From positions 1-49,732 of the forward strand of contig CANHOA010000025.1 in assembly GCA_947462255.1 (NCBI GenBank): a stretch of 49,732 bases of DNA, written 5' to 3'. Positions 1 through 49,732 of the stretch are shown here, piece by piece. The stretch's first letter is position 1, and every line of letters starts with the position of its first letter. A model generated the notes under the pieces. The model saw only the letters and a list, made by a program, of their open reading frames with translations. It was not told the origin of the DNA and searched no databases. The DNA comes from Flavobacteriales bacterium. Lineage in GTDB: Bacteria > Bacteroidota > Bacteroidia > Flavobacteriales_D > Crocinitomicaceae. The position numbers and the translations under genes were made by a program.

Positions 1-2
1 AC

Positions 3-3000
3 CGCAAGGGCAACAAACTGACATTACCGGATAAGACCGATAGCTACCGCTATTGGATGGAGCGCAGCAAGGAATATGCGCAGGGTCATTTATTGGAGCG
101 CCAGCGTCAGTATTGGGCACAACAGCAAATAGCTAAGACGGACAGGATACCTGTACAAGACCCTAATGGCTCAAACACCTTTGAGGTAAGTAGGCGCGTA
201 GGTTTTGTGTTGAGTAAGGAAGAGACAGCCTTTGTTCAACAAGGGATGAATGCAAGGAACAAGGTAGAGACGAATGCGATACTGTTGGCGTCTTTATCAA
301 GAGCGCTGAAAAGCACCTTTGGTGTAGAACAGATACGGGTCTTGTTAGAAGGTCACGGACGAGAAGAGTATTTAGAGAAGACGGATATCAGCCGCACGGT
401 AGGTTGGTTTACGAGTATGTACCCATTTGTTCTCAGTGGCAAACAAGAGAGTGTAGAGTCGGTATTGCTGTTACAAGATGGCTTAAGCCAAGTGCCTGAT
501 AAGGGAGTGGGTTATGGGCTACTCAGATACCTGAGCAATGAACCGCTATCAGCAATGGAGGATGCGCAAGTGACGTTCAATTACCTGGGTGATTTTACGC
601 GAGAAGAAAAAGAGCACAATGACTCAACATCTAAACAAGACAGCACTAATAACACCAACAGCACGACTAACAGTACGTTTAGTTATTCGGAGTATGGTCA
701 TGGTCAGGATATAGACTCGAACTTAAGCAGAGAGAGCGAACTGGAGGTAAGTGGACAGAGTGAGGATGGGTGTTTACAGATGAGCATACAGTACAGTTCA
801 GCACGTATGGATGCAGATCAAATGCAGTATCTAGCAGAGCAATATAAAGTAGAATTACTGCAACTGAGTGAGGAACTAATTCAATACAATAAAACGATAC
901 AGCTTCCCGGAAGTTTTACATACAAGGGACTTAGTCTCGATCAGATCGATTCATTAACAAATGAATATGGAACGATAGAGGATGTTTACCGTTTGAGTCC
1001 GATGCAACAGGGCTTGTATTACCATGCGATGTCAGAGCCTAAAAGCCATGCTTATTTTGAGCAGTTTGGCTATGGGTTAAAGGGAGACTTAGATGTAACT
1101 AAGTTGGAGCAGGCGTATCGTACACTCATAGCACGTCATGGCGTATTGCGCACAGTATTTAGAAATGATTTAGCAGAAGAACCTTTACAAGTAGTATTGA
1201 AGGAAGGGATTGTTGATTTTAGGTATGAGGATATAAGAGACCAAGACGAAAATGAACAGCAGGGATATATCAAAGCATTACGAGAAGCGGATAAAGACGA
1301 AGGCTTTGATTTAAGTGCAGGTCCATTAGTTCGTTTGATTATTATTCAACGCTCCCAAAACAGTTTTTACCAGATATGGAGTAACCACCATTTGAACTTA
1401 GATGGTTGGAGTACCAATGCGGTATTGTACGAATTTGATGTACTTTACAAGTCATTCATAGCAGACAAGAAAGCAGACTTACAAACATTAGAACCTTATA
1501 GCCAATACATTGCTTGGCTAGATGGAATAGATCATAAAAAGAGCAGATCTTATTGGAATCAATACCTAAATGATTATGATAGTAAAGCGACACTTCCTTT
1601 TGATAGAGAAGATGTAACACGCAGTGCAAAATACACACCAAAGGATTATGAGTTTTGGTTGAGCGAGGACTTAAGCAATAACCTCAATGCAATAGCCCAG
1701 AAAGAAAAGACAACCTTAAACACCATCATCCAGAGTGCTTGGGGAATCCTGCTCAGTAGATACAATAATACGCAAGATGTAGTGTTTGGATCGGTGGTGT
1801 CAGGAAGACCATCAGCGCTTAAGGGGATTCAAGAGATGATAGGTATCTTCATCAACACGATGCCTCAAAGAATAAAATATACGGAGCAAACTACCTTTAA
1901 AGAGTTGTTGGAAAGTACGCAGCAATCGTTTATATCAGGAGAACCACACCATCATTTGAATTTAGCAGAGATACAGCATGAAAGTGAGCTAGGGGCGAAC
2001 CTGATAGACCATTTGGTGGTATTTGAGAACTATCCAATATCGGGGCAATCAGAGGACACTAATACAGCCACTCAAGTTCAAGCACAAAAAGGAGAGATAG
2101 AAATTGAAGGAGATACAGTAGAAGTTTTTGAGCAGATGAATTATGACTTCACGCTGATGGCAGCACCTGAAGACAAGCTGTTTTTTAGGATGAAGTACAA
2201 TGGAGCAAAGTACAGCGAAGGTTTTATTAAGAGACTAGAAGGACAATGGAATCAGTTACTGGGTGAGATTGCAAAGAGCACTGAGACTTCTATTGTTGAA
2301 TACGAAATTTTAACGAAGGAAGAAAAGACCTATTTACTAGAGACTTTAAACGACAATCAGGTTGACTATCCCACGGATAAGACGATTGTTGACTTGTTTG
2401 AGGAACAGGTTGCGAAGACCCCGAATGCAGTAGCCATTAAGTTCAAGGATACTGAACTAACCTATAGGGAGCTCAATGAAAAATCGAATCAATTAGCACA
2501 TTACCTGATATCCAACTACAACATCCAAGCAGATGATTTGGTTGGTATAGAGTTAGAGCGTAGTGAGTGGATGGTGATCGGAATACTAGCAATCATTAAA
2601 TCTGGAGGCGCTTATATTCCAATAGACCCGGAGTATCCGGAGCAGAGAAAGGATTACTTGATAGAAAATAGTGGGTGTAATTTCGTAATAAATGATGGTG
2701 TTATCAACGCTTTTAAAAATGCATCAAACCATAATGTAGCTGAGGTTAATATCAAGAATAAGGGCTTGTTGTGTTGTATCTACACTTCCGGTTCTACAGG
2801 CTTGCCAAAAGGCGTCATGATTAGCCATCAGAATTTGATGAACCGAATACATTGGATGTGGACGAAGTACCCATTTCAGGCAGATGAAGTTACGGCAATA
2901 AAAACTACAATTGGTTTTGTAGATCATTTATGGGAGCTGTTTGGTTCGCTATTAGGAGGCGTAAAAAGTGTCATTATTTCTCAGGATAATGTCAAAGATA

Positions 3001-6000
3001 TAGAACGATTTGCCGGTATAATAGCTTCTGAAAAAATTACCAGATTGGTTTTAGTACCTTCTCTATTAAAGTTCATATTAACCCAACAGGAGATTAGAAA
3101 CCAATTTTCATCTGTTAAACTTTGGACAGCAAGTGGAGAGGTATTGCCGGTTGATTTGGTGGCCTTGTTTTATAAATCGTTTGGAACGGCAAGATTGCTC
3201 AATATCTACGGATCCACCGAAGTAACGGCAGATGTTACTTGTTTTGATACGAGTACCATGATTTTGGAAGATGAAAATGCCACCCTTGAATTGTTTAAAG
3301 GAGTCAATGAAGAAGATAAGTATGCCCAAGATTTAATGGAGGACATCATGTCAAATCCGGTTCATAATGGAAACTTTGATGCTTCAGCGATTTATAAGGA
3401 TGATGATAGCGACAATGAGTTTTTAAGTCAATATCTCGATGAAATAGACAATGTGGTCAAAAAGAATATCATCAATGTAAACTCGAGGTATTTTATTGGC
3501 CATATGACAGGCCCCATTCCTCCATTCTTATACCACGTTCATCAGAAAATGGTTCAGATGAACCAAAATCAGGTGAAATTGGAAACCAGTGGAATAGGTA
3601 CTTCATTGGAACAAAAGGTGGTGGGCTTCTTTCATAAAGAAGTCTTTGAAGAGACTAAGGAATTCTACCTGGAATATGAAACAAACAAGGAAACATCTCT
3701 TGGTCTCATTACAAGTGGGGGAACTTTGTGCAACATCACAGCGCTTCAATTAGCATTGTCAAAAGCCTTGAATAAATTATTGCTCTCTGAGGGTAAAACA
3801 TTACAGGAAATAGGATTGCTTGAGGCTTTAAAAATAGCAGATTTTGAAGGTGCTGTAATTTTAGCATCATCCTTACACCATTACAGTATAGAGAAAGCGG
3901 CAAAATTGATGGGATTAGGAACGAATGCAGTGATTCCGTTTTCATCTTCTAATATAGGTAATCTCAAAAACTTAATTTCAGATTTAAAACAGAATAAGAA
4001 ATTAATTATTGCCCTAGTTGGTATAGCCGGAACAACAGAGTCGGGTGAGGTAGATCATTTGGAAGCATTAAGTAATTTATGTAAACAGTATGCCATCCAT
4101 TATCACGTAGATGCAGCTTTTGGCGGGGCATTTGTTTTGTCGAGTCATCGCGATAAATTAAAAGGGATAAGGGAAGCAGATAGTGTCACGATTTGTGGAC
4201 ATAAACAGCTTTATACTCCAGTAGGTTGCAGTTTGGTGTTGTTTAAATCACCGGATTTGGTAAGGTTTTCTGAACACAATGCACGCTATCAGGCAAGAAA
4301 AGGAAGTTCTGATTTAGGTAAATTCACGAATGAAGGCACCCGTCCGTTTACGGCTCTAACCTTGGATGCAGTCAGAAAGCTCCATCTAAAGGGAGCCTAC
4401 AAGGAAGTGCTAGACAACCTGCTGGATAAAGCCAATTGGATGTATCGTTTTTTACGACAATTTGATTTCATTGAGGTGTATGCACTACCAACGATGAATA
4501 TTTTATTGTATCGTTTTATTCCTGAAGTATATAGTTCAAAATGTAAATATAATACCTTGTCGGAGGAGGATCAGGCAGTAATTAATGAAGTCAACAATCA
4601 ACTCCAACGGGAGCAATTCAAGGAAGGAAAATTCTTTGTGTCTCAAACAAGATTAAAACTGAATGGAGAGCCCGAAAAGGTTTGGCTAAGAGTAGTACTT
4701 ATGAATCCGTTTACCTCCAAAAAAGATATTCAACAAGTGGTATTTGATCAAATTCAAAAGCTTAATTTCACCCAAAATCCGGAATATTCCATCTATAGTG
4801 TATCTGTACCCATTGGAAAAGCAATTGCGAATACTAAGGTTTTAATCATAGATGGCCGCAGAAAATTACAGACCTTAGGAGCTGTTGGCGAAATTTGCAT
4901 TGTTGGTGATGCGGTTGGGATGGGATATTTACATGGACAATCTGGGGATAAGGGATACATCAAAAATCCTTTTGACGAATCTCAACAAATGTTTTGTACA
5001 GGTGATATGGGGCGTTTTATTGGAGATGGAAACATAGTTTATGAAGGCCGCCGAGATCAGCAAATTAAAATTTTGGGTAATAGGGTTAATACTTCCGAGT
5101 TGCGAAAAGTTGCATTGGAGGTAAAAGGTGTCCGTGATGTTTTTGTACTGAATCACAAGGAACAGCTAATCCTATTTATAGAAGGTAATGAGGAAGCTAA
5201 AGACACAATCCAGAAAAAAATAAAAACAACTTTGCCTCAATTTATGCAGCCTGCGAAAGTGTTGTTTTTAGATCACTTCATTTTGAATGCCAATGGTAAA
5301 TTGGATAAGCGCGAAATGATGGAATGGATGGATCAGCATCAAACAACGGATAATAATGTTTTTGAAGGAACTTGGTTAGACGGACAACTTCAGAAGATAT
5401 GGTCTAAAGTATTGAAAAAAGACGAAAAAGAAATTCCATTCAATAAAGACTTCTTTGAGTTGGGTGGTGATAGTTTAAAGCTGATGTCGTTAACAGCGCA
5501 GATAAACAAAACATTTGATAGGCAATTCCGATTCCGTGATTTATTGAGTGCCTCCTCCATTCAGCAAATGAGGGAACTAATGAATATAGGTAATTCATCG
5601 GATGAAGCGGTCTTTTACCGGCTGAATGCCTATGTACCTAACAAGCCGCAATTATTGCTGTTGCCTCCCTCCAACGGAGAAGGTTTGGTGTATAAAAAGT
5701 TGGCAAAATTACTAGATCAGCAGGTGGAAATATGGACAGTTGATTATCGAAAAGGGGATGGAACTAATAAGGTAGATATTCAAAGTTATGCGAAAGAGTT
5801 AGTTATGATTTGGAAACAAGAACAGGGGAATCGGAAATTGATAATTGGTGGATATTCACTTGGGTTCAGAGTAGCTTATCACATGACGTTGAAAATGGAA
5901 CACCAAATAGATAGGGTGATAAATATCGATGGAATGTTGTATAAAAACGCAGCGGAAGAGGAACAAATCAATCAAACCATTATAGCTACTGAACAATCAC

Positions 6001-6269
6001 AAGCTGTAAGTGAAACATTACAGGTGCAAGAAAGTAAAAAGCATAAAGATTTACAGCTCGAAAAATGGTTTGTCAATGATTATTTTGTCAACCCATTAAA
6101 AGTTGAAGCTCAGCATTTTATTGGTAAAGAAAGTCCAGTGTTGAATTTTATACCTGAATTTGTATCTTGCAAGAACAACGTGATTCATATCCAAGGAAAC
6201 CACGAAAATATTTTGGAAATAGAAGAGAATTTGTTAGTAATTATAAACATGTCGTTAAACTTTAAATAG
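3..6269 (+). CDS. NRPS, C-terminal part: (E)-C-A[PLP decarboxylase]-PCP-TE
   Basis: This is the 3' part of a nonribosomal peptide synthetase; the frame is open from the first bases, so the gene begins upstream (the Met at 57 is internal). Residues are counted from that Met. The end of an epimerization domain comes first (SYRYW, LLEGHGREE, SRTVGWFTSMYP, NYLGDF). A condensation domain follows at about 310-760, with HHLNLDG at 444-450. The adenylation domain starts near 770, with A3 TSGSTGLPKG at 910 and A5 NIYGSTE at 1049. It is interrupted from about 1065 to 1581 by a PLP-dependent decarboxylase domain, then resumes at A6 (VPIGKAIANTK) and runs to NGKLDK (Lys1748). A carrier domain (GGDS, Ser1806) and a thioesterase (GYSLG, Ser1934) end the protein. 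The mapped specificity code V-D-W-V-T-S-I-A-D-K points to beta-alanine. The E domain before the C domain implies a D-configured donor. The TE makes this the last module. Confidence is very high for the domains and moderate for the substrate. Confidence 0.96.
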   Translation, partial: RKGNKLTLPDKTDSYRYWMERSKEYAQGHLLERQRQYWAQQQIAKTDRIPVQDPNGSNTFEVSRRVGFVLSKEETAFVQQGMNARNKVETNAILLASLSRALKSTFGVEQIRVLLEGHGREEYLEKTDISRTVGWFTSMYPFVLSGKQESVESVLLLQDGLSQVPDKGVGYGLLRYLSNEPLSAMEDAQVTFNYLGDFTREEKEHNDSTSKQDSTNNTNSTTNSTFSYSEYGHGQDIDSNLSRESELEVSGQSEDGCLQMSIQYSSARMDADQMQYLAEQYKVELLQLSEELIQYNKTIQLPGSFTYKGLSLDQIDSLTNEYGTIEDVYRLSPMQQGLYYHAMSEPKSHAYFEQFGYGLKGDLDVTKLEQAYRTLIARHGVLRTVFRNDLAEEPLQVVLKEGIVDFRYEDIRDQDENEQQGYIKALREADKDEGFDLSAGPLVRLIIIQRSQNSFYQIWSNHHLNLDGWSTNAVLYEFDVLYKSFIADKKADLQTLEPYSQYIAWLDGIDHKKSRSYWNQYLNDYDSKATLPFDREDVTRSAKYTPKDYEFWLSEDLSNNLNAIAQKEKTTLNTIIQSAWGILLSRYNNTQDVVFGSVVSGRPSALKGIQEMIGIFINTMPQRIKYTEQTTFKELLESTQQSFISGEPHHHLNLAEIQHESELGANLIDHLVVFENYPISGQSEDTNTATQVQAQKGEIEIEGDTVEVFEQMNYDFTLMAAPEDKLFFRMKYNGAKYSEGFIKRLEGQWNQLLGEIAKSTETSIVEYEILTKEEKTYLLETLNDNQVDYPTDKTIVDLFEEQVAKTPNAVAIKFKDTELTYRELNEKSNQLAHYLISNYNIQADDLVGIELERSEWMVIGILAIIKSGGAYIPIDPEYPEQRKDYLIENSGCNFVINDGVINAFKNASNHNVAEVNIKNKGLLCCIYTSGSTGLPKGVMISHQNLMNRIHWMWTKYPFQADEVTAIKTTIGFVDHLWELFGSLLGGVKSVIISQDNVKDIERFAGIIASEKITRLVLVPSLLKFILTQQEIRNQFSSVKLWTASGEVLPVDLVALFYKSFGTARLLNIYGSTEVTADVTCFDTSTMILEDENATLELFKGVNEEDKYAQDLMEDIMSNPVHNGNFDASAIYKDDDSDNEFLSQYLDEIDNVVKKNIINVNSRYFIGHMTGPIPPFLYHVHQKMVQMNQNQVKLETSGIGTSLEQKVVGFFHKEVFEETKEFYLEYETNKETSLGLITSGGTLCNITALQLALSKALNKLLLSEGKTLQEIGLLEALKIADFEGAVILASSLHHYSIEKAAKLMGLGTNAVIPFSSSNIGNLKNLISDLKQNKKLIIALVGIAGTTESGEVDHLEALSNLCKQYAIHYHVDAAFGGAFVLSSHRDKLKGIREADSVTICGHKQLYTPVGCSLVLFKSPDLVRFSEHNARYQARKGSSDLGKFTNEGTRPFTALTLDAVRKLHLKGAYKEVLDNLLDKANWMYRFLRQFDFIEVYALPTMNILLYRFIPEVYSSKCKYNTLSEEDQAVINEVNNQLQREQFKEGKFFVSQTRLKLNGEPEKVWLRVVLMNPFTSKKDIQQVVFDQIQKLNFTQNPEYSIYSVSVPIGKAIANTKVLIIDGRRKLQTLGAVGEICIVGDAVGMGYLHGQSGDKGYIKNPFDESQQMFCTGDMGRFIGDGNIVYEGRRDQQIKILGNRVNTSELRKVALEVKGVRDVFVLNHKEQLILFIEGNEEAKDTIQKKIKTTLPQFMQPAKVLFLDHFILNANGKLDKREMMEWMDQHQTTDNNVFEGTWLDGQLQKIWSKVLKKDEKEIPFNKDFFELGGDSLKLMSLTAQINKTFDRQFRFRDLLSASSIQQMRELMNIGNSSDEAVFYRLNAYVPNKPQLLLLPPSNGEGLVYKKLAKLLDQQVEIWTVDYRKGDGTNKVDIQSYAKELVMIWKQEQGNRKLIIGGYSLGFRVAYHMTLKMEHQIDRVINIDGMLYKNAAEEEQINQTIIATEQSQAVSETLQVQESKKHKDLQLEKWFVNDYFVNPLKVEAQHFIGKESPVLNFIPEFVSCKNNVIHIQGNHENILEIEENLLVIINMSLNFK
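3249..4799 (+). other. PanP-like aspartate decarboxylase domain embedded in the NRPS A domain
   Basis: About 517 in-frame residues interrupt the adenylation domain between A5 and A6. They match the group II PLP decarboxylase fold over its full length: the entry motif FIGHMTGPIP, the SGGTLCNITAL cofactor-phosphate loop near 3714, IALVGIAGTTESG, HVDAAFGG with the PLP-nitrogen Asp at 4110-4112, and SVTICGHKQLYTP with the Schiff-base Lys at 4203-4205. The last motif and the overall order resemble PanP, the PLP-dependent aspartate 1-decarboxylase that replaces PanD in Vibrio, more than generic glutamate decarboxylases (known family, recalled from memory). All catalytic residues are present, so the domain is probably active. 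The likely reaction is L-aspartate to beta-alanine plus CO2. Glutamate or 2,4-diaminobutyrate decarboxylation cannot be excluded by eye. Confidence 0.88.
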
Positions 6270-6277
6270 TGATAAAA

Positions 6278-6369
6278 ATGAACGGACTTAAAATAGGAAA
6301 TCAAATTTGGTCGGCAAAAAATCGAATGCGGATTTTTTTAGCAATGGACATTTAATACCTGCTATATAA
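6278..6369 (+). pseudogene. Frameshifted FISUMP-like gene fragment
   Basis: A 25-codon frame opens at ATG 6278 and reads LKIGNQIWSAKN, which resembles the start of the FISUMP (Fibrobacter succinogenes major paralogous) domain (KIGNQ.W.A.N). The frame then loses the match. The next frame, from 6322, continues NADFFSNGHLIPAI to a stop at 6367-6369, which is the expected continuation of that domain (N.D.F.NG..IP). Restoring one base at about 6323 joins the two pieces. Only about 30 residues remain of a domain normally well over 100, so this is best read as a decayed, truncated remnant, not a working small gene. The domain assignment is from memory of the motif. Confidence 0.5.
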
Positions 6370-6411
6370 AATATCTTAAAGTGAAAATATAAGTAAATGA
6401 TTTAAAAACTG

Positions 6412-7062
6412 ATGAAAAATAAAATAAATGATTTTGAATTCAATAACACCGATATTTTCTTCACTACCGATAAACACATCTTCCCAATTTCTCAATTAGC
6501 TCTACCCCCCAATCACCAATTCTCCCCAAAGCGTCTGGCCGATTTCTCCACAGGGCGTTATTGCGCAATAAAAGCATTGGAGCAATTAGGAATACAAGAT
6601 GTTATAATCCCTATGGGTGAGGACAGGGCTCCCATTTGGCCAGAAGGAATTGTAGGCTCTATAAGTCATTGCGATAGTTTAACAGGTGCCATTGTTGCCA
6701 AAAGCGCAGACCATGTTTCGCTGGGCTTGGATGTTGAGGAAATTGGTAGGGTAACCCCTGATTTGTGGGATTTGGTGTTTACTGTAAACGAAAAGAACTA
6801 TTTATCCAGGTTTTCGGATGAAGATAAACTCGTTCAAAGCACGGCCATTTTTTCTATTAAAGAAGCTTTTTACAAGTTTCAACATCCAATAACGAAAACA
6901 TTTCTCGACTTTTTGGATGTTGAAGTATCCTTGCCCTCCATGGATAAAGTGGTTGTTATCTCTGATGAGATTTCATTAGATTCAATGATTAGAAAAAATA
7001 AAATAAAATATTTTTTTGATAATGATTGTGTGATATCAATCATAATACAAGCTGAAGTATAA
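6412..7062 (+). CDS. 4'-phosphopantetheinyl transferase (Sfp/EntD type)
   Basis: This enzyme transfers the phosphopantetheine arm of coenzyme A to the serine of carrier proteins, turning apo-NRPS into the active holo form. At 216 residues it has the usual length. Visible motifs are SISHCDSLTGA (residues about 82-92), the magnesium-binding GLDVEEIGR near 103-111, and FSIKEAFYK near 155-163, in which the Lys and Glu are catalytic. The spacing and the ISHC form look more like the EntD branch than Sfp. It lies 142 nt downstream of the NRPS on the same strand, with only the gene remnant between, so its natural target is probably the carrier domain (Ser codon at 5472) and those upstream. The next gene is convergent, so this gene ends the cluster on this side. 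Confidence 0.93.
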   Translation: MKNKINDFEFNNTDIFFTTDKHIFPISQLALPPNHQFSPKRLADFSTGRYCAIKALEQLGIQDVIIPMGEDRAPIWPEGIVGSISHCDSLTGAIVAKSADHVSLGLDVEEIGRVTPDLWDLVFTVNEKNYLSRFSDEDKLVQSTAIFSIKEAFYKFQHPITKTFLDFLDVEVSLPSMDKVVVISDEISLDSMIRKNKIKYFFDNDCVISIIIQAEV

Positions 7063-7105
7063 ATCCCTCCCCTCTCATTTTTAAGACAGCTAGTTAAAGT
7101 GTAAT

Positions 7106-8476
7106 TTACTTAATAATCATCACATCCACTCGGCGATTGTCTTGACGTCCTAATGGTGTGTCGTTGGACGTTTTTGGTTGTGTTTCACCAAAATGCTTTA
7201 TGATGATTCGGTCAGTATTTATGCCGTTCATTATCAGGAAGTCTTTAACGGCATTTACCCTGTTTTTTGACAAATCAACATTATATACCTCTGAACCTAG
7301 TGCATCGGTATGTCCTTCTAAGGAAAGTTTGAATGTTGGGTTGGCTTGGAGTAAATTTACCATGCTTTCTAATTCACCAAAACTTTCTTTTTTCACTAAT
7401 GATTTATCAAATTCAAATAAAATGGTCTTCGATAAGGAACCTGAAAAAACTTCTTTTTCAGGAACGTTTTTCGTTATGGAATTATCAATGATAATGGTAT
7501 CTGTTTTTGTGATAAATACAGTATCGATTTTCAATAAGTCTTTGTATATAATTCGTTCAACGGTATCTATTTTTGTTTTTACGATGTTTATTTTTTCTTT
7601 TTTCTGTTTGCAAAATTGCATGGTCATAATTAATTCATGAGAACCACTGCTGTAGGATGCCATATTTGCCATGGGCGCTTCATAGGCATAACCAAACATA
7701 AATTTATCTTTTACAGTAATGCCAATTCGTCCAATTAATCCCACTTGTGTGCGTAATCCGATGCCAACATTAAGGAAATTTTTGTAAGTCGCACTGGTGT
7801 TAATATCAGCTTGAAGTACGTGGTTTATTCCTTTTAAAAATACGGACGGTTTAAGTGACCAATTCGAAGCTATGTTAATGTTGTAAGCGGCATATCCTGT
7901 GAAGTGTCTTCTTAATCCATACCCTTGAGAATTCGTAAACCCAAAATTAGAATAGGAATGAATAAGTTGTTTCGTTGCTGCTGCCAGTTCTAAATTTTGA
8001 AATTGATAAACTAATCCTAGATCTGTATTTAATGCTCCTGCTGCTTGATTACCACCAATTACAATGGGGTCAATCGGATCAAAAACAATTGCTGAGGATG
8101 GATTTAATCGATATTGATTATACCCTATAGATAATCCAGCTCGTAATCGATGTTCTCCAAACTTCATTCCGTATGAAAGGGTTCCCATGCCAGAAAATTG
8201 TTGTAGCATTCCAATTTTATCAATTAACAATTGACCTCCTAAACCAAAACGATTTCCCAAGGACGTATTAACGGTAATCATACTAGTTGCAGGTGCTCCA
8301 TCTACTTTTACCCATTGATTTAAATGAGATATAGCTAAATGTGTACAGCTATTTATACCAGCATAGGCAGGATTTACAGCGTACATATTATACCCATAAA
8401 CCGTAGTTTGTGGCATTTGTTGTGCGTAAGAAATCATTGAAATACTTACCCAGAAAATGAGGATGAATTTTTTCAT
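7106..8476 (-). CDS. PorP/SprF-family outer-membrane protein with C-terminal OmpA domain
   Basis: The protein has 456 residues and a signal peptide (ending near SYAQ). Residues about 20-290 are a PorP/SprF-type beta-barrel, recognised by the early YNMYAVNPAYAG motif, alternating strands and GLGGQLLIDKIG. A Lys/Thr/Ile-rich linker follows, then an OmpA/MotB peptidoglycan-binding domain at about 345-456 (FEFDKSLVKKES, LEGHTDALGS, NVDLSKNRVNAV, RRVDVMI). PorP/SprF proteins pair with particular T9SS type B cargo and help to secrete them or hold them at the surface (known from Flavobacterium SprF/SprB). The gene starts 6 nt after the stop of the giant type B protein upstream, so they are almost certainly co-transcribed partners. 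The OmpA domain would tie the complex to the cell wall. Confidence 0.9.
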   Translation of the reverse strand: MKKFILIFWVSISMISYAQQMPQTTVYGYNMYAVNPAYAGINSCTHLAISHLNQWVKVDGAPATSMITVNTSLGNRFGLGGQLLIDKIGMLQQFSGMGTLSYGMKFGEHRLRAGLSIGYNQYRLNPSSAIVFDPIDPIVIGGNQAAGALNTDLGLVYQFQNLELAAATKQLIHSYSNFGFTNSQGYGLRRHFTGYAAYNINIASNWSLKPSVFLKGINHVLQADINTSATYKNFLNVGIGLRTQVGLIGRIGITVKDKFMFGYAYEAPMANMASYSSGSHELIMTMQFCKQKKEKINIVKTKIDTVERIIYKDLLKIDTVFITKTDTIIIDNSITKNVPEKEVFSGSLSKTILFEFDKSLVKKESFGELESMVNLLQANPTFKLSLEGHTDALGSEVYNVDLSKNRVNAVKDFLIMNGINTDRIIIKHFGETQPKTSNDTPLGRQDNRRVDVMIIK

Positions 8477-8482
8477 GATTGC

Positions 8483-11400
8483 TTATTTTTTTAATCGAAG
8501 TAAATTAATAGAACCGCTGTAGTCTTTATCTTGACATTTTATAGAATAGAAGTAGACACCATCAGGTAAGGCATCGCCATCTTTTGTACCATCCCATTCG
8601 TTATGGTAATCAGTTGTTTCATAAATTGGTTGACCCCATCGATTGTAGATTTTTACAGAACAACCCATGATTAAGTTGGCGTCCTCGATTTGCCAAGTAT
8701 CGTTTTGACCATCGCCATTTGGTGTTAGTAGGTTGCTGATTTCAAAATCTCCTGCACACGTTATGATTGAAAGTTCTAAGGTAAGGATAGAATCACATCC
8801 GCTAGCATCACTCAATGTGTCATGATAAATTCCACTCTGATTCAGTTGCTGTCCTCCAAAATTATAGAAGCCATCTTCACATATGTTTTCAGATATGTAT
8901 TGAACAGGGGCTGCGTCAATTAGTAATGCTAAAATGACTAAAGAATCACAACCTGTCGCTGTCGTTAAGGTGTCTGTGTATAGTCCATCTTGAGTCAACA
9001 ATGTGCCGTTCAAATTATAGGAACTTCCTGCACAAATATGAATGGTTTGTTGGCTCGTAATTATTGGATTAAAGAAAATCCCCGTTGTCACAATGCTGTC
9101 ACATCCATTACCACTATTCAAGGTGTCTACGTAAATTCCCGGATTTGAATAGGTGTTTCCATTAATGGTATACGATCCTCCGACGCACAAATTAATTTGT
9201 TGATTTACTGGAATTACAGCTGGATAGAGTGATAAGTTGGTTATGATAATACTATCACAGCCTAGCGGTGTGAGCAAACTGTCAATGTAAATCCCTGCAC
9301 TTGATTGATTTACTCCGCCCAGTAAAACGGATGTGCCCGCACAAATTGAAAGCATGTTGTTGTTTGTGGAAGGCGTACAAGGTGTGACACAAGCCGATGC
9401 ATCGAAGGTATAGTTTTGAGAACAAGAGCCATCTCCAATATTTACGGTGTAAATTCCTGCAATCGCACCGGTGTAATTCAAGGTCTGTCCGGCATTGATA
9501 CTTCCCGATTGTGCTGTAGCGCCCAATGGATTTATAATAGAATAATTATAAGGCATACCACTAAATCCGTTCATTCCTCCGGTAGCAGAGAAGGTAACCG
9601 TACAGGTATTGTTATCATAATTAAAGTTTGCGGTCAATGACTGCAAGAAAACGATCGGAATTCCTTCCTCTAATGTTGATGTTGGACAATCGAATGAGCC
9701 CCAAGAAACAGGTTGGTCAGCTGCAGGCGAAAGGTAGTATAGTGTATTATAAGATGGATTTCCAAAAGTACCTGAGCCATTTCCGTTGTTCACAAAAGAA
9801 GTGGTGCTTTGTATGGAATCGATAAAGGTGAAACCAGAATTATAAACTGGGTTGGGAACAGGTAATGTTTGGTGAATGACATATCCTCCAGAGATACAGC
9901 TAGGGAAAGAAGCGGTAGATTGACCAATTCCATTCAGCAAGATTCCTGGTGTTAGGGTGTCGCCATAGCAAACGTATAAGGTATCTCCATTGATAACGTC
10001 TGCATAACCTCCGTTGGAACTGTTTGCAAAAATATCTCCAGCGTCGCTCGTTAATTCTTGTATGTACTCAATAATGTACTGACCTACGTCACCCGGTGAA
10101 CCGCCATCAATTTGAATGGCATATATTTTCCCTGAATCCAAGCAGCAGATATTCTCTTGATGTCCGTTGAAATTAGCAGTTCCAGTCACTATTGGTGTAA
10201 TGGCAGGTGTTGATTGGGTTCCATTGACGGTGTAGGTAGCAGGACCCAAGCCTCCATAACATAAGTTTCCGTTGAGTAATTCAAAGACATTAAAGCGTAA
10301 CAAGTTCATACCAACGTAGGCACGAATGCTCAATTCTACAGCGCCTGATGGAGGCCCAATAAAGTAATGCCAAACAGTTTGGTCGGCACGATTCGCTTGA
10401 TTAGGGTGCAGTGGAGGTTCTCCCGCTAGGTATTCACGGCAAGCCAAGACATTAGAGCCAGCGGCAGCTTGAAAGGTGGGATTCGTCCCTGCTGGGATAA
10501 CTGGAACTTGGTATAATGTATCTAATAAGGTTAAACATAAAATGTCATTGCCAGGCGCATTAACCGCTGGATTTGAAATACTTGGATCAAACACCCACGA
10601 TTTTATGGATTGACCACTTAATGGCGTGATGGCATCTGAGGGATCTACCATTCCAAAATATTTATATCCAGGTTCTAAACAGGTTCCATTCACAATAGCA
10701 CTGGGGTCTCCACCCAGAAAACTATTGGTGCCACCTTCGTCAGAGGCAATGAATTTTAAATTTGAACATAAGTAATCATTGGGAACACCTGGTGCGAATT
10801 GCTTGTCGTAACCAAACAATGCCCCGCTTTCACCATACAATGCACTTTGGTAGTCGGCTTCGAAATAGATTCTTCCAGAATTTGGAGCAGTAAAATTGAG
10901 CCATACACTTTCGTTCATTACTGGATTTCCGCTAGCTACGTGTTGGTAGTCGTAGGCATGGTACTGCTCTGGATTAGCACTTACATGTTGTTGGCCTGTT
11001 TCCCCTGAATTGTTTCCACCATCTAAGGCACATCCAAAGTCTAAGGTTATGGATTGTGTGCTGTTTTGTGCTGAGGAGATAGCGGTGGTATTGACACTCA
11101 CCGAGCTTGAAAGACAAGGAATATCTTCAATATCGGGTGCACTGCCTCCCAAGCCATTAATGCGCATCTGGAAATAGCCGTTGTCATTTAAATCGTCCAC
11201 AGTGGTTTGAACGAAATAGGTTTCTCCTGGGATTAATTTTTCATACGAAATAAAGGGAATGGGATCGCAGGCATCAAACGTAATTTCTGCCTCGGGATCA
11301 ATACCAAGTAAATCAATTCCGTCAGAAAAATCGATGTGCGAGAGGTATTCGAATTTATTTTTAAGGGTTTGACCCGTTACTGGATGAATACCATGAGTGC

Positions 11401-12214
11401 AATTTAAGCCGTCTGCGGCATGATAAACTTGAAAATAGGTTCCAATGTCTGTTCCACTCAAGTCTGTTGTAATTTCAACGGATCCAGAAGCCGGAGCCAC
11501 AAATTTGGCCCACTGAGATCCAGCATTTTGAATGTCACCTGCTGCGGGTTCATTGACCTCAAGGGTGGCATTACAAAATCCAAAGGTGTAGGTATTGTTG
11601 ATGGCCAAGGTTTGTGCAGCGCAAATATTATCAGGTAAATAATTTACAACTAAAGGTAAGCGCTCTACTTGTAAATTGATTACATAGGACTGGTTGCATC
11701 CACCATCTTGACTATTCGCTTGAAAAGAGTAATTGAGTATACCGACAGCCAATGGGACCGGCATCGTTACGTTTTGCATATTGGTTTCACCATCGGTTAA
11801 ACCTAAAATATCGTAGTTGCCCGCGTCATCATTTTCATAAGCTTCCCATGCCAAATTGATACTGCTTGGCACATCATTTACGCAAAGGTAGTTGTGGCTA
11901 AAAAACAAACCGTTATTGGGTGAGAAAGTCCCGCCCGGTGTTGCCATGGTGTAAGGACCATTGTTATTATTTTTATACCCGTAATTGAATCCAAAAATTC
12001 CAAAAAGGGCAGGATTGTTATTGGTTAATCCCAGGGTGTTATCTGTCCCTGTAAATTCCCAAACGAAATCACTATTGCCTAAGAATAATCCATCGCAATC
12101 CACATTGGACAGCGTCTGAACTGAAAGGACTTTAACCTCAATTGTAGCTTGAGCGGACATTTGGTTAAAGCAGGCAATAAGAATGGAAAAGGAAAGTAGT
12201 ACTTTTTTAATCAT
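8483..12214 (-). CDS. Giant T9SS type B cargo protein with GCDS-type repeats
   Basis: This surface or secreted protein has 1243 residues and a signal peptide (ending near MSAQ). The first roughly 1000 residues are a large beta-rich region with even Cys, Asn and Gly content and no enzyme motif that I recognise. One segment (VEITTDLSGTDIGTYFQVYHA) resembles bacterial pre-peptidase or adhesive beta-sandwiches. About four repeats of roughly 50 residues follow (pattern IC.G.SY..NG.....G.Y.DTL....GCDSI). The final 85 or so residues are a gliding-motility-associated C-terminal domain (LLTPNGDGQNDTW, IYNRWG, WDGT.DG..LPDGVYFY), the type B signal for T9SS export. It is a tandem paralogue of the next gene and lies directly upstream of its likely PorP/SprF partner. 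An adhesin-like role is inferred. Confidence 0.88.
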   Translation of the reverse strand: MIKKVLLSFSILIACFNQMSAQATIEVKVLSVQTLSNVDCDGLFLGNSDFVWEFTGTDNTLGLTNNNPALFGIFGFNYGYKNNNNGPYTMATPGGTFSPNNGLFFSHNYLCVNDVPSSINLAWEAYENDDAGNYDILGLTDGETNMQNVTMPVPLAVGILNYSFQANSQDGGCNQSYVINLQVERLPLVVNYLPDNICAAQTLAINNTYTFGFCNATLEVNEPAAGDIQNAGSQWAKFVAPASGSVEITTDLSGTDIGTYFQVYHAADGLNCTHGIHPVTGQTLKNKFEYLSHIDFSDGIDLLGIDPEAEITFDACDPIPFISYEKLIPGETYFVQTTVDDLNDNGYFQMRINGLGGSAPDIEDIPCLSSSVSVNTTAISSAQNSTQSITLDFGCALDGGNNSGETGQQHVSANPEQYHAYDYQHVASGNPVMNESVWLNFTAPNSGRIYFEADYQSALYGESGALFGYDKQFAPGVPNDYLCSNLKFIASDEGGTNSFLGGDPSAIVNGTCLEPGYKYFGMVDPSDAITPLSGQSIKSWVFDPSISNPAVNAPGNDILCLTLLDTLYQVPVIPAGTNPTFQAAAGSNVLACREYLAGEPPLHPNQANRADQTVWHYFIGPPSGAVELSIRAYVGMNLLRFNVFELLNGNLCYGGLGPATYTVNGTQSTPAITPIVTGTANFNGHQENICCLDSGKIYAIQIDGGSPGDVGQYIIEYIQELTSDAGDIFANSSNGGYADVINGDTLYVCYGDTLTPGILLNGIGQSTASFPSCISGGYVIHQTLPVPNPVYNSGFTFIDSIQSTTSFVNNGNGSGTFGNPSYNTLYYLSPAADQPVSWGSFDCPTSTLEEGIPIVFLQSLTANFNYDNNTCTVTFSATGGMNGFSGMPYNYSIINPLGATAQSGSINAGQTLNYTGAIAGIYTVNIGDGSCSQNYTFDASACVTPCTPSTNNNMLSICAGTSVLLGGVNQSSAGIYIDSLLTPLGCDSIIITNLSLYPAVIPVNQQINLCVGGSYTINGNTYSNPGIYVDTLNSGNGCDSIVTTGIFFNPIITSQQTIHICAGSSYNLNGTLLTQDGLYTDTLTTATGCDSLVILALLIDAAPVQYISENICEDGFYNFGGQQLNQSGIYHDTLSDASGCDSILTLELSIITCAGDFEISNLLTPNGDGQNDTWQIEDANLIMGCSVKIYNRWGQPIYETTDYHNEWDGTKDGDALPDGVYFYSIKCQDKDYSGSINLLRLKK
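8755..9352 (-). repeat. Four roughly 50-residue GCDSI repeats (coding)
   Basis: On the minus strand this stretch encodes four units of the form IC.G..Y..NG.....G.Y.DTL....GCDSI. The GCDS codons recur near 8790, 8943, 9094 and 9250, about 150 nt apart. The units differ clearly in DNA sequence, so this is an old protein-level repeat and not a recent minisatellite. Paired cysteines in each unit suggest disulphide-stabilised stalk modules before the sorting domain. Confidence 0.8.
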
Positions 12215-12270
12215 AGGCTAGTTTTTCAACTTGTCTAAATTACATTCATTTTGCTAAAACGCAAAATTTT

Positions 12271-15200
12271 CTAGCGAATTAGTGTTATGTGCCCGGTAAC
12301 TTGATGCGATATATTTTCTTTATCTACCCAATTTAGCACATAAGCATATACGCCAATGGGACAATAATCTCCTATGAATTTTCCGTCCCATCCTTCGCCT
12401 GATGAACTAAAGATTAATTCTCCCCATCGGTTAAAGATTGAAAAGTCTAATGATTTAACATTACTAATTATTGGAATCCATGTATCGTTGAGGCCATCAT
12501 CATCAGGTGTAAATGAATTAGGAGCATAAACTGTTACCAAATCGCAATCGATTACGTTGACTTTTAAATTAATTGTGGAATCACAGCCATTATCAGCTAC
12601 GAGAGGAAGTTGGTATGATCCTGCAAAATAAATGGTATCTATTCCGAGTATTATTCTATCACCAAGACAAATGGTGTCTTGAAGAAATACTTCGTAGGAA
12701 TCGTTTAAAAATAGGGATAGTACCAAAATAGAATCGCATCCTTGAACGGTGGCAATTGTGTCAAAATAAACTCCTTCACTGGTATAAGTATTTCCATTAA
12801 AGGTATAGGAACTACCATTGCAAAGATGTACTTCTGAGTTTACGACAACGGGAGCAATAACAAATACACTCGTAGTTACAATAGAGTCGCATCCGAATAC
12901 GCTAGAGACGATTTCCTGGTATTGCCCATTTTGTGAATAAACTTGTCCGTTCGTGGTTATGGAAGCACCTTGGCAGATTGTAAATTCTTGAAAGCCATAC
13001 GTTGGATTAGGAATTAAACTCAAGGTGGTTTGAATTATGGAATCGCAGCCCATTATGGAAAGAGTACTATCGATATAAACCCCTGGATTGGATTGCATGG
13101 CACCGCCCAATAAAACGCTGTCACCTAAACAAATACTAAGATTTATCGGATTTATAGATGGTACGCATGGATTGTTACAAGCCGAGGCATCAATCATAAA
13201 CGTAAGCGGACAAGGTTCATCTGTGATATTGATGGTGTAAATTCCTGCGATGGCTGCCGTATATGTGATGTTTTGAGTTGGAGCAATGACTCCAGCAACC
13301 ACTTGATTACCCAATGGATTAACAATATTATAGGGATAGGATTGGTTTAAATAGCCAGAAACACCACCGGAAACAGAGAAGCTCAGGGTGCAATTGGTGT
13401 TGTTGTAGCTTGAACTTACCGATATGGGCTGTAAATAAACAATGGGTACACCTGGTTCAAGGGTTGAGGTTTGGCAGTTAAAGGCCCCCCAATTATTTGG
13501 AACGTCGCCTGCTGGCGAAAGGTAGTAAACGGTATTATAAATTGGATTCCCAAAACTACCAGAGCCATCAGAGATATGCATAAGGGAACCACCTGGCGTT
13601 TGTAAAGAATCGATAAAGGATATTCCTGAGTTGTAAACAGGATTTGGAACCACAGGATAGGAGTGGAGGAGGTAGCCCGGACTGAGACAAGAAGGTAAAT
13701 TTTGAGTGGAATTTCCTATTCCGTCTAATAAAATAGATGGTGTGATGGTATTTCCATAACAAACCAATGCAGTATCTCCAATCCAAACATTGGCATAATC
13801 ACCATTGGAAATGGTAACTTCTACGTCTCCAGCATCACTATCCAATTCTTTAATGTATTCAATAATATACTGGCCTTGGTCGCCTGCTGAGCCACCATCT
13901 ATTTGTATCGCATAAATAGTTCCGGAATCCAAGCAGCACATGGAAAATTGTTGTCCGGTAAAGGGAGCAGATCCAGAAAGCACAGGAGTTATAACAGGGT
14001 CGTATCGGCTCCCATTTGTTGTAAATGTAGCAGGAGCCAAACCTCCGTAGCAAGAATTGCCATTTAGGAGTTCGAAAATATTAAAACGAAGTAAGTTCAT
14101 TCCGATATAGGCTCGAATACTTATTTCTACAGCGCCAGATCCGGGTGCCACGAAGTAATGCCAAACCGTTTGGTTGGCGCAATTAGATGGATTGGGATCA
14201 ATATTGGGTTCTCCAGCTAAATATTCTTGACATGCTAGCACATTTGAACCTGCAGCAGTTTGAAAATTGGGAACAACACCAATTGGAACAACGGGCACTT
14301 GATATAAAGGATTTTGAAGTGTCAAACAAAGAATATCGTTGCCTGGCGGATTGAGCGTTGGGTCTACAATACTTGGGTCAAATAGCCATGACTTAATACT
14401 CTGCGAACTGAAAACAGTTATGTTATCTGAAGGGTCAATCATTCCGTGATAAGCATAACCCGGTTCTAAGCACTGTCCATTAATTAAGGCGCTGGGGTCA
14501 CCTCCAAGAAAGCTGTTGGTTCCACCTTCATCTGAGTCAATGAATTTGAGGTTGCTGCATAAATAATCATTGGGTACGCCAGGTGCGAATGATGTGTCGT
14601 AACCAAACAGGGCAGCACTTTCTCCGTATAGTGCATTTTGGTAATCGGCTTCAAATGAAATTCTTCCTTGATTTGGTGCAATAAATTTGAGCCAAACACT
14701 TTCATTCATTACTGGATTATTTACTGAAATGTGCTGATAATCGTAAGCGTGGTATTGGTTAGGGTTGGCAGATGTATGTTGTTGTCCTGTTTCACCTGCT
14801 GAATTTCCACCATCAAAGGCGCAACCGAAGTTTAAAGTGGTAGTTGCGGGACTATTTTGAGCCGATGATATAGCTGCTGTTCCATAGTTGAATGAATTTG
14901 ACAAACAAGGGATATCTTCCAAATTGGGTGCTCCACCCCCTAAACTATTTATTCTTAACTGAAAATACCCGTTATCGTTCGGATTGTCTGCGCAAATTTG
15001 AATGTAATAGGTTTGTCCCGGGATGAGTTTTTGATACGATATGAATGGAATAGGGTCACAGGCATCCAAAATGATTTCTGCCTCCGGATCGATGCCCAAA
15101 AGATCGATTCCATCCGAAAAATCTACGTTTGAAAGGTATTCAAATTTGTTTTTGATGAGGTTGCCTGTTACCGCATGGATGCCATCCGTGCAATTACCCG

Positions 15201-16017
15201 CGTCGGCAGCATGGTATAATTGAAAATAGGTGCCAATTTGTGTTCCTCCTAAATCTGTCGTGATTTGTACACTGCCAGAAGTTGGGGCAACAAATTTAGC
15301 CCATATGGAACCAGCATTTTGCACATCGTTGGCAGCGGGTTCGTTGGGCTCAAGTGTTGCAGGACACCAACCAAAACTGTACGTGGTATTCAATGTCAAG
15401 GCATTGGCACTGCATATGTTATCTTGTAAATAATTCACGACAATTGGAATTCGATCTATCCTTAAGTGAATGGTATAGTTTTGAGGACAACCTGGGTCAA
15501 CAGAACTGGCACTGAAGGTGTAAAATAAAGACCCTGCAGCTGCAGGAACCGCCATACTGACGTTTTGTAAGTTGGTTTGTCCGTCATTTAAACCAAGGAT
15601 ATCATAGTTTCCAATGTCGTCATTGTCGTAGGCTTCCCAGCCAAGGTTAATAACTGTTGGCACATTGGTTGGACATAAATAATCTCGATCAAAGAAGAGG
15701 CCGCTGTTGGGTGAAAAATTTCCACCTGGGGCGTTCATAATGTAAGGGCCGTTATCGTTATTTTTGTATGCGTAATTAAATCCAAAGATTCCAAATAGAG
15801 CGGGATTGTTATTTGAATAACCTGTAGTGTTATCGGTGGCTGTGAATTCCCAAACATAATCGGAGTTTCCCTGAAATAAGCCATCACAATCTTGGAAAAT
15901 TCCAGTTTGCACGTATAGAACACTGACACGAATGGTGGCTTGTGAAAAAGTATTGTTTGCGGAAAATACTATGCCAAGGAGAATAAAAACGTACCCGAAC
16001 AATTTATTTACGCTCAT
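12271..16017 (-). CDS. Giant T9SS type B cargo protein, tandem paralogue
   Basis: The protein has 1248 residues and a signal peptide (ending near TFSQ). It matches the downstream 1243-residue protein almost from end to end: the N-terminal CDGLFQGNSDYVWEFTATDN, LFGIFGFNYAYKNN, FSDGIDLLGIDPEAEI and CCLDSGTIYAIQIDGGS all have near-identical counterparts there. Four GCDS repeats and a type B sorting domain close it (NSFTPDDDGLNDTW, IFNRWGEL, WDGKFIGDYCPIGVY). The C-terminal repeats have diverged more than the N-terminal region. The 56-nt gap to its paralogue suggests one transcript with the paralogue and the PorP/SprF gene. Function is unknown; cell-surface adhesion or matrix formation is an inference from architecture. 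Confidence 0.88.
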   Translation of the reverse strand: MSVNKLFGYVFILLGIVFSANNTFSQATIRVSVLYVQTGIFQDCDGLFQGNSDYVWEFTATDNTTGYSNNNPALFGIFGFNYAYKNNDNGPYIMNAPGGNFSPNSGLFFDRDYLCPTNVPTVINLGWEAYDNDDIGNYDILGLNDGQTNLQNVSMAVPAAAGSLFYTFSASSVDPGCPQNYTIHLRIDRIPIVVNYLQDNICSANALTLNTTYSFGWCPATLEPNEPAANDVQNAGSIWAKFVAPTSGSVQITTDLGGTQIGTYFQLYHAADAGNCTDGIHAVTGNLIKNKFEYLSNVDFSDGIDLLGIDPEAEIILDACDPIPFISYQKLIPGQTYYIQICADNPNDNGYFQLRINSLGGGAPNLEDIPCLSNSFNYGTAAISSAQNSPATTTLNFGCAFDGGNSAGETGQQHTSANPNQYHAYDYQHISVNNPVMNESVWLKFIAPNQGRISFEADYQNALYGESAALFGYDTSFAPGVPNDYLCSNLKFIDSDEGGTNSFLGGDPSALINGQCLEPGYAYHGMIDPSDNITVFSSQSIKSWLFDPSIVDPTLNPPGNDILCLTLQNPLYQVPVVPIGVVPNFQTAAGSNVLACQEYLAGEPNIDPNPSNCANQTVWHYFVAPGSGAVEISIRAYIGMNLLRFNIFELLNGNSCYGGLAPATFTTNGSRYDPVITPVLSGSAPFTGQQFSMCCLDSGTIYAIQIDGGSAGDQGQYIIEYIKELDSDAGDVEVTISNGDYANVWIGDTALVCYGNTITPSILLDGIGNSTQNLPSCLSPGYLLHSYPVVPNPVYNSGISFIDSLQTPGGSLMHISDGSGSFGNPIYNTVYYLSPAGDVPNNWGAFNCQTSTLEPGVPIVYLQPISVSSSYNNTNCTLSFSVSGGVSGYLNQSYPYNIVNPLGNQVVAGVIAPTQNITYTAAIAGIYTINITDEPCPLTFMIDASACNNPCVPSINPINLSICLGDSVLLGGAMQSNPGVYIDSTLSIMGCDSIIQTTLSLIPNPTYGFQEFTICQGASITTNGQVYSQNGQYQEIVSSVFGCDSIVTTSVFVIAPVVVNSEVHLCNGSSYTFNGNTYTSEGVYFDTIATVQGCDSILVLSLFLNDSYEVFLQDTICLGDRIILGIDTIYFAGSYQLPLVADNGCDSTINLKVNVIDCDLVTVYAPNSFTPDDDGLNDTWIPIISNVKSLDFSIFNRWGELIFSSSGEGWDGKFIGDYCPIGVYAYVLNWVDKENISHQVTGHITLIR
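12555..13150 (-). repeat. Four roughly 50-residue GCDS repeats (coding)
   Basis: This is the equivalent of the repeat block in the downstream paralogue. GCDS codons recur near 12570, 12730, 12882 and 13042 on the minus strand, about 150-160 nt apart. The last unit (TICLGDRIILGIDTIYFAGSY) is the most degenerate and lacks the Asn-Gly turn seen in the others. Confidence 0.75.
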
Positions 16018-16038
16018 ACTCTTTTAATCAACTAAATA

Positions 16039-17295
16039 CTACATAACCAATGCTACAGGATTTTCCATGTATTCCTTAAAGCTAAGTAAAAAAGCAGAGC
16101 CTGTGGCGCCATCTACCACTCGATGATCACAAGAAAGCGTCACTTTCATAACGTTTCCTGGTACAACTTGTCCATTTTTTACCACTGGAATTTCCTTAAT
16201 TCCTCCAATCGCTAAAATACAACTATCCGGGGGATTTACAATCGCAGTAAATGATTCGATGCCAAACATGCCTAAATTGGAAATGGTAAAGGTATTTCCT
16301 TCCCAATCACTTGGTTGCAATTTTTTTGTTTTTGCTTTTCCTGCAAGATCTTTTACTTCTGAGGAAATTTCTGTTAATGATTTTCCATCGGCGAAGCGGA
16401 TAACAGGTACTAAAAGTCCATCCTCTACTGCTACAGCAACTCCTACATGTACGTGTTGATTACGTCGAATGACATCGCCCAACCAAGAACTATTTACGTT
16501 CGGGTGTTTTTTTAATGCTAAAGCTACCGCTTTCACCACGAAATCATTATAGGAAACCTTAACTTCTAATGCACCTAGGGATTTTCTCATTTGTATGGCA
16601 TTATCCATGTCAATATCCATGGTAAGGTAAAAATGAGGGGCTGTAAACTTACTTTCCGCTAATCTTTTGGCAATTGTCTTACGCATTTGGCTGATGGGCT
16701 CATCAGTGTATGATTCAACACCAACTGTATTATTATTTTTTAGCTTTTGCTGCCCATTGTATGGTATGTAATGATCAACATCGCGCTTTGTAATGCGACC
16801 AAATTCGCCAGTTCCTGCTACAAAACTGATGTCAATTCCTTTTTCTTCTGCTAATTTTTTTGCTAATGGCGATGCAAAAACTCGATCGACAGACGTGTTT
16901 TGTGCTACAATTGGAGCAGGTTTACTTGCTTCCACAAGAGGTTCTGCTTTTACCGTTGGAGCCGGAGTTGCTATTGGAGTTTCAGGTACTACTATTTTTT
17001 CGGTAGTTGTTGTCGCAGCAGCAGCATCCCCTGATAGTAATCCAGAAATATCTTCTCCTTTTTCGCCAATTATGGCTAATATGGCATTCACTGGTGCTGT
17101 TTTACCGGTATCAACGCCAATGTATAGCAAGACGCCATCGTAAAACGACTCAAATTCCATGGTGGCTTTATCTGTTTCTATTTCTGCGATAATTTCACCA
17201 TTCTTAACCGAATCTCCCACATTTTTGATCCAAGAAGCAACAACCCCTTCAGTCATGGTGTCGCTCAATTTCGGCATGTAAACTATTTCCGCCAT
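16039..17295 (-). CDS. pdhC: Pyruvate dehydrogenase E2, dihydrolipoamide acetyltransferase
   Basis: This is the core acyltransferase of the pyruvate dehydrogenase complex: it moves the acetyl group from lipoamide to coenzyme A. In its 418 residues, one lipoyl domain comes first (lipoyl Lys in EIETDKATMEFES, near residue 43), then an Ala/Pro/Thr-rich hinge, an E3/E1-binding domain (FASPLAKKLAEEKGID, about 140-175), and the catalytic domain with the CDHRVVDGA active-site motif near 395. A PDH role, not 2-oxoglutarate or branched-chain, is inferred from the adjacent E1 alpha gene 18 nt upstream. The start MAEIVYMPKLSD is the normal family N-terminus. Confidence 0.93.
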   Translation of the reverse strand: MAEIVYMPKLSDTMTEGVVASWIKNVGDSVKNGEIIAEIETDKATMEFESFYDGVLLYIGVDTGKTAPVNAILAIIGEKGEDISGLLSGDAAAATTTTEKIVVPETPIATPAPTVKAEPLVEASKPAPIVAQNTSVDRVFASPLAKKLAEEKGIDISFVAGTGEFGRITKRDVDHYIPYNGQQKLKNNNTVGVESYTDEPISQMRKTIAKRLAESKFTAPHFYLTMDIDMDNAIQMRKSLGALEVKVSYNDFVVKAVALALKKHPNVNSSWLGDVIRRNQHVHVGVAVAVEDGLLVPVIRFADGKSLTEISSEVKDLAGKAKTKKLQPSDWEGNTFTISNLGMFGIESFTAIVNPPDSCILAIGGIKEIPVVKNGQVVPGNVMKVTLSCDHRVVDGATGSAFLLSFKEYMENPVALVM

Positions 17296-17313
17296 GATTT
17301 TATGTTTTTATTT

Positions 17314-18366
17314 TTAGTATTCTTTAATATATGGATAATCTGTTTGGGTATAAACATCCTCATAGAGTTCGCTCGCTTCAGGATAAGGCGAATTTTCGGC
17401 AAATTCTACGGATTCATCAATTTCTTTCTTAACCCACACAGCAATGGCCTCAATTTCTTGTTCCGAAAGCCAACTATTTTCTTTTATGACAGCTAAAACA
17501 TGATCAATCGGATCATTATCCATCCAATCATTTACTTCATCTTTTGATCGGTATTTTTGTGGATCCGACATCGAATGACCTTTATAACGGTAGGTTCTAA
17601 TGTCTAATAAAGTTGGTCCATCACCTCGTCTAGCACGATTTGCCGCTTCTTCAATAGCATCATGAACATCTTCTGGACGCATACCATTTACAATTTTTGA
17701 AGGCATTTCGTAGGAGAGTCCAATTTTTGATAAATCGGTTACATTGGTAGTTCTTTCTACCGAAGTACCCATGGCGTAATTATTATTTTCAATAATGTAA
17801 ATCACGGGAAGTTTCCATAACATCGCCATATTAAAGGTTTCATGCAAGGCACCTTGACGTACCGCTCCATCTCCCATTGATACTATTGCGACATTTTCAG
17901 TTCCATTGTATTGTTCGGCAAAAGCAACACCAGTCCCCATTGCGATTTGCGCACCAACAATTCCATGTCCACCCATGAAGTTTTTTTCTTTGTCAAAAAA
18001 GTGCATGGATCCACCTTTTCCTTTTGAACAACCAGTTGATCTACCGTATAATTCAGCCATCAATACTCTAGGATTTGTGCCTAAAGCAATTGGATGACCA
18101 TGATCGCGATAGGCCGTCATGTGTTTATCGCTAGGTCGACATGCGCTTGCTGTTCCAACAACGATTGCCTCTTGTCCAATGTATAAATGACAAAAACCAC
18201 CAAATTTTTGTTGGATGTATAATTGACCTGTTTTCTCTTCGAATCGTCGAATAAGCAACATGTCAGTATACCATTTTACATAGGTTTCCTTTGGAAACTT
18301 TGGTTTTACAGCAGTGCTTTTTTTGGCAGTTGAGCTAAGTTTAGAAGTTGCAGATTTCTCAGCCAT
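17314..18366 (-). CDS. pdhA: Pyruvate dehydrogenase E1 component, alpha subunit
   Basis: This is the thiamine-diphosphate-binding subunit that decarboxylates pyruvate with its beta partner. It has 350 residues. The TPP motif runs from GDGAVRQGALHE to the ENNNYAMGT asparagines, and RYKGHSMSDPQKYR is the conserved phosphorylation-loop region. RRFEEK, GQEAIVVG and YRDHGH are typical of the family. The first 22 residues are a Lys/Ser/Thr/Ala-rich extension without homology signature. The E2 gene follows directly. No E1 beta gene is in the window, so it must lie elsewhere, which is common in Bacteroidota. A -7 box lies 24 nt upstream of the start. Confidence 0.94.
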   Translation of the reverse strand: MAEKSATSKLSSTAKKSTAVKPKFPKETYVKWYTDMLLIRRFEEKTGQLYIQQKFGGFCHLYIGQEAIVVGTASACRPSDKHMTAYRDHGHPIALGTNPRVLMAELYGRSTGCSKGKGGSMHFFDKEKNFMGGHGIVGAQIAMGTGVAFAEQYNGTENVAIVSMGDGAVRQGALHETFNMAMLWKLPVIYIIENNNYAMGTSVERTTNVTDLSKIGLSYEMPSKIVNGMRPEDVHDAIEEAANRARRGDGPTLLDIRTYRYKGHSMSDPQKYRSKDEVNDWMDNDPIDHVLAVIKENSWLSEQEIEAIAVWVKKEIDESVEFAENSPYPEASELYEDVYTQTDYPYIKEY

Positions 18367-18390
18367 TTAGAGTTAGTTTAATTTAGGCTA

Positions 18391-18398
18391 CAAATATA
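18391..18398 (-). promoter_or_regulatory. Promoter -7 box for pdhA
   Basis: On the minus strand this reads TATATTTG, matching the Bacteroidota -7 consensus TAnnTTTG, 24 nt before the pdhA start codon. I did not find a clear -33 TTG at ideal distance. Confidence 0.5.
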
Positions 18399-18508
18399 AG
18401 AAGGAAAATTAAACTATAAGCTAATTAAGCGAATAGGCTCAGCAATCGAAACTAAAAAATGGGGTGCTTTAAATTGTACTTGAAGTATCTTTATTAGGAA
18501 GTATCGAA

Positions 18509-19321
18509 TTAAGATTTGTTCTTCGCTACTAATGATCGAATAAGGATTATGCAACCAGCTAGAACAAATGGGATACTAAGCAATTGACCTGTATTAAGTA
18601 TCAATTCAAAATCGCGTGCGGTTTGTCCTTCTTTGGTAAATTCAATAAAAAATCGTGCAGTAAAAAGGAGGATTAAGAAGGCACCAAAAATAAAACCAGG
18701 TTTTTGCCACAGATTTCTCTTCCAAAATAAAAAAAGCAGCACTCCAAAAATAATTAAATAGAGTATGGCTTCATATAATTGAGAAGGGTGTCTAGGTGTA
18801 GGGTCATATACACCGAGCGTTTCATTGTAATAGCGATGGAATTTGAATGCCCATGGAACATTTGCAGGGTGACCAACAATCTCGTGGTTCATTAAATTAC
18901 CTAAGCGAATAAATGTAGCGCCAATTGCTATGGGTGCTGCCATCCGATCTAGGATCCATAACAATGGTTTTTTGACAACCATCTTTGAGAATAAATAGAG
19001 CGATATCAAAATAGCCAATGCTGCTCCATGGCTTGCTAATCCACCTTTCCAAATCATTATTATTTCTCCTAAATGGTCTTTGTAATAACTCCATTCGTAA
19101 AAAAATACGTGTCCTAAACGTGCGCCAATAATGGTAGCAAGTACCATGTAAAGAACTAATTTATCCAATGATTCATTGGGGATATTTTCTTTAGCGAATA
19201 TTTTTTTTATTACAAAATAGCCGATTATTAAACCGCTTACAAACAATAAACCGTACCAATTCGGAGTTCGCCATCCTTCAATGATTTCAGAGCTTACGGT
19301 CCAGTCTATCGCTAATACCAT
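18509..19321 (-). CDS. lgt: Prolipoprotein diacylglyceryl transferase
   Basis: Lgt attaches diacylglycerol from phosphatidylglycerol to the lipobox cysteine of prelipoproteins in the inner membrane, the first step of lipoprotein maturation. The protein has 270 residues and about seven hydrophobic segments. The signature region RLGNLMNHEIVGHPANVPWAF near residues 138-158 matches the Lgt motif with its essential Gly, Asn and Glu, and HPSQLYEA near 178-185 is also conserved. Several lipoproteins in this window (44411, 47480, 48129) would be substrates. The gene stands alone between pdhA and trhO. Confidence 0.95.
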   Translation of the reverse strand: MVLAIDWTVSSEIIEGWRTPNWYGLLFVSGLIIGYFVIKKIFAKENIPNESLDKLVLYMVLATIIGARLGHVFFYEWSYYKDHLGEIIMIWKGGLASHGAALAILISLYLFSKMVVKKPLLWILDRMAAPIAIGATFIRLGNLMNHEIVGHPANVPWAFKFHRYYNETLGVYDPTPRHPSQLYEAILYLIIFGVLLFLFWKRNLWQKPGFIFGAFLILLFTARFFIEFTKEGQTARDFELILNTGQLLSIPFVLAGCIILIRSLVAKNKS

Positions 19322-19346
19322 TTTTTTAATTGTTTTTTGTTAGAAC

Positions 19347-19354
19347 CAAAGTTA
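19347..19354 (-). promoter_or_regulatory. Promoter -7 box for lgt
   Basis: On the minus strand this reads TAACTTTG (TAnnTTTG), 25 nt upstream of the lgt start. It overlaps the stop codon region of trhO, so lgt probably has its own promoter despite the 30-nt gap. Confidence 0.45.
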
Positions 19355-20404
19355 GGTTTTTTCTCGATTCAACTTAAAAATTAAATTATTCGACCGCCCT
19401 TTTTTAAAGATTTTGTTACTGTTATTTTTTCCTTGCCTACGTAATTTCTGTTCGCCTTCGCTCAAATGAATGGTTTCTTGGCATTCTGTTGAACAACAAT
19501 TTTCCATTTTTTCTTTGCAAGTCTCGCATTGAATAAAGAGTAAATGACAGGCATCGTTAATGCAATTCGTATGAACATCTGCTTGCGATCCACATTGGTG
19601 ACAAACAGAAACGATATCTTCTGTAATACGTTCGCCTCTTCGCTCATCGAAGACGAAATTTTTACCGATGAATTTATTTTCAAGTTCTTGTTCCTTTACA
19701 TCATTTGCATATTTTATGATTCCTCCTTCTAATTGATGTACGTTTTCATATCCTTTATGCTTAAACCATGCTGATGCTTTTTCACAGCGAATACCGCCGG
19801 TACAATACATCACGATATTTTTATCTTGGTTTCCTTCTAAATAGGTTTTCTCAATGAATGGAAGGCTATCTCTAAATGTATCAACATCCGGCAAAATGGC
19901 ACCTTTAAAGTAGCCAACTTCATGTTCATAATGATTTCTGAAATCGATTAGTAAGGTGTCAGGATCTTCGGTTAATTCATTAAATTCTGCTGCATTAAGG
20001 TGTTTTCCTATTTTTCTTACATCAAATGTTTTATCATTTAATCCGTCTGCGAGAATTTTATCGCGTACTTTAATTTTTAATTTAATGAACGGAAACTCAG
20101 CGGCTGAGTCTTCGACTGCAAAATTTAGGCGAACACCTTTCAGAAAGTCTATTTCATACAGTTCTTCACGAAATTGACCAATATGATCCGATGGAACAGA
20201 AATCTGGGCATTTATACCCTCATGTGCTATATAGGTTCTACCTACAACATTAAATTTTGTCCACATTTGGAAAAGGTGATCACGAAATAAGCGAGGATGA
20301 GCAATCGTTGCGTATTGATAAAATGAGATGGTAATAAAATGATGACCAAGCTCCCGCAATTTTGTTTCTAATTCCTCCTTGTTTAAGGTATTCCACAGTT
20401 GCAT
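19352..20404 (-). CDS. trhO: tRNA uridine(34) hydroxylase TrhO, rhodanese family
   Basis: TrhO (formerly YceA) uses oxygen to make 5-hydroxyuridine at tRNA position 34. It has 350 residues: an N-terminal acylphosphatase-like domain (about 20-110) and a central rhodanese domain with catalytic Cys in YCTGGIRCEKAS (about 200-210). The C-terminal tail is Cys-rich (CHQCG, INDACH, CETCKEKMENCC) and Lys-rich, as in the long form of the family, where it probably binds zinc. A TATCTTTG box lies 28 nt upstream. A separate small rhodanese gene precedes it on the same strand, 75 nt away. Confidence 0.92.
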   Translation of the reverse strand: MQLWNTLNKEELETKLRELGHHFITISFYQYATIAHPRLFRDHLFQMWTKFNVVGRTYIAHEGINAQISVPSDHIGQFREELYEIDFLKGVRLNFAVEDSAAEFPFIKLKIKVRDKILADGLNDKTFDVRKIGKHLNAAEFNELTEDPDTLLIDFRNHYEHEVGYFKGAILPDVDTFRDSLPFIEKTYLEGNQDKNIVMYCTGGIRCEKASAWFKHKGYENVHQLEGGIIKYANDVKEQELENKFIGKNFVFDERRGERITEDIVSVCHQCGSQADVHTNCINDACHLLFIQCETCKEKMENCCSTECQETIHLSEGEQKLRRQGKNNSNKIFKKGRSNNLIFKLNREKT

Positions 20405-20431
20405 ACTATGTATAATTTAAATTTGGAGCAA

Positions 20432-20439
20432 CAAAGATA
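20432..20439 (-). promoter_or_regulatory. Promoter -7 box for trhO
   Basis: The minus strand reads TATCTTTG, a match to TAnnTTTG, 28 nt before the trhO start codon. A matching -33 element was not obvious. Confidence 0.45.
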
Positions 20440-20479
20440 GGCGAAAATGAATGCTTAAAAAATGATTTCAGTCATCTTT

Positions 20480-20731
20480 TTACAGTTTGCTATTTAAGCT
20501 CAACCATCCACCACCATTTTCGCAAGTGATACCAAGAGCGCTAAAGTAGTCTGCTGCATGACCGCTTCGCACCCCACTAGCACAACAAAAAATGATTGGG
20601 CCCTCCATGGTTTTAATTTCTTCAATATGATTCGTGATTTCCTGTAACGGAATGTTTATTGAATTTTGAATATGCCCTTCAACAAATTCTTCCCTTGTTC
20701 TAACATCTACTATTGTTCCAATTTTTCCCAT
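20480..20731 (-). CDS. Single-domain rhodanese-like sulfurtransferase
   Basis: This protein of 83 residues is a single rhodanese domain. It has the opening GTIVDVRTREEFVEGHIQNSINIPL and the active-site loop CCASGVRSGHAADYF, with the catalytic Cys near residue 51. It has no signal peptide, so a cytoplasmic sulfur-carrier or sulfurtransferase role is likely. It is shorter than most stand-alone rhodaneses (about 100-110 residues) because it lacks the N-terminal strand region, but all core motifs are present. The closeness to trhO may mean a shared transcript. Confidence 0.85.
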   Translation of the reverse strand: MGKIGTIVDVRTREEFVEGHIQNSINIPLQEITNHIEEIKTMEGPIIFCCASGVRSGHAADYFSALGITCENGGGWLSLNSKL

Positions 20732-20819
20732 ATTACCGTTTGCAATTTTCAGTAAAGTTAATTTATTCTAGATTTAATCTTTAGCTCAAATTGAAAATGT
20801 ATTATTTAAAGGAGAATAG

Positions 20820-20827
20820 TACCTTTG
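20820..20827 (+). promoter_or_regulatory. Promoter -7 box for the acidic protein gene
   Basis: TACCTTTG matches TAnnTTTG and ends 20 nt before ATG 20848. Because it lies inside the alternative reading from TTG 20791, it argues that translation begins at 20848. Confidence 0.5.
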
Positions 20828-20847
20828 TAAAAAATAAAAATAGAGTT

Positions 20848-21330
20848 ATGGGACAAGTAAGCATCAATAGCATTGAAAAGGCCATCGGACATGTTGACAA
20901 CCTTGAGGACGATGCTTTGGAGAGCCTATCTGAGCGTTATGCTTTGGCACAGCCAGAATTATTGGATTACGTTATGTCTGCTGCAAGTGAATACGAAAAT
21001 GAGGAATTAGAAGGATTATTGATTTATTATTTTTGTTTAATCATGTCTTCATTTGAGATGGAAGGCCTTAATGTTAGACCAATTACGGAAACCGATATCG
21101 ATGAAATGCAAGATCCATATTTTGAGATGTTGGATAGCTATTTCGAAACTGAAGATGAGGAAGAATTGGAATCATTTTGTGATCAACCGGATTTAGCTCA
21201 ATTCATGGCCATGGAAGTGTCCACTGATGACGAAGATGGCAGCTCTTTGAGTGAAGAAACATCATCTCAACTATTTATCGTTACAATTGGCATGATTTCT
21301 TTGCTGAATAGAGCTCAGTTAAACGCATAA
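20848..21330 (+). CDS. Small acidic protein of unknown function
   Basis: The likely start is ATG 20848 (MGQVSINSIEKAIGHVDNLED), giving 160 residues. A longer frame from TTG 20791 is possible, but a good -7 box lies inside it. The protein is strongly acidic, with Glu/Asp-rich stretches (ETEDEEELESF, STDDEDGSS). It has no signal peptide and looks mainly helical with a hydrophobic middle (LEGLLIYYFCLIMSSFEM) and end. I do not recognise a family with certainty; similar short acidic proteins occur as conserved hypotheticals in Flavobacteriia. It is convergent with the CotH gene 6 nt away. Confidence 0.75.
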   Translation: MGQVSINSIEKAIGHVDNLEDDALESLSERYALAQPELLDYVMSAASEYENEELEGLLIYYFCLIMSSFEMEGLNVRPITETDIDEMQDPYFEMLDSYFETEDEEELESFCDQPDLAQFMAMEVSTDDEDGSSLSEETSSQLFIVTIGMISLLNRAQLNA

Positions 21331-21336
21331 TTCTAC

Positions 21337-24300
21337 CTATAATTTTACGAAAGGAATCGTCTTGATTTGATCGGCTTGCTTAATTTTCACATAATACACT
21401 CCTTGGAGAAAGTGTGCAACGTCTATTTCTACACTCATCACTGATTCTTGTACTTTATCTAAGATTTGCTTGTATAATAGTTGACCATTTAAATTGTAAA
21501 TTTCTAACTCGGTTAATCCGACACCAGATGCTGTGTTATTAATGGTAATGGTGATGTTGGAAGAACTTGGATTTGGATATAAAAAAGCAAATTCACCATC
21601 TGGTAATACAGGACAGGGTAAATATTTTGTGCCTGGAGATCCTCCTTCGCAGCCGATAAACCATGATAAGCCATCTGTTGGGTTTAAATATCCTTGATAG
21701 AAATTATATTCATTCGTAAAGTCTTGGTAACTAGGAATATTAGACCAAGGAGCTATCGTATCGTAATTAAAACTACTGATTAAGATCCCATTGTTATCGT
21801 ACAAGCGAATCCCATCTTTTGGCGACAGGCCAAAGTTAAATTGACCAATTACATTTTGCACTAAGGGATTTCTTACACTAAAAGAGCTTAGGTCATTTCC
21901 AACAACAAGAAATGCATCAGGTGCTAGCGTAATAGTTGGAAATATATATTCATGGTCGTTTTTAGAATCTTTGAAAACGTAACCAGCTAGATTAATGTCG
22001 CTCGAAGTATTATTGTAGAGCTCAATCCAATCGCCAGCATTGTAAATTTGGTTGGTGTTATTGTAGCTAAATTCACTAACGTATATTGGCTCTTCACACT
22101 CTTCAAAGGCTTTTCCAGGAGATCCGCCGATGCAACCGCAAAACCATGAATTTTCATCGAGAAGGGAGGTGGAAGTATGTTTATTCTCTAAGGTTCTTCC
22201 CCAACCATCTGCGCATTTAGGGTAGGGCGCTTCATCCGAATAAACCGCTACTAAAGCCATGCTATCAAAAGGATTAAAAACTCGAATGGAATCGTATTTA
22301 TTGCTCCAAACAAAGCCTGTTCCGCCAACCACATTTTGAACTTGGGGATACATGCTATTAAAAAGTGACATGTTTTCACAAACTACCAAATATCCATTGG
22401 GTGGAATAATGGTTTGGTCCTCAAAACTAAATTTATCGTAATGGTTCTTTGTCTTAATATGCCATGCTGTTAAATCCATGGCCGTAGATCCAAAATTGTG
22501 TAATTCAATCCAATTTCCGCCATCTACTGTAGCGTCAGGGTTGTAATTAATCTCTGAAATGGTTAAGGATGGTTCTTCCGGCGATCCAATAAATACGGCC
22601 TTAAATAGATCGTTTTGATCAATGTTTTGGGTTATACTAGACTGTAACAAGCTTCCTGCTGGAAGTGTCATATTTTGAACCCAATTTTGGAAGGTATATC
22701 CAGGATTAGCGATGGCTGTAATTTTTACGGGGACTCCATCAAAATAAACACCTGTCCATGGAAGTGTTTCTGGTACAATAGTCGATATTTTTATATAGCC
22801 TGCTCCTGCAGGAAATACATCTAAACTCACATTTACTTTTTTTACTAAACTAAACTCAGCAACCATTTGATCTCGTACGACAGCATTTCTATTGTTAAAC
22901 TGTCCAATGTGAACGTTTCTCCAATAGGCAAAGGTTGCCATTCCTCCAGCTACGTCGCCTGTCCATAATTGAAAATGCCTAGGTAGATCAGGAAGTAATT
23001 CGTTGTACATGCTGTCTATAATAGGAGTGAATTTATTACTTTGAAAAGTGAAATTCATAAGGTCTGCGTAGCGATTCACAAAATAATTTTTGAATTCTGT
23101 GTTTTGAACTAAGGCATCATAAATTTGCCAAAATGGATTCGGTTGTTGGTTGTACCTAAACCAATCAAACATATTGGTATTATAATCGGTCCAACCACCA
23201 AGGCCCCATTCTAAATCTTGTAAAAAGAACCGCCATTTGTTATCGGTGGATCGCGTCCTTGCCATTTTCATGTTATTGTAGATCCAATCGGCATTTGCAT
23301 ACCAGTTTTCTCCAGCAATGTAATCTGTGAAATTATACAAGTCTAATTTTTTGTTGCTTTCATTAAAATAGCCAGGACTCGTAGCATCTGCTGTAGTGAT
23401 GTAATCGCGCATTGAGTAAAATGATGTATCCGATCCTTTTACTATTCTAATTACCCCAGCACCATAAAAATAGCTTACTGAAAGTAAATCCAAGCTGTCC
23501 ATGTCGTTATTATAGTTGTTTTTAAAATATCCTTCGTTGGCTTTTTCCCGCAATTCATAAATACCAAAGTATTGACCATTCAAGTAAACTACTGCTGGGG
23601 TATAACCCTGCGAATTAACATTGGTTTTCGCCATAATGCGGCACATCGTTGCGTCTCTTTGTGGGCTTTGATTCCAGAAATTACTACCATTTCGAATATA
23701 TAAAGCATAGTAATCTTCGATATACGGTTTTTGAGGTATTATTGGATAGTGGACAGGAACCCCTTCTCCATACAAGGAATTAGCGGGTTCTATTGTAACG
23801 CTATGTTGTGGGTTGGAACGACTTCCACCTGCACCGCCGTCTGGCTTAACGGATGCCCTTGTTTCAAACTTTTTTATTCCATTTTTATCAAAATATTCTA
23901 CCACACACGGCTTTCTCCAGTCTGTCCACCAATTATCAAAAATGCCATTACCACCATAAAGGTCTACTGAATCGATCGTAAGGGAAACGATTGGCAGGGA
24001 AAAATCTTCTTGAAATAAAAAGGTTTCTGTTGCGACCAAGCTAGGCAGTAGGTTAGAACTTCCAGTAGGGAAACAACGAACTTTCAATACACAATTTGTC
24101 GAAAGTAAGATTGGTCCAACTACCAAGGGAGAATTTGCGCTAGGATTAACACCTGTTGTGGTGTACCTAAGTTCTCCATTTGCAACGGTATTATTTACGA
24201 TATTAGCAAGAATTGGTCCTTGAAATACGCCGCCATTATTGGTAATGGTTGCTTGATTTTCATAGCCATCATAGCCAATGGAGGTATTGTTAGAAGCATT

Positions 24301-25335
24301 TGGTGTTGGTACGGTAAAAGTAGCAGTTGCGATTCCACCATCCGTAAGTTTACCATTCGACATGTTTGGTTCAAGGTCACTTATGAGCAATGAATCAATA
24401 AAAACTCCCGCTGGATTAGAAAGGTAAATCATTTCACCGCTTGTTGCTAGACCAAAATTGGCTTCTAGCGTTCCTCCAACAGTTGCAGTGAAATAGGGAT
24501 GTGTTGTTCCGCTTGCAAATGTACCTGGGGAATCATATCCAAATGTTAAATAAGGTTTTCCGGTTAAATCAGATGAATTCGGATCTGTATTGTGAATTTC
24601 AATGGCGAGTACATTATTGCCAAGCGTAAGGGCTGCTTGAATAATTGCCGTATCAATTTCAAAAGATGGAATAGCACCTCCTTGTGGAATTGTTGCCTCA
24701 TGGTCACTGGCTAATTCATTCCATGTCGGTGGCGCACCTGTTAGACCAGCACGAGCGATTTCAATACCATTCAAGTATGCCACAAATCCATCATCATAGT
24801 CGATGTCTAGGATCGCCTTTTTTATGTCATTTATATTCGTACATTGAAAGTTGATTCTATAATAGACACTCGAGTATGGCCCGATTATATCAGTAGCATC
24901 ATCTCCATCACCGTAGCCAATACTTGCTGCACCGCTAAGCCAAGCGCCGCTGTTAAAGGTTGTGCTATTCCATTGTGGTATATCCGCTGTTGGAATAATA
25001 TATTTCCAAATCGAATCTGCAAATACGCTTGTTTCGTAGTGATCAATAAAATTTACCGTGTTTTTATTTACTGCATGGACCACTAAAAAACCTAATGGGC
25101 TAATCGTAGTGGTAGGAAAAGTCCATTTCATGGGTATAGTTCGATCATCGCTTAATCCATACCCTCCAATATTATTCGCTACTGCAGAACCATTATAGAT
25201 TTCTATCCAATCTGGTGTGCTTCCACTTGGTAATACGATGGTGTTACCATTTGCATTACTTGCTTCATTGATATTAAATTGTGAAAATAAGAAGCCAACC
25301 GGTGATAAGAAAATTAGAAGTATATATTTCCCCAT
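21337..25335 (-). CDS. T9SS type A cargo with lamin-tail domains and CotH kinase domain
   Basis: This secreted protein has 1332 residues and a signal peptide. It begins with a lamin-tail domain (INEASNANG, PDWIEIYNGS) that appears to contain an inserted jelly-roll segment (DDGFVAYLNGIEIAR). A CHB/FN3-like module follows (LRYTTTGVNPS). A CotH kinase domain spans roughly 440-840 (PIVSLTID, YGIYELREKANEGYF, and the metal-site-like FFLQDLEWGLGGW). Two further lamin-tail domains follow (ISEINYNPDATVDGGNWIEL and VSEFSYNN...DWIELYN). The end is a T9SS type A sorting domain (FLYPNPSSSNITI, EIYNLNGQLL, GVYYVKI). CotH kinases phosphorylate secreted proteins in Bacillus and fungi; the substrate here is unknown. 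It appears monocistronic. Confidence 0.88.
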   Translation of the reverse strand: MGKYILLIFLSPVGFLFSQFNINEASNANGNTIVLPSGSTPDWIEIYNGSAVANNIGGYGLSDDRTIPMKWTFPTTTISPLGFLVVHAVNKNTVNFIDHYETSVFADSIWKYIIPTADIPQWNSTTFNSGAWLSGAASIGYGDGDDATDIIGPYSSVYYRINFQCTNINDIKKAILDIDYDDGFVAYLNGIEIARAGLTGAPPTWNELASDHEATIPQGGAIPSFEIDTAIIQAALTLGNNVLAIEIHNTDPNSSDLTGKPYLTFGYDSPGTFASGTTHPYFTATVGGTLEANFGLATSGEMIYLSNPAGVFIDSLLISDLEPNMSNGKLTDGGIATATFTVPTPNASNNTSIGYDGYENQATITNNGGVFQGPILANIVNNTVANGELRYTTTGVNPSANSPLVVGPILLSTNCVLKVRCFPTGSSNLLPSLVATETFLFQEDFSLPIVSLTIDSVDLYGGNGIFDNWWTDWRKPCVVEYFDKNGIKKFETRASVKPDGGAGGSRSNPQHSVTIEPANSLYGEGVPVHYPIIPQKPYIEDYYALYIRNGSNFWNQSPQRDATMCRIMAKTNVNSQGYTPAVVYLNGQYFGIYELREKANEGYFKNNYNNDMDSLDLLSVSYFYGAGVIRIVKGSDTSFYSMRDYITTADATSPGYFNESNKKLDLYNFTDYIAGENWYANADWIYNNMKMARTRSTDNKWRFFLQDLEWGLGGWTDYNTNMFDWFRYNQQPNPFWQIYDALVQNTEFKNYFVNRYADLMNFTFQSNKFTPIIDSMYNELLPDLPRHFQLWTGDVAGGMATFAYWRNVHIGQFNNRNAVVRDQMVAEFSLVKKVNVSLDVFPAGAGYIKISTIVPETLPWTGVYFDGVPVKITAIANPGYTFQNWVQNMTLPAGSLLQSSITQNIDQNDLFKAVFIGSPEEPSLTISEINYNPDATVDGGNWIELHNFGSTAMDLTAWHIKTKNHYDKFSFEDQTIIPPNGYLVVCENMSLFNSMYPQVQNVVGGTGFVWSNKYDSIRVFNPFDSMALVAVYSDEAPYPKCADGWGRTLENKHTSTSLLDENSWFCGCIGGSPGKAFEECEEPIYVSEFSYNNTNQIYNAGDWIELYNNTSSDINLAGYVFKDSKNDHEYIFPTITLAPDAFLVVGNDLSSFSVRNPLVQNVIGQFNFGLSPKDGIRLYDNNGILISSFNYDTIAPWSNIPSYQDFTNEYNFYQGYLNPTDGLSWFIGCEGGSPGTKYLPCPVLPDGEFAFLYPNPSSSNITITINNTASGVGLTELEIYNLNGQLLYKQILDKVQESVMSVEIDVAHFLQGVYYVKIKQADQIKTIPFVKL

Positions 25336-25409
25336 GTAATTTTTGTTTGAGCTAAATTAAGAAATATATAGCTTATTTATATAATTAATGAGTTATAAAA
25401 TACTTTTCT

Positions 25410-26282
25410 CTAGCGAGCATTGGAAATATACAAAATGATAATGGCTAGAATTGAAAAACAAAGTCCAATCGTTTTTTTAAGATTTAATTTTTCTGAAAAT
25501 AGTGACAACCCGATAATAGAAGCTGTAAGGACAACACTCACATTAATAATGGCCAAAACCGTAGAGTCCGACCAACCTGTTGTTTGATAAGCTGCAAGTA
25601 AAAGATAGATTGAGAAATAATTAGGCACACCCAAAACGACTCCTGCGACTATATTTTTGAGTTGTATTTTCATTTTTTTTCGAAGCAATTGGATTCCAAT
25701 TATAACTATGCCCATTATTCCTGCCATTAAAAAGCCAAGCGCTGAAAATAAACCAGGATGCCATCCGCTGAGTTTACTTTTTTGGATGACATTTAGTAAA
25801 AAATCTAATAAGCCACTTCCAAAAAATAAAACAAATAGCATCCAAATTGCTTGTTTGCCATTCGCAGCACTTTTACTAGGTAAGGAAACAAGGATAACAC
25901 CTAGAATGGCGGCGATCAAGCCACTAATTTTTAGAATAGAAAGCGATTCATGGTTGTAATAAATCATGGCTAACATCGAAATCGACATGGACATTTTAAC
26001 CGCGACAGAGGTAGAAGCAACACCATTTCGCTGGGAACTTATGCCCATAATTAAAAACAAGGAAATAAATAATGTGGCGCAATAAAACGCATACTTTAGG
26101 ATGTCAACATCACCCGCCGATATCCCCTTAAATTCCGAATGAAAAAACAAGATTCCACAAGCGGCGGCGGTAAAATAGTTAAAGACTATGGCCTGAAAGG
26201 TATCTATTTTGTATCGTGGGAAAAGTTTAAAGACTACAAAAATTAGACTTGAACAAAGGATGCAACTTACTAATTCAATCAT
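25410..26282 (-). CDS. DMT/EamA-type membrane transporter
   Basis: The protein has 290 residues and about ten hydrophobic segments in two halves, the layout of drug/metabolite transporters. Recognisable features are the first helix followed by a short basic loop (FPRYKIDTF), a helix ending in ISGLIAAILGVILVSLPSK at the end of the first half, and a closing helix after SLFSEKLNLKKTIG, which mirrors the EamA repeat. The substrate cannot be told from sequence. Its start overlaps the ribD stop by 4 nt (ATGA), so it is translated from the ribD transcript. That hints at, but does not prove, a link with riboflavin metabolism. Confidence 0.82.
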   Translation of the reverse strand: MIELVSCILCSSLIFVVFKLFPRYKIDTFQAIVFNYFTAAACGILFFHSEFKGISAGDVDILKYAFYCATLFISLFLIMGISSQRNGVASTSVAVKMSMSISMLAMIYYNHESLSILKISGLIAAILGVILVSLPSKSAANGKQAIWMLFVLFFGSGLLDFLLNVIQKSKLSGWHPGLFSALGFLMAGIMGIVIIGIQLLRKKMKIQLKNIVAGVVLGVPNYFSIYLLLAAYQTTGWSDSTVLAIINVSVVLTASIIGLSLFSEKLNLKKTIGLCFSILAIIILYISNAR

Positions 26283-27313
26283 CTTCTATGGTAGTAATAA
26301 ATGGTGTCGTGGTTACTAAATTGATGGGCTCTACTTGGTACTTTATTCATTACTGGTGCTTTTATGCCGTCACCAAATTTTACGTCGCCAACAATCACGC
26401 GCGCTTCATCCCAAACATTATCAATAATAAAATATTGTAAGGTTCTACTTCCGCCTTCTACTAAAACAGATTGAATATTCCGCTTGAATAATTCGTCTAG
26501 AATGTGCTTCGTGGACGTTTCAGAAATCTTAATCCATTCTACACCATCGATTTTGTCATTTTTTAATCGGTTAAAAACAAGGGTGGGGGCATCTTTGGAG
26601 AATATATTAACATCTTTACTTAATTGTAATTGGCTGTCAATCACAATTCGAGTTGGATTTTTACCACTAATCTCACGAACAGTGAGGGATGGATTATCAT
26701 TCAAAATGGTGTTTCTACCTACTAAAATGCTTTGCTCTTCACTTCGCCATTTATGAACAAGTACTTTCGATTCCGGAGAGGAAATCCAATTGACACCTTT
26801 TTCACCGATTTCTCGGTTTTTATCTAAATAGCCATCGGATGTTTGCGCCCATTTCAAAATTACATAGGGCCGTCTTTTTTCATGAAAGGTAAAAAATCGC
26901 TTGTTTAACTTCCGACATTCTTCTTCAAGGATATTTTCTATTACTTCAATCCCCACTCTTTTTAATGATTCTATGCCCTTACCGCCAACAATTGGATTAC
27001 TATCTCTGCTTCCAATAACAGCAGTCTTTATCTTTCGATTGATGAGTTCATGGACACAAGGAGGTGTTTTCCCATGATGAACGCAAGGTTCTAAGGAAAT
27101 ATAAACAGTTGAATTTTCAATTTCTTTCTGATCAATAACACTTTCTATTGCTTTTATTTCGGCATGTTTTCCACCGAATTCTGAGTGATATCCTTCTCCG
27201 ATAATAAGGCCATTTTTAACGATAACACAACCTACCATTGGGTTAGGGCTTACATTTCCCTGTCCTAAGTAGGCGAGATCAACGCATCGTTGCATAAATG
27301 ATTCGTGCTCCAT
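26279..27313 (-). CDS. ribD: Riboflavin biosynthesis deaminase/reductase RibD
   Basis: RibD is a bifunctional enzyme in riboflavin synthesis: it deaminates the pyrimidine made from GTP and then reduces its ribosyl side chain with NADPH. It has 344 residues. The N-terminal deaminase domain has the zinc motif HAEIKAIE near residue 50 and PCVHHGKTPPC near 75. The C-terminal reductase domain starts near 145 (RRPYVILKWAQTSDGYLD) and includes GRNTILNDNPSLTVR and VLVEGG. Length and motif order are normal. The transporter gene follows with a 4-nt overlap. Confidence 0.94.
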   Translation of the reverse strand: MEHESFMQRCVDLAYLGQGNVSPNPMVGCVIVKNGLIIGEGYHSEFGGKHAEIKAIESVIDQKEIENSTVYISLEPCVHHGKTPPCVHELINRKIKTAVIGSRDSNPIVGGKGIESLKRVGIEVIENILEEECRKLNKRFFTFHEKRRPYVILKWAQTSDGYLDKNREIGEKGVNWISSPESKVLVHKWRSEEQSILVGRNTILNDNPSLTVREISGKNPTRIVIDSQLQLSKDVNIFSKDAPTLVFNRLKNDKIDGVEWIKISETSTKHILDELFKRNIQSVLVEGGSRTLQYFIIDNVWDEARVIVGDVKFGDGIKAPVMNKVPSRAHQFSNHDTIYYYHRR

Positions 27314-27393
27314 TTGAATGGTAAAAGTACTGATTTAGCGAATACCTCGAATACTTTAGGTTATGCTAAATTTAAAGACTGTGTTTAATTCAC

Positions 27394-27401
27394 TACCTTT
27401 G
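27394..27401 (+). promoter_or_regulatory. Promoter -7 box for era-der
   Basis: TACCTTTG matches TAnnTTTG and ends 19 nt before the era start. The divergent ribD start is at 27313, so this intergenic region carries promoters for both directions; I could not find a clear box for ribD. Confidence 0.5.
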
Positions 27402-27420
27402 CGCTAAGTTTAAAGAGAAC

Positions 27421-28293
27421 ATGCATAAATCAGGTTTTGTTAGTATTGTTGGAAGTCCAAATGTAGGCAAGTCTACTTTGATGAATCATTTGGTTGGTGA
27501 AAAGTTATCGATTGTGACAGCTAAGGCTCAAACAACGCGCCATCGGATTCTTGGAATTGTAAATGAAGAGGATTATCAGATTGTTTTTTCAGATACACCC
27601 GGGGTAATAAATGCGGCATACAAACTTCATGAAAACATGATGGATTATGTAAATGCTTCTTTGCAAGATGCTGATTTAGTGTTGTTTATTACGGATACGC
27701 AGGAGAATGAAATGAATCATAAGGCAACACTTGAGAAAATCAAAAAATTGAAGGTGCCTGTTTTGTGTTTGATCAATAAAATTGATTTGTCAAATCAAGA
27801 AGAAGTAATGGAAAAGGCTTTGTACTGGCAAAATGAATTGCCTGACGCGCTCGTTTTTCCTATTTCTGCTCTTCATAATTTTAGCATTGATGCTGTTTGG
27901 TTGAAAATTTTATCACTAATCCCTGAAAATCCTCCATACTACGACAAAGAAGAAATATCTGATCGTCCCATGCGATTTTTTGTATCGGAAATTATTCGAG
28001 GAAAGATTTTTTACCTCTGTCAAAAAGAAGTTCCTTACAGTTGTCAAATTGAAATTGAGGAATTTATTGAAGAGGAAAATATTACCAGAATTAGAGCCAT
28101 TATTATTGTGGAAAGAGAATCCCAAAAAGGCATCGTAATCGGTAAAGGAGGGGAGATGCTGAAAAAAATCGGTAGCAGTGCACGCTTTGAAATTCAAAAA
28201 TTTCTCGATAAGAAAGTCTACTTGGATACTTTTGTAAAAGTTGATAAAGATTGGCGATCAACGGAAGCAAAGCTAAAGAAATACGGATATTAA
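27421..28293 (+). CDS. era: GTPase Era
   Basis: Era is a GTPase that binds the 3' end of 16S rRNA and helps assemble the 30S subunit. The 290 residues show G1 GSPNVGKST (residues 11-19), the T-rich switch I with TTRHRILG, G3 DTPGV near 60, G4 NKID near 119 and a SALHNFS G5 motif. A C-terminal KH domain carries IVIGKGGEMLKKIG (about 238-251). It is 21 nt upstream of der, so the two GTPase genes form a small ribosome-assembly operon. Confidence 0.96.
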   Translation: MHKSGFVSIVGSPNVGKSTLMNHLVGEKLSIVTAKAQTTRHRILGIVNEEDYQIVFSDTPGVINAAYKLHENMMDYVNASLQDADLVLFITDTQENEMNHKATLEKIKKLKVPVLCLINKIDLSNQEEVMEKALYWQNELPDALVFPISALHNFSIDAVWLKILSLIPENPPYYDKEEISDRPMRFFVSEIIRGKIFYLCQKEVPYSCQIEIEEFIEEENITRIRAIIIVERESQKGIVIGKGGEMLKKIGSSARFEIQKFLDKKVYLDTFVKVDKDWRSTEAKLKKYGY

Positions 28294-28314
28294 TAGTCAA
28301 TAGGAGAATAAAAA

Positions 28315-29625
28315 ATGAGCAATATTGTCGCCATAGTTGGAAGACCAAATGTTGGAAAATCGACCCTTTTTAATCGTTTAACGGAGTCTAGGGACGCAAT
28401 TGTCAAGGAAATTAGTGGTGTTACCCGTGATCGCCTGTATGGTAAAGGGGAATGGAATGGCTATCAGTTTTCTGTAATTGATACAGGAGGTTATGCGACA
28501 ACCAAAGAAGATATTTTCGAAGGAGAAATTAGAAAACAAGTAGAATTAGCGGTTCAAGAAGCAACTGTTATTTTATTTATGTTGGATGTCACCACAGGTA
28601 TTGTGGAAATGGATAATGTGGTGGCTCAATTACTTCGAAAGAGTAAAAAGAAAATAATGGTTGTGGCTAATAAGGTGGATAGCAATGATCGAGTAGGAAT
28701 GTCTGCAGAGTTTTACGCGCTAGGACTTGGTGAGGTATTTGATCTTTCTGCGACAAATGGAAGTGGAACAGGTGAGATTTTAGATGCGCTGGTTCCCTAT
28801 TTTGATAAGGAAAATGAATCAATTCGAGAGGAAGACGACTTACCTCGCTTTGCTATCGTAGGTCGACCAAATGTTGGGAAGTCGTCTCTAATTAATGCTT
28901 TTACTGGGCAAGAAAGAAATATCGTAACAGACATATCAGGTACAACACGTGACTCTATCCATACGAGGTATAAATCATTTGGATTTGATTTTTTATTGAT
29001 CGATACGGCTGGTATTCGAAAAAAAGCAAAAGTTACGGAGGATATTGAGTTTTATTCAGTACTTCGCTCTGTTCGAACCATTGAAAATGCAGACGTTTGC
29101 CTTTTCTTAATCGATGCTTCTGAAGGAATTCAAAAACAAGATCTTAGTATTTATTACATGATTGAAAAAAATTCTAAGGGAGTAGTGGTGCTTGTTAATA
29201 AATGGGATTTAGTTGAAAAAGACCACAAAACGATGGTTGAATACGAGGAGAATCTTCGCAAGCAGTTAGCGCCTTACAATGATGTGCCGATTATTTTCAC
29301 CTCAACCATTACTAAACAACGTATTCATAAAGCGCTAGAAACCGCTATGGAGGTTTTTACAAATCGAACTAAGAAAATACCCACTTCAAAGTTGAATGAT
29401 GTTATGTTAGAAGTAATTCAACAAACACCTCCTCCTGCTAATAAAGGGAAATACATCAAGATAAAGTTTGTTCAACAATTGCCGACACACGCTCCTGCTT
29501 TTGCATTCTTTTGTAATTTGCCGCAATACTTAACAGAAGCCTATAGGCGTTTTCTTGAAAATAGAATTCGTGAAATCTTTGATTTTAAAGGAGTTCCAAT
29601 TAAGATCTTCTTCCGAAAAAAATAA
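28315..29625 (+). CDS. der: Tandem-domain ribosome assembly GTPase Der
   Basis: Der (EngA) has two GTPase domains and acts in 50S ribosome maturation. Its 436 residues show the first domain with GRPNVGKST (residues 8-16) and DTGGY near 56, the second with GRPNVGKSS near 184 and DTAGI near 231, NKWDL as second-domain G4 near 298, and a C-terminal KH-like domain with the conserved KIKFVQQ and the end [12 protein letters not shown]. Length is normal for the family. It follows era closely and ends 17 nt before a convergent T9SS gene. Confidence 0.97.
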
Positions 29626-29635
29626 TTAAAGCTTA

Positions 29636-29654
29636 CTTATTCTTATCGAATAAG
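29636..29654. terminator. Possible hairpin between convergent der and T9SS gene
   Basis: CTTATTC and GAATAAG form a 7-bp perfect stem around a 5-nt loop in the gap between two convergent genes. It overlaps the last codons of the minus-strand gene. It is AT-rich and lacks a good T run, so it is only a weak candidate for a bidirectional terminator. Confidence 0.3.
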
Positions 29655-32336
29655 GTTAATCGTGCCTGTAATTACCTTTTTATCATCGGTTTCTTTATTG
29701 GCATAATTAATTATCCAAGTATAAATTCCTAGTGGAACATCAATGCCATTACTGCCGTAGGTGCCATCCCATTCTCCCTCAGAATTTAAACTTTCCCAAA
29801 TCACTTCGCCCCAACGATTATAAATACTTAAAGAAAATTTGTATGGGTCAAAACCTGTTGTAAATACGGGATGCCATGTTTGATTGTTTTCATCCTGATC
29901 GGGTGTGAATGAATTTGGAACATAGAATATCGGATCGCTAATCACAACCAAGGTTAGTTCGTAGGTATCAGAACAACCTAATGGAGTTGTCCCAGTTAAG
30001 CTAACAAGCATGTTTTCAGTAACGCCCACATAGGGGTGGCTAGATTCAAATTCGGTTGAAGTTTCTCCGTCTCCAAAATCCCAGAAATAAGTCACCGCTC
30101 CTAGGGTATTGTTATTGAATTGAATAATTTCGCTCTGCGATGACAATACATTTGGATTAGACGTGAAAGAAGCAACTGGATAATTTTCCATACAGATGTA
30201 TGAATTGTAGGTAGTCGTTTCTATACATCCCTGTAGATTGTAGATCAGTGTAATGTCATGACAACCAGCACTTGTAAACAAGTAATCTAAGCTATTTCCA
30301 GTTCCAATCGTGTTATTATTCCAAACCCAAGTGTAACTAGCACTTTGAACTTGCTGGGTTGATAAATTCACCAATAATGGATTACATCCTGTTAAAGTAT
30401 CTGCAACAAAACTTGGAGGCATTGCTGCAATAATAACAATATCCATTATTACGCTATCAGCACATTGATTTGGATCAGGTGTAAAGGTATGGGTGAACAC
30501 TCCATCAATTGAACTATCAATCGTTGGTGGACTCCAAGTGCCGCTTATTCCAGGAATATTGTTTGAAACAGTTGGAATTAAAGGAGGTACATCTCCTTGA
30601 CAAACCGGTGGAATTTGTGCAAATTGTGGAATGTTCAAAGGGTCAATAACGATGGTCATTTGGCCAGTAGCAGAACACTGAAAAGGATCGGGAGTAAAGT
30701 TATAAACCGTAGTGTTTGGAATCTGAGTATTGATATTATTTGGTACCCATGTTCCTGTAATGGGAATTAAATTGGTTGAACTTCCCGGAAGTGTAGCTCC
30801 AGTTGTATATTGACACAATGGGCCAATCTGTTGAAAAGTGGGATTGGTGTAATTCAAAATAGTAATATCAAAGGTTGTGGGCACTGCACATTGTCCTGCT
30901 GTGGGAGTAAAGTTGTAGGTGAAAGTACCAACCGCGCTCGTTACAACGTTGGGTGGAGACCATGTTCCTGTGTATGGTGTTGCGTTGGTTGATGGATTCT
31001 GCAAAAGTGGAGGCGCATCGTTTATACACAATGGATTAATCACATTAAATATGGGGGTTTCATTCGGTAGAATGGTAACATTGAGTGTAGCTGTAGTTGC
31101 ACAAAAACTCGGAGCAGGAGTGAAGGTATATGTTTGGATTCCTGCCACGTTTGATGAAATTATAGATGGTGACCAAGTTCCTGTGATTGGCGGACTGTTA
31201 GTCGAACTTGTGAGTAAACCTGGGACAGCACCATTTTGACAAATAGGATTTATGGAATTGAATGTAGGAACTATTGGTGTATTTACCACTACAGTAGTGG
31301 TAGATGTTCCATTACAGTTTGGTGTCGTAAAACTTAAGGTATAAAGACCTGCATTAGCAGCTGTTGAATTGGGAATCGTTGGGTTTTGAAGGGTAGAACT
31401 AAATCCGTTTGGTCCTGCCCAAGAATAAGAGCTTGCTCCATTTGCTGCAGTAAGGTTAATCGTTTGTCCAGCGCAATAAGGTCCTCCGTTGGCTACGGTA
31501 ATAAGAGATCCGCCCCCGGTGTAAGTGATGTTTACATATCCATTTCCTGTATTGTTCGCTGCTAAACAAGTTCCACCTGCAGGTAATAATGAAGATCCTG
31601 CACCGCCGCCTCCGCCGCCGTTAGCACCTGTGCAACATCCGTCATTTCCGCCACCTCCGCCGCCATAATAGCCACCGCCTCCGCCACCTGCAGATGCAGT
31701 TTGCCAAACACCAGCTATTCCGCCGTTACCTAAAGAACCTGGCGAGCCACCCGGAGGTGTACCTGCCCATGGTGTACCACCCGCGCCACCCGCGAATTGG
31801 GAACCGCCTTGTCCACCTTGACCATACGTACTACAACCAGCTGCACCATTGTTGCAAGTAGATGCTCCACCACATACGGGCGAAGATCCGCCACTTCTTC
31901 CACCACCACCACCACCAACAATGACTCTATTGGCTAAAGCAGTACCTCCAATTCGAACATCGCTAGCGCCACCGCCTCCCCAAGAGGAGTAGGATGTGTT
32001 TCCATTGGTAGAGGCCCAACCTGTACCTCCTCCATTCCATCCACCTGAATTATTCCCTTGAATTCCCATGCCACCAACGTAGATGTTGAGTGTTTGACCG
32101 GGTGTAACAGCAACTATTCCTGTAATGACTGCTCCGTTTCCACCATTTGAACCGCCACCTTTGGCACCAGCCGCGGTGATGGTAACATTGTATACGCAAG
32201 CAGGAACGACCCAAGTTTGAACAGCTCCTGTGTAAAGGAAATTAACGGTTTGAGATTGGGAGAAAACAAGCCCAAATAAAGAAAAGATAAAAGAAGTTAA
32301 AATGAAGTGCTTTAGCGTAATTTTTATTTTCATCAA
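29643..32336 (-). CDS. T9SS type B cargo with glycine-rich head and Ig-like repeats
   Basis: This secreted or surface protein has 897 residues and a signal peptide (ending near VFSQ). Residues about 50-270 are a glycine-rich domain (AAGAKGGGSNGGNG, GGGGGGYYGGGGGG) with scattered Cys, like bacterial Gly-rich beta-roll modules. An Ig-like module and four repeats of roughly 75 residues follow (pattern P.F..I.P.C......L...S.N...ITGTWSP......G...Y.FTP....C). A PKD domain (YFWDFGDGETS) and a type B sorting domain (NSFTPDQDENNQTW, IYNRWGEV, WDGTYGSNG, GIYTW) close it. Its C-terminal half is paralogous to the protein encoded upstream at 32567-35092. No enzyme motif is visible, so a surface or matrix role is inferred. 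Confidence 0.87.
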   Translation of the reverse strand: MMKIKITLKHFILTSFIFSLFGLVFSQSQTVNFLYTGAVQTWVVPACVYNVTITAAGAKGGGSNGGNGAVITGIVAVTPGQTLNIYVGGMGIQGNNSGGWNGGGTGWASTNGNTSYSSWGGGGASDVRIGGTALANRVIVGGGGGGRSGGSSPVCGGASTCNNGAAGCSTYGQGGQGGSQFAGGAGGTPWAGTPPGGSPGSLGNGGIAGVWQTASAGGGGGGYYGGGGGGNDGCCTGANGGGGGGAGSSLLPAGGTCLAANNTGNGYVNITYTGGGSLITVANGGPYCAGQTINLTAANGASSYSWAGPNGFSSTLQNPTIPNSTAANAGLYTLSFTTPNCNGTSTTTVVVNTPIVPTFNSINPICQNGAVPGLLTSSTNSPPITGTWSPSIISSNVAGIQTYTFTPAPSFCATTATLNVTILPNETPIFNVINPLCINDAPPLLQNPSTNATPYTGTWSPPNVVTSAVGTFTYNFTPTAGQCAVPTTFDITILNYTNPTFQQIGPLCQYTTGATLPGSSTNLIPITGTWVPNNINTQIPNTTVYNFTPDPFQCSATGQMTIVIDPLNIPQFAQIPPVCQGDVPPLIPTVSNNIPGISGTWSPPTIDSSIDGVFTHTFTPDPNQCADSVIMDIVIIAAMPPSFVADTLTGCNPLLVNLSTQQVQSASYTWVWNNNTIGTGNSLDYLFTSAGCHDITLIYNLQGCIETTTYNSYICMENYPVASFTSNPNVLSSQSEIIQFNNNTLGAVTYFWDFGDGETSTEFESSHPYVGVTENMLVSLTGTTPLGCSDTYELTLVVISDPIFYVPNSFTPDQDENNQTWHPVFTTGFDPYKFSLSIYNRWGEVIWESLNSEGEWDGTYGSNGIDVPLGIYTWIINYANKETDDKKVITGTINLIR
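30425..31283 (-). repeat. Four roughly 75-residue Ig-like repeats (coding)
   Basis: The minus strand encodes four successive modules with the core TGTWSP (or SGTWSP) and FTP....C, about 220 nt apart. Each has two conserved Cys. One related module occurs in the neighbouring protein (IAGTWNTPSINTL), showing that the unit moves between cargo genes. Confidence 0.75.
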
Positions 32337-32353
32337 TTATTTTTTTACTAAAT

Positions 32354-32374
32354 TAAATAAATATAATTTATTTA
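32354..32374. repeat. AT-only inverted repeat upstream of a T9SS gene
   Basis: TAAATAAAT and ATTTATTTA are perfect 9-nt arms around a 3-nt centre, 17 nt before the start codon of the 897-residue T9SS protein. It lies in a 230-nt AT-rich intergenic region that holds no gene I can see. It could be an operator, a weak terminator of the upstream gene, or chance in AT-rich DNA. Confidence 0.35.
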
Positions 32375-32566
32375 CTGCCCCACTATTTTTTAATTAATAC
32401 AATAATGGTGTTAATAAATTAGTAAACTCTTTTATAAACTTGTTACATTTCGAATTACCTCAAGGTAAACTTAATATTAACGAAAATTTAGACGGATTTA
32501 ATACTTTAAGGTTGCTTTTAGATTTTTTTTAGTGAAGGCAGCAATTTTAATGCAGAATAGCTTAGT

Positions 32567-35092
32567 TTATTTTAATAGATTCAGGGTCCCGCTAATTAAT
32601 CTTCGATCGTCTATATCTTTAATTTTAAAATTTATTTTCCACGTGTAAACTCCCTCTTGACAATGTTTTGCTACGCCGTATGTTCCATCCCACCCGGTAT
32701 TTACATTATTACTCATCCAAAGTAATTCACCCCATCGGTTGTAAATGCTTAATTCATAATAATACGGATCAAATCCGCTGGTGAATATTGGTTTCCATGT
32801 TTGATTAAACTCATCCTGATCTGGAGTAAAAGTATTCGGGATGTAATAGATTAGGCCTTCTTCATAGGCAATCGGATTCGTTACTGAATCAATGCAGCCA
32901 GAATTTGAATACGCGTATAGTGTAATTGAATAACCACCAAAGGTATTGTTAAAAAGATGCGTGGGATTTGTTAGCGAGGAGAAATTTCCATCTCCAAAAT
33001 CCCATGAATAGGTGGAAGCACCTGCTGACCCATTTTGAAAATAAATAGATTCAGAAGGATTTCCAAATACACCAGGTATAAAGCTGAAGGCAGCAATTGG
33101 ATCGGATTCTACGCAGATATAATCATTCAGTACTGATGTCGCTGAACAACCATTTAAAATGTATTGTAATTCGATGTCGTAGCATCCTGAATTCACAAAT
33201 TGTTGAGAAACGACAGGTGTATTTCCGATTAAACTACCGTTTGCAAGCCAAGTATAGGTAGCCCCAGTAACATCTAGTGTAGATAAGGTAACGTTCAATG
33301 GGCTACAGCCAATTAATGTGTCGGCTGTAAAAGCAACGGTTGCGTTGTCGGATATTTGAACAACCATTACTGCAGTATCTGCACATTGGTTCGGAGCTGG
33401 CGTAAAAGAATAGGTGCTAGGTCCTAAAACCAAGGTGTTGATACTTGGTGTGTTCCAGGTTCCAGCAATGGATGGGACATTTATTGATTGTAAGGGCAAA
33501 ACAGGAGAGGGAATTGATCCTAAACAAAAAGGACCTTGCGGAGAAAATTGTGGTTCGATCAGTGGGTTAATTGTTACCTGACAAGAATCTACATTCGTGC
33601 AGCCACCCAACGATGCAGTGACAGTATACACTATGTTTTGTGTGGAATTAGAGGTGTTATTCAAAACTTGATTAATTATGCCACCTGAACCATTGTTGGC
33701 ACCAGAAATACTAGAATTAGTTGAGCTTGTCCATGAATATGTTACGCCAAGCGATGGAATGCTGGTGATTGGAATGATCGAATTTCCACCACTGCAAATG
33801 GTATCATATGGTTGAAGGATTAATTGAATGGGTGGATTTACGACCACATTTGCATACTCAATTGTTTGACATCCTTGATTATCTATACCGTTTAGAATAG
33901 CGACATAATTTCCAGGGTTAGCGTAGGTAATAACATGTGGTCCTGGGCCATTGGCAGAAGTTGGTGAACCCCCGTTTAAAAAATTCCATTGTAAACCGCC
34001 TGCACAATTAATAGAGGTAGAGCCATTGTAGGTGATAGCTTGACCAGAACAAATCGTTAGGGGATTTGCCACTATATTTGGGTTGGGACCTGCAAATGTT
34101 CCTCCATTGGGGATATTGTTGTTGAACGTTATCGTAAATCCTGAACTTGCACTGAAGTTATTGACCAAAATAGCATAACTTGTTCCTGCCACCATATTAA
34201 TCGCTTGAACATAGGCGTTATATCCTGCTTGACAACCAGGAAATTCATTGAGGTCGAATTCAGCTGTGCTTAAACCAGTGGAACCGGTAGCATTTAAACA
34301 AGACGATGAACAGCAGCGAATAGGTGTTCTACCAACACAAGGATCGTTACCGGCAAGGGAATATAAAATAAAATCAATGTCATCGTTTGAATTGATTGGC
34401 GTAATATCGAGTGTAAAAGGACCACTAGTCGCACAAGTCCAATAAAACCATGAAGAGTTACCTTCATCCACACCAGGTACATCGAGACAAGTTCCAGGTT
34501 CTGGTTCATCATTATTTAATCCACCTCCACTTAAGGTGGCGACACTAACAGGATTCTGGCTACAAAGAAAAGCTGCTCCGCCACAATCTGCTCCTGGATT
34601 CGCTGTAGGGGTATAATTATTTAAGCACAATTTAAATGTTCCTTCATTTGCTTGGGTAGAGCTTACTCGAATTAAATAGATTACACCTGGAGTTAATGCT
34701 CCTTCATATAGTTGAGTAGTTCCAATACCAGCAACGCCATTCGCACAACCTAATTCATTGATTAACCCGCCACAGACACCATCATAAATGGCAATTCTAG
34801 GCTGAAATAGTGTTCCACCATTACCGGAGCCACTAATTGAAATGAGCACGTCGGTTCCGATTGCCGTAAATTGAAACCAAACATCTTCCGTTGCTCCTCC
34901 AGTCCAACATGTAGGGGTGGAATAGGCCGAAGGAATTGAACCGACATTCGTATAAAAGCCGTTTCCAGAACAATAATTAATAACGTTTGTGATTGGCGTG
35001 GCATTCGTACAATCTTCAGCCTGAGCAAAAAGAGTTGTATTTAAAAGAATAAATAAAATAGGTAGTAGTCCTTTTATCATTAATTCATTCAC
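32567..35092 (-). CDS. T9SS type B cargo with PKD domain
   Basis: The protein has 841 residues and a signal peptide (ending near LFAQAEDC). The N-terminal part has two beta-sandwich segments (VWFQFTAIGTDVLISISG, and SSWFYWTCATSGPFTLDI) of the kind found before T9SS tails. A PKD-like domain sits near 365-420, an Ig-like module near 515-580 and a second PKD (YSWDFGDGNFSS) near 690. It ends in a type B sorting domain (NTFTPDQDEFNQTW, IYNRWGEL, WDGTYGVAKHCQEGVYTW). The C-terminal half is paralogous to the next gene downstream. The CCSSSCLNATGS cluster is unusually rich in Cys. Function is unknown, probably a surface protein. Confidence 0.87.
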   Translation of the reverse strand: MNELMIKGLLPILFILLNTTLFAQAEDCTNATPITNVINYCSGNGFYTNVGSIPSAYSTPTCWTGGATEDVWFQFTAIGTDVLISISGSGNGGTLFQPRIAIYDGVCGGLINELGCANGVAGIGTTQLYEGALTPGVIYLIRVSSTQANEGTFKLCLNNYTPTANPGADCGGAAFLCSQNPVSVATLSGGGLNNDEPEPGTCLDVPGVDEGNSSWFYWTCATSGPFTLDITPINSNDDIDFILYSLAGNDPCVGRTPIRCCSSSCLNATGSTGLSTAEFDLNEFPGCQAGYNAYVQAINMVAGTSYAILVNNFSASSGFTITFNNNIPNGGTFAGPNPNIVANPLTICSGQAITYNGSTSINCAGGLQWNFLNGGSPTSANGPGPHVITYANPGNYVAILNGIDNQGCQTIEYANVVVNPPIQLILQPYDTICSGGNSIIPITSIPSLGVTYSWTSSTNSSISGANNGSGGIINQVLNNTSNSTQNIVYTVTASLGGCTNVDSCQVTINPLIEPQFSPQGPFCLGSIPSPVLPLQSINVPSIAGTWNTPSINTLVLGPSTYSFTPAPNQCADTAVMVVQISDNATVAFTADTLIGCSPLNVTLSTLDVTGATYTWLANGSLIGNTPVVSQQFVNSGCYDIELQYILNGCSATSVLNDYICVESDPIAAFSFIPGVFGNPSESIYFQNGSAGASTYSWDFGDGNFSSLTNPTHLFNNTFGGYSITLYAYSNSGCIDSVTNPIAYEEGLIYYIPNTFTPDQDEFNQTWKPIFTSGFDPYYYELSIYNRWGELLWMSNNVNTGWDGTYGVAKHCQEGVYTWKINFKIKDIDDRRLISGTLNLLK

Positions 35093-35149
35093 TTAATTAT
35101 GACCAATTTAAGACGGAAATTACGAATTATAGTTGTGTTTATCAAATAA

Positions 35150-37447
35150 TTAGTTTTTTTCTAAGGCATCTACTTGTATTTGGCGTTGCATAGGATTTAT
35201 TTTAGCAGGCTGTTGTTTAAATAATTGGTAGCGTGAAGGTTGTGTGGCTGTGGGCCACGAATTATTATTGAGGTCTACATCTGCTGTTTCTAAAAATGGA
35301 TCTAAACGAATTTCCTTAACTTCCTTCGCAAAAATAAAAACTTTCGAAACCTTATCTTCATATTGTCTCCAGATTTCAACCGGTATCCGAACGATTTCTG
35401 TACTGTCATCGATAAATGTAAATCGGAAGATCAATGGCATTACCATACCGCCAATATTTTCTAGGTTTACTTCGTAAAAATGATTTCCAGCATTTAAGAG
35501 CGCCAAATCTTTTGTTGAGGATTTTTGTATAAATTGTTCGTATTCCTTTTTATCTAAGGCATCAACTAAATATATATTTCTTTTCCCGTAGAAATCGTCT
35601 ATCAATGAATCTCGCTCATTGACGGTTTCTATAATGTCTTTTTGGTTCCTAGGCACTCCAATGTGGATGTCTTTTTCTTTGTCGTTTTCTTCCTGAAGTG
35701 CTTTTTCAATGCTCGGATTTTGGCTGTTCAATTGAAACCATTTCACCTCTTTGATAGCAATATCTACTGGTTCGGTTCCGTAAAACCAACCTCTCCAAAA
35801 CCAATCCAGATCAACTGCTGAAGCATCTTCCATGCTTCTAAAAAAATCAGCTGGACTTGGATGTTTGAATTTCCAGCGTTCACAATATGTTTTGAAAGCA
35901 AAGTCAAATAACTCTCTTCCCATGATGGTTTCTCGCAAAATATTAAGCCCTGTTGCTGGTTTTCCATAGGCGTTATTTCCAAATTGAAAAATCGATTCAG
36001 AATTGGTCATGATCGGGGAGATTAATTTTTGATCCCCACGCATGTAGTCGGCAATCATATGCGCTGGGCCTCTTCTAGACGGATATCCGCGTTCCCATTC
36101 CTGTTCGGTTAAGTATTGAACAAAGGTATTAAGTCCTTCATCCATCCAGGTCCATTGACGCTCATCGGAATTGATAATCATGGGAAAAAAATTATGACCC
36201 ACTTCGTGGATAATGACTCCCCACATTCCGTACTTTTCGCCTTCGGAGTAAGTACCATCTTCTTCTGGTCTTCCACCATTGAAACAAATCATGGGATATT
36301 CCATTCCAATCCATTTTGAATGAACTGAAATCGCTACGGGGTACGTATAATCTACGGTATATTTAGAGTAGGTTTTAATGGTGTGTGCTACCAACTTGGT
36401 GCTGTATCGTTCCCAAAGTGGATTTCCTTCTTTGGGATAGAATGACATGCACAGGATATTTTTAGCCCCCACTTTGACATTTTGAGCGTCCCAAATAAAT
36501 TTTCTTGAGCTGGCAAATGCAAAATCCCGCACATTGGTGGCTTTAAAGCGCCAAGTTTTAGTGCTTGTTTTTTTATCTTTTTCAGCAGCTTCCGCTTCCG
36601 CTTGTGTGACAATCATTACTGGAGAATCTGCTTTTTTGGCTTGCTCGAGGCGTTTGCGTTGGCTTGCATTAAGTAAATCAGCGCCATTTTGAAGTTCGCC
36701 AGTTGCTGCAATGATATGGTCTGAAGGAACGGTAATACTTACATCATAATTTCCGAAAGGCAAAGTGAATTCACCACGGCCAAGGAACTGCTTGTTTTGC
36801 CAACCAGTTACGTCGCTATACACACACATTCTTGGGAAGAATTGCGCCAAAGTATAAAGGTAGTTCTTATCTTTTTCGAAGTATTCGTAGCCAGATCTAC
36901 CACCCACGGCCATACGATCGTTTATATTATACCACCATTTAACGGTAAAACTTACACTGCTTTTGGGTGCTAGGGGCGTCGCTAAATCAATGCGAAGCAT
37001 CGTTTTATTAATGAAATAACTCATTTTTTGGCCAGAAGTATTTGTAATGCTCTCCACCTTAAACCCGCCATCATAATCGAAGAAACGTTTTTGAATATCA
37101 CCTACCGATTTGAAATCTTCCATCTTTTCCACTTCAATTAGTTTGGTGTCAGAATGTTCGTCGTATATGTTTTGATCGAGTTGCAACCATAGATAGGGGA
37201 GGGCATCCGGAGAATTATTGGTGTAGGTAATCACTTCCGTTCCCATCAATTTTTGATTGTCATCATCCAAGACCAAGTTCATTTTATAGTCGGCTTGTTG
37301 CTGAAAATACGCATGACCAGGTGCACCCGATGCCGTACGGTATTCATTGGGCGTTGGAAGTTCCATGTCGAGTTGTGCAAACTTTTTTTGTGCATGAATG
37401 CCATTAAATACAGTTAAAAAGCAAATTAAAGAGAGGGTATATTTCAT
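35150..37447 (-). CDS. M1-family zinc metallopeptidase, secreted
   Basis: The protein has 765 residues and a signal peptide (ending near IHAQ). The M1 zinc site is complete: HEVGHNFFP supplies two His, and the Glu of WMDEGLN lies about 20 residues later, with the catalytic Glu in HEVGH near residue 415. The usual GAMEN exopeptidase motif is replaced by CFNGGRPEED, so aminopeptidase activity is uncertain, though such M1-like proteins are common in Bacteroidota. The C-terminal part is less conserved. The product is probably periplasmic. It follows the DUF6702-like gene with a 2-nt gap, a pairing I recall from other Bacteroidota genomes. Confidence 0.9.
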   Translation of the reverse strand: MKYTLSLICFLTVFNGIHAQKKFAQLDMELPTPNEYRTASGAPGHAYFQQQADYKMNLVLDDDNQKLMGTEVITYTNNSPDALPYLWLQLDQNIYDEHSDTKLIEVEKMEDFKSVGDIQKRFFDYDGGFKVESITNTSGQKMSYFINKTMLRIDLATPLAPKSSVSFTVKWWYNINDRMAVGGRSGYEYFEKDKNYLYTLAQFFPRMCVYSDVTGWQNKQFLGRGEFTLPFGNYDVSITVPSDHIIAATGELQNGADLLNASQRKRLEQAKKADSPVMIVTQAEAEAAEKDKKTSTKTWRFKATNVRDFAFASSRKFIWDAQNVKVGAKNILCMSFYPKEGNPLWERYSTKLVAHTIKTYSKYTVDYTYPVAISVHSKWIGMEYPMICFNGGRPEEDGTYSEGEKYGMWGVIIHEVGHNFFPMIINSDERQWTWMDEGLNTFVQYLTEQEWERGYPSRRGPAHMIADYMRGDQKLISPIMTNSESIFQFGNNAYGKPATGLNILRETIMGRELFDFAFKTYCERWKFKHPSPADFFRSMEDASAVDLDWFWRGWFYGTEPVDIAIKEVKWFQLNSQNPSIEKALQEENDKEKDIHIGVPRNQKDIIETVNERDSLIDDFYGKRNIYLVDALDKKEYEQFIQKSSTKDLALLNAGNHFYEVNLENIGGMVMPLIFRFTFIDDSTEIVRIPVEIWRQYEDKVSKVFIFAKEVKEIRLDPFLETADVDLNNNSWPTATQPSRYQLFKQQPAKINPMQRQIQVDALEKN

Positions 37448-37449
37448 TG

Positions 37450-37944
37450 TTAATTGAGTTTAATAGTTTGTTCGCGTTGAAAGAGCATGAAAGGATACGT
37501 GTCACTATGCTTACTCCCTAAAACGGTTAGCTTTTGTTGCTGCTCCGTAAAAAGATCCATGAATAAGTCATAGGTAACGCTTGTTGGTTCATTCCAACGA
37601 ATTGGTTCTGATTTTAGGTAAAAAAAGGTGTAACCATCGAGCGTATTTTCATACGCTTCAATACTTAATTGATTTGTAACACCTCCTTGCTTAATACTAA
37701 ATCCATTTGTAATTAGTTGATTGATTTTTTTTAGAAGGCTATCATTTTCCATTGCTTTTTCCAACCTAATATCCTGTACTTTTTGTCTGAAATAAAAGTC
37801 TAAATCGTGAGTCGATACGCAGATGCTAATTTCCAAACAAGAAGATTGTTGGTTATACTGCATTTCAGCGAATGAAAAATAGCTATTATGTGAATAAATA
37901 CAAGTGGAAATAAGTAAACATAATTGCAAAAGCACTATTCGCAT
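37450..37944 (-). CDS. DUF6702-like secreted protein
   Basis: This small exported protein has 164 residues and a signal peptide (IVLLQLCLLISTCIYS). The beginning of the mature part (NSYFSFAEMQYNQQSSCLEISICVSTHDLDFYF) matches my memory of DUF6702, short periplasmic proteins whose first strands read H.F..S..E...N.....LEIS...F..D. No catalytic motif is visible. It is the first gene of a two-gene unit with the M1 peptidase, so it may act as a chaperone or partner; this is inference only. Confidence 0.7.
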   Translation of the reverse strand: MRIVLLQLCLLISTCIYSHNSYFSFAEMQYNQQSSCLEISICVSTHDLDFYFRQKVQDIRLEKAMENDSLLKKINQLITNGFSIKQGGVTNQLSIEAYENTLDGYTFFYLKSEPIRWNEPTSVTYDLFMDLFTEQQQKLTVLGSKHSDTYPFMLFQREQTIKLN

Positions 37945-38086
37945 GGCTATTAAATGGGTTGCTAAATGAGTCGCTAATTTACAAATAAAACACTAAATCG
38001 AAACAATTTTTTAGCATGAGTCGCTTGATTCTATGCTCATTTGCATATGGATGATTCTTCTCCTTTTTTATATCTTCAATTTTTTC

Positions 38087-38094
38087 TACCTTTG
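38087..38094 (+). promoter_or_regulatory. Promoter -7 box very close to methyltransferase start
   Basis: TACCTTTG matches TAnnTTTG and ends only 7 nt before ATG 38102. If it is used, the transcript begins at or next to the start codon (leaderless). No good -33 TTG is seen. Confidence 0.4.
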
Positions 38095-38101
38095 AATTTC
38101 A

Positions 38102-38818
38102 ATGAAGCGACTACTATTTTTACGGGGTAAACTTAAAGGATTTTTTTTCTTCCTTCACGGACACCGATTTTTTTCGTCGCATATCTTTTCCTTTGTGGGT
38201 TCTATGGCTGCTTTATCTAAATGGATTCAGCTCCATAAAAAGTTAGGGCATAATGATTTTTATTCTTTTAAGTTTGATTACTCACGAAGAGAACAATTAT
38301 TTGAACATGTCATTAAACAAGAAGAACTTGATAATGCAATCGATTATTTAGAATTTGGCGTTTCGAAAGGAGAGTCCTTCCGATGGTGGACGGCTCGCAT
38401 TAGACACCCAGAGGCTAAGTTTTATGGCTTTGATACGTTTACAGGACTTCCAGAAGATTGGGGCCCGTTTAAAAAAGGCGACATGAGTTCCGGGGATTCC
38501 TTACCAGAAATTAACGATACTCGTTTCCAATTTTATCAGGGCTTGTTTCAGCAAACGCTTTTACCTTTTCTTGCAACATTTGATCCTTCGCGGAAAAAAG
38601 TGATTCACATGGATGCAGATTTGTACACTGCTACTTTATATGTACTCACTCTAATTACGCCTTATCTTCGATCAGGAGATGTGATTTTCTTCGATGAATT
38701 CAACGTGCCCCAACACGAGTTCAAAGCATTTACGGAGTGGGCTAATTCATTTTATATAAAATATGAAGTTCTTGGCGCGGTGAATAATTATTATCAAGTT
38801 GCGATAAAAATTAGGTAA
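38102..38818 (+). CDS. TylF-like SAM-dependent methyltransferase
   Basis: The protein has 238 residues. The SAM-binding glycine loop is YLEFGVSKGESFRWW (about 80-94), followed by an acidic strand end (YGFDTFTGLPEDW) and the metal-linked segment VIHMDADLYTATLYVL and DVIFFDEFN. This order fits the TylF / macrocin O-methyltransferase-like family, whose members methylate sugar or small-molecule hydroxyls in a metal-dependent way. The first 35 residues are basic and hydrophobic (FLRGKLKGFFFFLHGHRFF) and unusual for the family; the internal ATG at 38204 is an alternative start. The substrate is unknown. It stands alone and ends in a hairpin terminator. Confidence 0.75.
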   Translation: MKRLLFLRGKLKGFFFFLHGHRFFSSHIFSFVGSMAALSKWIQLHKKLGHNDFYSFKFDYSRREQLFEHVIKQEELDNAIDYLEFGVSKGESFRWWTARIRHPEAKFYGFDTFTGLPEDWGPFKKGDMSSGDSLPEINDTRFQFYQGLFQQTLLPFLATFDPSRKKVIHMDADLYTATLYVLTLITPYLRSGDVIFFDEFNVPQHEFKAFTEWANSFYIKYEVLGAVNNYYQVAIKIR

Positions 38819-38822
38819 ATTA

Positions 38823-38846
38823 AAAAGCCCCGCGAACGAGGCTTTT
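38823..38846. terminator. Bidirectional rho-independent terminator
   Basis: AAAAGCCCCG and CGAGGCTTTT form a stem of nearly 10 bp with one mismatch around GCGAA-type loop bases. T runs of four to five flank it on both strands. It sits between the convergent methyltransferase and LysM genes and can serve both. Confidence 0.8.
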
Positions 38847-38896
38847 CAACAAACAAACAACACAACATCAATTACCTTCTTGTTTTATCGCTAAAA

Positions 38897-39326
38897 TCAT
38901 TGAAGGATTATCTTTTCTCCTTTAGGCAGTTGTTCATCTGGAGAAGAAATTTGATTCTTCCTCATCATAGGTTTAAGCTTTACAGCTTCTTTTTGAGCGA
39001 CTTCTCGTAAAGTCATTGCTTGGTCTAAAATCACAAACTTGTGCGTTCGTGAATGGTTTCGTCGGGGACCTAAATAAATAATACTTCCTTCTTCAAGCAG
39101 ATCTTGATTCGGAAAATGTTCATTGTATTTATGTAGTTGTCGTAAAGTAATAGTATAACGTTTTGCAATTTTGTAATATGAATCACCTTTTTGTGCTGTT
39201 ACATATAATACATGGTTATCATGCATTATAATTTCAGTTGATAACGGATATTTTGTTGGAAGTGGTTTAGTGCTGAAGGCAATCATTGAGATAAACAGGA
39301 AAAGAATTAAGCTATACTTTTTCATG
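38897..39326 (-). CDS. LysM-domain exported protein
   Basis: I choose ATG at 39326 (MKKYSLILFLFISMIAFS); an in-frame GTG two codons earlier is less likely. The product has about 142 residues with a signal peptide. A LysM domain follows near 45-90 (VTAQKGDSYYKIAKRYTITLRQLHKYN), and a second, degenerate LysM near 95-140 (VILDQAMTLREVAQKEAVKLKPMMRKN). LysM domains bind peptidoglycan or chitin-like glycans. No catalytic domain is present, so it is likely a small periplasmic wall-binding protein. Confidence 0.82.
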
Positions 39327-39451
39327 GACACTATTTTTGTTGATTTTAACGTGAATCTTCAGCGAAGGTTTCATCTAATATTGAATATTCTTTTGGATAA
39401 GAAAAAGCTCAAAATAGTTTTGCGAGATGAAGGAATTTTAATGGCAAAAAA

Positions 39452-39473
39452 AAAGCGAGGAATACCTCGCTTT
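39452..39473 (-). terminator. Rho-independent terminator of ahcY
   Basis: AAAGCGAGG and CCTCGCTTT are perfect 9-bp arms around a 4-nt loop, followed on the minus strand by a run of nine T. It lies 24 nt beyond the ahcY stop codon, the ideal place. Confidence 0.88.
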
Positions 39474-39496
39474 AAAATCTAATATTTTGTACTTGA

Positions 39497-40810
39497 TTAA
39501 TATCGGTAAGTATCTGATTTAAATGGACCTTCCACTTTTACACCAATATAATCAGCTTGATTTTCAGAAAGAACATCTAATTCCACTCCAATTTTAGATA
39601 AATGCAAACGAGCTACTTTTTCATCTAGATGCTTAGGTAGAACATAGACATCATTCTCATATTGAGACGTATTTTCCCATAATTCTAACTGAGCTAGCAC
39701 TTGATTTGTAAAAGATGCCGACATTACAAAAGACGGATGGCCTGTTGCACAACCAAGGTTTACCAAACGACCTTCAGCTAAAACGATAATATCTTTTCCT
39801 GCAATATTATACAAATCAACTTGAGGTTTAATTTCTATTTTAGAATCGCCATGATTACCATTTAACCAAGCCATGTCAATTTCGTTATCAAAATGTCCGA
39901 TATTACAAACAATGACTTTGTCTTTCATTTTCTCAAAATGACTTCCCTGAACAATGTTTTTGTTACCAGTAGCCGTAACGATGATATCACCAAGATGAAC
40001 TACAGAATTAAACTTTTTAACTTCGAATCCATCCATAGCAGCTTGTAGCGCACAAATCGGATCGATTTCTGTTACGATTACTCTTGCACCAGCACCTTTT
40101 AATGATGCAGCAGAACCTTTTCCAACATCACCATAGCCACAAACAACAGCTACCTTTCCAGCCATCATAACGTCTGTTGCGCGACGAATCGCATCAACTA
40201 AGGATTCTTTACAACCGTATTTATTATCAAATTTCGATTTGGTAACCGAATCATTAACATTAATAGCAGGGATCATTAGTGTACCATTCTTGATACGGTC
40301 ATAAAGCCTTAATACACCTGTTGTTGTTTCTTCGGACAAACCACGAATATCTTTGGTAAGTTCAGGATAATGATCAAAAACCATATTGGTCAAATCACCT
40401 CCATCATCTAAGATCATATTTAATGCTTTACCTCCTTCAAATGCAAAGATAGTTTGTTCGATACACCAATTAAATTCATCTTCGTTCATTCCTTTCCATG
40501 CAAAAACAGGAATTCCAGCAGCAGCAATTGCAGCAGCAGCGTGATCTTGGGTTGAAAATATATTACAAGATGACCAAGTTACCTCTGCTCCTAATTCAAT
40601 TAGCGTTTCAATTAAAACCGCCGTTTGAATGGTCATGTGTAAACAACCAGCAATGCGAGCACCTTTTAATGGTTTTGCCGAAGCAAATTCTTCACGAATT
40701 GCCATTAAGCCTGGCATTTCTGCTTCAGCTAATTTCATTTCTTTTCTTCCCCATTCGGCAAGACTGATGTCTTTTACTTTGTATGCCATTTTTTCTAATG
40801 TATTAATCAT
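39497..40810 (-). CDS. ahcY: S-adenosyl-L-homocysteine hydrolase
   Basis: AhcY splits S-adenosylhomocysteine into adenosine and homocysteine, removing the inhibitory product of methyltransferases. The 437 residues contain the NAD-binding loop [22 protein letters not shown] (about 225-246), the substrate motif [13 protein letters not shown] near 187, and [14 protein letters not shown] near 81-94. The C-terminal KSDTYRY is the normal family end. The start at 40810 is taken; [13 protein letters not shown] seven residues in is the other option. The gene has its own promoter box and terminator and is probably monocistronic. Confidence 0.97.
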
Positions 40811-40830
40811 ATATGTTATTTTACTTGTTA

Positions 40831-40838
40831 CAAAATTA
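40831..40838 (-). promoter_or_regulatory. Promoter -7 box for ahcY
   Basis: On the minus strand this reads TAATTTTG, a TAnnTTTG match, 20 nt upstream of the ahcY start codon. Confidence 0.5.
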
Positions 40839-40902
40839 CAAAACTAAGCAGCTATGTCAAAATTAATTAGCTGTCTTTTGATATTTATTTATTATTCAGG
40901 CA

Positions 40903-41925
40903 TTATATTCTTTCTTTTAATAGGCTAACAAGACCCTCAATAAAGATTGGGTTATCATTGGAGCTTTTGACTAAATGAACATGTTCACCACCGAACTTCT
41001 CAAAAATCTCTTGGTATTCTGAACCAATTTCAATAATGGTTTCTAGGCAGTCCGCTACAAACGCAGGGCTAAAAACCAACAATCTCTTAGCACCTTTTTT
41101 GCCCCATTCTTCTACCACCTTATCTGAAAAAGGTGTTAGCCACTTTTTATCTAAACGAGACTGAAAACAGACGGTGTAATCCTCTTCTTTTAAGTTCAAT
41201 TTGTTTGCGATTAATCGAGTTGTTGCATAACTAGTCGCTTTATAACAAAATTTATTTTTCTCATTTACTTCTTTGTCGCAGGGTTGATCTCCACACAAGT
41301 CGCTGCCTTCATAGACTTTATCGACTTGACGCTCTGGCAAGCCGTGAAAGGAAAATAAGATATGGTCATATGATGAGAGATCAAATTCTTTTGCGTTTTC
41401 GACGATAGAATTGATATAACCTTCGTTTTCGTAAAATTGGCTTATTATTTTTATTTCAGGAATCACCCACCATTCTTGAATGATTTTCATGGTTTTTTTA
41501 ATTGCAGAACCGCTTGATGCACTTGCATATTGAGGAAAAAGAGGTAAAACAATGATCTGGTCGTAATTACATAGGCGCATTTTCTCTAAAACCGAATCCA
41601 TTGATGGATGCTGATAGCGCATGGCCATTTCGATGGTTACTTCATCATTTGTAAAATGATGCTGTAGTTTTTCCTTGAGGTTCAAGGTATGGGTTAGCAG
41701 GGGAGACACTCCGCCACCAATTTCCCAAAGTTCTTTGTATATTTTTGCTGATTTGGGTGCTCGAAAAGGAACAATTATTCCATTAACAAGAATTTTTCGT
41801 AGTAACCAAGGGATATCTATTACGCGCTCATCATTTAAAAATTCAGACAAGTAACGTCTGACATCTTTTGTTTTCGGACTGTCAGGGGTACCGAGTTGAA
41901 TTAATAAGACACCTGTTTTTTTCAT
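40903..41925 (-). CDS. hemH: Ferrochelatase
   Basis: HemH inserts ferrous iron into protoporphyrin IX, the last step of the classical haem pathway. The 340 residues show the N-terminal GVLLIQLGTPDSP, RRYLSEFLND, LPLFPQYASASSGSA (about 125-139), the active-site His in LFSFHGLPERQVD near 194, and SRLDKKWLTPFSD near 255. CGDQPCDKEVNEKNKFCYKAT carries three cysteines in the region where [2Fe-2S] or loop cysteines occur in some homologues. A TACCTTTG box lies about 47 nt upstream. The diheme lipoprotein near 48129 would need this haem. Confidence 0.95.
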   Translation of the reverse strand: MKKTGVLLIQLGTPDSPKTKDVRRYLSEFLNDERVIDIPWLLRKILVNGIIVPFRAPKSAKIYKELWEIGGGVSPLLTHTLNLKEKLQHHFTNDEVTIEMAMRYQHPSMDSVLEKMRLCNYDQIIVLPLFPQYASASSGSAIKKTMKIIQEWWVIPEIKIISQFYENEGYINSIVENAKEFDLSSYDHILFSFHGLPERQVDKVYEGSDLCGDQPCDKEVNEKNKFCYKATSYATTRLIANKLNLKEEDYTVCFQSRLDKKWLTPFSDKVVEEWGKKGAKRLLVFSPAFVADCLETIIEIGSEYQEIFEKFGGEHVHLVKSSNDNPIFIEGLVSLLKERI

Positions 41926-41972
41926 TTTTTGTAATGCAATTTTTTATCAAACAATTGTTAAATAGTAAAGTT

Positions 41973-41980
41973 CAAAGGTA
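41973..41980 (-). promoter_or_regulatory. Promoter -7 box for hemH
   Basis: The minus strand reads TACCTTTG, 47 nt before the hemH start codon, in a 160-nt intergenic stretch that holds no gene I can see. Confidence 0.5.
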
Positions 41981-42085
41981 GAACAATTAATCTTTTTTGT
42001 ATTCATCTAGATTTAATGAAAATAATATGAATTGCCGTTTGGTTTTAGGAGTTTTTCATTCGATTTGGATTGCAAAAAATAAAAA

Positions 42086-43090
42086 TCACTCGATTTCGTA
42101 TTCAAAAAGTATCAACAAAGTACCATCTAACATTTTAGCAACCACTTCAATAGTTCCTGGAGTTTTTGTGTTCAAGGTATAATTCCATCCCGCACTTGTC
42201 TTATTAAATTGAATCCATTCCTCCTCATCAACAACCAAGAATACATTATCTAGTTCGATCGATTCTATCATAAAAGCATGTGGTTTTCCCTTTTTTAGAA
42301 GGCGTTCTGTTGGTGCTTTTATTAAGGTGTTTTCCGAAAGAGAATAATGATTTGGAATATCAAGGACTTTTTTTTCTTTAATTTTCAGCAATAGCTCATC
42401 CGCATTTAACCATCCCGATGAGAAGGCAGATGGAACAATATTTGGCATTTCTAAAAATGTTTCAAATGAAATGGTAGGACTTAAAAATTGCTTGTCACTT
42501 TCTTCCGGTAGATGCGAAAAAATCGATATTTTCGGATCTATATTAAACCATTCATTACCAACTTCTTTCTTACTTACTAATTTACCTTTGGAATTGGTGA
42601 ATGCATAGCCTTGTCCCCAAGTTGCGTCAAAAATTTTCCAAACACCATCAATATTAATGGCATTCCAAGCATGATTGGAAGCATCCTCTACATTATCGTA
42701 TGAATCACCATCGTAATCGTATCCTTTCGCTAGGCCTGTCACTTTAATAATTTTGAGCCCTAATTTCTCTCCTAAAGAAAGGTAGAGATTAGCAAAACCC
42801 TCACAAACGGCAAGCTTGTTTTTCATAACTCCTTCAGCTGAATTATCTCCAAATTGCTTTGAATTATATCCATGATCATCATAGTTGATGTTTTCAGCCA
42901 ACCAAACATAGATCATTCGTGCTTTTTCCAATTCGCTTGCTTCCTTCTGAAGAAAATAGTTTGCTAATTCGTCAATTGTTGAGGTCTTTTTAGGGTATGC
43001 CTTTGCATAGTCATCGATGCTCGTAAAATCAACTTGAGCATTGAATAGGAATGGAAAAAAGAAAGTTAAATAGAGGGGAATTAATTTCAT
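42086..43090 (-). CDS. Exported transglutaminase-like protein
   Basis: The protein has 334 residues and a signal peptide (LYLTFFFPFLFNAQ). The papain-like transglutaminase triad is in place: Cys in AVCEGFANLYLSL near 96, His in SNHAWNAINIDG near 139, and Asp in IFDATWGQGY near 154. This form, with CEGFA and DATWG, resembles the kyphoscoliosis-peptidase/YebA-like group rather than classical cross-linking transglutaminases, so it may be a peptidase. The C-terminal 130 residues are beta-rich and unassigned. Location is probably periplasm or surface. The neighbouring genes give no clue to a partner. Confidence 0.85.
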   Translation of the reverse strand: MKLIPLYLTFFFPFLFNAQVDFTSIDDYAKAYPKKTSTIDELANYFLQKEASELEKARMIYVWLAENINYDDHGYNSKQFGDNSAEGVMKNKLAVCEGFANLYLSLGEKLGLKIIKVTGLAKGYDYDGDSYDNVEDASNHAWNAINIDGVWKIFDATWGQGYAFTNSKGKLVSKKEVGNEWFNIDPKISIFSHLPEESDKQFLSPTISFETFLEMPNIVPSAFSSGWLNADELLLKIKEKKVLDIPNHYSLSENTLIKAPTERLLKKGKPHAFMIESIELDNVFLVVDEEEWIQFNKTSAGWNYTLNTKTPGTIEVVAKMLDGTLLILFEYEIE

Positions 43091-43276
43091 AGTGTTTTGG
43101 ATTATATTTTCTTAAATTTCGTAAGAAAGATTCGATAAAAATTAAATTTAACAAAACTATAATTCTCATAAATAGGTTTATTGCAACATCCTTTGGGTAA
43201 TCTACTCAATTTAATTTATGCTTAATTCAAATTATACCTTACATTTACTTACACATTTCAACTGTATTCGATTGCC

Positions 43277-44215
43277 ATGAGTAAACATTTCTTACTTTAT
43301 TTTATCTTACTAATCGGCTTTATTTCCTGTCGGGCGGATAAGGTTATTGAAAAAAAATACAAAACAAAGTATGTAATTGTACTTGTTGTAGATGGTCCTA
43401 GGTATTCGGAAACATGGGGAGATACAAGTCATCAATACATTCCTTTTATGTCTAATGTATTAGCTCCCCAAGGCGTTATACATAATCAGTTTTATTCCTT
43501 AGGCGACACGTATACAACCAACGGTCACGCTGCATTAAGCACAGGGATTTATCAATCCATTAATAATAGCGGACAAGAGCTTCCAATTCGGCCATCTTTT
43601 TTTCAGCATTGGTTAAAACAGCATCCTGAAGACAAATCTCTCGCTTGGATAATTACTAGTAAAGATAAGTTAGAGGTGCTTTCTAATTGTACTGAATATG
43701 GATGGAAAGATAAATTTAGGCCTTCTGTTGATTGTGGCAATGCAGGTCTTTCAACTGGCTATCGCCACGACTCCATTACCCAAATGAAGGTAATGTCAAC
43801 CTTACAAAATAGTCATCCGAAACTCCTTTTAGTGAATTATCGTGAACCTGACTTTTCCGGTCATGCGGGTAATTGGAAGGGGTATTTGAAAGGTATTCTT
43901 AAAACCGACGAGTATGTACATGCTATATGGCAGTTCATTCAAAATGATCCTTTCTATAAAGACAATACAACCTTGTTCGTGACCAATGATCATGGTCGGC
44001 ATTTAGATGGAATTTCGAATGGATTTGTTTCCCATGGTGATAATTGCGAGGGGTGTCGGCATATTAACTTATACAGTTTCGGACCAGATTTTAAAAAAGA
44101 TCTTGTTTCTCCAATAAATAGAAATTTGGTAGATGTTCATGCAACGATTTTGGAATTACTTCACATTAGGGGATCGTTTACAGAAGGAAACGTGATGACT
44201 GAGTTATTCAATTAG
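43277..44215 (+). CDS. Alkaline-phosphatase-superfamily lipoprotein
   Basis: The protein has 312 residues with a lipoprotein signal (LLIGFISCRAD, lipobox Cys near 18). The alkaline phosphatase/sulfatase core is visible: IVLVVDGPRYSETW with the first metal Asp near 39, the nucleophile Thr region GDTYTTNGHAALSTG near 80-94, NYREPDFSGHAGNW, and VTNDHGRHLDG near 236 with Asp and His ligands. It is shorter than most sulfatases and lacks a C-x-P-x-R sulfatase motif, so it is more likely a phosphodiesterase or phosphatase. It may be membrane-anchored in the periplasm. The HGDNCEGCRHINLY segment carries two unusual cysteines. Confidence 0.85.
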   Translation: MSKHFLLYFILLIGFISCRADKVIEKKYKTKYVIVLVVDGPRYSETWGDTSHQYIPFMSNVLAPQGVIHNQFYSLGDTYTTNGHAALSTGIYQSINNSGQELPIRPSFFQHWLKQHPEDKSLAWIITSKDKLEVLSNCTEYGWKDKFRPSVDCGNAGLSTGYRHDSITQMKVMSTLQNSHPKLLLVNYREPDFSGHAGNWKGYLKGILKTDEYVHAIWQFIQNDPFYKDNTTLFVTNDHGRHLDGISNGFVSHGDNCEGCRHINLYSFGPDFKKDLVSPINRNLVDVHATILELLHIRGSFTEGNVMTELFN

Positions 44216-44227
44216 GCTTATTTTAGC

Positions 44228-44235
44228 TAATTTTG
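44228..44235 (+). promoter_or_regulatory. Copied -7 box before the truncated LuxE-like fragment
   Basis: TAATTTTG, 4 nt before the GTG of the truncated fragment, is the same box and spacing as in front of the intact LuxE-like gene. No TTG is found at the right upstream distance, so it is probably not functional. Confidence 0.4.
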
Positions 44236-44239
44236 TCGG

Positions 44240-44392
44240 GTGTTTTCATTGAATCCCTTCTCGGAAAATTTATCAGTAGCTGATTTTGAAAAGCTTGCCA
44301 TAGAAGCGTATGAATATCAAAAAAATAATGCTACATTTGAATTATTCCTTTCAAAAATAAAGGTTGATTATAGCCAGGCGACGTTAGTTTAA
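44240..44392 (+). pseudogene. Truncated duplicate of the LuxE-like gene 5' end
   Basis: A 50-codon frame from GTG reads VFSLNPFSENLSVADFEKLAIEAYEYQK. It lines up with the first residues of the intact LuxE-like protein at 44896 (VFSFDIFTEISSPSDFEILALETYHYQK). The DNA matches too, including the upstream GCTAATTTTG and GGTGTTTTCATT. After about 30 codons the similarity ends, and the frame stops at 44390. It lies 18 nt before the lipocalin-like lipoprotein gene, which separates it from the full-length copy. It is most simply a partial duplication left after recombination; a short translated peptide is possible. Confidence 0.7.
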
Positions 44393-44410
44393 TAATTTTA
44401 AAATAAAAAT

Positions 44411-44830
44411 ATGAAAAAAATAATCATTTATTCGTTTCTTTTTATCTCGTTAGGGGCAGGTTTTTCGTCATGTGGAAAATATGAGGAAGGCCCAAATTTT
44501 ACTTTATTAAGCAAAAAAGCTCGAATTACGAATACTTGGAAATTCACATCGCAGACTCAAAATGGGATAGATGTAACTCCCGATCCCATGTCATATTCAT
44601 TAACCATGACCTTAAAAAAAGATGGTGCTTTTGATGCTGAATCAATAATTTTCATGCAACCCTATACTTATTCCGGAAGCTGGGCATTTAGTGGTGATAA
44701 AGAAGACTTAATCTTAACTGAACCGACTGGCGCACAAACATCTGAAATCCTTAAATTAACCAACAGTGAATTAAAGTTGCGTATTAGTCAGAATGGTGAA
44801 GAAATAGTGTCAACCTATACCGCGCAATAA
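44411..44830 (+). CDS. Lipocalin-like lipoprotein
   Basis: The protein has 139 residues with a lipoprotein signal (FLFISLGAGFSSCGKY, lipobox Cys near 21). The mature part begins with a short region, then TNTWKFTSQTQNGIDVTPD, TMTLKKDGAFDAES, YSGSWAFSGDKEDLILTE and LKLTNSELKLRI. That is the strand order of small lipocalin-like lipoproteins of Bacteroidota (WK.....G.......TF..DG.......G.W....D...L). Ligand and role are unknown. It sits between the truncated and the full LuxE-like copies, as if inserted there. Confidence 0.8.
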   Translation: MKKIIIYSFLFISLGAGFSSCGKYEEGPNFTLLSKKARITNTWKFTSQTQNGIDVTPDPMSYSLTMTLKKDGAFDAESIIFMQPYTYSGSWAFSGDKEDLILTEPTGAQTSEILKLTNSELKLRISQNGEEIVSTYTAQ

Positions 44831-44861
44831 TATTATTTTATCTTTTTTTAGTTGCCCCATT

Positions 44862-44891
44862 TTACTTAATCCACGATTTTTGCTAATTTTG
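44862..44891 (+). promoter_or_regulatory. Consensus promoter of the LuxE-like gene
   Basis: TTG at 44862-44864, a 19-nt spacer and TAATTTTG at 44884-44891 match the Flavobacterium-type promoter (TTG, 17-23 nt, TAnnTTTG). Only 4 nt separate the -7 box from the GTG start at 44896, so the mRNA is probably leaderless. Confidence 0.65.
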
Positions 44892-44895
44892 GAAG

Positions 44896-45867
44896 GTGTT
44901 TTCATTCGATATTTTCACGGAAATTTCATCTCCTTCTGATTTTGAAATCCTCGCTTTAGAGACTTATCATTATCAAAAGAAACATTGCAAGATGTATGGA
45001 GACTATGTTCGATTACTCAATCGTCCTGATCCAATGTCTTTGAACGAAATTCCATTTTTACCCATTGAGTTTTTTAAGCAGCACGCTATTCTTTCGGATA
45101 CATTTGATAATGCAGCAGCAATTTTTAAAAGTAGTGGTACGGGAGGGGATGCTCGAAGTACTCATTATGTTGCTGATCTCAACGTATATAAAAAATCCTT
45201 TTCATTAGCGTATCGCCATGCTATTGGTTCCCCAGAAAATCAGGTTATCCTAGCTTTATTACCTAATTATATTAGCCAAGGAGATTCAAGTTTGGTTTTC
45301 ATGGTGAATGAACTAATTTCTCAATCGGCTAACACCTTGTCTCAATTTCTGTTGGGAGACATCCCCACGCTAAAAACGGCTTACTTAGAAGCAATTTCCT
45401 TAGGGAAAGTTCCGGTAATCATAGGTGTTTCTTATGCATTGTTAGATTTAGCCGAGCATGGTGTAGATTTAGCCGAAGCGATTGTAATTGAAACAGGTGG
45501 AATGAAAGGTCGCCGTGAAGAGCTCTCCAAAGCGGAATTGCATGAAGTTTTAAAAGAAAAATTGAATTTATCTTCTGTTTATTCTGAATATGGCATGACC
45601 GAATTACTTTCTCAAGCATATAGTAAGCAAGATGGTGTTTTTCATTGTCCGCCTTGGATGAAAGTAGTAATTCGTGACGTGTATGACCCTTTTCAATTTC
45701 AGGAAAAAGGAAAGCGAGGAGGTGTAAACATCATTGATTTAGCAAATATGTATAGCTGTAGCTTTATTGCTACACAAGACATGGGAAGGTTAGTAGAAGA
45801 GGGTTTCGTTTTAGAAGGCCGCATAGAAATGGCAGATTTAAGGGGATGCAATCTACTAATCGATTAG
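44896..45867 (+). CDS. LuxE-type acyl-protein synthetase family protein
   Basis: The protein has 323 residues, starting with GTG. LuxE proteins are adenylate-forming enzymes that activate a fatty acid and hold it on a Cys. Here the phosphate-binding loop is FKSSGTGGDARSTHYV (about 74-89), followed by LLPNYISQGDSSLVFM, ETGGMKGRREELS near 197 and YSEYGMTELLSQAY near 225-238, which matches the A5-like motif of the adenylation superfamily. No luxC, luxD or luciferase genes are nearby. In Bacteroidota such orphan proteins are often found near other lipid or surface genes; the substrate is unknown. The downstream TSUP gene follows after 34 nt. Confidence 0.85.
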   Translation: MFSFDIFTEISSPSDFEILALETYHYQKKHCKMYGDYVRLLNRPDPMSLNEIPFLPIEFFKQHAILSDTFDNAAAIFKSSGTGGDARSTHYVADLNVYKKSFSLAYRHAIGSPENQVILALLPNYISQGDSSLVFMVNELISQSANTLSQFLLGDIPTLKTAYLEAISLGKVPVIIGVSYALLDLAEHGVDLAEAIVIETGGMKGRREELSKAELHEVLKEKLNLSSVYSEYGMTELLSQAYSKQDGVFHCPPWMKVVIRDVYDPFQFQEKGKRGGVNIIDLANMYSCSFIATQDMGRLVEEGFVLEGRIEMADLRGCNLLID

Positions 45868-45885
45868 TGAATCAAAACTTTATGT

Positions 45886-45893
45886 TAATTTTG
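45886..45893 (+). promoter_or_regulatory. -7 box close to the TSUP start
   Basis: TAATTTTG ends 8 nt before ATG 45902. It could give a near-leaderless internal transcript for the permease and the genes after it. No clear -33 TTG. Confidence 0.4.
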
Positions 45894-45901
45894 AATTAAT
45901 C

Positions 45902-46297
45902 ATGACAATACAAACGATACTTATTCTTGCTGCTACTGGTCTTATGGCGGGTATTTTAAGTGGCTTTGTTGGCGTGGGCGGTGGAATCATTATTGTGCCA
46001 GCTTTGGTATTTCTGTTGGGAATGTCGCAGCATAGTGCGCAAGGAACTTCCTTATTTGTGTTGTGTCTACCGGTTGTCTTCTTGGCTCTTTTTAACTATT
46101 GGAAGGAAGGTCAAGTCAATTGGAAATTTGGATTGATTATCGCCGTAACTTTTTTTGTAGGTGGATTTGTCGGTTCAAAGCTATCGTTAAAACTTTCACC
46201 AAGTCTTGTGCAAATTATATTTGGGCTGATCATGGCGTATGTTTCATTTCGCCTATTATTTGCCGGATTTTCAACGCTTTCTTCCGATGAATCCTGA
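45902..46297 (+). CDS. Half-size TSUP (TauE/SafE) family permease
   Basis: The protein has 131 residues and four hydrophobic segments. It opens with GILSGFVGVGGGIIIVPALVFLLGMSQHSAQGTSL, the signature of the TauE/SafE (TSUP) family. Full TSUP proteins have two such halves (about 250 residues); this one has a single half and must pair with itself or a partner. Half-size forms are known in Bacteroidota. Substrates of the family are usually sulfur-containing anions such as sulfite or sulfonates. Its last 11 nt overlap the start of the M20 gene, so the two are translationally coupled. Confidence 0.85.
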   Translation: MTIQTILILAATGLMAGILSGFVGVGGGIIIVPALVFLLGMSQHSAQGTSLFVLCLPVVFLALFNYWKEGQVNWKFGLIIAVTFFVGGFVGSKLSLKLSPSLVQIIFGLIMAYVSFRLLFAGFSTLSSDES

Positions 46298-47483
46298 GCT
46301 ATTTAGTATTGTTTCCAAACACGCTGAAGCTATTTATCTTAAGGTAAAAGGATATAGGGAGCATCTGCACCAATTTCCTGAATTATCATATCAAGAATTT
46401 GAAACAATGACTTTTGTTTCTGAGCGCTTAAGTGAACTAGGTATTCCACATGAAACAAAGATCGGTGGAACGGGCGTCGTTGGTATTATTCGAAATGAGC
46501 GTCATGCTCTTGATGCTTCTTGTGTTGCGCTAAGAGCTGATCTAGACGCTTTGCCAATCCAAGAGGATAATGACATGTCATATTGTTCTAAGCGACCAGG
46601 AATAATGCATGCTTGCGGTCACGATTTTCATACAGCAACGCTTTTAGGAGTCGCCGAACTATTAATGAGCATTAAAGACGAACTTCCTCATCCCGTAAAA
46701 TTGATTTTTCAGCCCGGGGAAGAGAAAAATCCTGGCGGTGCAACACTGATGATTGCTGATGCTGTGCTCGAAAACCCTAAGGTTTCTCACTTATTTGCCC
46801 TACATGTTTTTCCGGATTTAATGGCAGGAGAGCTTGGATTGAAAGGTGGACTTTATATGGCTTCTTGTGATGAAATTCATTTGTCTATCAACGGTATTGG
46901 TGGACATGGTGCCGTGCCAGCAAAATGTGTCAATCCATTATCTATAGCTGCAGAAATTATCGTGTCAACGGAAGGAATTTTAACAGCTGAAAAACCGCAA
47001 GACGTTCCGCAAGTAATTTCTTTTGGTCGAATGGAAGCTCTTGGTTCAACGAATGTAATTCCTTCTTCAGCTATCTTGAAAGGTACTTTTCGCACCATGG
47101 ATGAGGTATGGCGTAAAAAGGCACACGGTCTAATGACCGAAAATTTTGAAAAGCTCGCTACGAAATATGGAGGAACCATCGATGTCGATATTTCAATTGG
47201 TTATCCATTTTTGCATAATGATGAGGTACTTACCGACAAGGCAAAAAAAAGCTTTGAAACCTTTTTTGGTCCTCAAAATGTAATTGATTTACCCCTGCGA
47301 ATGACTTCTGAAGATTTTTCTTTTTATAGTCAGCTAGCCCCAGTTTGTTTCTATCGTGTTGGTGTTGCGGATAAGAATAAGTCGGTAAATTACGGCGTGC
47401 ATCACCCAAAATTTGATGTTGATCCAATGTCATTACTCATTGCAATGAAATCGTTTGTGACCTGTGCTTTTATAGAAGTATGA
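46287..47483 (+). CDS. M20-family amidohydrolase
   Basis: The product has 398 residues from ATG 46287 (MNPELFSIVSKHAEAIYLK); an upstream in-frame ATG at 46239 would put 16 extra residues inside the TSUP gene and is unlikely. M20D motifs are clear: HLHQFPELSYQEFET, LRADLDALPIQE, the metal-binding MHACGHDFHTATLLG, IFQPGEEKNPGG with the catalytic Glu, and a dimerization domain from about residue 185 (GIGGHGAVPAKCVNP). Relatives cleave N-acyl amino acids (hippurate, IAA-amino acids, N-acetyl-diaminopimelate). The exact substrate is open. It overlaps its neighbours on both sides and is part of an operon. Confidence 0.92.
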   Translation: MNPELFSIVSKHAEAIYLKVKGYREHLHQFPELSYQEFETMTFVSERLSELGIPHETKIGGTGVVGIIRNERHALDASCVALRADLDALPIQEDNDMSYCSKRPGIMHACGHDFHTATLLGVAELLMSIKDELPHPVKLIFQPGEEKNPGGATLMIADAVLENPKVSHLFALHVFPDLMAGELGLKGGLYMASCDEIHLSINGIGGHGAVPAKCVNPLSIAAEIIVSTEGILTAEKPQDVPQVISFGRMEALGSTNVIPSSAILKGTFRTMDEVWRKKAHGLMTENFEKLATKYGGTIDVDISIGYPFLHNDEVLTDKAKKSFETFFGPQNVIDLPLRMTSEDFSFYSQLAPVCFYRVGVADKNKSVNYGVHHPKFDVDPMSLLIAMKSFVTCAFIEV

Positions 47484-47896
47484 TGCGTTTTTTTATTCCC
47501 CTCATATGTTTAATTACCTTGTTTTCGTGTTCTAAAGAAAAGCGATACACTAAAGCAATAAAGGGTACTTGGCAAATTGAGTTGGTGAAGCTACAGGACA
47601 ATGAAGGCTTTTCATTTTTTGACAAACACGCTCTTGGTAGCTTAGTTATCGGTTATAATCAATTGGTGAGTGGCGCTATTTATTCTTCATTCGCAGGTAA
47701 TTCAGGGCAACTAATGGATACCTTTCAACTGGCTGGACATTATTTTTTAACGCTTAAAAACGAAGAAATAAATTTTGTGCTTGGGCAAGACACCCTCAAA
47801 GCGCGCTTATTTTTGCTCACCAATACAGACTTGGAATTTGAATATTACAATGCCTTAAAATCGAAGCGAGTGCGCTACATTTTTAAGAAAATTTAA
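47480..47896 (+). CDS. Small lipocalin-like lipoprotein
   Basis: The protein has 138 residues with a lipoprotein signal (FIPLICLITLFSCSKE, lipobox Cys near 17). The mature chain has AIKGTWQIELVKLQDNEG, then alternating strands and LLTNTDLEFEYYN, reminiscent of the small lipocalin-like fold. Its start (ATG 47480 or 47483) overlaps the stop of the M20 gene (ATGA), so it is co-translated. Ligand unknown. This is the last gene of the LuxE-like/TSUP/M20 run, and 232 nt without a recognisable gene follow. Confidence 0.78.
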   Translation: MMRFFIPLICLITLFSCSKEKRYTKAIKGTWQIELVKLQDNEGFSFFDKHALGSLVIGYNQLVSGAIYSSFAGNSGQLMDTFQLAGHYFLTLKNEEINFVLGQDTLKARLFLLTNTDLEFEYYNALKSKRVRYIFKKI

Positions 47897-48033
47897 TTGA
47901 GCAATTATAAATCATTATAAAAGTGATGAATACTTTTTTAACAGAGTGATTGGAAAATCTAATTCATACTAAAGGCCCTTATTCATAATAAATCTATATT
48001 GAGGCCACAACTCATAAGTGATCAATATATCTT

Positions 48034-48041
48034 TACCTTTG
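48034..48041 (+). promoter_or_regulatory. Possible promoter -7 box for the diheme lipoprotein
   Basis: TACCTTTG, 87 nt upstream of ATG 48129. No TTG lies at the preferred distance. If used, the leader is about 80 nt; I see no clear structure in it. Confidence 0.4.
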
Positions 48042-48128
48042 TAATAGCAGTGGAGACTCTTTTGCCAACTTTCTCAGTTTGTTCGGAAAGGTCTATTCAT
48101 CCAATTGATTGTTAAAACGTAAAACAGC

Positions 48129-48596
48129 ATGAAAACTCAAAAATTAATTGTCATTTCATTTATGCTAACTGTTCTATCTATTTCCTTTTTCTCTTGTGAA
48201 AAAGAAGGGGGCTGTGGGGATACTAACATTAGTGCATCTGGTGGAAATGATAGTCATAATAGCGGACAAAATTGTATGCAGTGCCATACAAATGGCGGCA
48301 AGGGAGAAGGTTGCTTTTCTGCGGCGGGAAGTGTTTATAATAGCGCACTGATTTCACCTGTTAATAGTGGAAAAGTAGAGTTTTTTACACAAGCAAATGG
48401 TGCTGGGCAGTTGATGTATACGATCCAAATTGATTCCTATGGAAACTTTTTCAGCACTGCAGATATGAACCTTGTTGGTTTATTTCCAAGAGTTACAGGG
48501 CCAACAGGCACGCAACAATCCATGTCGACCGGATTGAGTTCTGGAAAATGCAATACCTGCCATAATGTTTCTACCTCAAAGATTTGGGCTGACTGA
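48129..48596 (+). CDS. Diheme c-type cytochrome lipoprotein
   Basis: The protein has 155 residues with a lipoprotein signal (LTVLSISFFSCEKEG, lipobox Cys near 23). There are two covalent haem-binding motifs: CMQCH near 54-58 and CNTCH near 139-143. Between them lies a beta-rich stretch (VEFFTQANGAGQLMYTIQIDSYGNFFSTADM) like a small carboxypeptidase-regulatory-type fold. The overall shape, Cys-x-x-Cys-His at both ends of a beta sandwich, is not that of an ordinary class I cytochrome c. It may be a periplasmic electron-transfer or redox-sensing lipoprotein. No electron-transfer partners are next to it. Confidence 0.82.
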   Translation: MKTQKLIVISFMLTVLSISFFSCEKEGGCGDTNISASGGNDSHNSGQNCMQCHTNGGKGEGCFSAAGSVYNSALISPVNSGKVEFFTQANGAGQLMYTIQIDSYGNFFSTADMNLVGLFPRVTGPTGTQQSMSTGLSSGKCNTCHNVSTSKIWAD

Positions 48597-48761
48597 TAAC
48601 ATAAATTATTCTTCACTATTATTTATCGCGCTCAAAAACAGTTATTTACGTTCTATGTTAACAATAAGACCAGTGTCTTAAAATGGATTTGCTGGTAAAT
48701 TCACTTAGTATTATCAAATAGGGGAAAATAGGAGAACGGACTTGTCTCACGTAAATTTACT

Positions 48762-48790
48762 TTTGCTCAGGTGTTTTTCTTGTACCTTTG
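48762..48790 (+). promoter_or_regulatory. Promoter of the Kelch-like protein gene
   Basis: TTTG at 48762-48765, a 17-nt spacer and TACCTTTG at 48783-48790 fit the Bacteroidota consensus well. The start codon ATG 48796 follows after only 5 nt, so a leaderless message is likely. Confidence 0.6.
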
Positions 48791-48795
48791 AATGT

Positions 48796-49732
48796 ATGCA
48801 TAACAATAGGTTTTTTCTACTTATCACTTTCTTGTTTCTTCTTGTTGCGGGAGTCTCTGCTCAGCTTTTTAGTGTGGAGTTAAAAAAAAGAACTGATTTG
48901 TGTTTTATTGATGCTAAAAAAAATAGCTTACTTATTTTTGACGACTCTATTCACTATACCCAAATTGATTTAACTACTGGTGCAACAAAAGTGCTCCCCT
49001 ATTACAGAGATACTTATGATATTTTTTCTGAATTTGTAAAAGGATACAAAATAGTAACAGACGAGCAGCACCAAGTCTATTTTGTAGACCGCGGCTGTGG
49101 GATTGTATATAAATGGCAGCACGATTCCATTATAAGAATCGATCGCTCTTTCCATCATAAAAATCAATTTTATGGCGATGTTTTTATGCATAATGGAAGC
49201 CCCTACATATTTGGTGGCTATGGGTATTTTTCATTTAAGAACATAATGACGTCTTTTGATTTCGCCACCAAAGAATGGTATAAAGTCACCACTTTAGGAG
49301 ACCAAATTCCCAACGGTGATTTAAATCGGTATGCAACTAAATTGAAAGATAAATTGAACTGTATCGTCTTTAAACAAAACTATACGGGTGATTCAACGCA
49401 AGTTTTTTCATTTGATTTGAATAAATTAAAATGGAGCGTATTAGGGACGCTCAATTTGAAAGTGCGTTTTTCTGATTTTTTCGATAAAACAGAATCCTCT
49501 CCTTTTCTAGTCATGAATCGCTTTGTCTATTATTTAGACTACGAAAACAACAAGATTTCTAAATATTTATTACCTCAAAATTTACAAATCCGTTTTATTA
49601 AAGAATATAGAAATAAAATAATTGCCTTCTCCACTTCACCCAATAGCAGTGGAAATCAGGTTTTGGTCTATAACAAATCTGATTTCTTTAAAAATAAAGT
49701 GGCGACTTGTCCATTATTAAAACCTGCAATCG
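48796..49732 (+). CDS. Exported Kelch-like protein, 3' end beyond window
   Basis: The frame is open from ATG 48796 to the window edge (312 codons seen). A signal peptide is clear (FFLLITFLFLLVAGVSAQ). The mature part has repeated strands that read like a Kelch-type beta-propeller, best seen at YIFGGYGYFSFKNIMTSFDFATKEWYKV (first residue near 136), with a later FSFDLNKLKWSVLG. In Bacteroidota, similar propeller sensors are often fused to a membrane helix and a regulatory domain, but the C-terminus lies outside the window. Function cannot be given. An earlier ATG at 48792 is out of frame and stops at once. Confidence 0.75.
   Translation, partial: MHNNRFFLLITFLFLLVAGVSAQLFSVELKKRTDLCFIDAKKNSLLIFDDSIHYTQIDLTTGATKVLPYYRDTYDIFSEFVKGYKIVTDEQHQVYFVDRGCGIVYKWQHDSIIRIDRSFHHKNQFYGDVFMHNGSPYIFGGYGYFSFKNIMTSFDFATKEWYKVTTLGDQIPNGDLNRYATKLKDKLNCIVFKQNYTGDSTQVFSFDLNKLKWSVLGTLNLKVRFSDFFDKTESSPFLVMNRFVYYLDYENNKISKYLLPQNLQIRFIKEYRNKIIAFSTSPNSSGNQVLVYNKSDFFKNKVATCPLLKPAI

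Follow-up and report, generated by a model that had tools for sequence, protein, structure and literature searches.

A PanP-like group II PLP decarboxylase is inserted into the adenylation (A) domain of an NRPS encoded at one end of a 49,732-nucleotide stretch of DNA from a Flavobacteriales bacterium (the window). To judge from its sequence, the insert likely makes beta-alanine from free L-aspartate, and the surrounding A domain would activate and load the product. The protein is a new member of the JamL-type layout, which is known but uncharacterised.

Organization of the NRPS gene

The NRPS gene fragment (3..6269, forward strand, as are all window features below) is a single stop-free frame of 2088 residues, in which residue i corresponds to bases 3i to 3i+2. 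The frame is open at its 5' end because base 1 of the window is the end of the contig. The domain order is E/C, C, A1-A5, insert, A6-A10, PCP and TE, and the host of the insert is the last module of the NRPS. The first domain (6..926) belongs to the condensation superfamily and is of the epimerization type, with its C-terminal part present in the fragment (PF00668, profile positions 163-453); TIGR01720 (para261) matches residues 156-318 with 101.3 bits. It is followed by a condensation domain (978..2336; PF00668, residues 326-778). The N-terminal part of the A domain, A1-A5, spans 2397..3287; its AMP-binding match (PF00501, residues 799-1084) covers positions 1-331 of the 384 in the profile. 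The C-terminal part, A6-A10 (4812..5357), was located by its motifs and predicted A fold and contains the A10 lysine, residue 1766. The peptidyl carrier domain (5385..5570; PF00550 PP-binding, residues 1795-1856) carries the motif LGGDSLK. The thioesterase domain (5649..6266), with the motif GYSLG, has a weak match to PF00975, limited to residues 1883-1968 (29.9 bits, the cut-off being 26.4; profile positions 2-90 of 226). A 4'-phosphopantetheinyl transferase (6412..7062; PF17837 and PF01648) is encoded downstream and could activate the carrier domain of the NRPS.

The earlier note had described an unbroken frame through A1-A5, a decarboxylase, A6-A10, PCP and TE, and both the Pfam profiles and the placement of the motifs bear this out. 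The profile search that it proposed returned AMP-binding, PF00282 and the PanP-family model TIGR03799, with the decarboxylase nested. The A core motifs are intact on both sides of the insert: the A5 motif YGSTEVTAD lies at 3207-3233, the A7 motif TGD starts at 4998 and the A10 motif NGKLDK lies at 5292-5309. The lysine of A3, the glutamate of A5 and the aspartate of A7 are kept in 79/79 embedded A domains. In the structure prediction the A fold is likewise intact, running continuously across the insert, and a decarboxylase fold is predicted alongside it.

The inserted decarboxylase

The insert is about 508 residues long (about 1096-1603, bases about 3288-4811) and lies between A5 and A6. Its boundaries were taken from an alignment to an uninterrupted A domain with the same code from Chitinophaga (L008). 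The Pyridoxal_deC profile (PF00282) matches residues 1185-1494 with 103 bits, compared to a Pfam cut-off of 27, and the TIGR03799 match spans residues 1135-1584. The characteristic motifs SGGT (from 3714), HVDAAFGG (4104-4127) and GHKQLY (4197-4214, with the lysine codon at 4203-4205) are all present. Five catalytic residues complete the assignment to the group II PLP decarboxylases. His1293 (3879..3881) presumably stacks on the PLP ring, Asp1370 of HVDAAFGG (4110..4112) is taken to face the pyridine nitrogen, and Lys1401 of GHKQLY (4203..4205) is taken to form the Schiff base. Tyr1429 (4287..4289) is the catalytic-loop tyrosine, which in group II decarboxylases fits plain decarboxylation. Arg1563 (4689..4691) would, we presume, bind the alpha-carboxylate of the substrate. 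Each of the five is invariant in both sets of embedded sequences that were scored (79/79 and 50/50, a few proteins appearing twice among the 79).

This conservation bears on the idea that the insert is idle, a dimerisation or structural element devoid of catalysis. Group II decarboxylases form dimers that share their active sites, which would suit such a role, and one low-confidence segment of the model (residues 1426-1434, pLDDT below 50) spans the catalytic loop and includes Tyr1429. With all five residues intact in every embedded row, however, an idle insert is hardly credible.

Relationship to PanP

PanP is a PLP-dependent aspartate 1-decarboxylase, a free enzyme that supplies CoA synthesis in bacteria that lack panD. 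The earlier note had named it as the closest decarboxylase type, and the profile scores agree: the insert reaches 373.5 bits with TIGR03799, compared to about 105 bits with the next decarboxylase models listed, those of MfnA and diaminobutyrate decarboxylase. PanP is thus the best-matching family; the insert has the catalytic residues in common with it and is about 37-38% identical to Vibrio PanP. Nevertheless, its score falls short of the PanP equivalog cut-off of 606.1 bits, and therefore aspartate is only an inferred substrate. Three embedded relatives score 467.5-514 and Vibrio PanP itself 980.6. At such a score another acidic substrate (3-methyl-aspartate, 3-hydroxy-aspartate or cysteine sulfinate) is conceivable.

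The genomic setting also differs from that of PanP. The genome has adjacent panC and panD genes (C3:45373-46188 and C3:46238-46576), and the insert is the sole match to PF00282 in the genome at an E-value of 0.001. The presence of panC and panD means that the insert is not the pantothenate supply of this bacterium, which rules out a role as the beta-alanine source for CoA in a genome without panD. The suggestion that the module may serve to avoid dependence on the pantothenate pathway is likewise not supported.

The adenylation code and its pairing with the decarboxylase

The code of the A domain is VDWVTSIADK (V973, D974, W977, V1016, T1042, S1044, I1068, A1076 and D1077, at positions that we assigned by PheA numbering). 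It is identical at 8/10 positions to VDWVISLADK, a putative reference code for beta-alanine activation, and the resemblance claimed earlier would hold in this sense. Five A-domain code strings were looked for in the text of the literature searched, and no occurrence was found. The pattern [VI]D.....AD is present in 78/79 and 46/50 embedded sequences. As a control, a looser A[DN] pattern was found in 4/26 uninterrupted A domains of the relatives' proteins (the alignment of 10/26 being incomplete). Three of the four belong to proteins fused to the same decarboxylase, and the fourth is in fact an interrupted domain that is truncated. The deviating codes are VGVTFSIAG in L021, IGD in three Chitinophaga proteins and a code beginning with ADW in P0242.

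This type of code accompanies the decarboxylase (DC) in five arrangements, namely the nested one, three different fusions at an end, and a separate gene. The end fusions are DC-C-A-T (P0064, VDWVISLAN), DC-A-T (P0069, VDWVTSLAD) and A-DC (P0070, VDAVVSLAD); among the other fused proteins, the code of P0063 is a near miss and that of P0072 could not be read. In Chitinophaga sp. YR573 (L008) a separate decarboxylase gene (L008:9905-11380) lies near an uninterrupted A domain with the same nine residues, VDWVTSIAD. Among the stand-alone decarboxylase loci with an NRPS A or C domain in the fetched flanks, a code-type A domain was found in 6/19 only, including the locus of Chitinophaga sp. YR573; the other 13/19 show none, one of these being L046, where the A domain is cut and its code unreadable. 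The Pedobacter loci L071 and L082 contain a second, uninterrupted code-type A domain near the interrupted one, so nesting cannot be required.

The code also bears on the possibility that the insert decarboxylates 3-methyl-aspartate, 3-hydroxy-aspartate or cysteine sulfinate, so that beta-aminoisobutyrate, isoserine or a hypotaurine-like unit would be loaded by the module. The score below the PanP cut-off is consistent with this, as are the variability of code positions 239 and 299 across the embedded family and the occurrence of a CmlA-type beta-hydroxylase in two related clusters. CmlA enzymes, however, act on carrier-bound alpha-amino acids, and the client of this one could be another module (A1, with a Thr-like code). 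Furthermore, the code departs from the reference beta-alanine code at 2/10 positions only, and a different substrate appears improbable.

For beta-alanine, the reaction would start with decarboxylation of free L-aspartate by the PanP-like insert. The host A domain would then activate the beta-alanine and load it onto the adjacent carrier domain, and dimerisation of the decarboxylase may pair two NRPS chains. The earlier proposal of production and loading in cis is thus favored by the likeness to PanP and by the code pairing; its aspartate part is unproven, given 373.5 bits against 606.1.

The order of the two steps could also be the reverse. In such an on-carrier route the A domain would activate the beta-carboxyl of aspartate and the insert would decarboxylate the iso-aspartyl thioester, with no free beta-alanine formed; a nested enzyme would sit near the carrier, as this route would favor. 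However, the insert belongs to PF00282 and is nearest to PanP, whereas decarboxylases of the VinO/BtrK type have another PLP fold. The Chitinophaga locus, where the decarboxylase has its own gene close to an A domain sharing the nine code residues, also speaks against the route, although taken alone it is compatible with either. Precedents for on-carrier decarboxylation are vicenistatin VinN/VinO and bolagladin BolO/BolN, and feeding of beta-alanine gave no rescue of a bolN mutant (PMC7756342, in part). The methyltransferase inserts of other A domains work after loading as well (PMC11355689, in part). The pocket, on the other hand, has A330 and D331 in place of the basic K330/R331 of VinN, which binds 3-methyl-aspartate (PMC11253843, in part). 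Altogether, the on-carrier route is unlikely.

Distribution and evolution of the nested module

Two architecture searches yielded 129 proteins, in 114 of which the decarboxylase is nested between the same A-domain halves. Six proteins from other sources (P0001-P0006) are 70-82% identical over the region and have the same nested order, and L004 does likewise at 82%. This recurrence in other assemblies rules out an assembly join, the objection that the earlier note had raised against its own reading, and the insertion is genuine. The 114 proteins also dispose of the idea that the layout is unique to the source genome. In the taxonomic family of the source bacterium, the only other member found to have a high-scoring match (G060:C33, a 3731-residue frame on a 23,028-base contig) resembles P0243 from Crocinitomix sp., so that the family may be Crocinitomicaceae. 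Two proteins for which no PF00282 is listed, P0248 and P0249, were considered as relatives with an empty site, but each is truncated at its end and includes the first part of the insert, so they do not qualify. Cyanobacterial members of the embedded family share the a5-a6 insertion point.

In a tree of 52 chosen A-domain rows (200 bootstrap trees), all 36 interrupted A domains and three uninterrupted ones are separated from the 13 others with a support of 98/98. The embedded label needs 3 changes on this tree (5-95% bootstrap range 3-3), compared to 9, of which 8 are forced, on the decarboxylase tree. The A domain and the decarboxylase of Chitinophaga each fall near P0009 and P0010. From these sequence trees, the history of the A-domain lineage looks like one old insertion with two later losses, and one of the two loss lineages seems to have kept the decarboxylase as a separate gene. 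Several independent insertions are less likely in view of the 3 changes on the A-domain tree, although the decarboxylase tree is less tidy.

A broader interpretation can be offered tentatively. The modules may constitute a distinct self-supplying NRPS class, in which a homodimeric decarboxylase, having entered a beta-alanine A domain once, at its a5-a6 loop, makes the substrate within the domain that consumes it, ties two chains together and channels its product. If this is true, the separate, end-fused, nested and released layouts would record a metabolic enzyme entering and leaving an assembly line.

Comparison with known systems

The product of the JamL pathway, jamaicamide, contains a unit derived from beta-alanine. 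JamL of Lyngbya majuscula (UniProt Q6E7J8) was reported in 2013 to have PF00282 embedded in an A domain, in the order C-HxxPF-A-PLP4-A-CP, with a function that was 'not clarified' (PMC3870968, in part). The statement in the earlier note that no A domain with a decarboxylase insert was known therefore does not hold: the layout was already in print, and 114 proteins share it here. The present protein likewise has PF00282 between two AMP-binding halves, followed by a carrier, in one frame. JamL differs in being a hybrid PKS-NRPS whose published layout lists no TE, and the likeness drawn here is one of layout. For this kind of insert, whose role was unclarified in 2013, there are now more than 100 relatives, a conserved insertion point and a predicted substrate. 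The Chitinophaga cluster, in which the decarboxylase is encoded apart from a neighboring A domain that shares the code residues, is a natural control. These features make the make-and-load idea directly testable and point to a self-supplying beta-alanine module.

The catalogued interrupted A domains, such as those of TioS, TioN, KtzH and McyA, have methyltransferase, oxidase or ketoreductase inserts at a8-a9 or a2-a3 (PMC11355689, in part). The present insert, a PF00282 enzyme at a5-a6, falls outside these classes. In the parts of the interrupted-A-domain reviews that were searched no decarboxylase insert is named, although the categories of Lundy 2020 may include the class; a5-a6 is likewise absent as an insertion site from the portions of the NRPS-engineering literature searched. 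The methyltransferases among them modify an amino acid that is already loaded (PMC11355689, in part), whereas the insert described here likely makes the substrate beforehand.

The closest chemical parallels, as far as the published excerpts go, are VinN/VinL/VinO of vicenistatin and BolO/BolC/BolN of bolagladin, in which a beta-alanine-type unit also arises through PLP-dependent decarboxylation of aspartate or methyl-aspartate. There, however, the work is divided among separate proteins and the decarboxylation takes place on the carrier.

Architecture of the interrupted module

Base 1 of the window is a contig edge and lies inside an NRPS gene, the frame of which (3..6269, 2088 aa) is stop-free throughout. 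The protein starts with the end part of an epimerization-type C domain, which is followed by a C domain and by an adenylation (A) domain divided into an N part (residues 799-1095) and a C part (residues 1604-1785). The insert, a PLP decarboxylase, occupies residues about 1096-1603 and sits after core motif A5 and before A6. A carrier (residues 1795-1856) and a thioesterase (TE, a weak match from residue 1883) complete the chain. The codon of the insert's Lys is at 4203, as the earlier note had it, and the motif placement agrees. A phosphopantetheinyl transferase gene (6412-7062) is positioned downstream of the NRPS gene, and genes for type IX secretion proteins lie beyond it on the opposite strand. 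Window 7106-12214, directly past the NRPS and transferase genes, holds a PorP/SprF-OmpA gene and a gene for a CHU_C (type IX secretion signal) protein, also on the opposite strand.

The insert scores 103 bits against PF00282. The resemblance to PanP proposed earlier is borne out in that TIGR03799 is the top NCBIfam model (373.5 bits, insert searched alone), but the score stays below the cut-off of 606.1, and by that rule the insert is classified as PanP-like rather than PanP. On the same model Vibrio PanP scores 980.6, Nostoc PanP 606.7, three other embedded decarboxylases 467.5-514 and three free ones, encoded by separate genes, 398-430. The MfnA and diaminobutyrate decarboxylase models reach about 105 bits each in a scan of the whole protein. 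The closest solved structure is 8zpi (131.3 bits), an entry named diaminobutyrate transaminase; PLP decarboxylases rank below it.

A second NRPS piece, comprising A1, a carrier, a C domain and the start of A2, is found at the end of contig C26 of the same genome (2-3331, minus strand) and is probably the start (5' part) of the window's NRPS, with an assembly gap between them. The A1 motifs read DFWNIGMVH, a Thr-type code. Over 273 bases the start of this A1 shares 80.6% identity with window 2367-2639, a similarity suggestive of recombination between A domains or of their duplication. Farther upstream, C26 carries two genes that match no Pfam family, one with a weak resemblance to the WelO5 oxygenase (25.5 bits, below the cut-off of 27), another of 546 aa that likewise has no match, and a gene for a CmlA-type diiron beta-hydroxylase (8593-10203, minus strand; PF18456; PDB 8a90, 450.5 bits).

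Distribution and conservation

With the insert as query, 7991 candidate proteins of 0.55-1.75 times 2088 aa were scored, resulting in 75 matches. The script classified 64 of these as nested, with the decarboxylase between two halves of one A domain, and five as fused outside the A domain; the rest comprised three where it recognised neither an A nor a C domain (P0073 among them being listed with PF00501), two short matches and one half (P0029, a cut protein). A second search with a longer cyanobacterial query gave 79 proteins. Of the 54 not already found by the first, 50 are nested and two other, and in the remaining two (P0248 and P0249) no decarboxylase was scored since both proteins are cut. 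The database search suggested in the earlier note thus located the A-decarboxylase-A architecture in 114 of 129 proteins, both searches together. Among the first-search proteins, P0068 (1381 aa), assigned by name to the chytrid fungus Chytriomyces hyalinus, is listed with an MBOAT domain (PF03062) in addition to the decarboxylase.

Among proteins of the insert's size there were 1166 matches, the best 120 of which are 114 free, three half and three short. GTDB genomes contain at least 574 relatives; the best 80 were fetched and comprise 15 nested and 65 free genes. By the taxa as titled, the nested genes among these 80 belong to Flavobacteriales, Chitinophagaceae, Saprospiraceae and Pedobacter within Bacteroidota, and elsewhere to cyanobacteria, SAR324, Thiotrichaceae, Chromatiaceae and another gammaproteobacterium. 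Of these nested loci, L021 and L067, both gammaproteobacterial, have free A-decarboxylase-A frames of 1064 and 1113 aa, within which C and carrier domains were not matched. One PanP-like gene (L073) is on a contig labelled Akkermansia muciniphila, a label that may be wrong because the isolate name resembles that of locus L004 and looks environmental.

At E 0.001, 94 of 200 family genomes match, the score being high only in the window's own genome and in one other (G060), with the next-best match at E 1.1e-24 or weaker. In the phylum sample a single genome of 395, again the window's own, matches at E 1e-60. This rarity suggests that the nested gene is patchily distributed and was probably acquired horizontally.

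The decarboxylases of all 79 nested sequences (64 proteins and 15 loci, some proteins being counted twice) have the Lys, Asp, His, loop Tyr and carboxylate Arg, and all 79 A domains have the A3 Lys, A5 Glu, A7 Asp and one A8 Arg; the A10 Lys is present in 78, the remaining row being cut. The five catalytic residues of the decarboxylase are also found in each of the 50 further nested proteins from the second search. A5 and the PLP-Asp motif are 298-318 residues apart in first-search proteins with an A5 pattern ahead of the decarboxylase, the two outliers being P0051 (271, because the pattern caught a second motif-like string) and the fused P0070 (991).

In PheA numbering, the alignment gives VDWVTSIADK as the code of the window's A domain; the beta-alanine code is VDWVISLADK. 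The pattern [VI]D.....AD occurs in 78 of the 79 nested sequences (the exception, L021, reads VGVTFSIAG) and in 46 of the 50 from the second search, the exceptions being P0232-P0234 (IGD) and P0242 (ADW). Four of 26 uninterrupted A domains in first-search proteins (10 incompletely aligned) fit a looser A[DN] pattern: that of P0029, the cut nested protein, and those of P0064, P0069 and P0070, which have the same decarboxylase fused at the protein end. The code of the fused P0063, VDWWVTL-D, is a near miss. Five A-domain code strings had no match in the literature searched.

Evolution of the insertion

All rows of the A-domain trees come from loci or proteins bearing a decarboxylase. In the broad tree (insert left out, 115 rows, quick method, midpoint root) 64 interrupted rows and three uninterrupted ones (L008, L071_2412 and L082_2373) cluster together (SH-aLRT 95). 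Sister to this cluster (95) are 11 uninterrupted A domains, all from loci or proteins that also bear a decarboxylase, whether as a separate gene, as a fusion or within a different module. The uninterrupted and interrupted Pedobacter A domains are sister groups in the trees. In the careful tree of 52 chosen rows a 39-against-13 split has support of 98/98, and the interrupted label needs three changes (5-95% range of 200 bootstrap trees, 3-3); the interrupted rows alone never form one group in these 200 trees. One insertion and two losses would be the simplest account of the A-domain trees.

The A domain of L008, the Chitinophaga sp. YR573 locus, is beside those of P0009 and P0010 in the careful tree (92/85), and its decarboxylase groups with those of these two proteins in a set of nine rows (SH-aLRT 97) within the decarboxylase tree, which has 122 chosen rows; the decarboxylase thus appears to have become separated from its A domain in this lineage. 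On that tree the embedded label requires nine changes, eight of them forced; thus either the decarboxylases moved more often than is apparent from the A domains, or the 'free' proteins include fragments. In Pedobacter, L071 2412 and L082 2373 are uninterrupted A domains that have this code type and lie close to an interrupted A domain, as if one module had been duplicated and had then lost or gained the insert.

Proposed function

The Chitinophaga sp. YR573 locus is a natural control, in which the decarboxylase is separate and the A domain has the window's nine code residues. The A domain of its 2961-aa NRPS is uninterrupted (nine N-terminal code residues VDWVTSIAD), and the NRPS is followed downstream by a 314-aa nucleotidyltransferase-family gene, the free 491-aa decarboxylase and a CmlA-type beta-hydroxylase, to which the CmlA gene of C26 is 56% identical. 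In all, 19 loci combine a free decarboxylase with NRPS A or C domains encoded within the flanking sequence retrieved (10 kb at most); a twentieth, L069, with only an acyl-CoA-synthetase-like match, was left out by eye. An A domain of the window's code type is present in six (L008, L017, L026, L029, L042 and L077) and absent in 13, one of which, L046, has an unreadable cut A domain. The association of decarboxylase and code is therefore weaker for free genes.

We adopt the reading that the module makes and loads its own substrate, the steps being proposed from the anatomy and these associations. The insert would decarboxylate free L-Asp to beta-alanine, which the host A domain would adenylate and load onto the carrier; the upstream C domain would join it to the chain, and the TE would release a product with beta-alanine as its last residue. 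The main rival, in which Asp is loaded via its beta-carboxyl and then decarboxylated on the carrier, has precedent in VinN/VinO and bolagladin (PMC7756342). The pocket loop of VinN carries two basic key residues, K330 and R331 (PMC11253843), whereas the window's A domain has A and D at those positions, which argues against this rival. As to the pantothenate pathway, which had been brought into the earlier interpretation, the genome carries panC and panD, and the insert is therefore likely a dedicated supply, not a vitamin route. Production of beta-alanine by a nested decarboxylase may also feed a neighbouring A domain, given the uninterrupted same-code domain near the interrupted one in Pedobacter, which argues against strict channelling.

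Comparison with known systems

The M, Ox and KR inserts of A domains are described at sites a8-a9 or a2-a3 in PMC11355689, and a8-a9 is likewise named in PMC8949500; unlike these, the window's insert is at a5-a6. The earlier note's view that no A domain is known with a decarboxylase insert has to be given up, because JamL of the jamaicamide cluster was described in 2013 as C-HxxPF-A-PLP4-A-CP, with a PF00282 domain 'embedded within the adenylation domain' and a function stated as not clarified (PMC3870968). This family was called the rarest there, with two instances. The kind is thus already known by one member, JamL, and the window's NRPS is a further one; the family is much larger than in that paper. 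Among the literature matches listed, no functional study of such an insert was found. The proposal that the module makes and loads beta-alanine is attractive and now testable, its surprise being lessened by the JamL precedent. P0205 and P0211, which are PKS-NRPS hybrids by the Pfam domains listed for them (KS, AT, KR) with a nested decarboxylase, have the layout reported for JamL.
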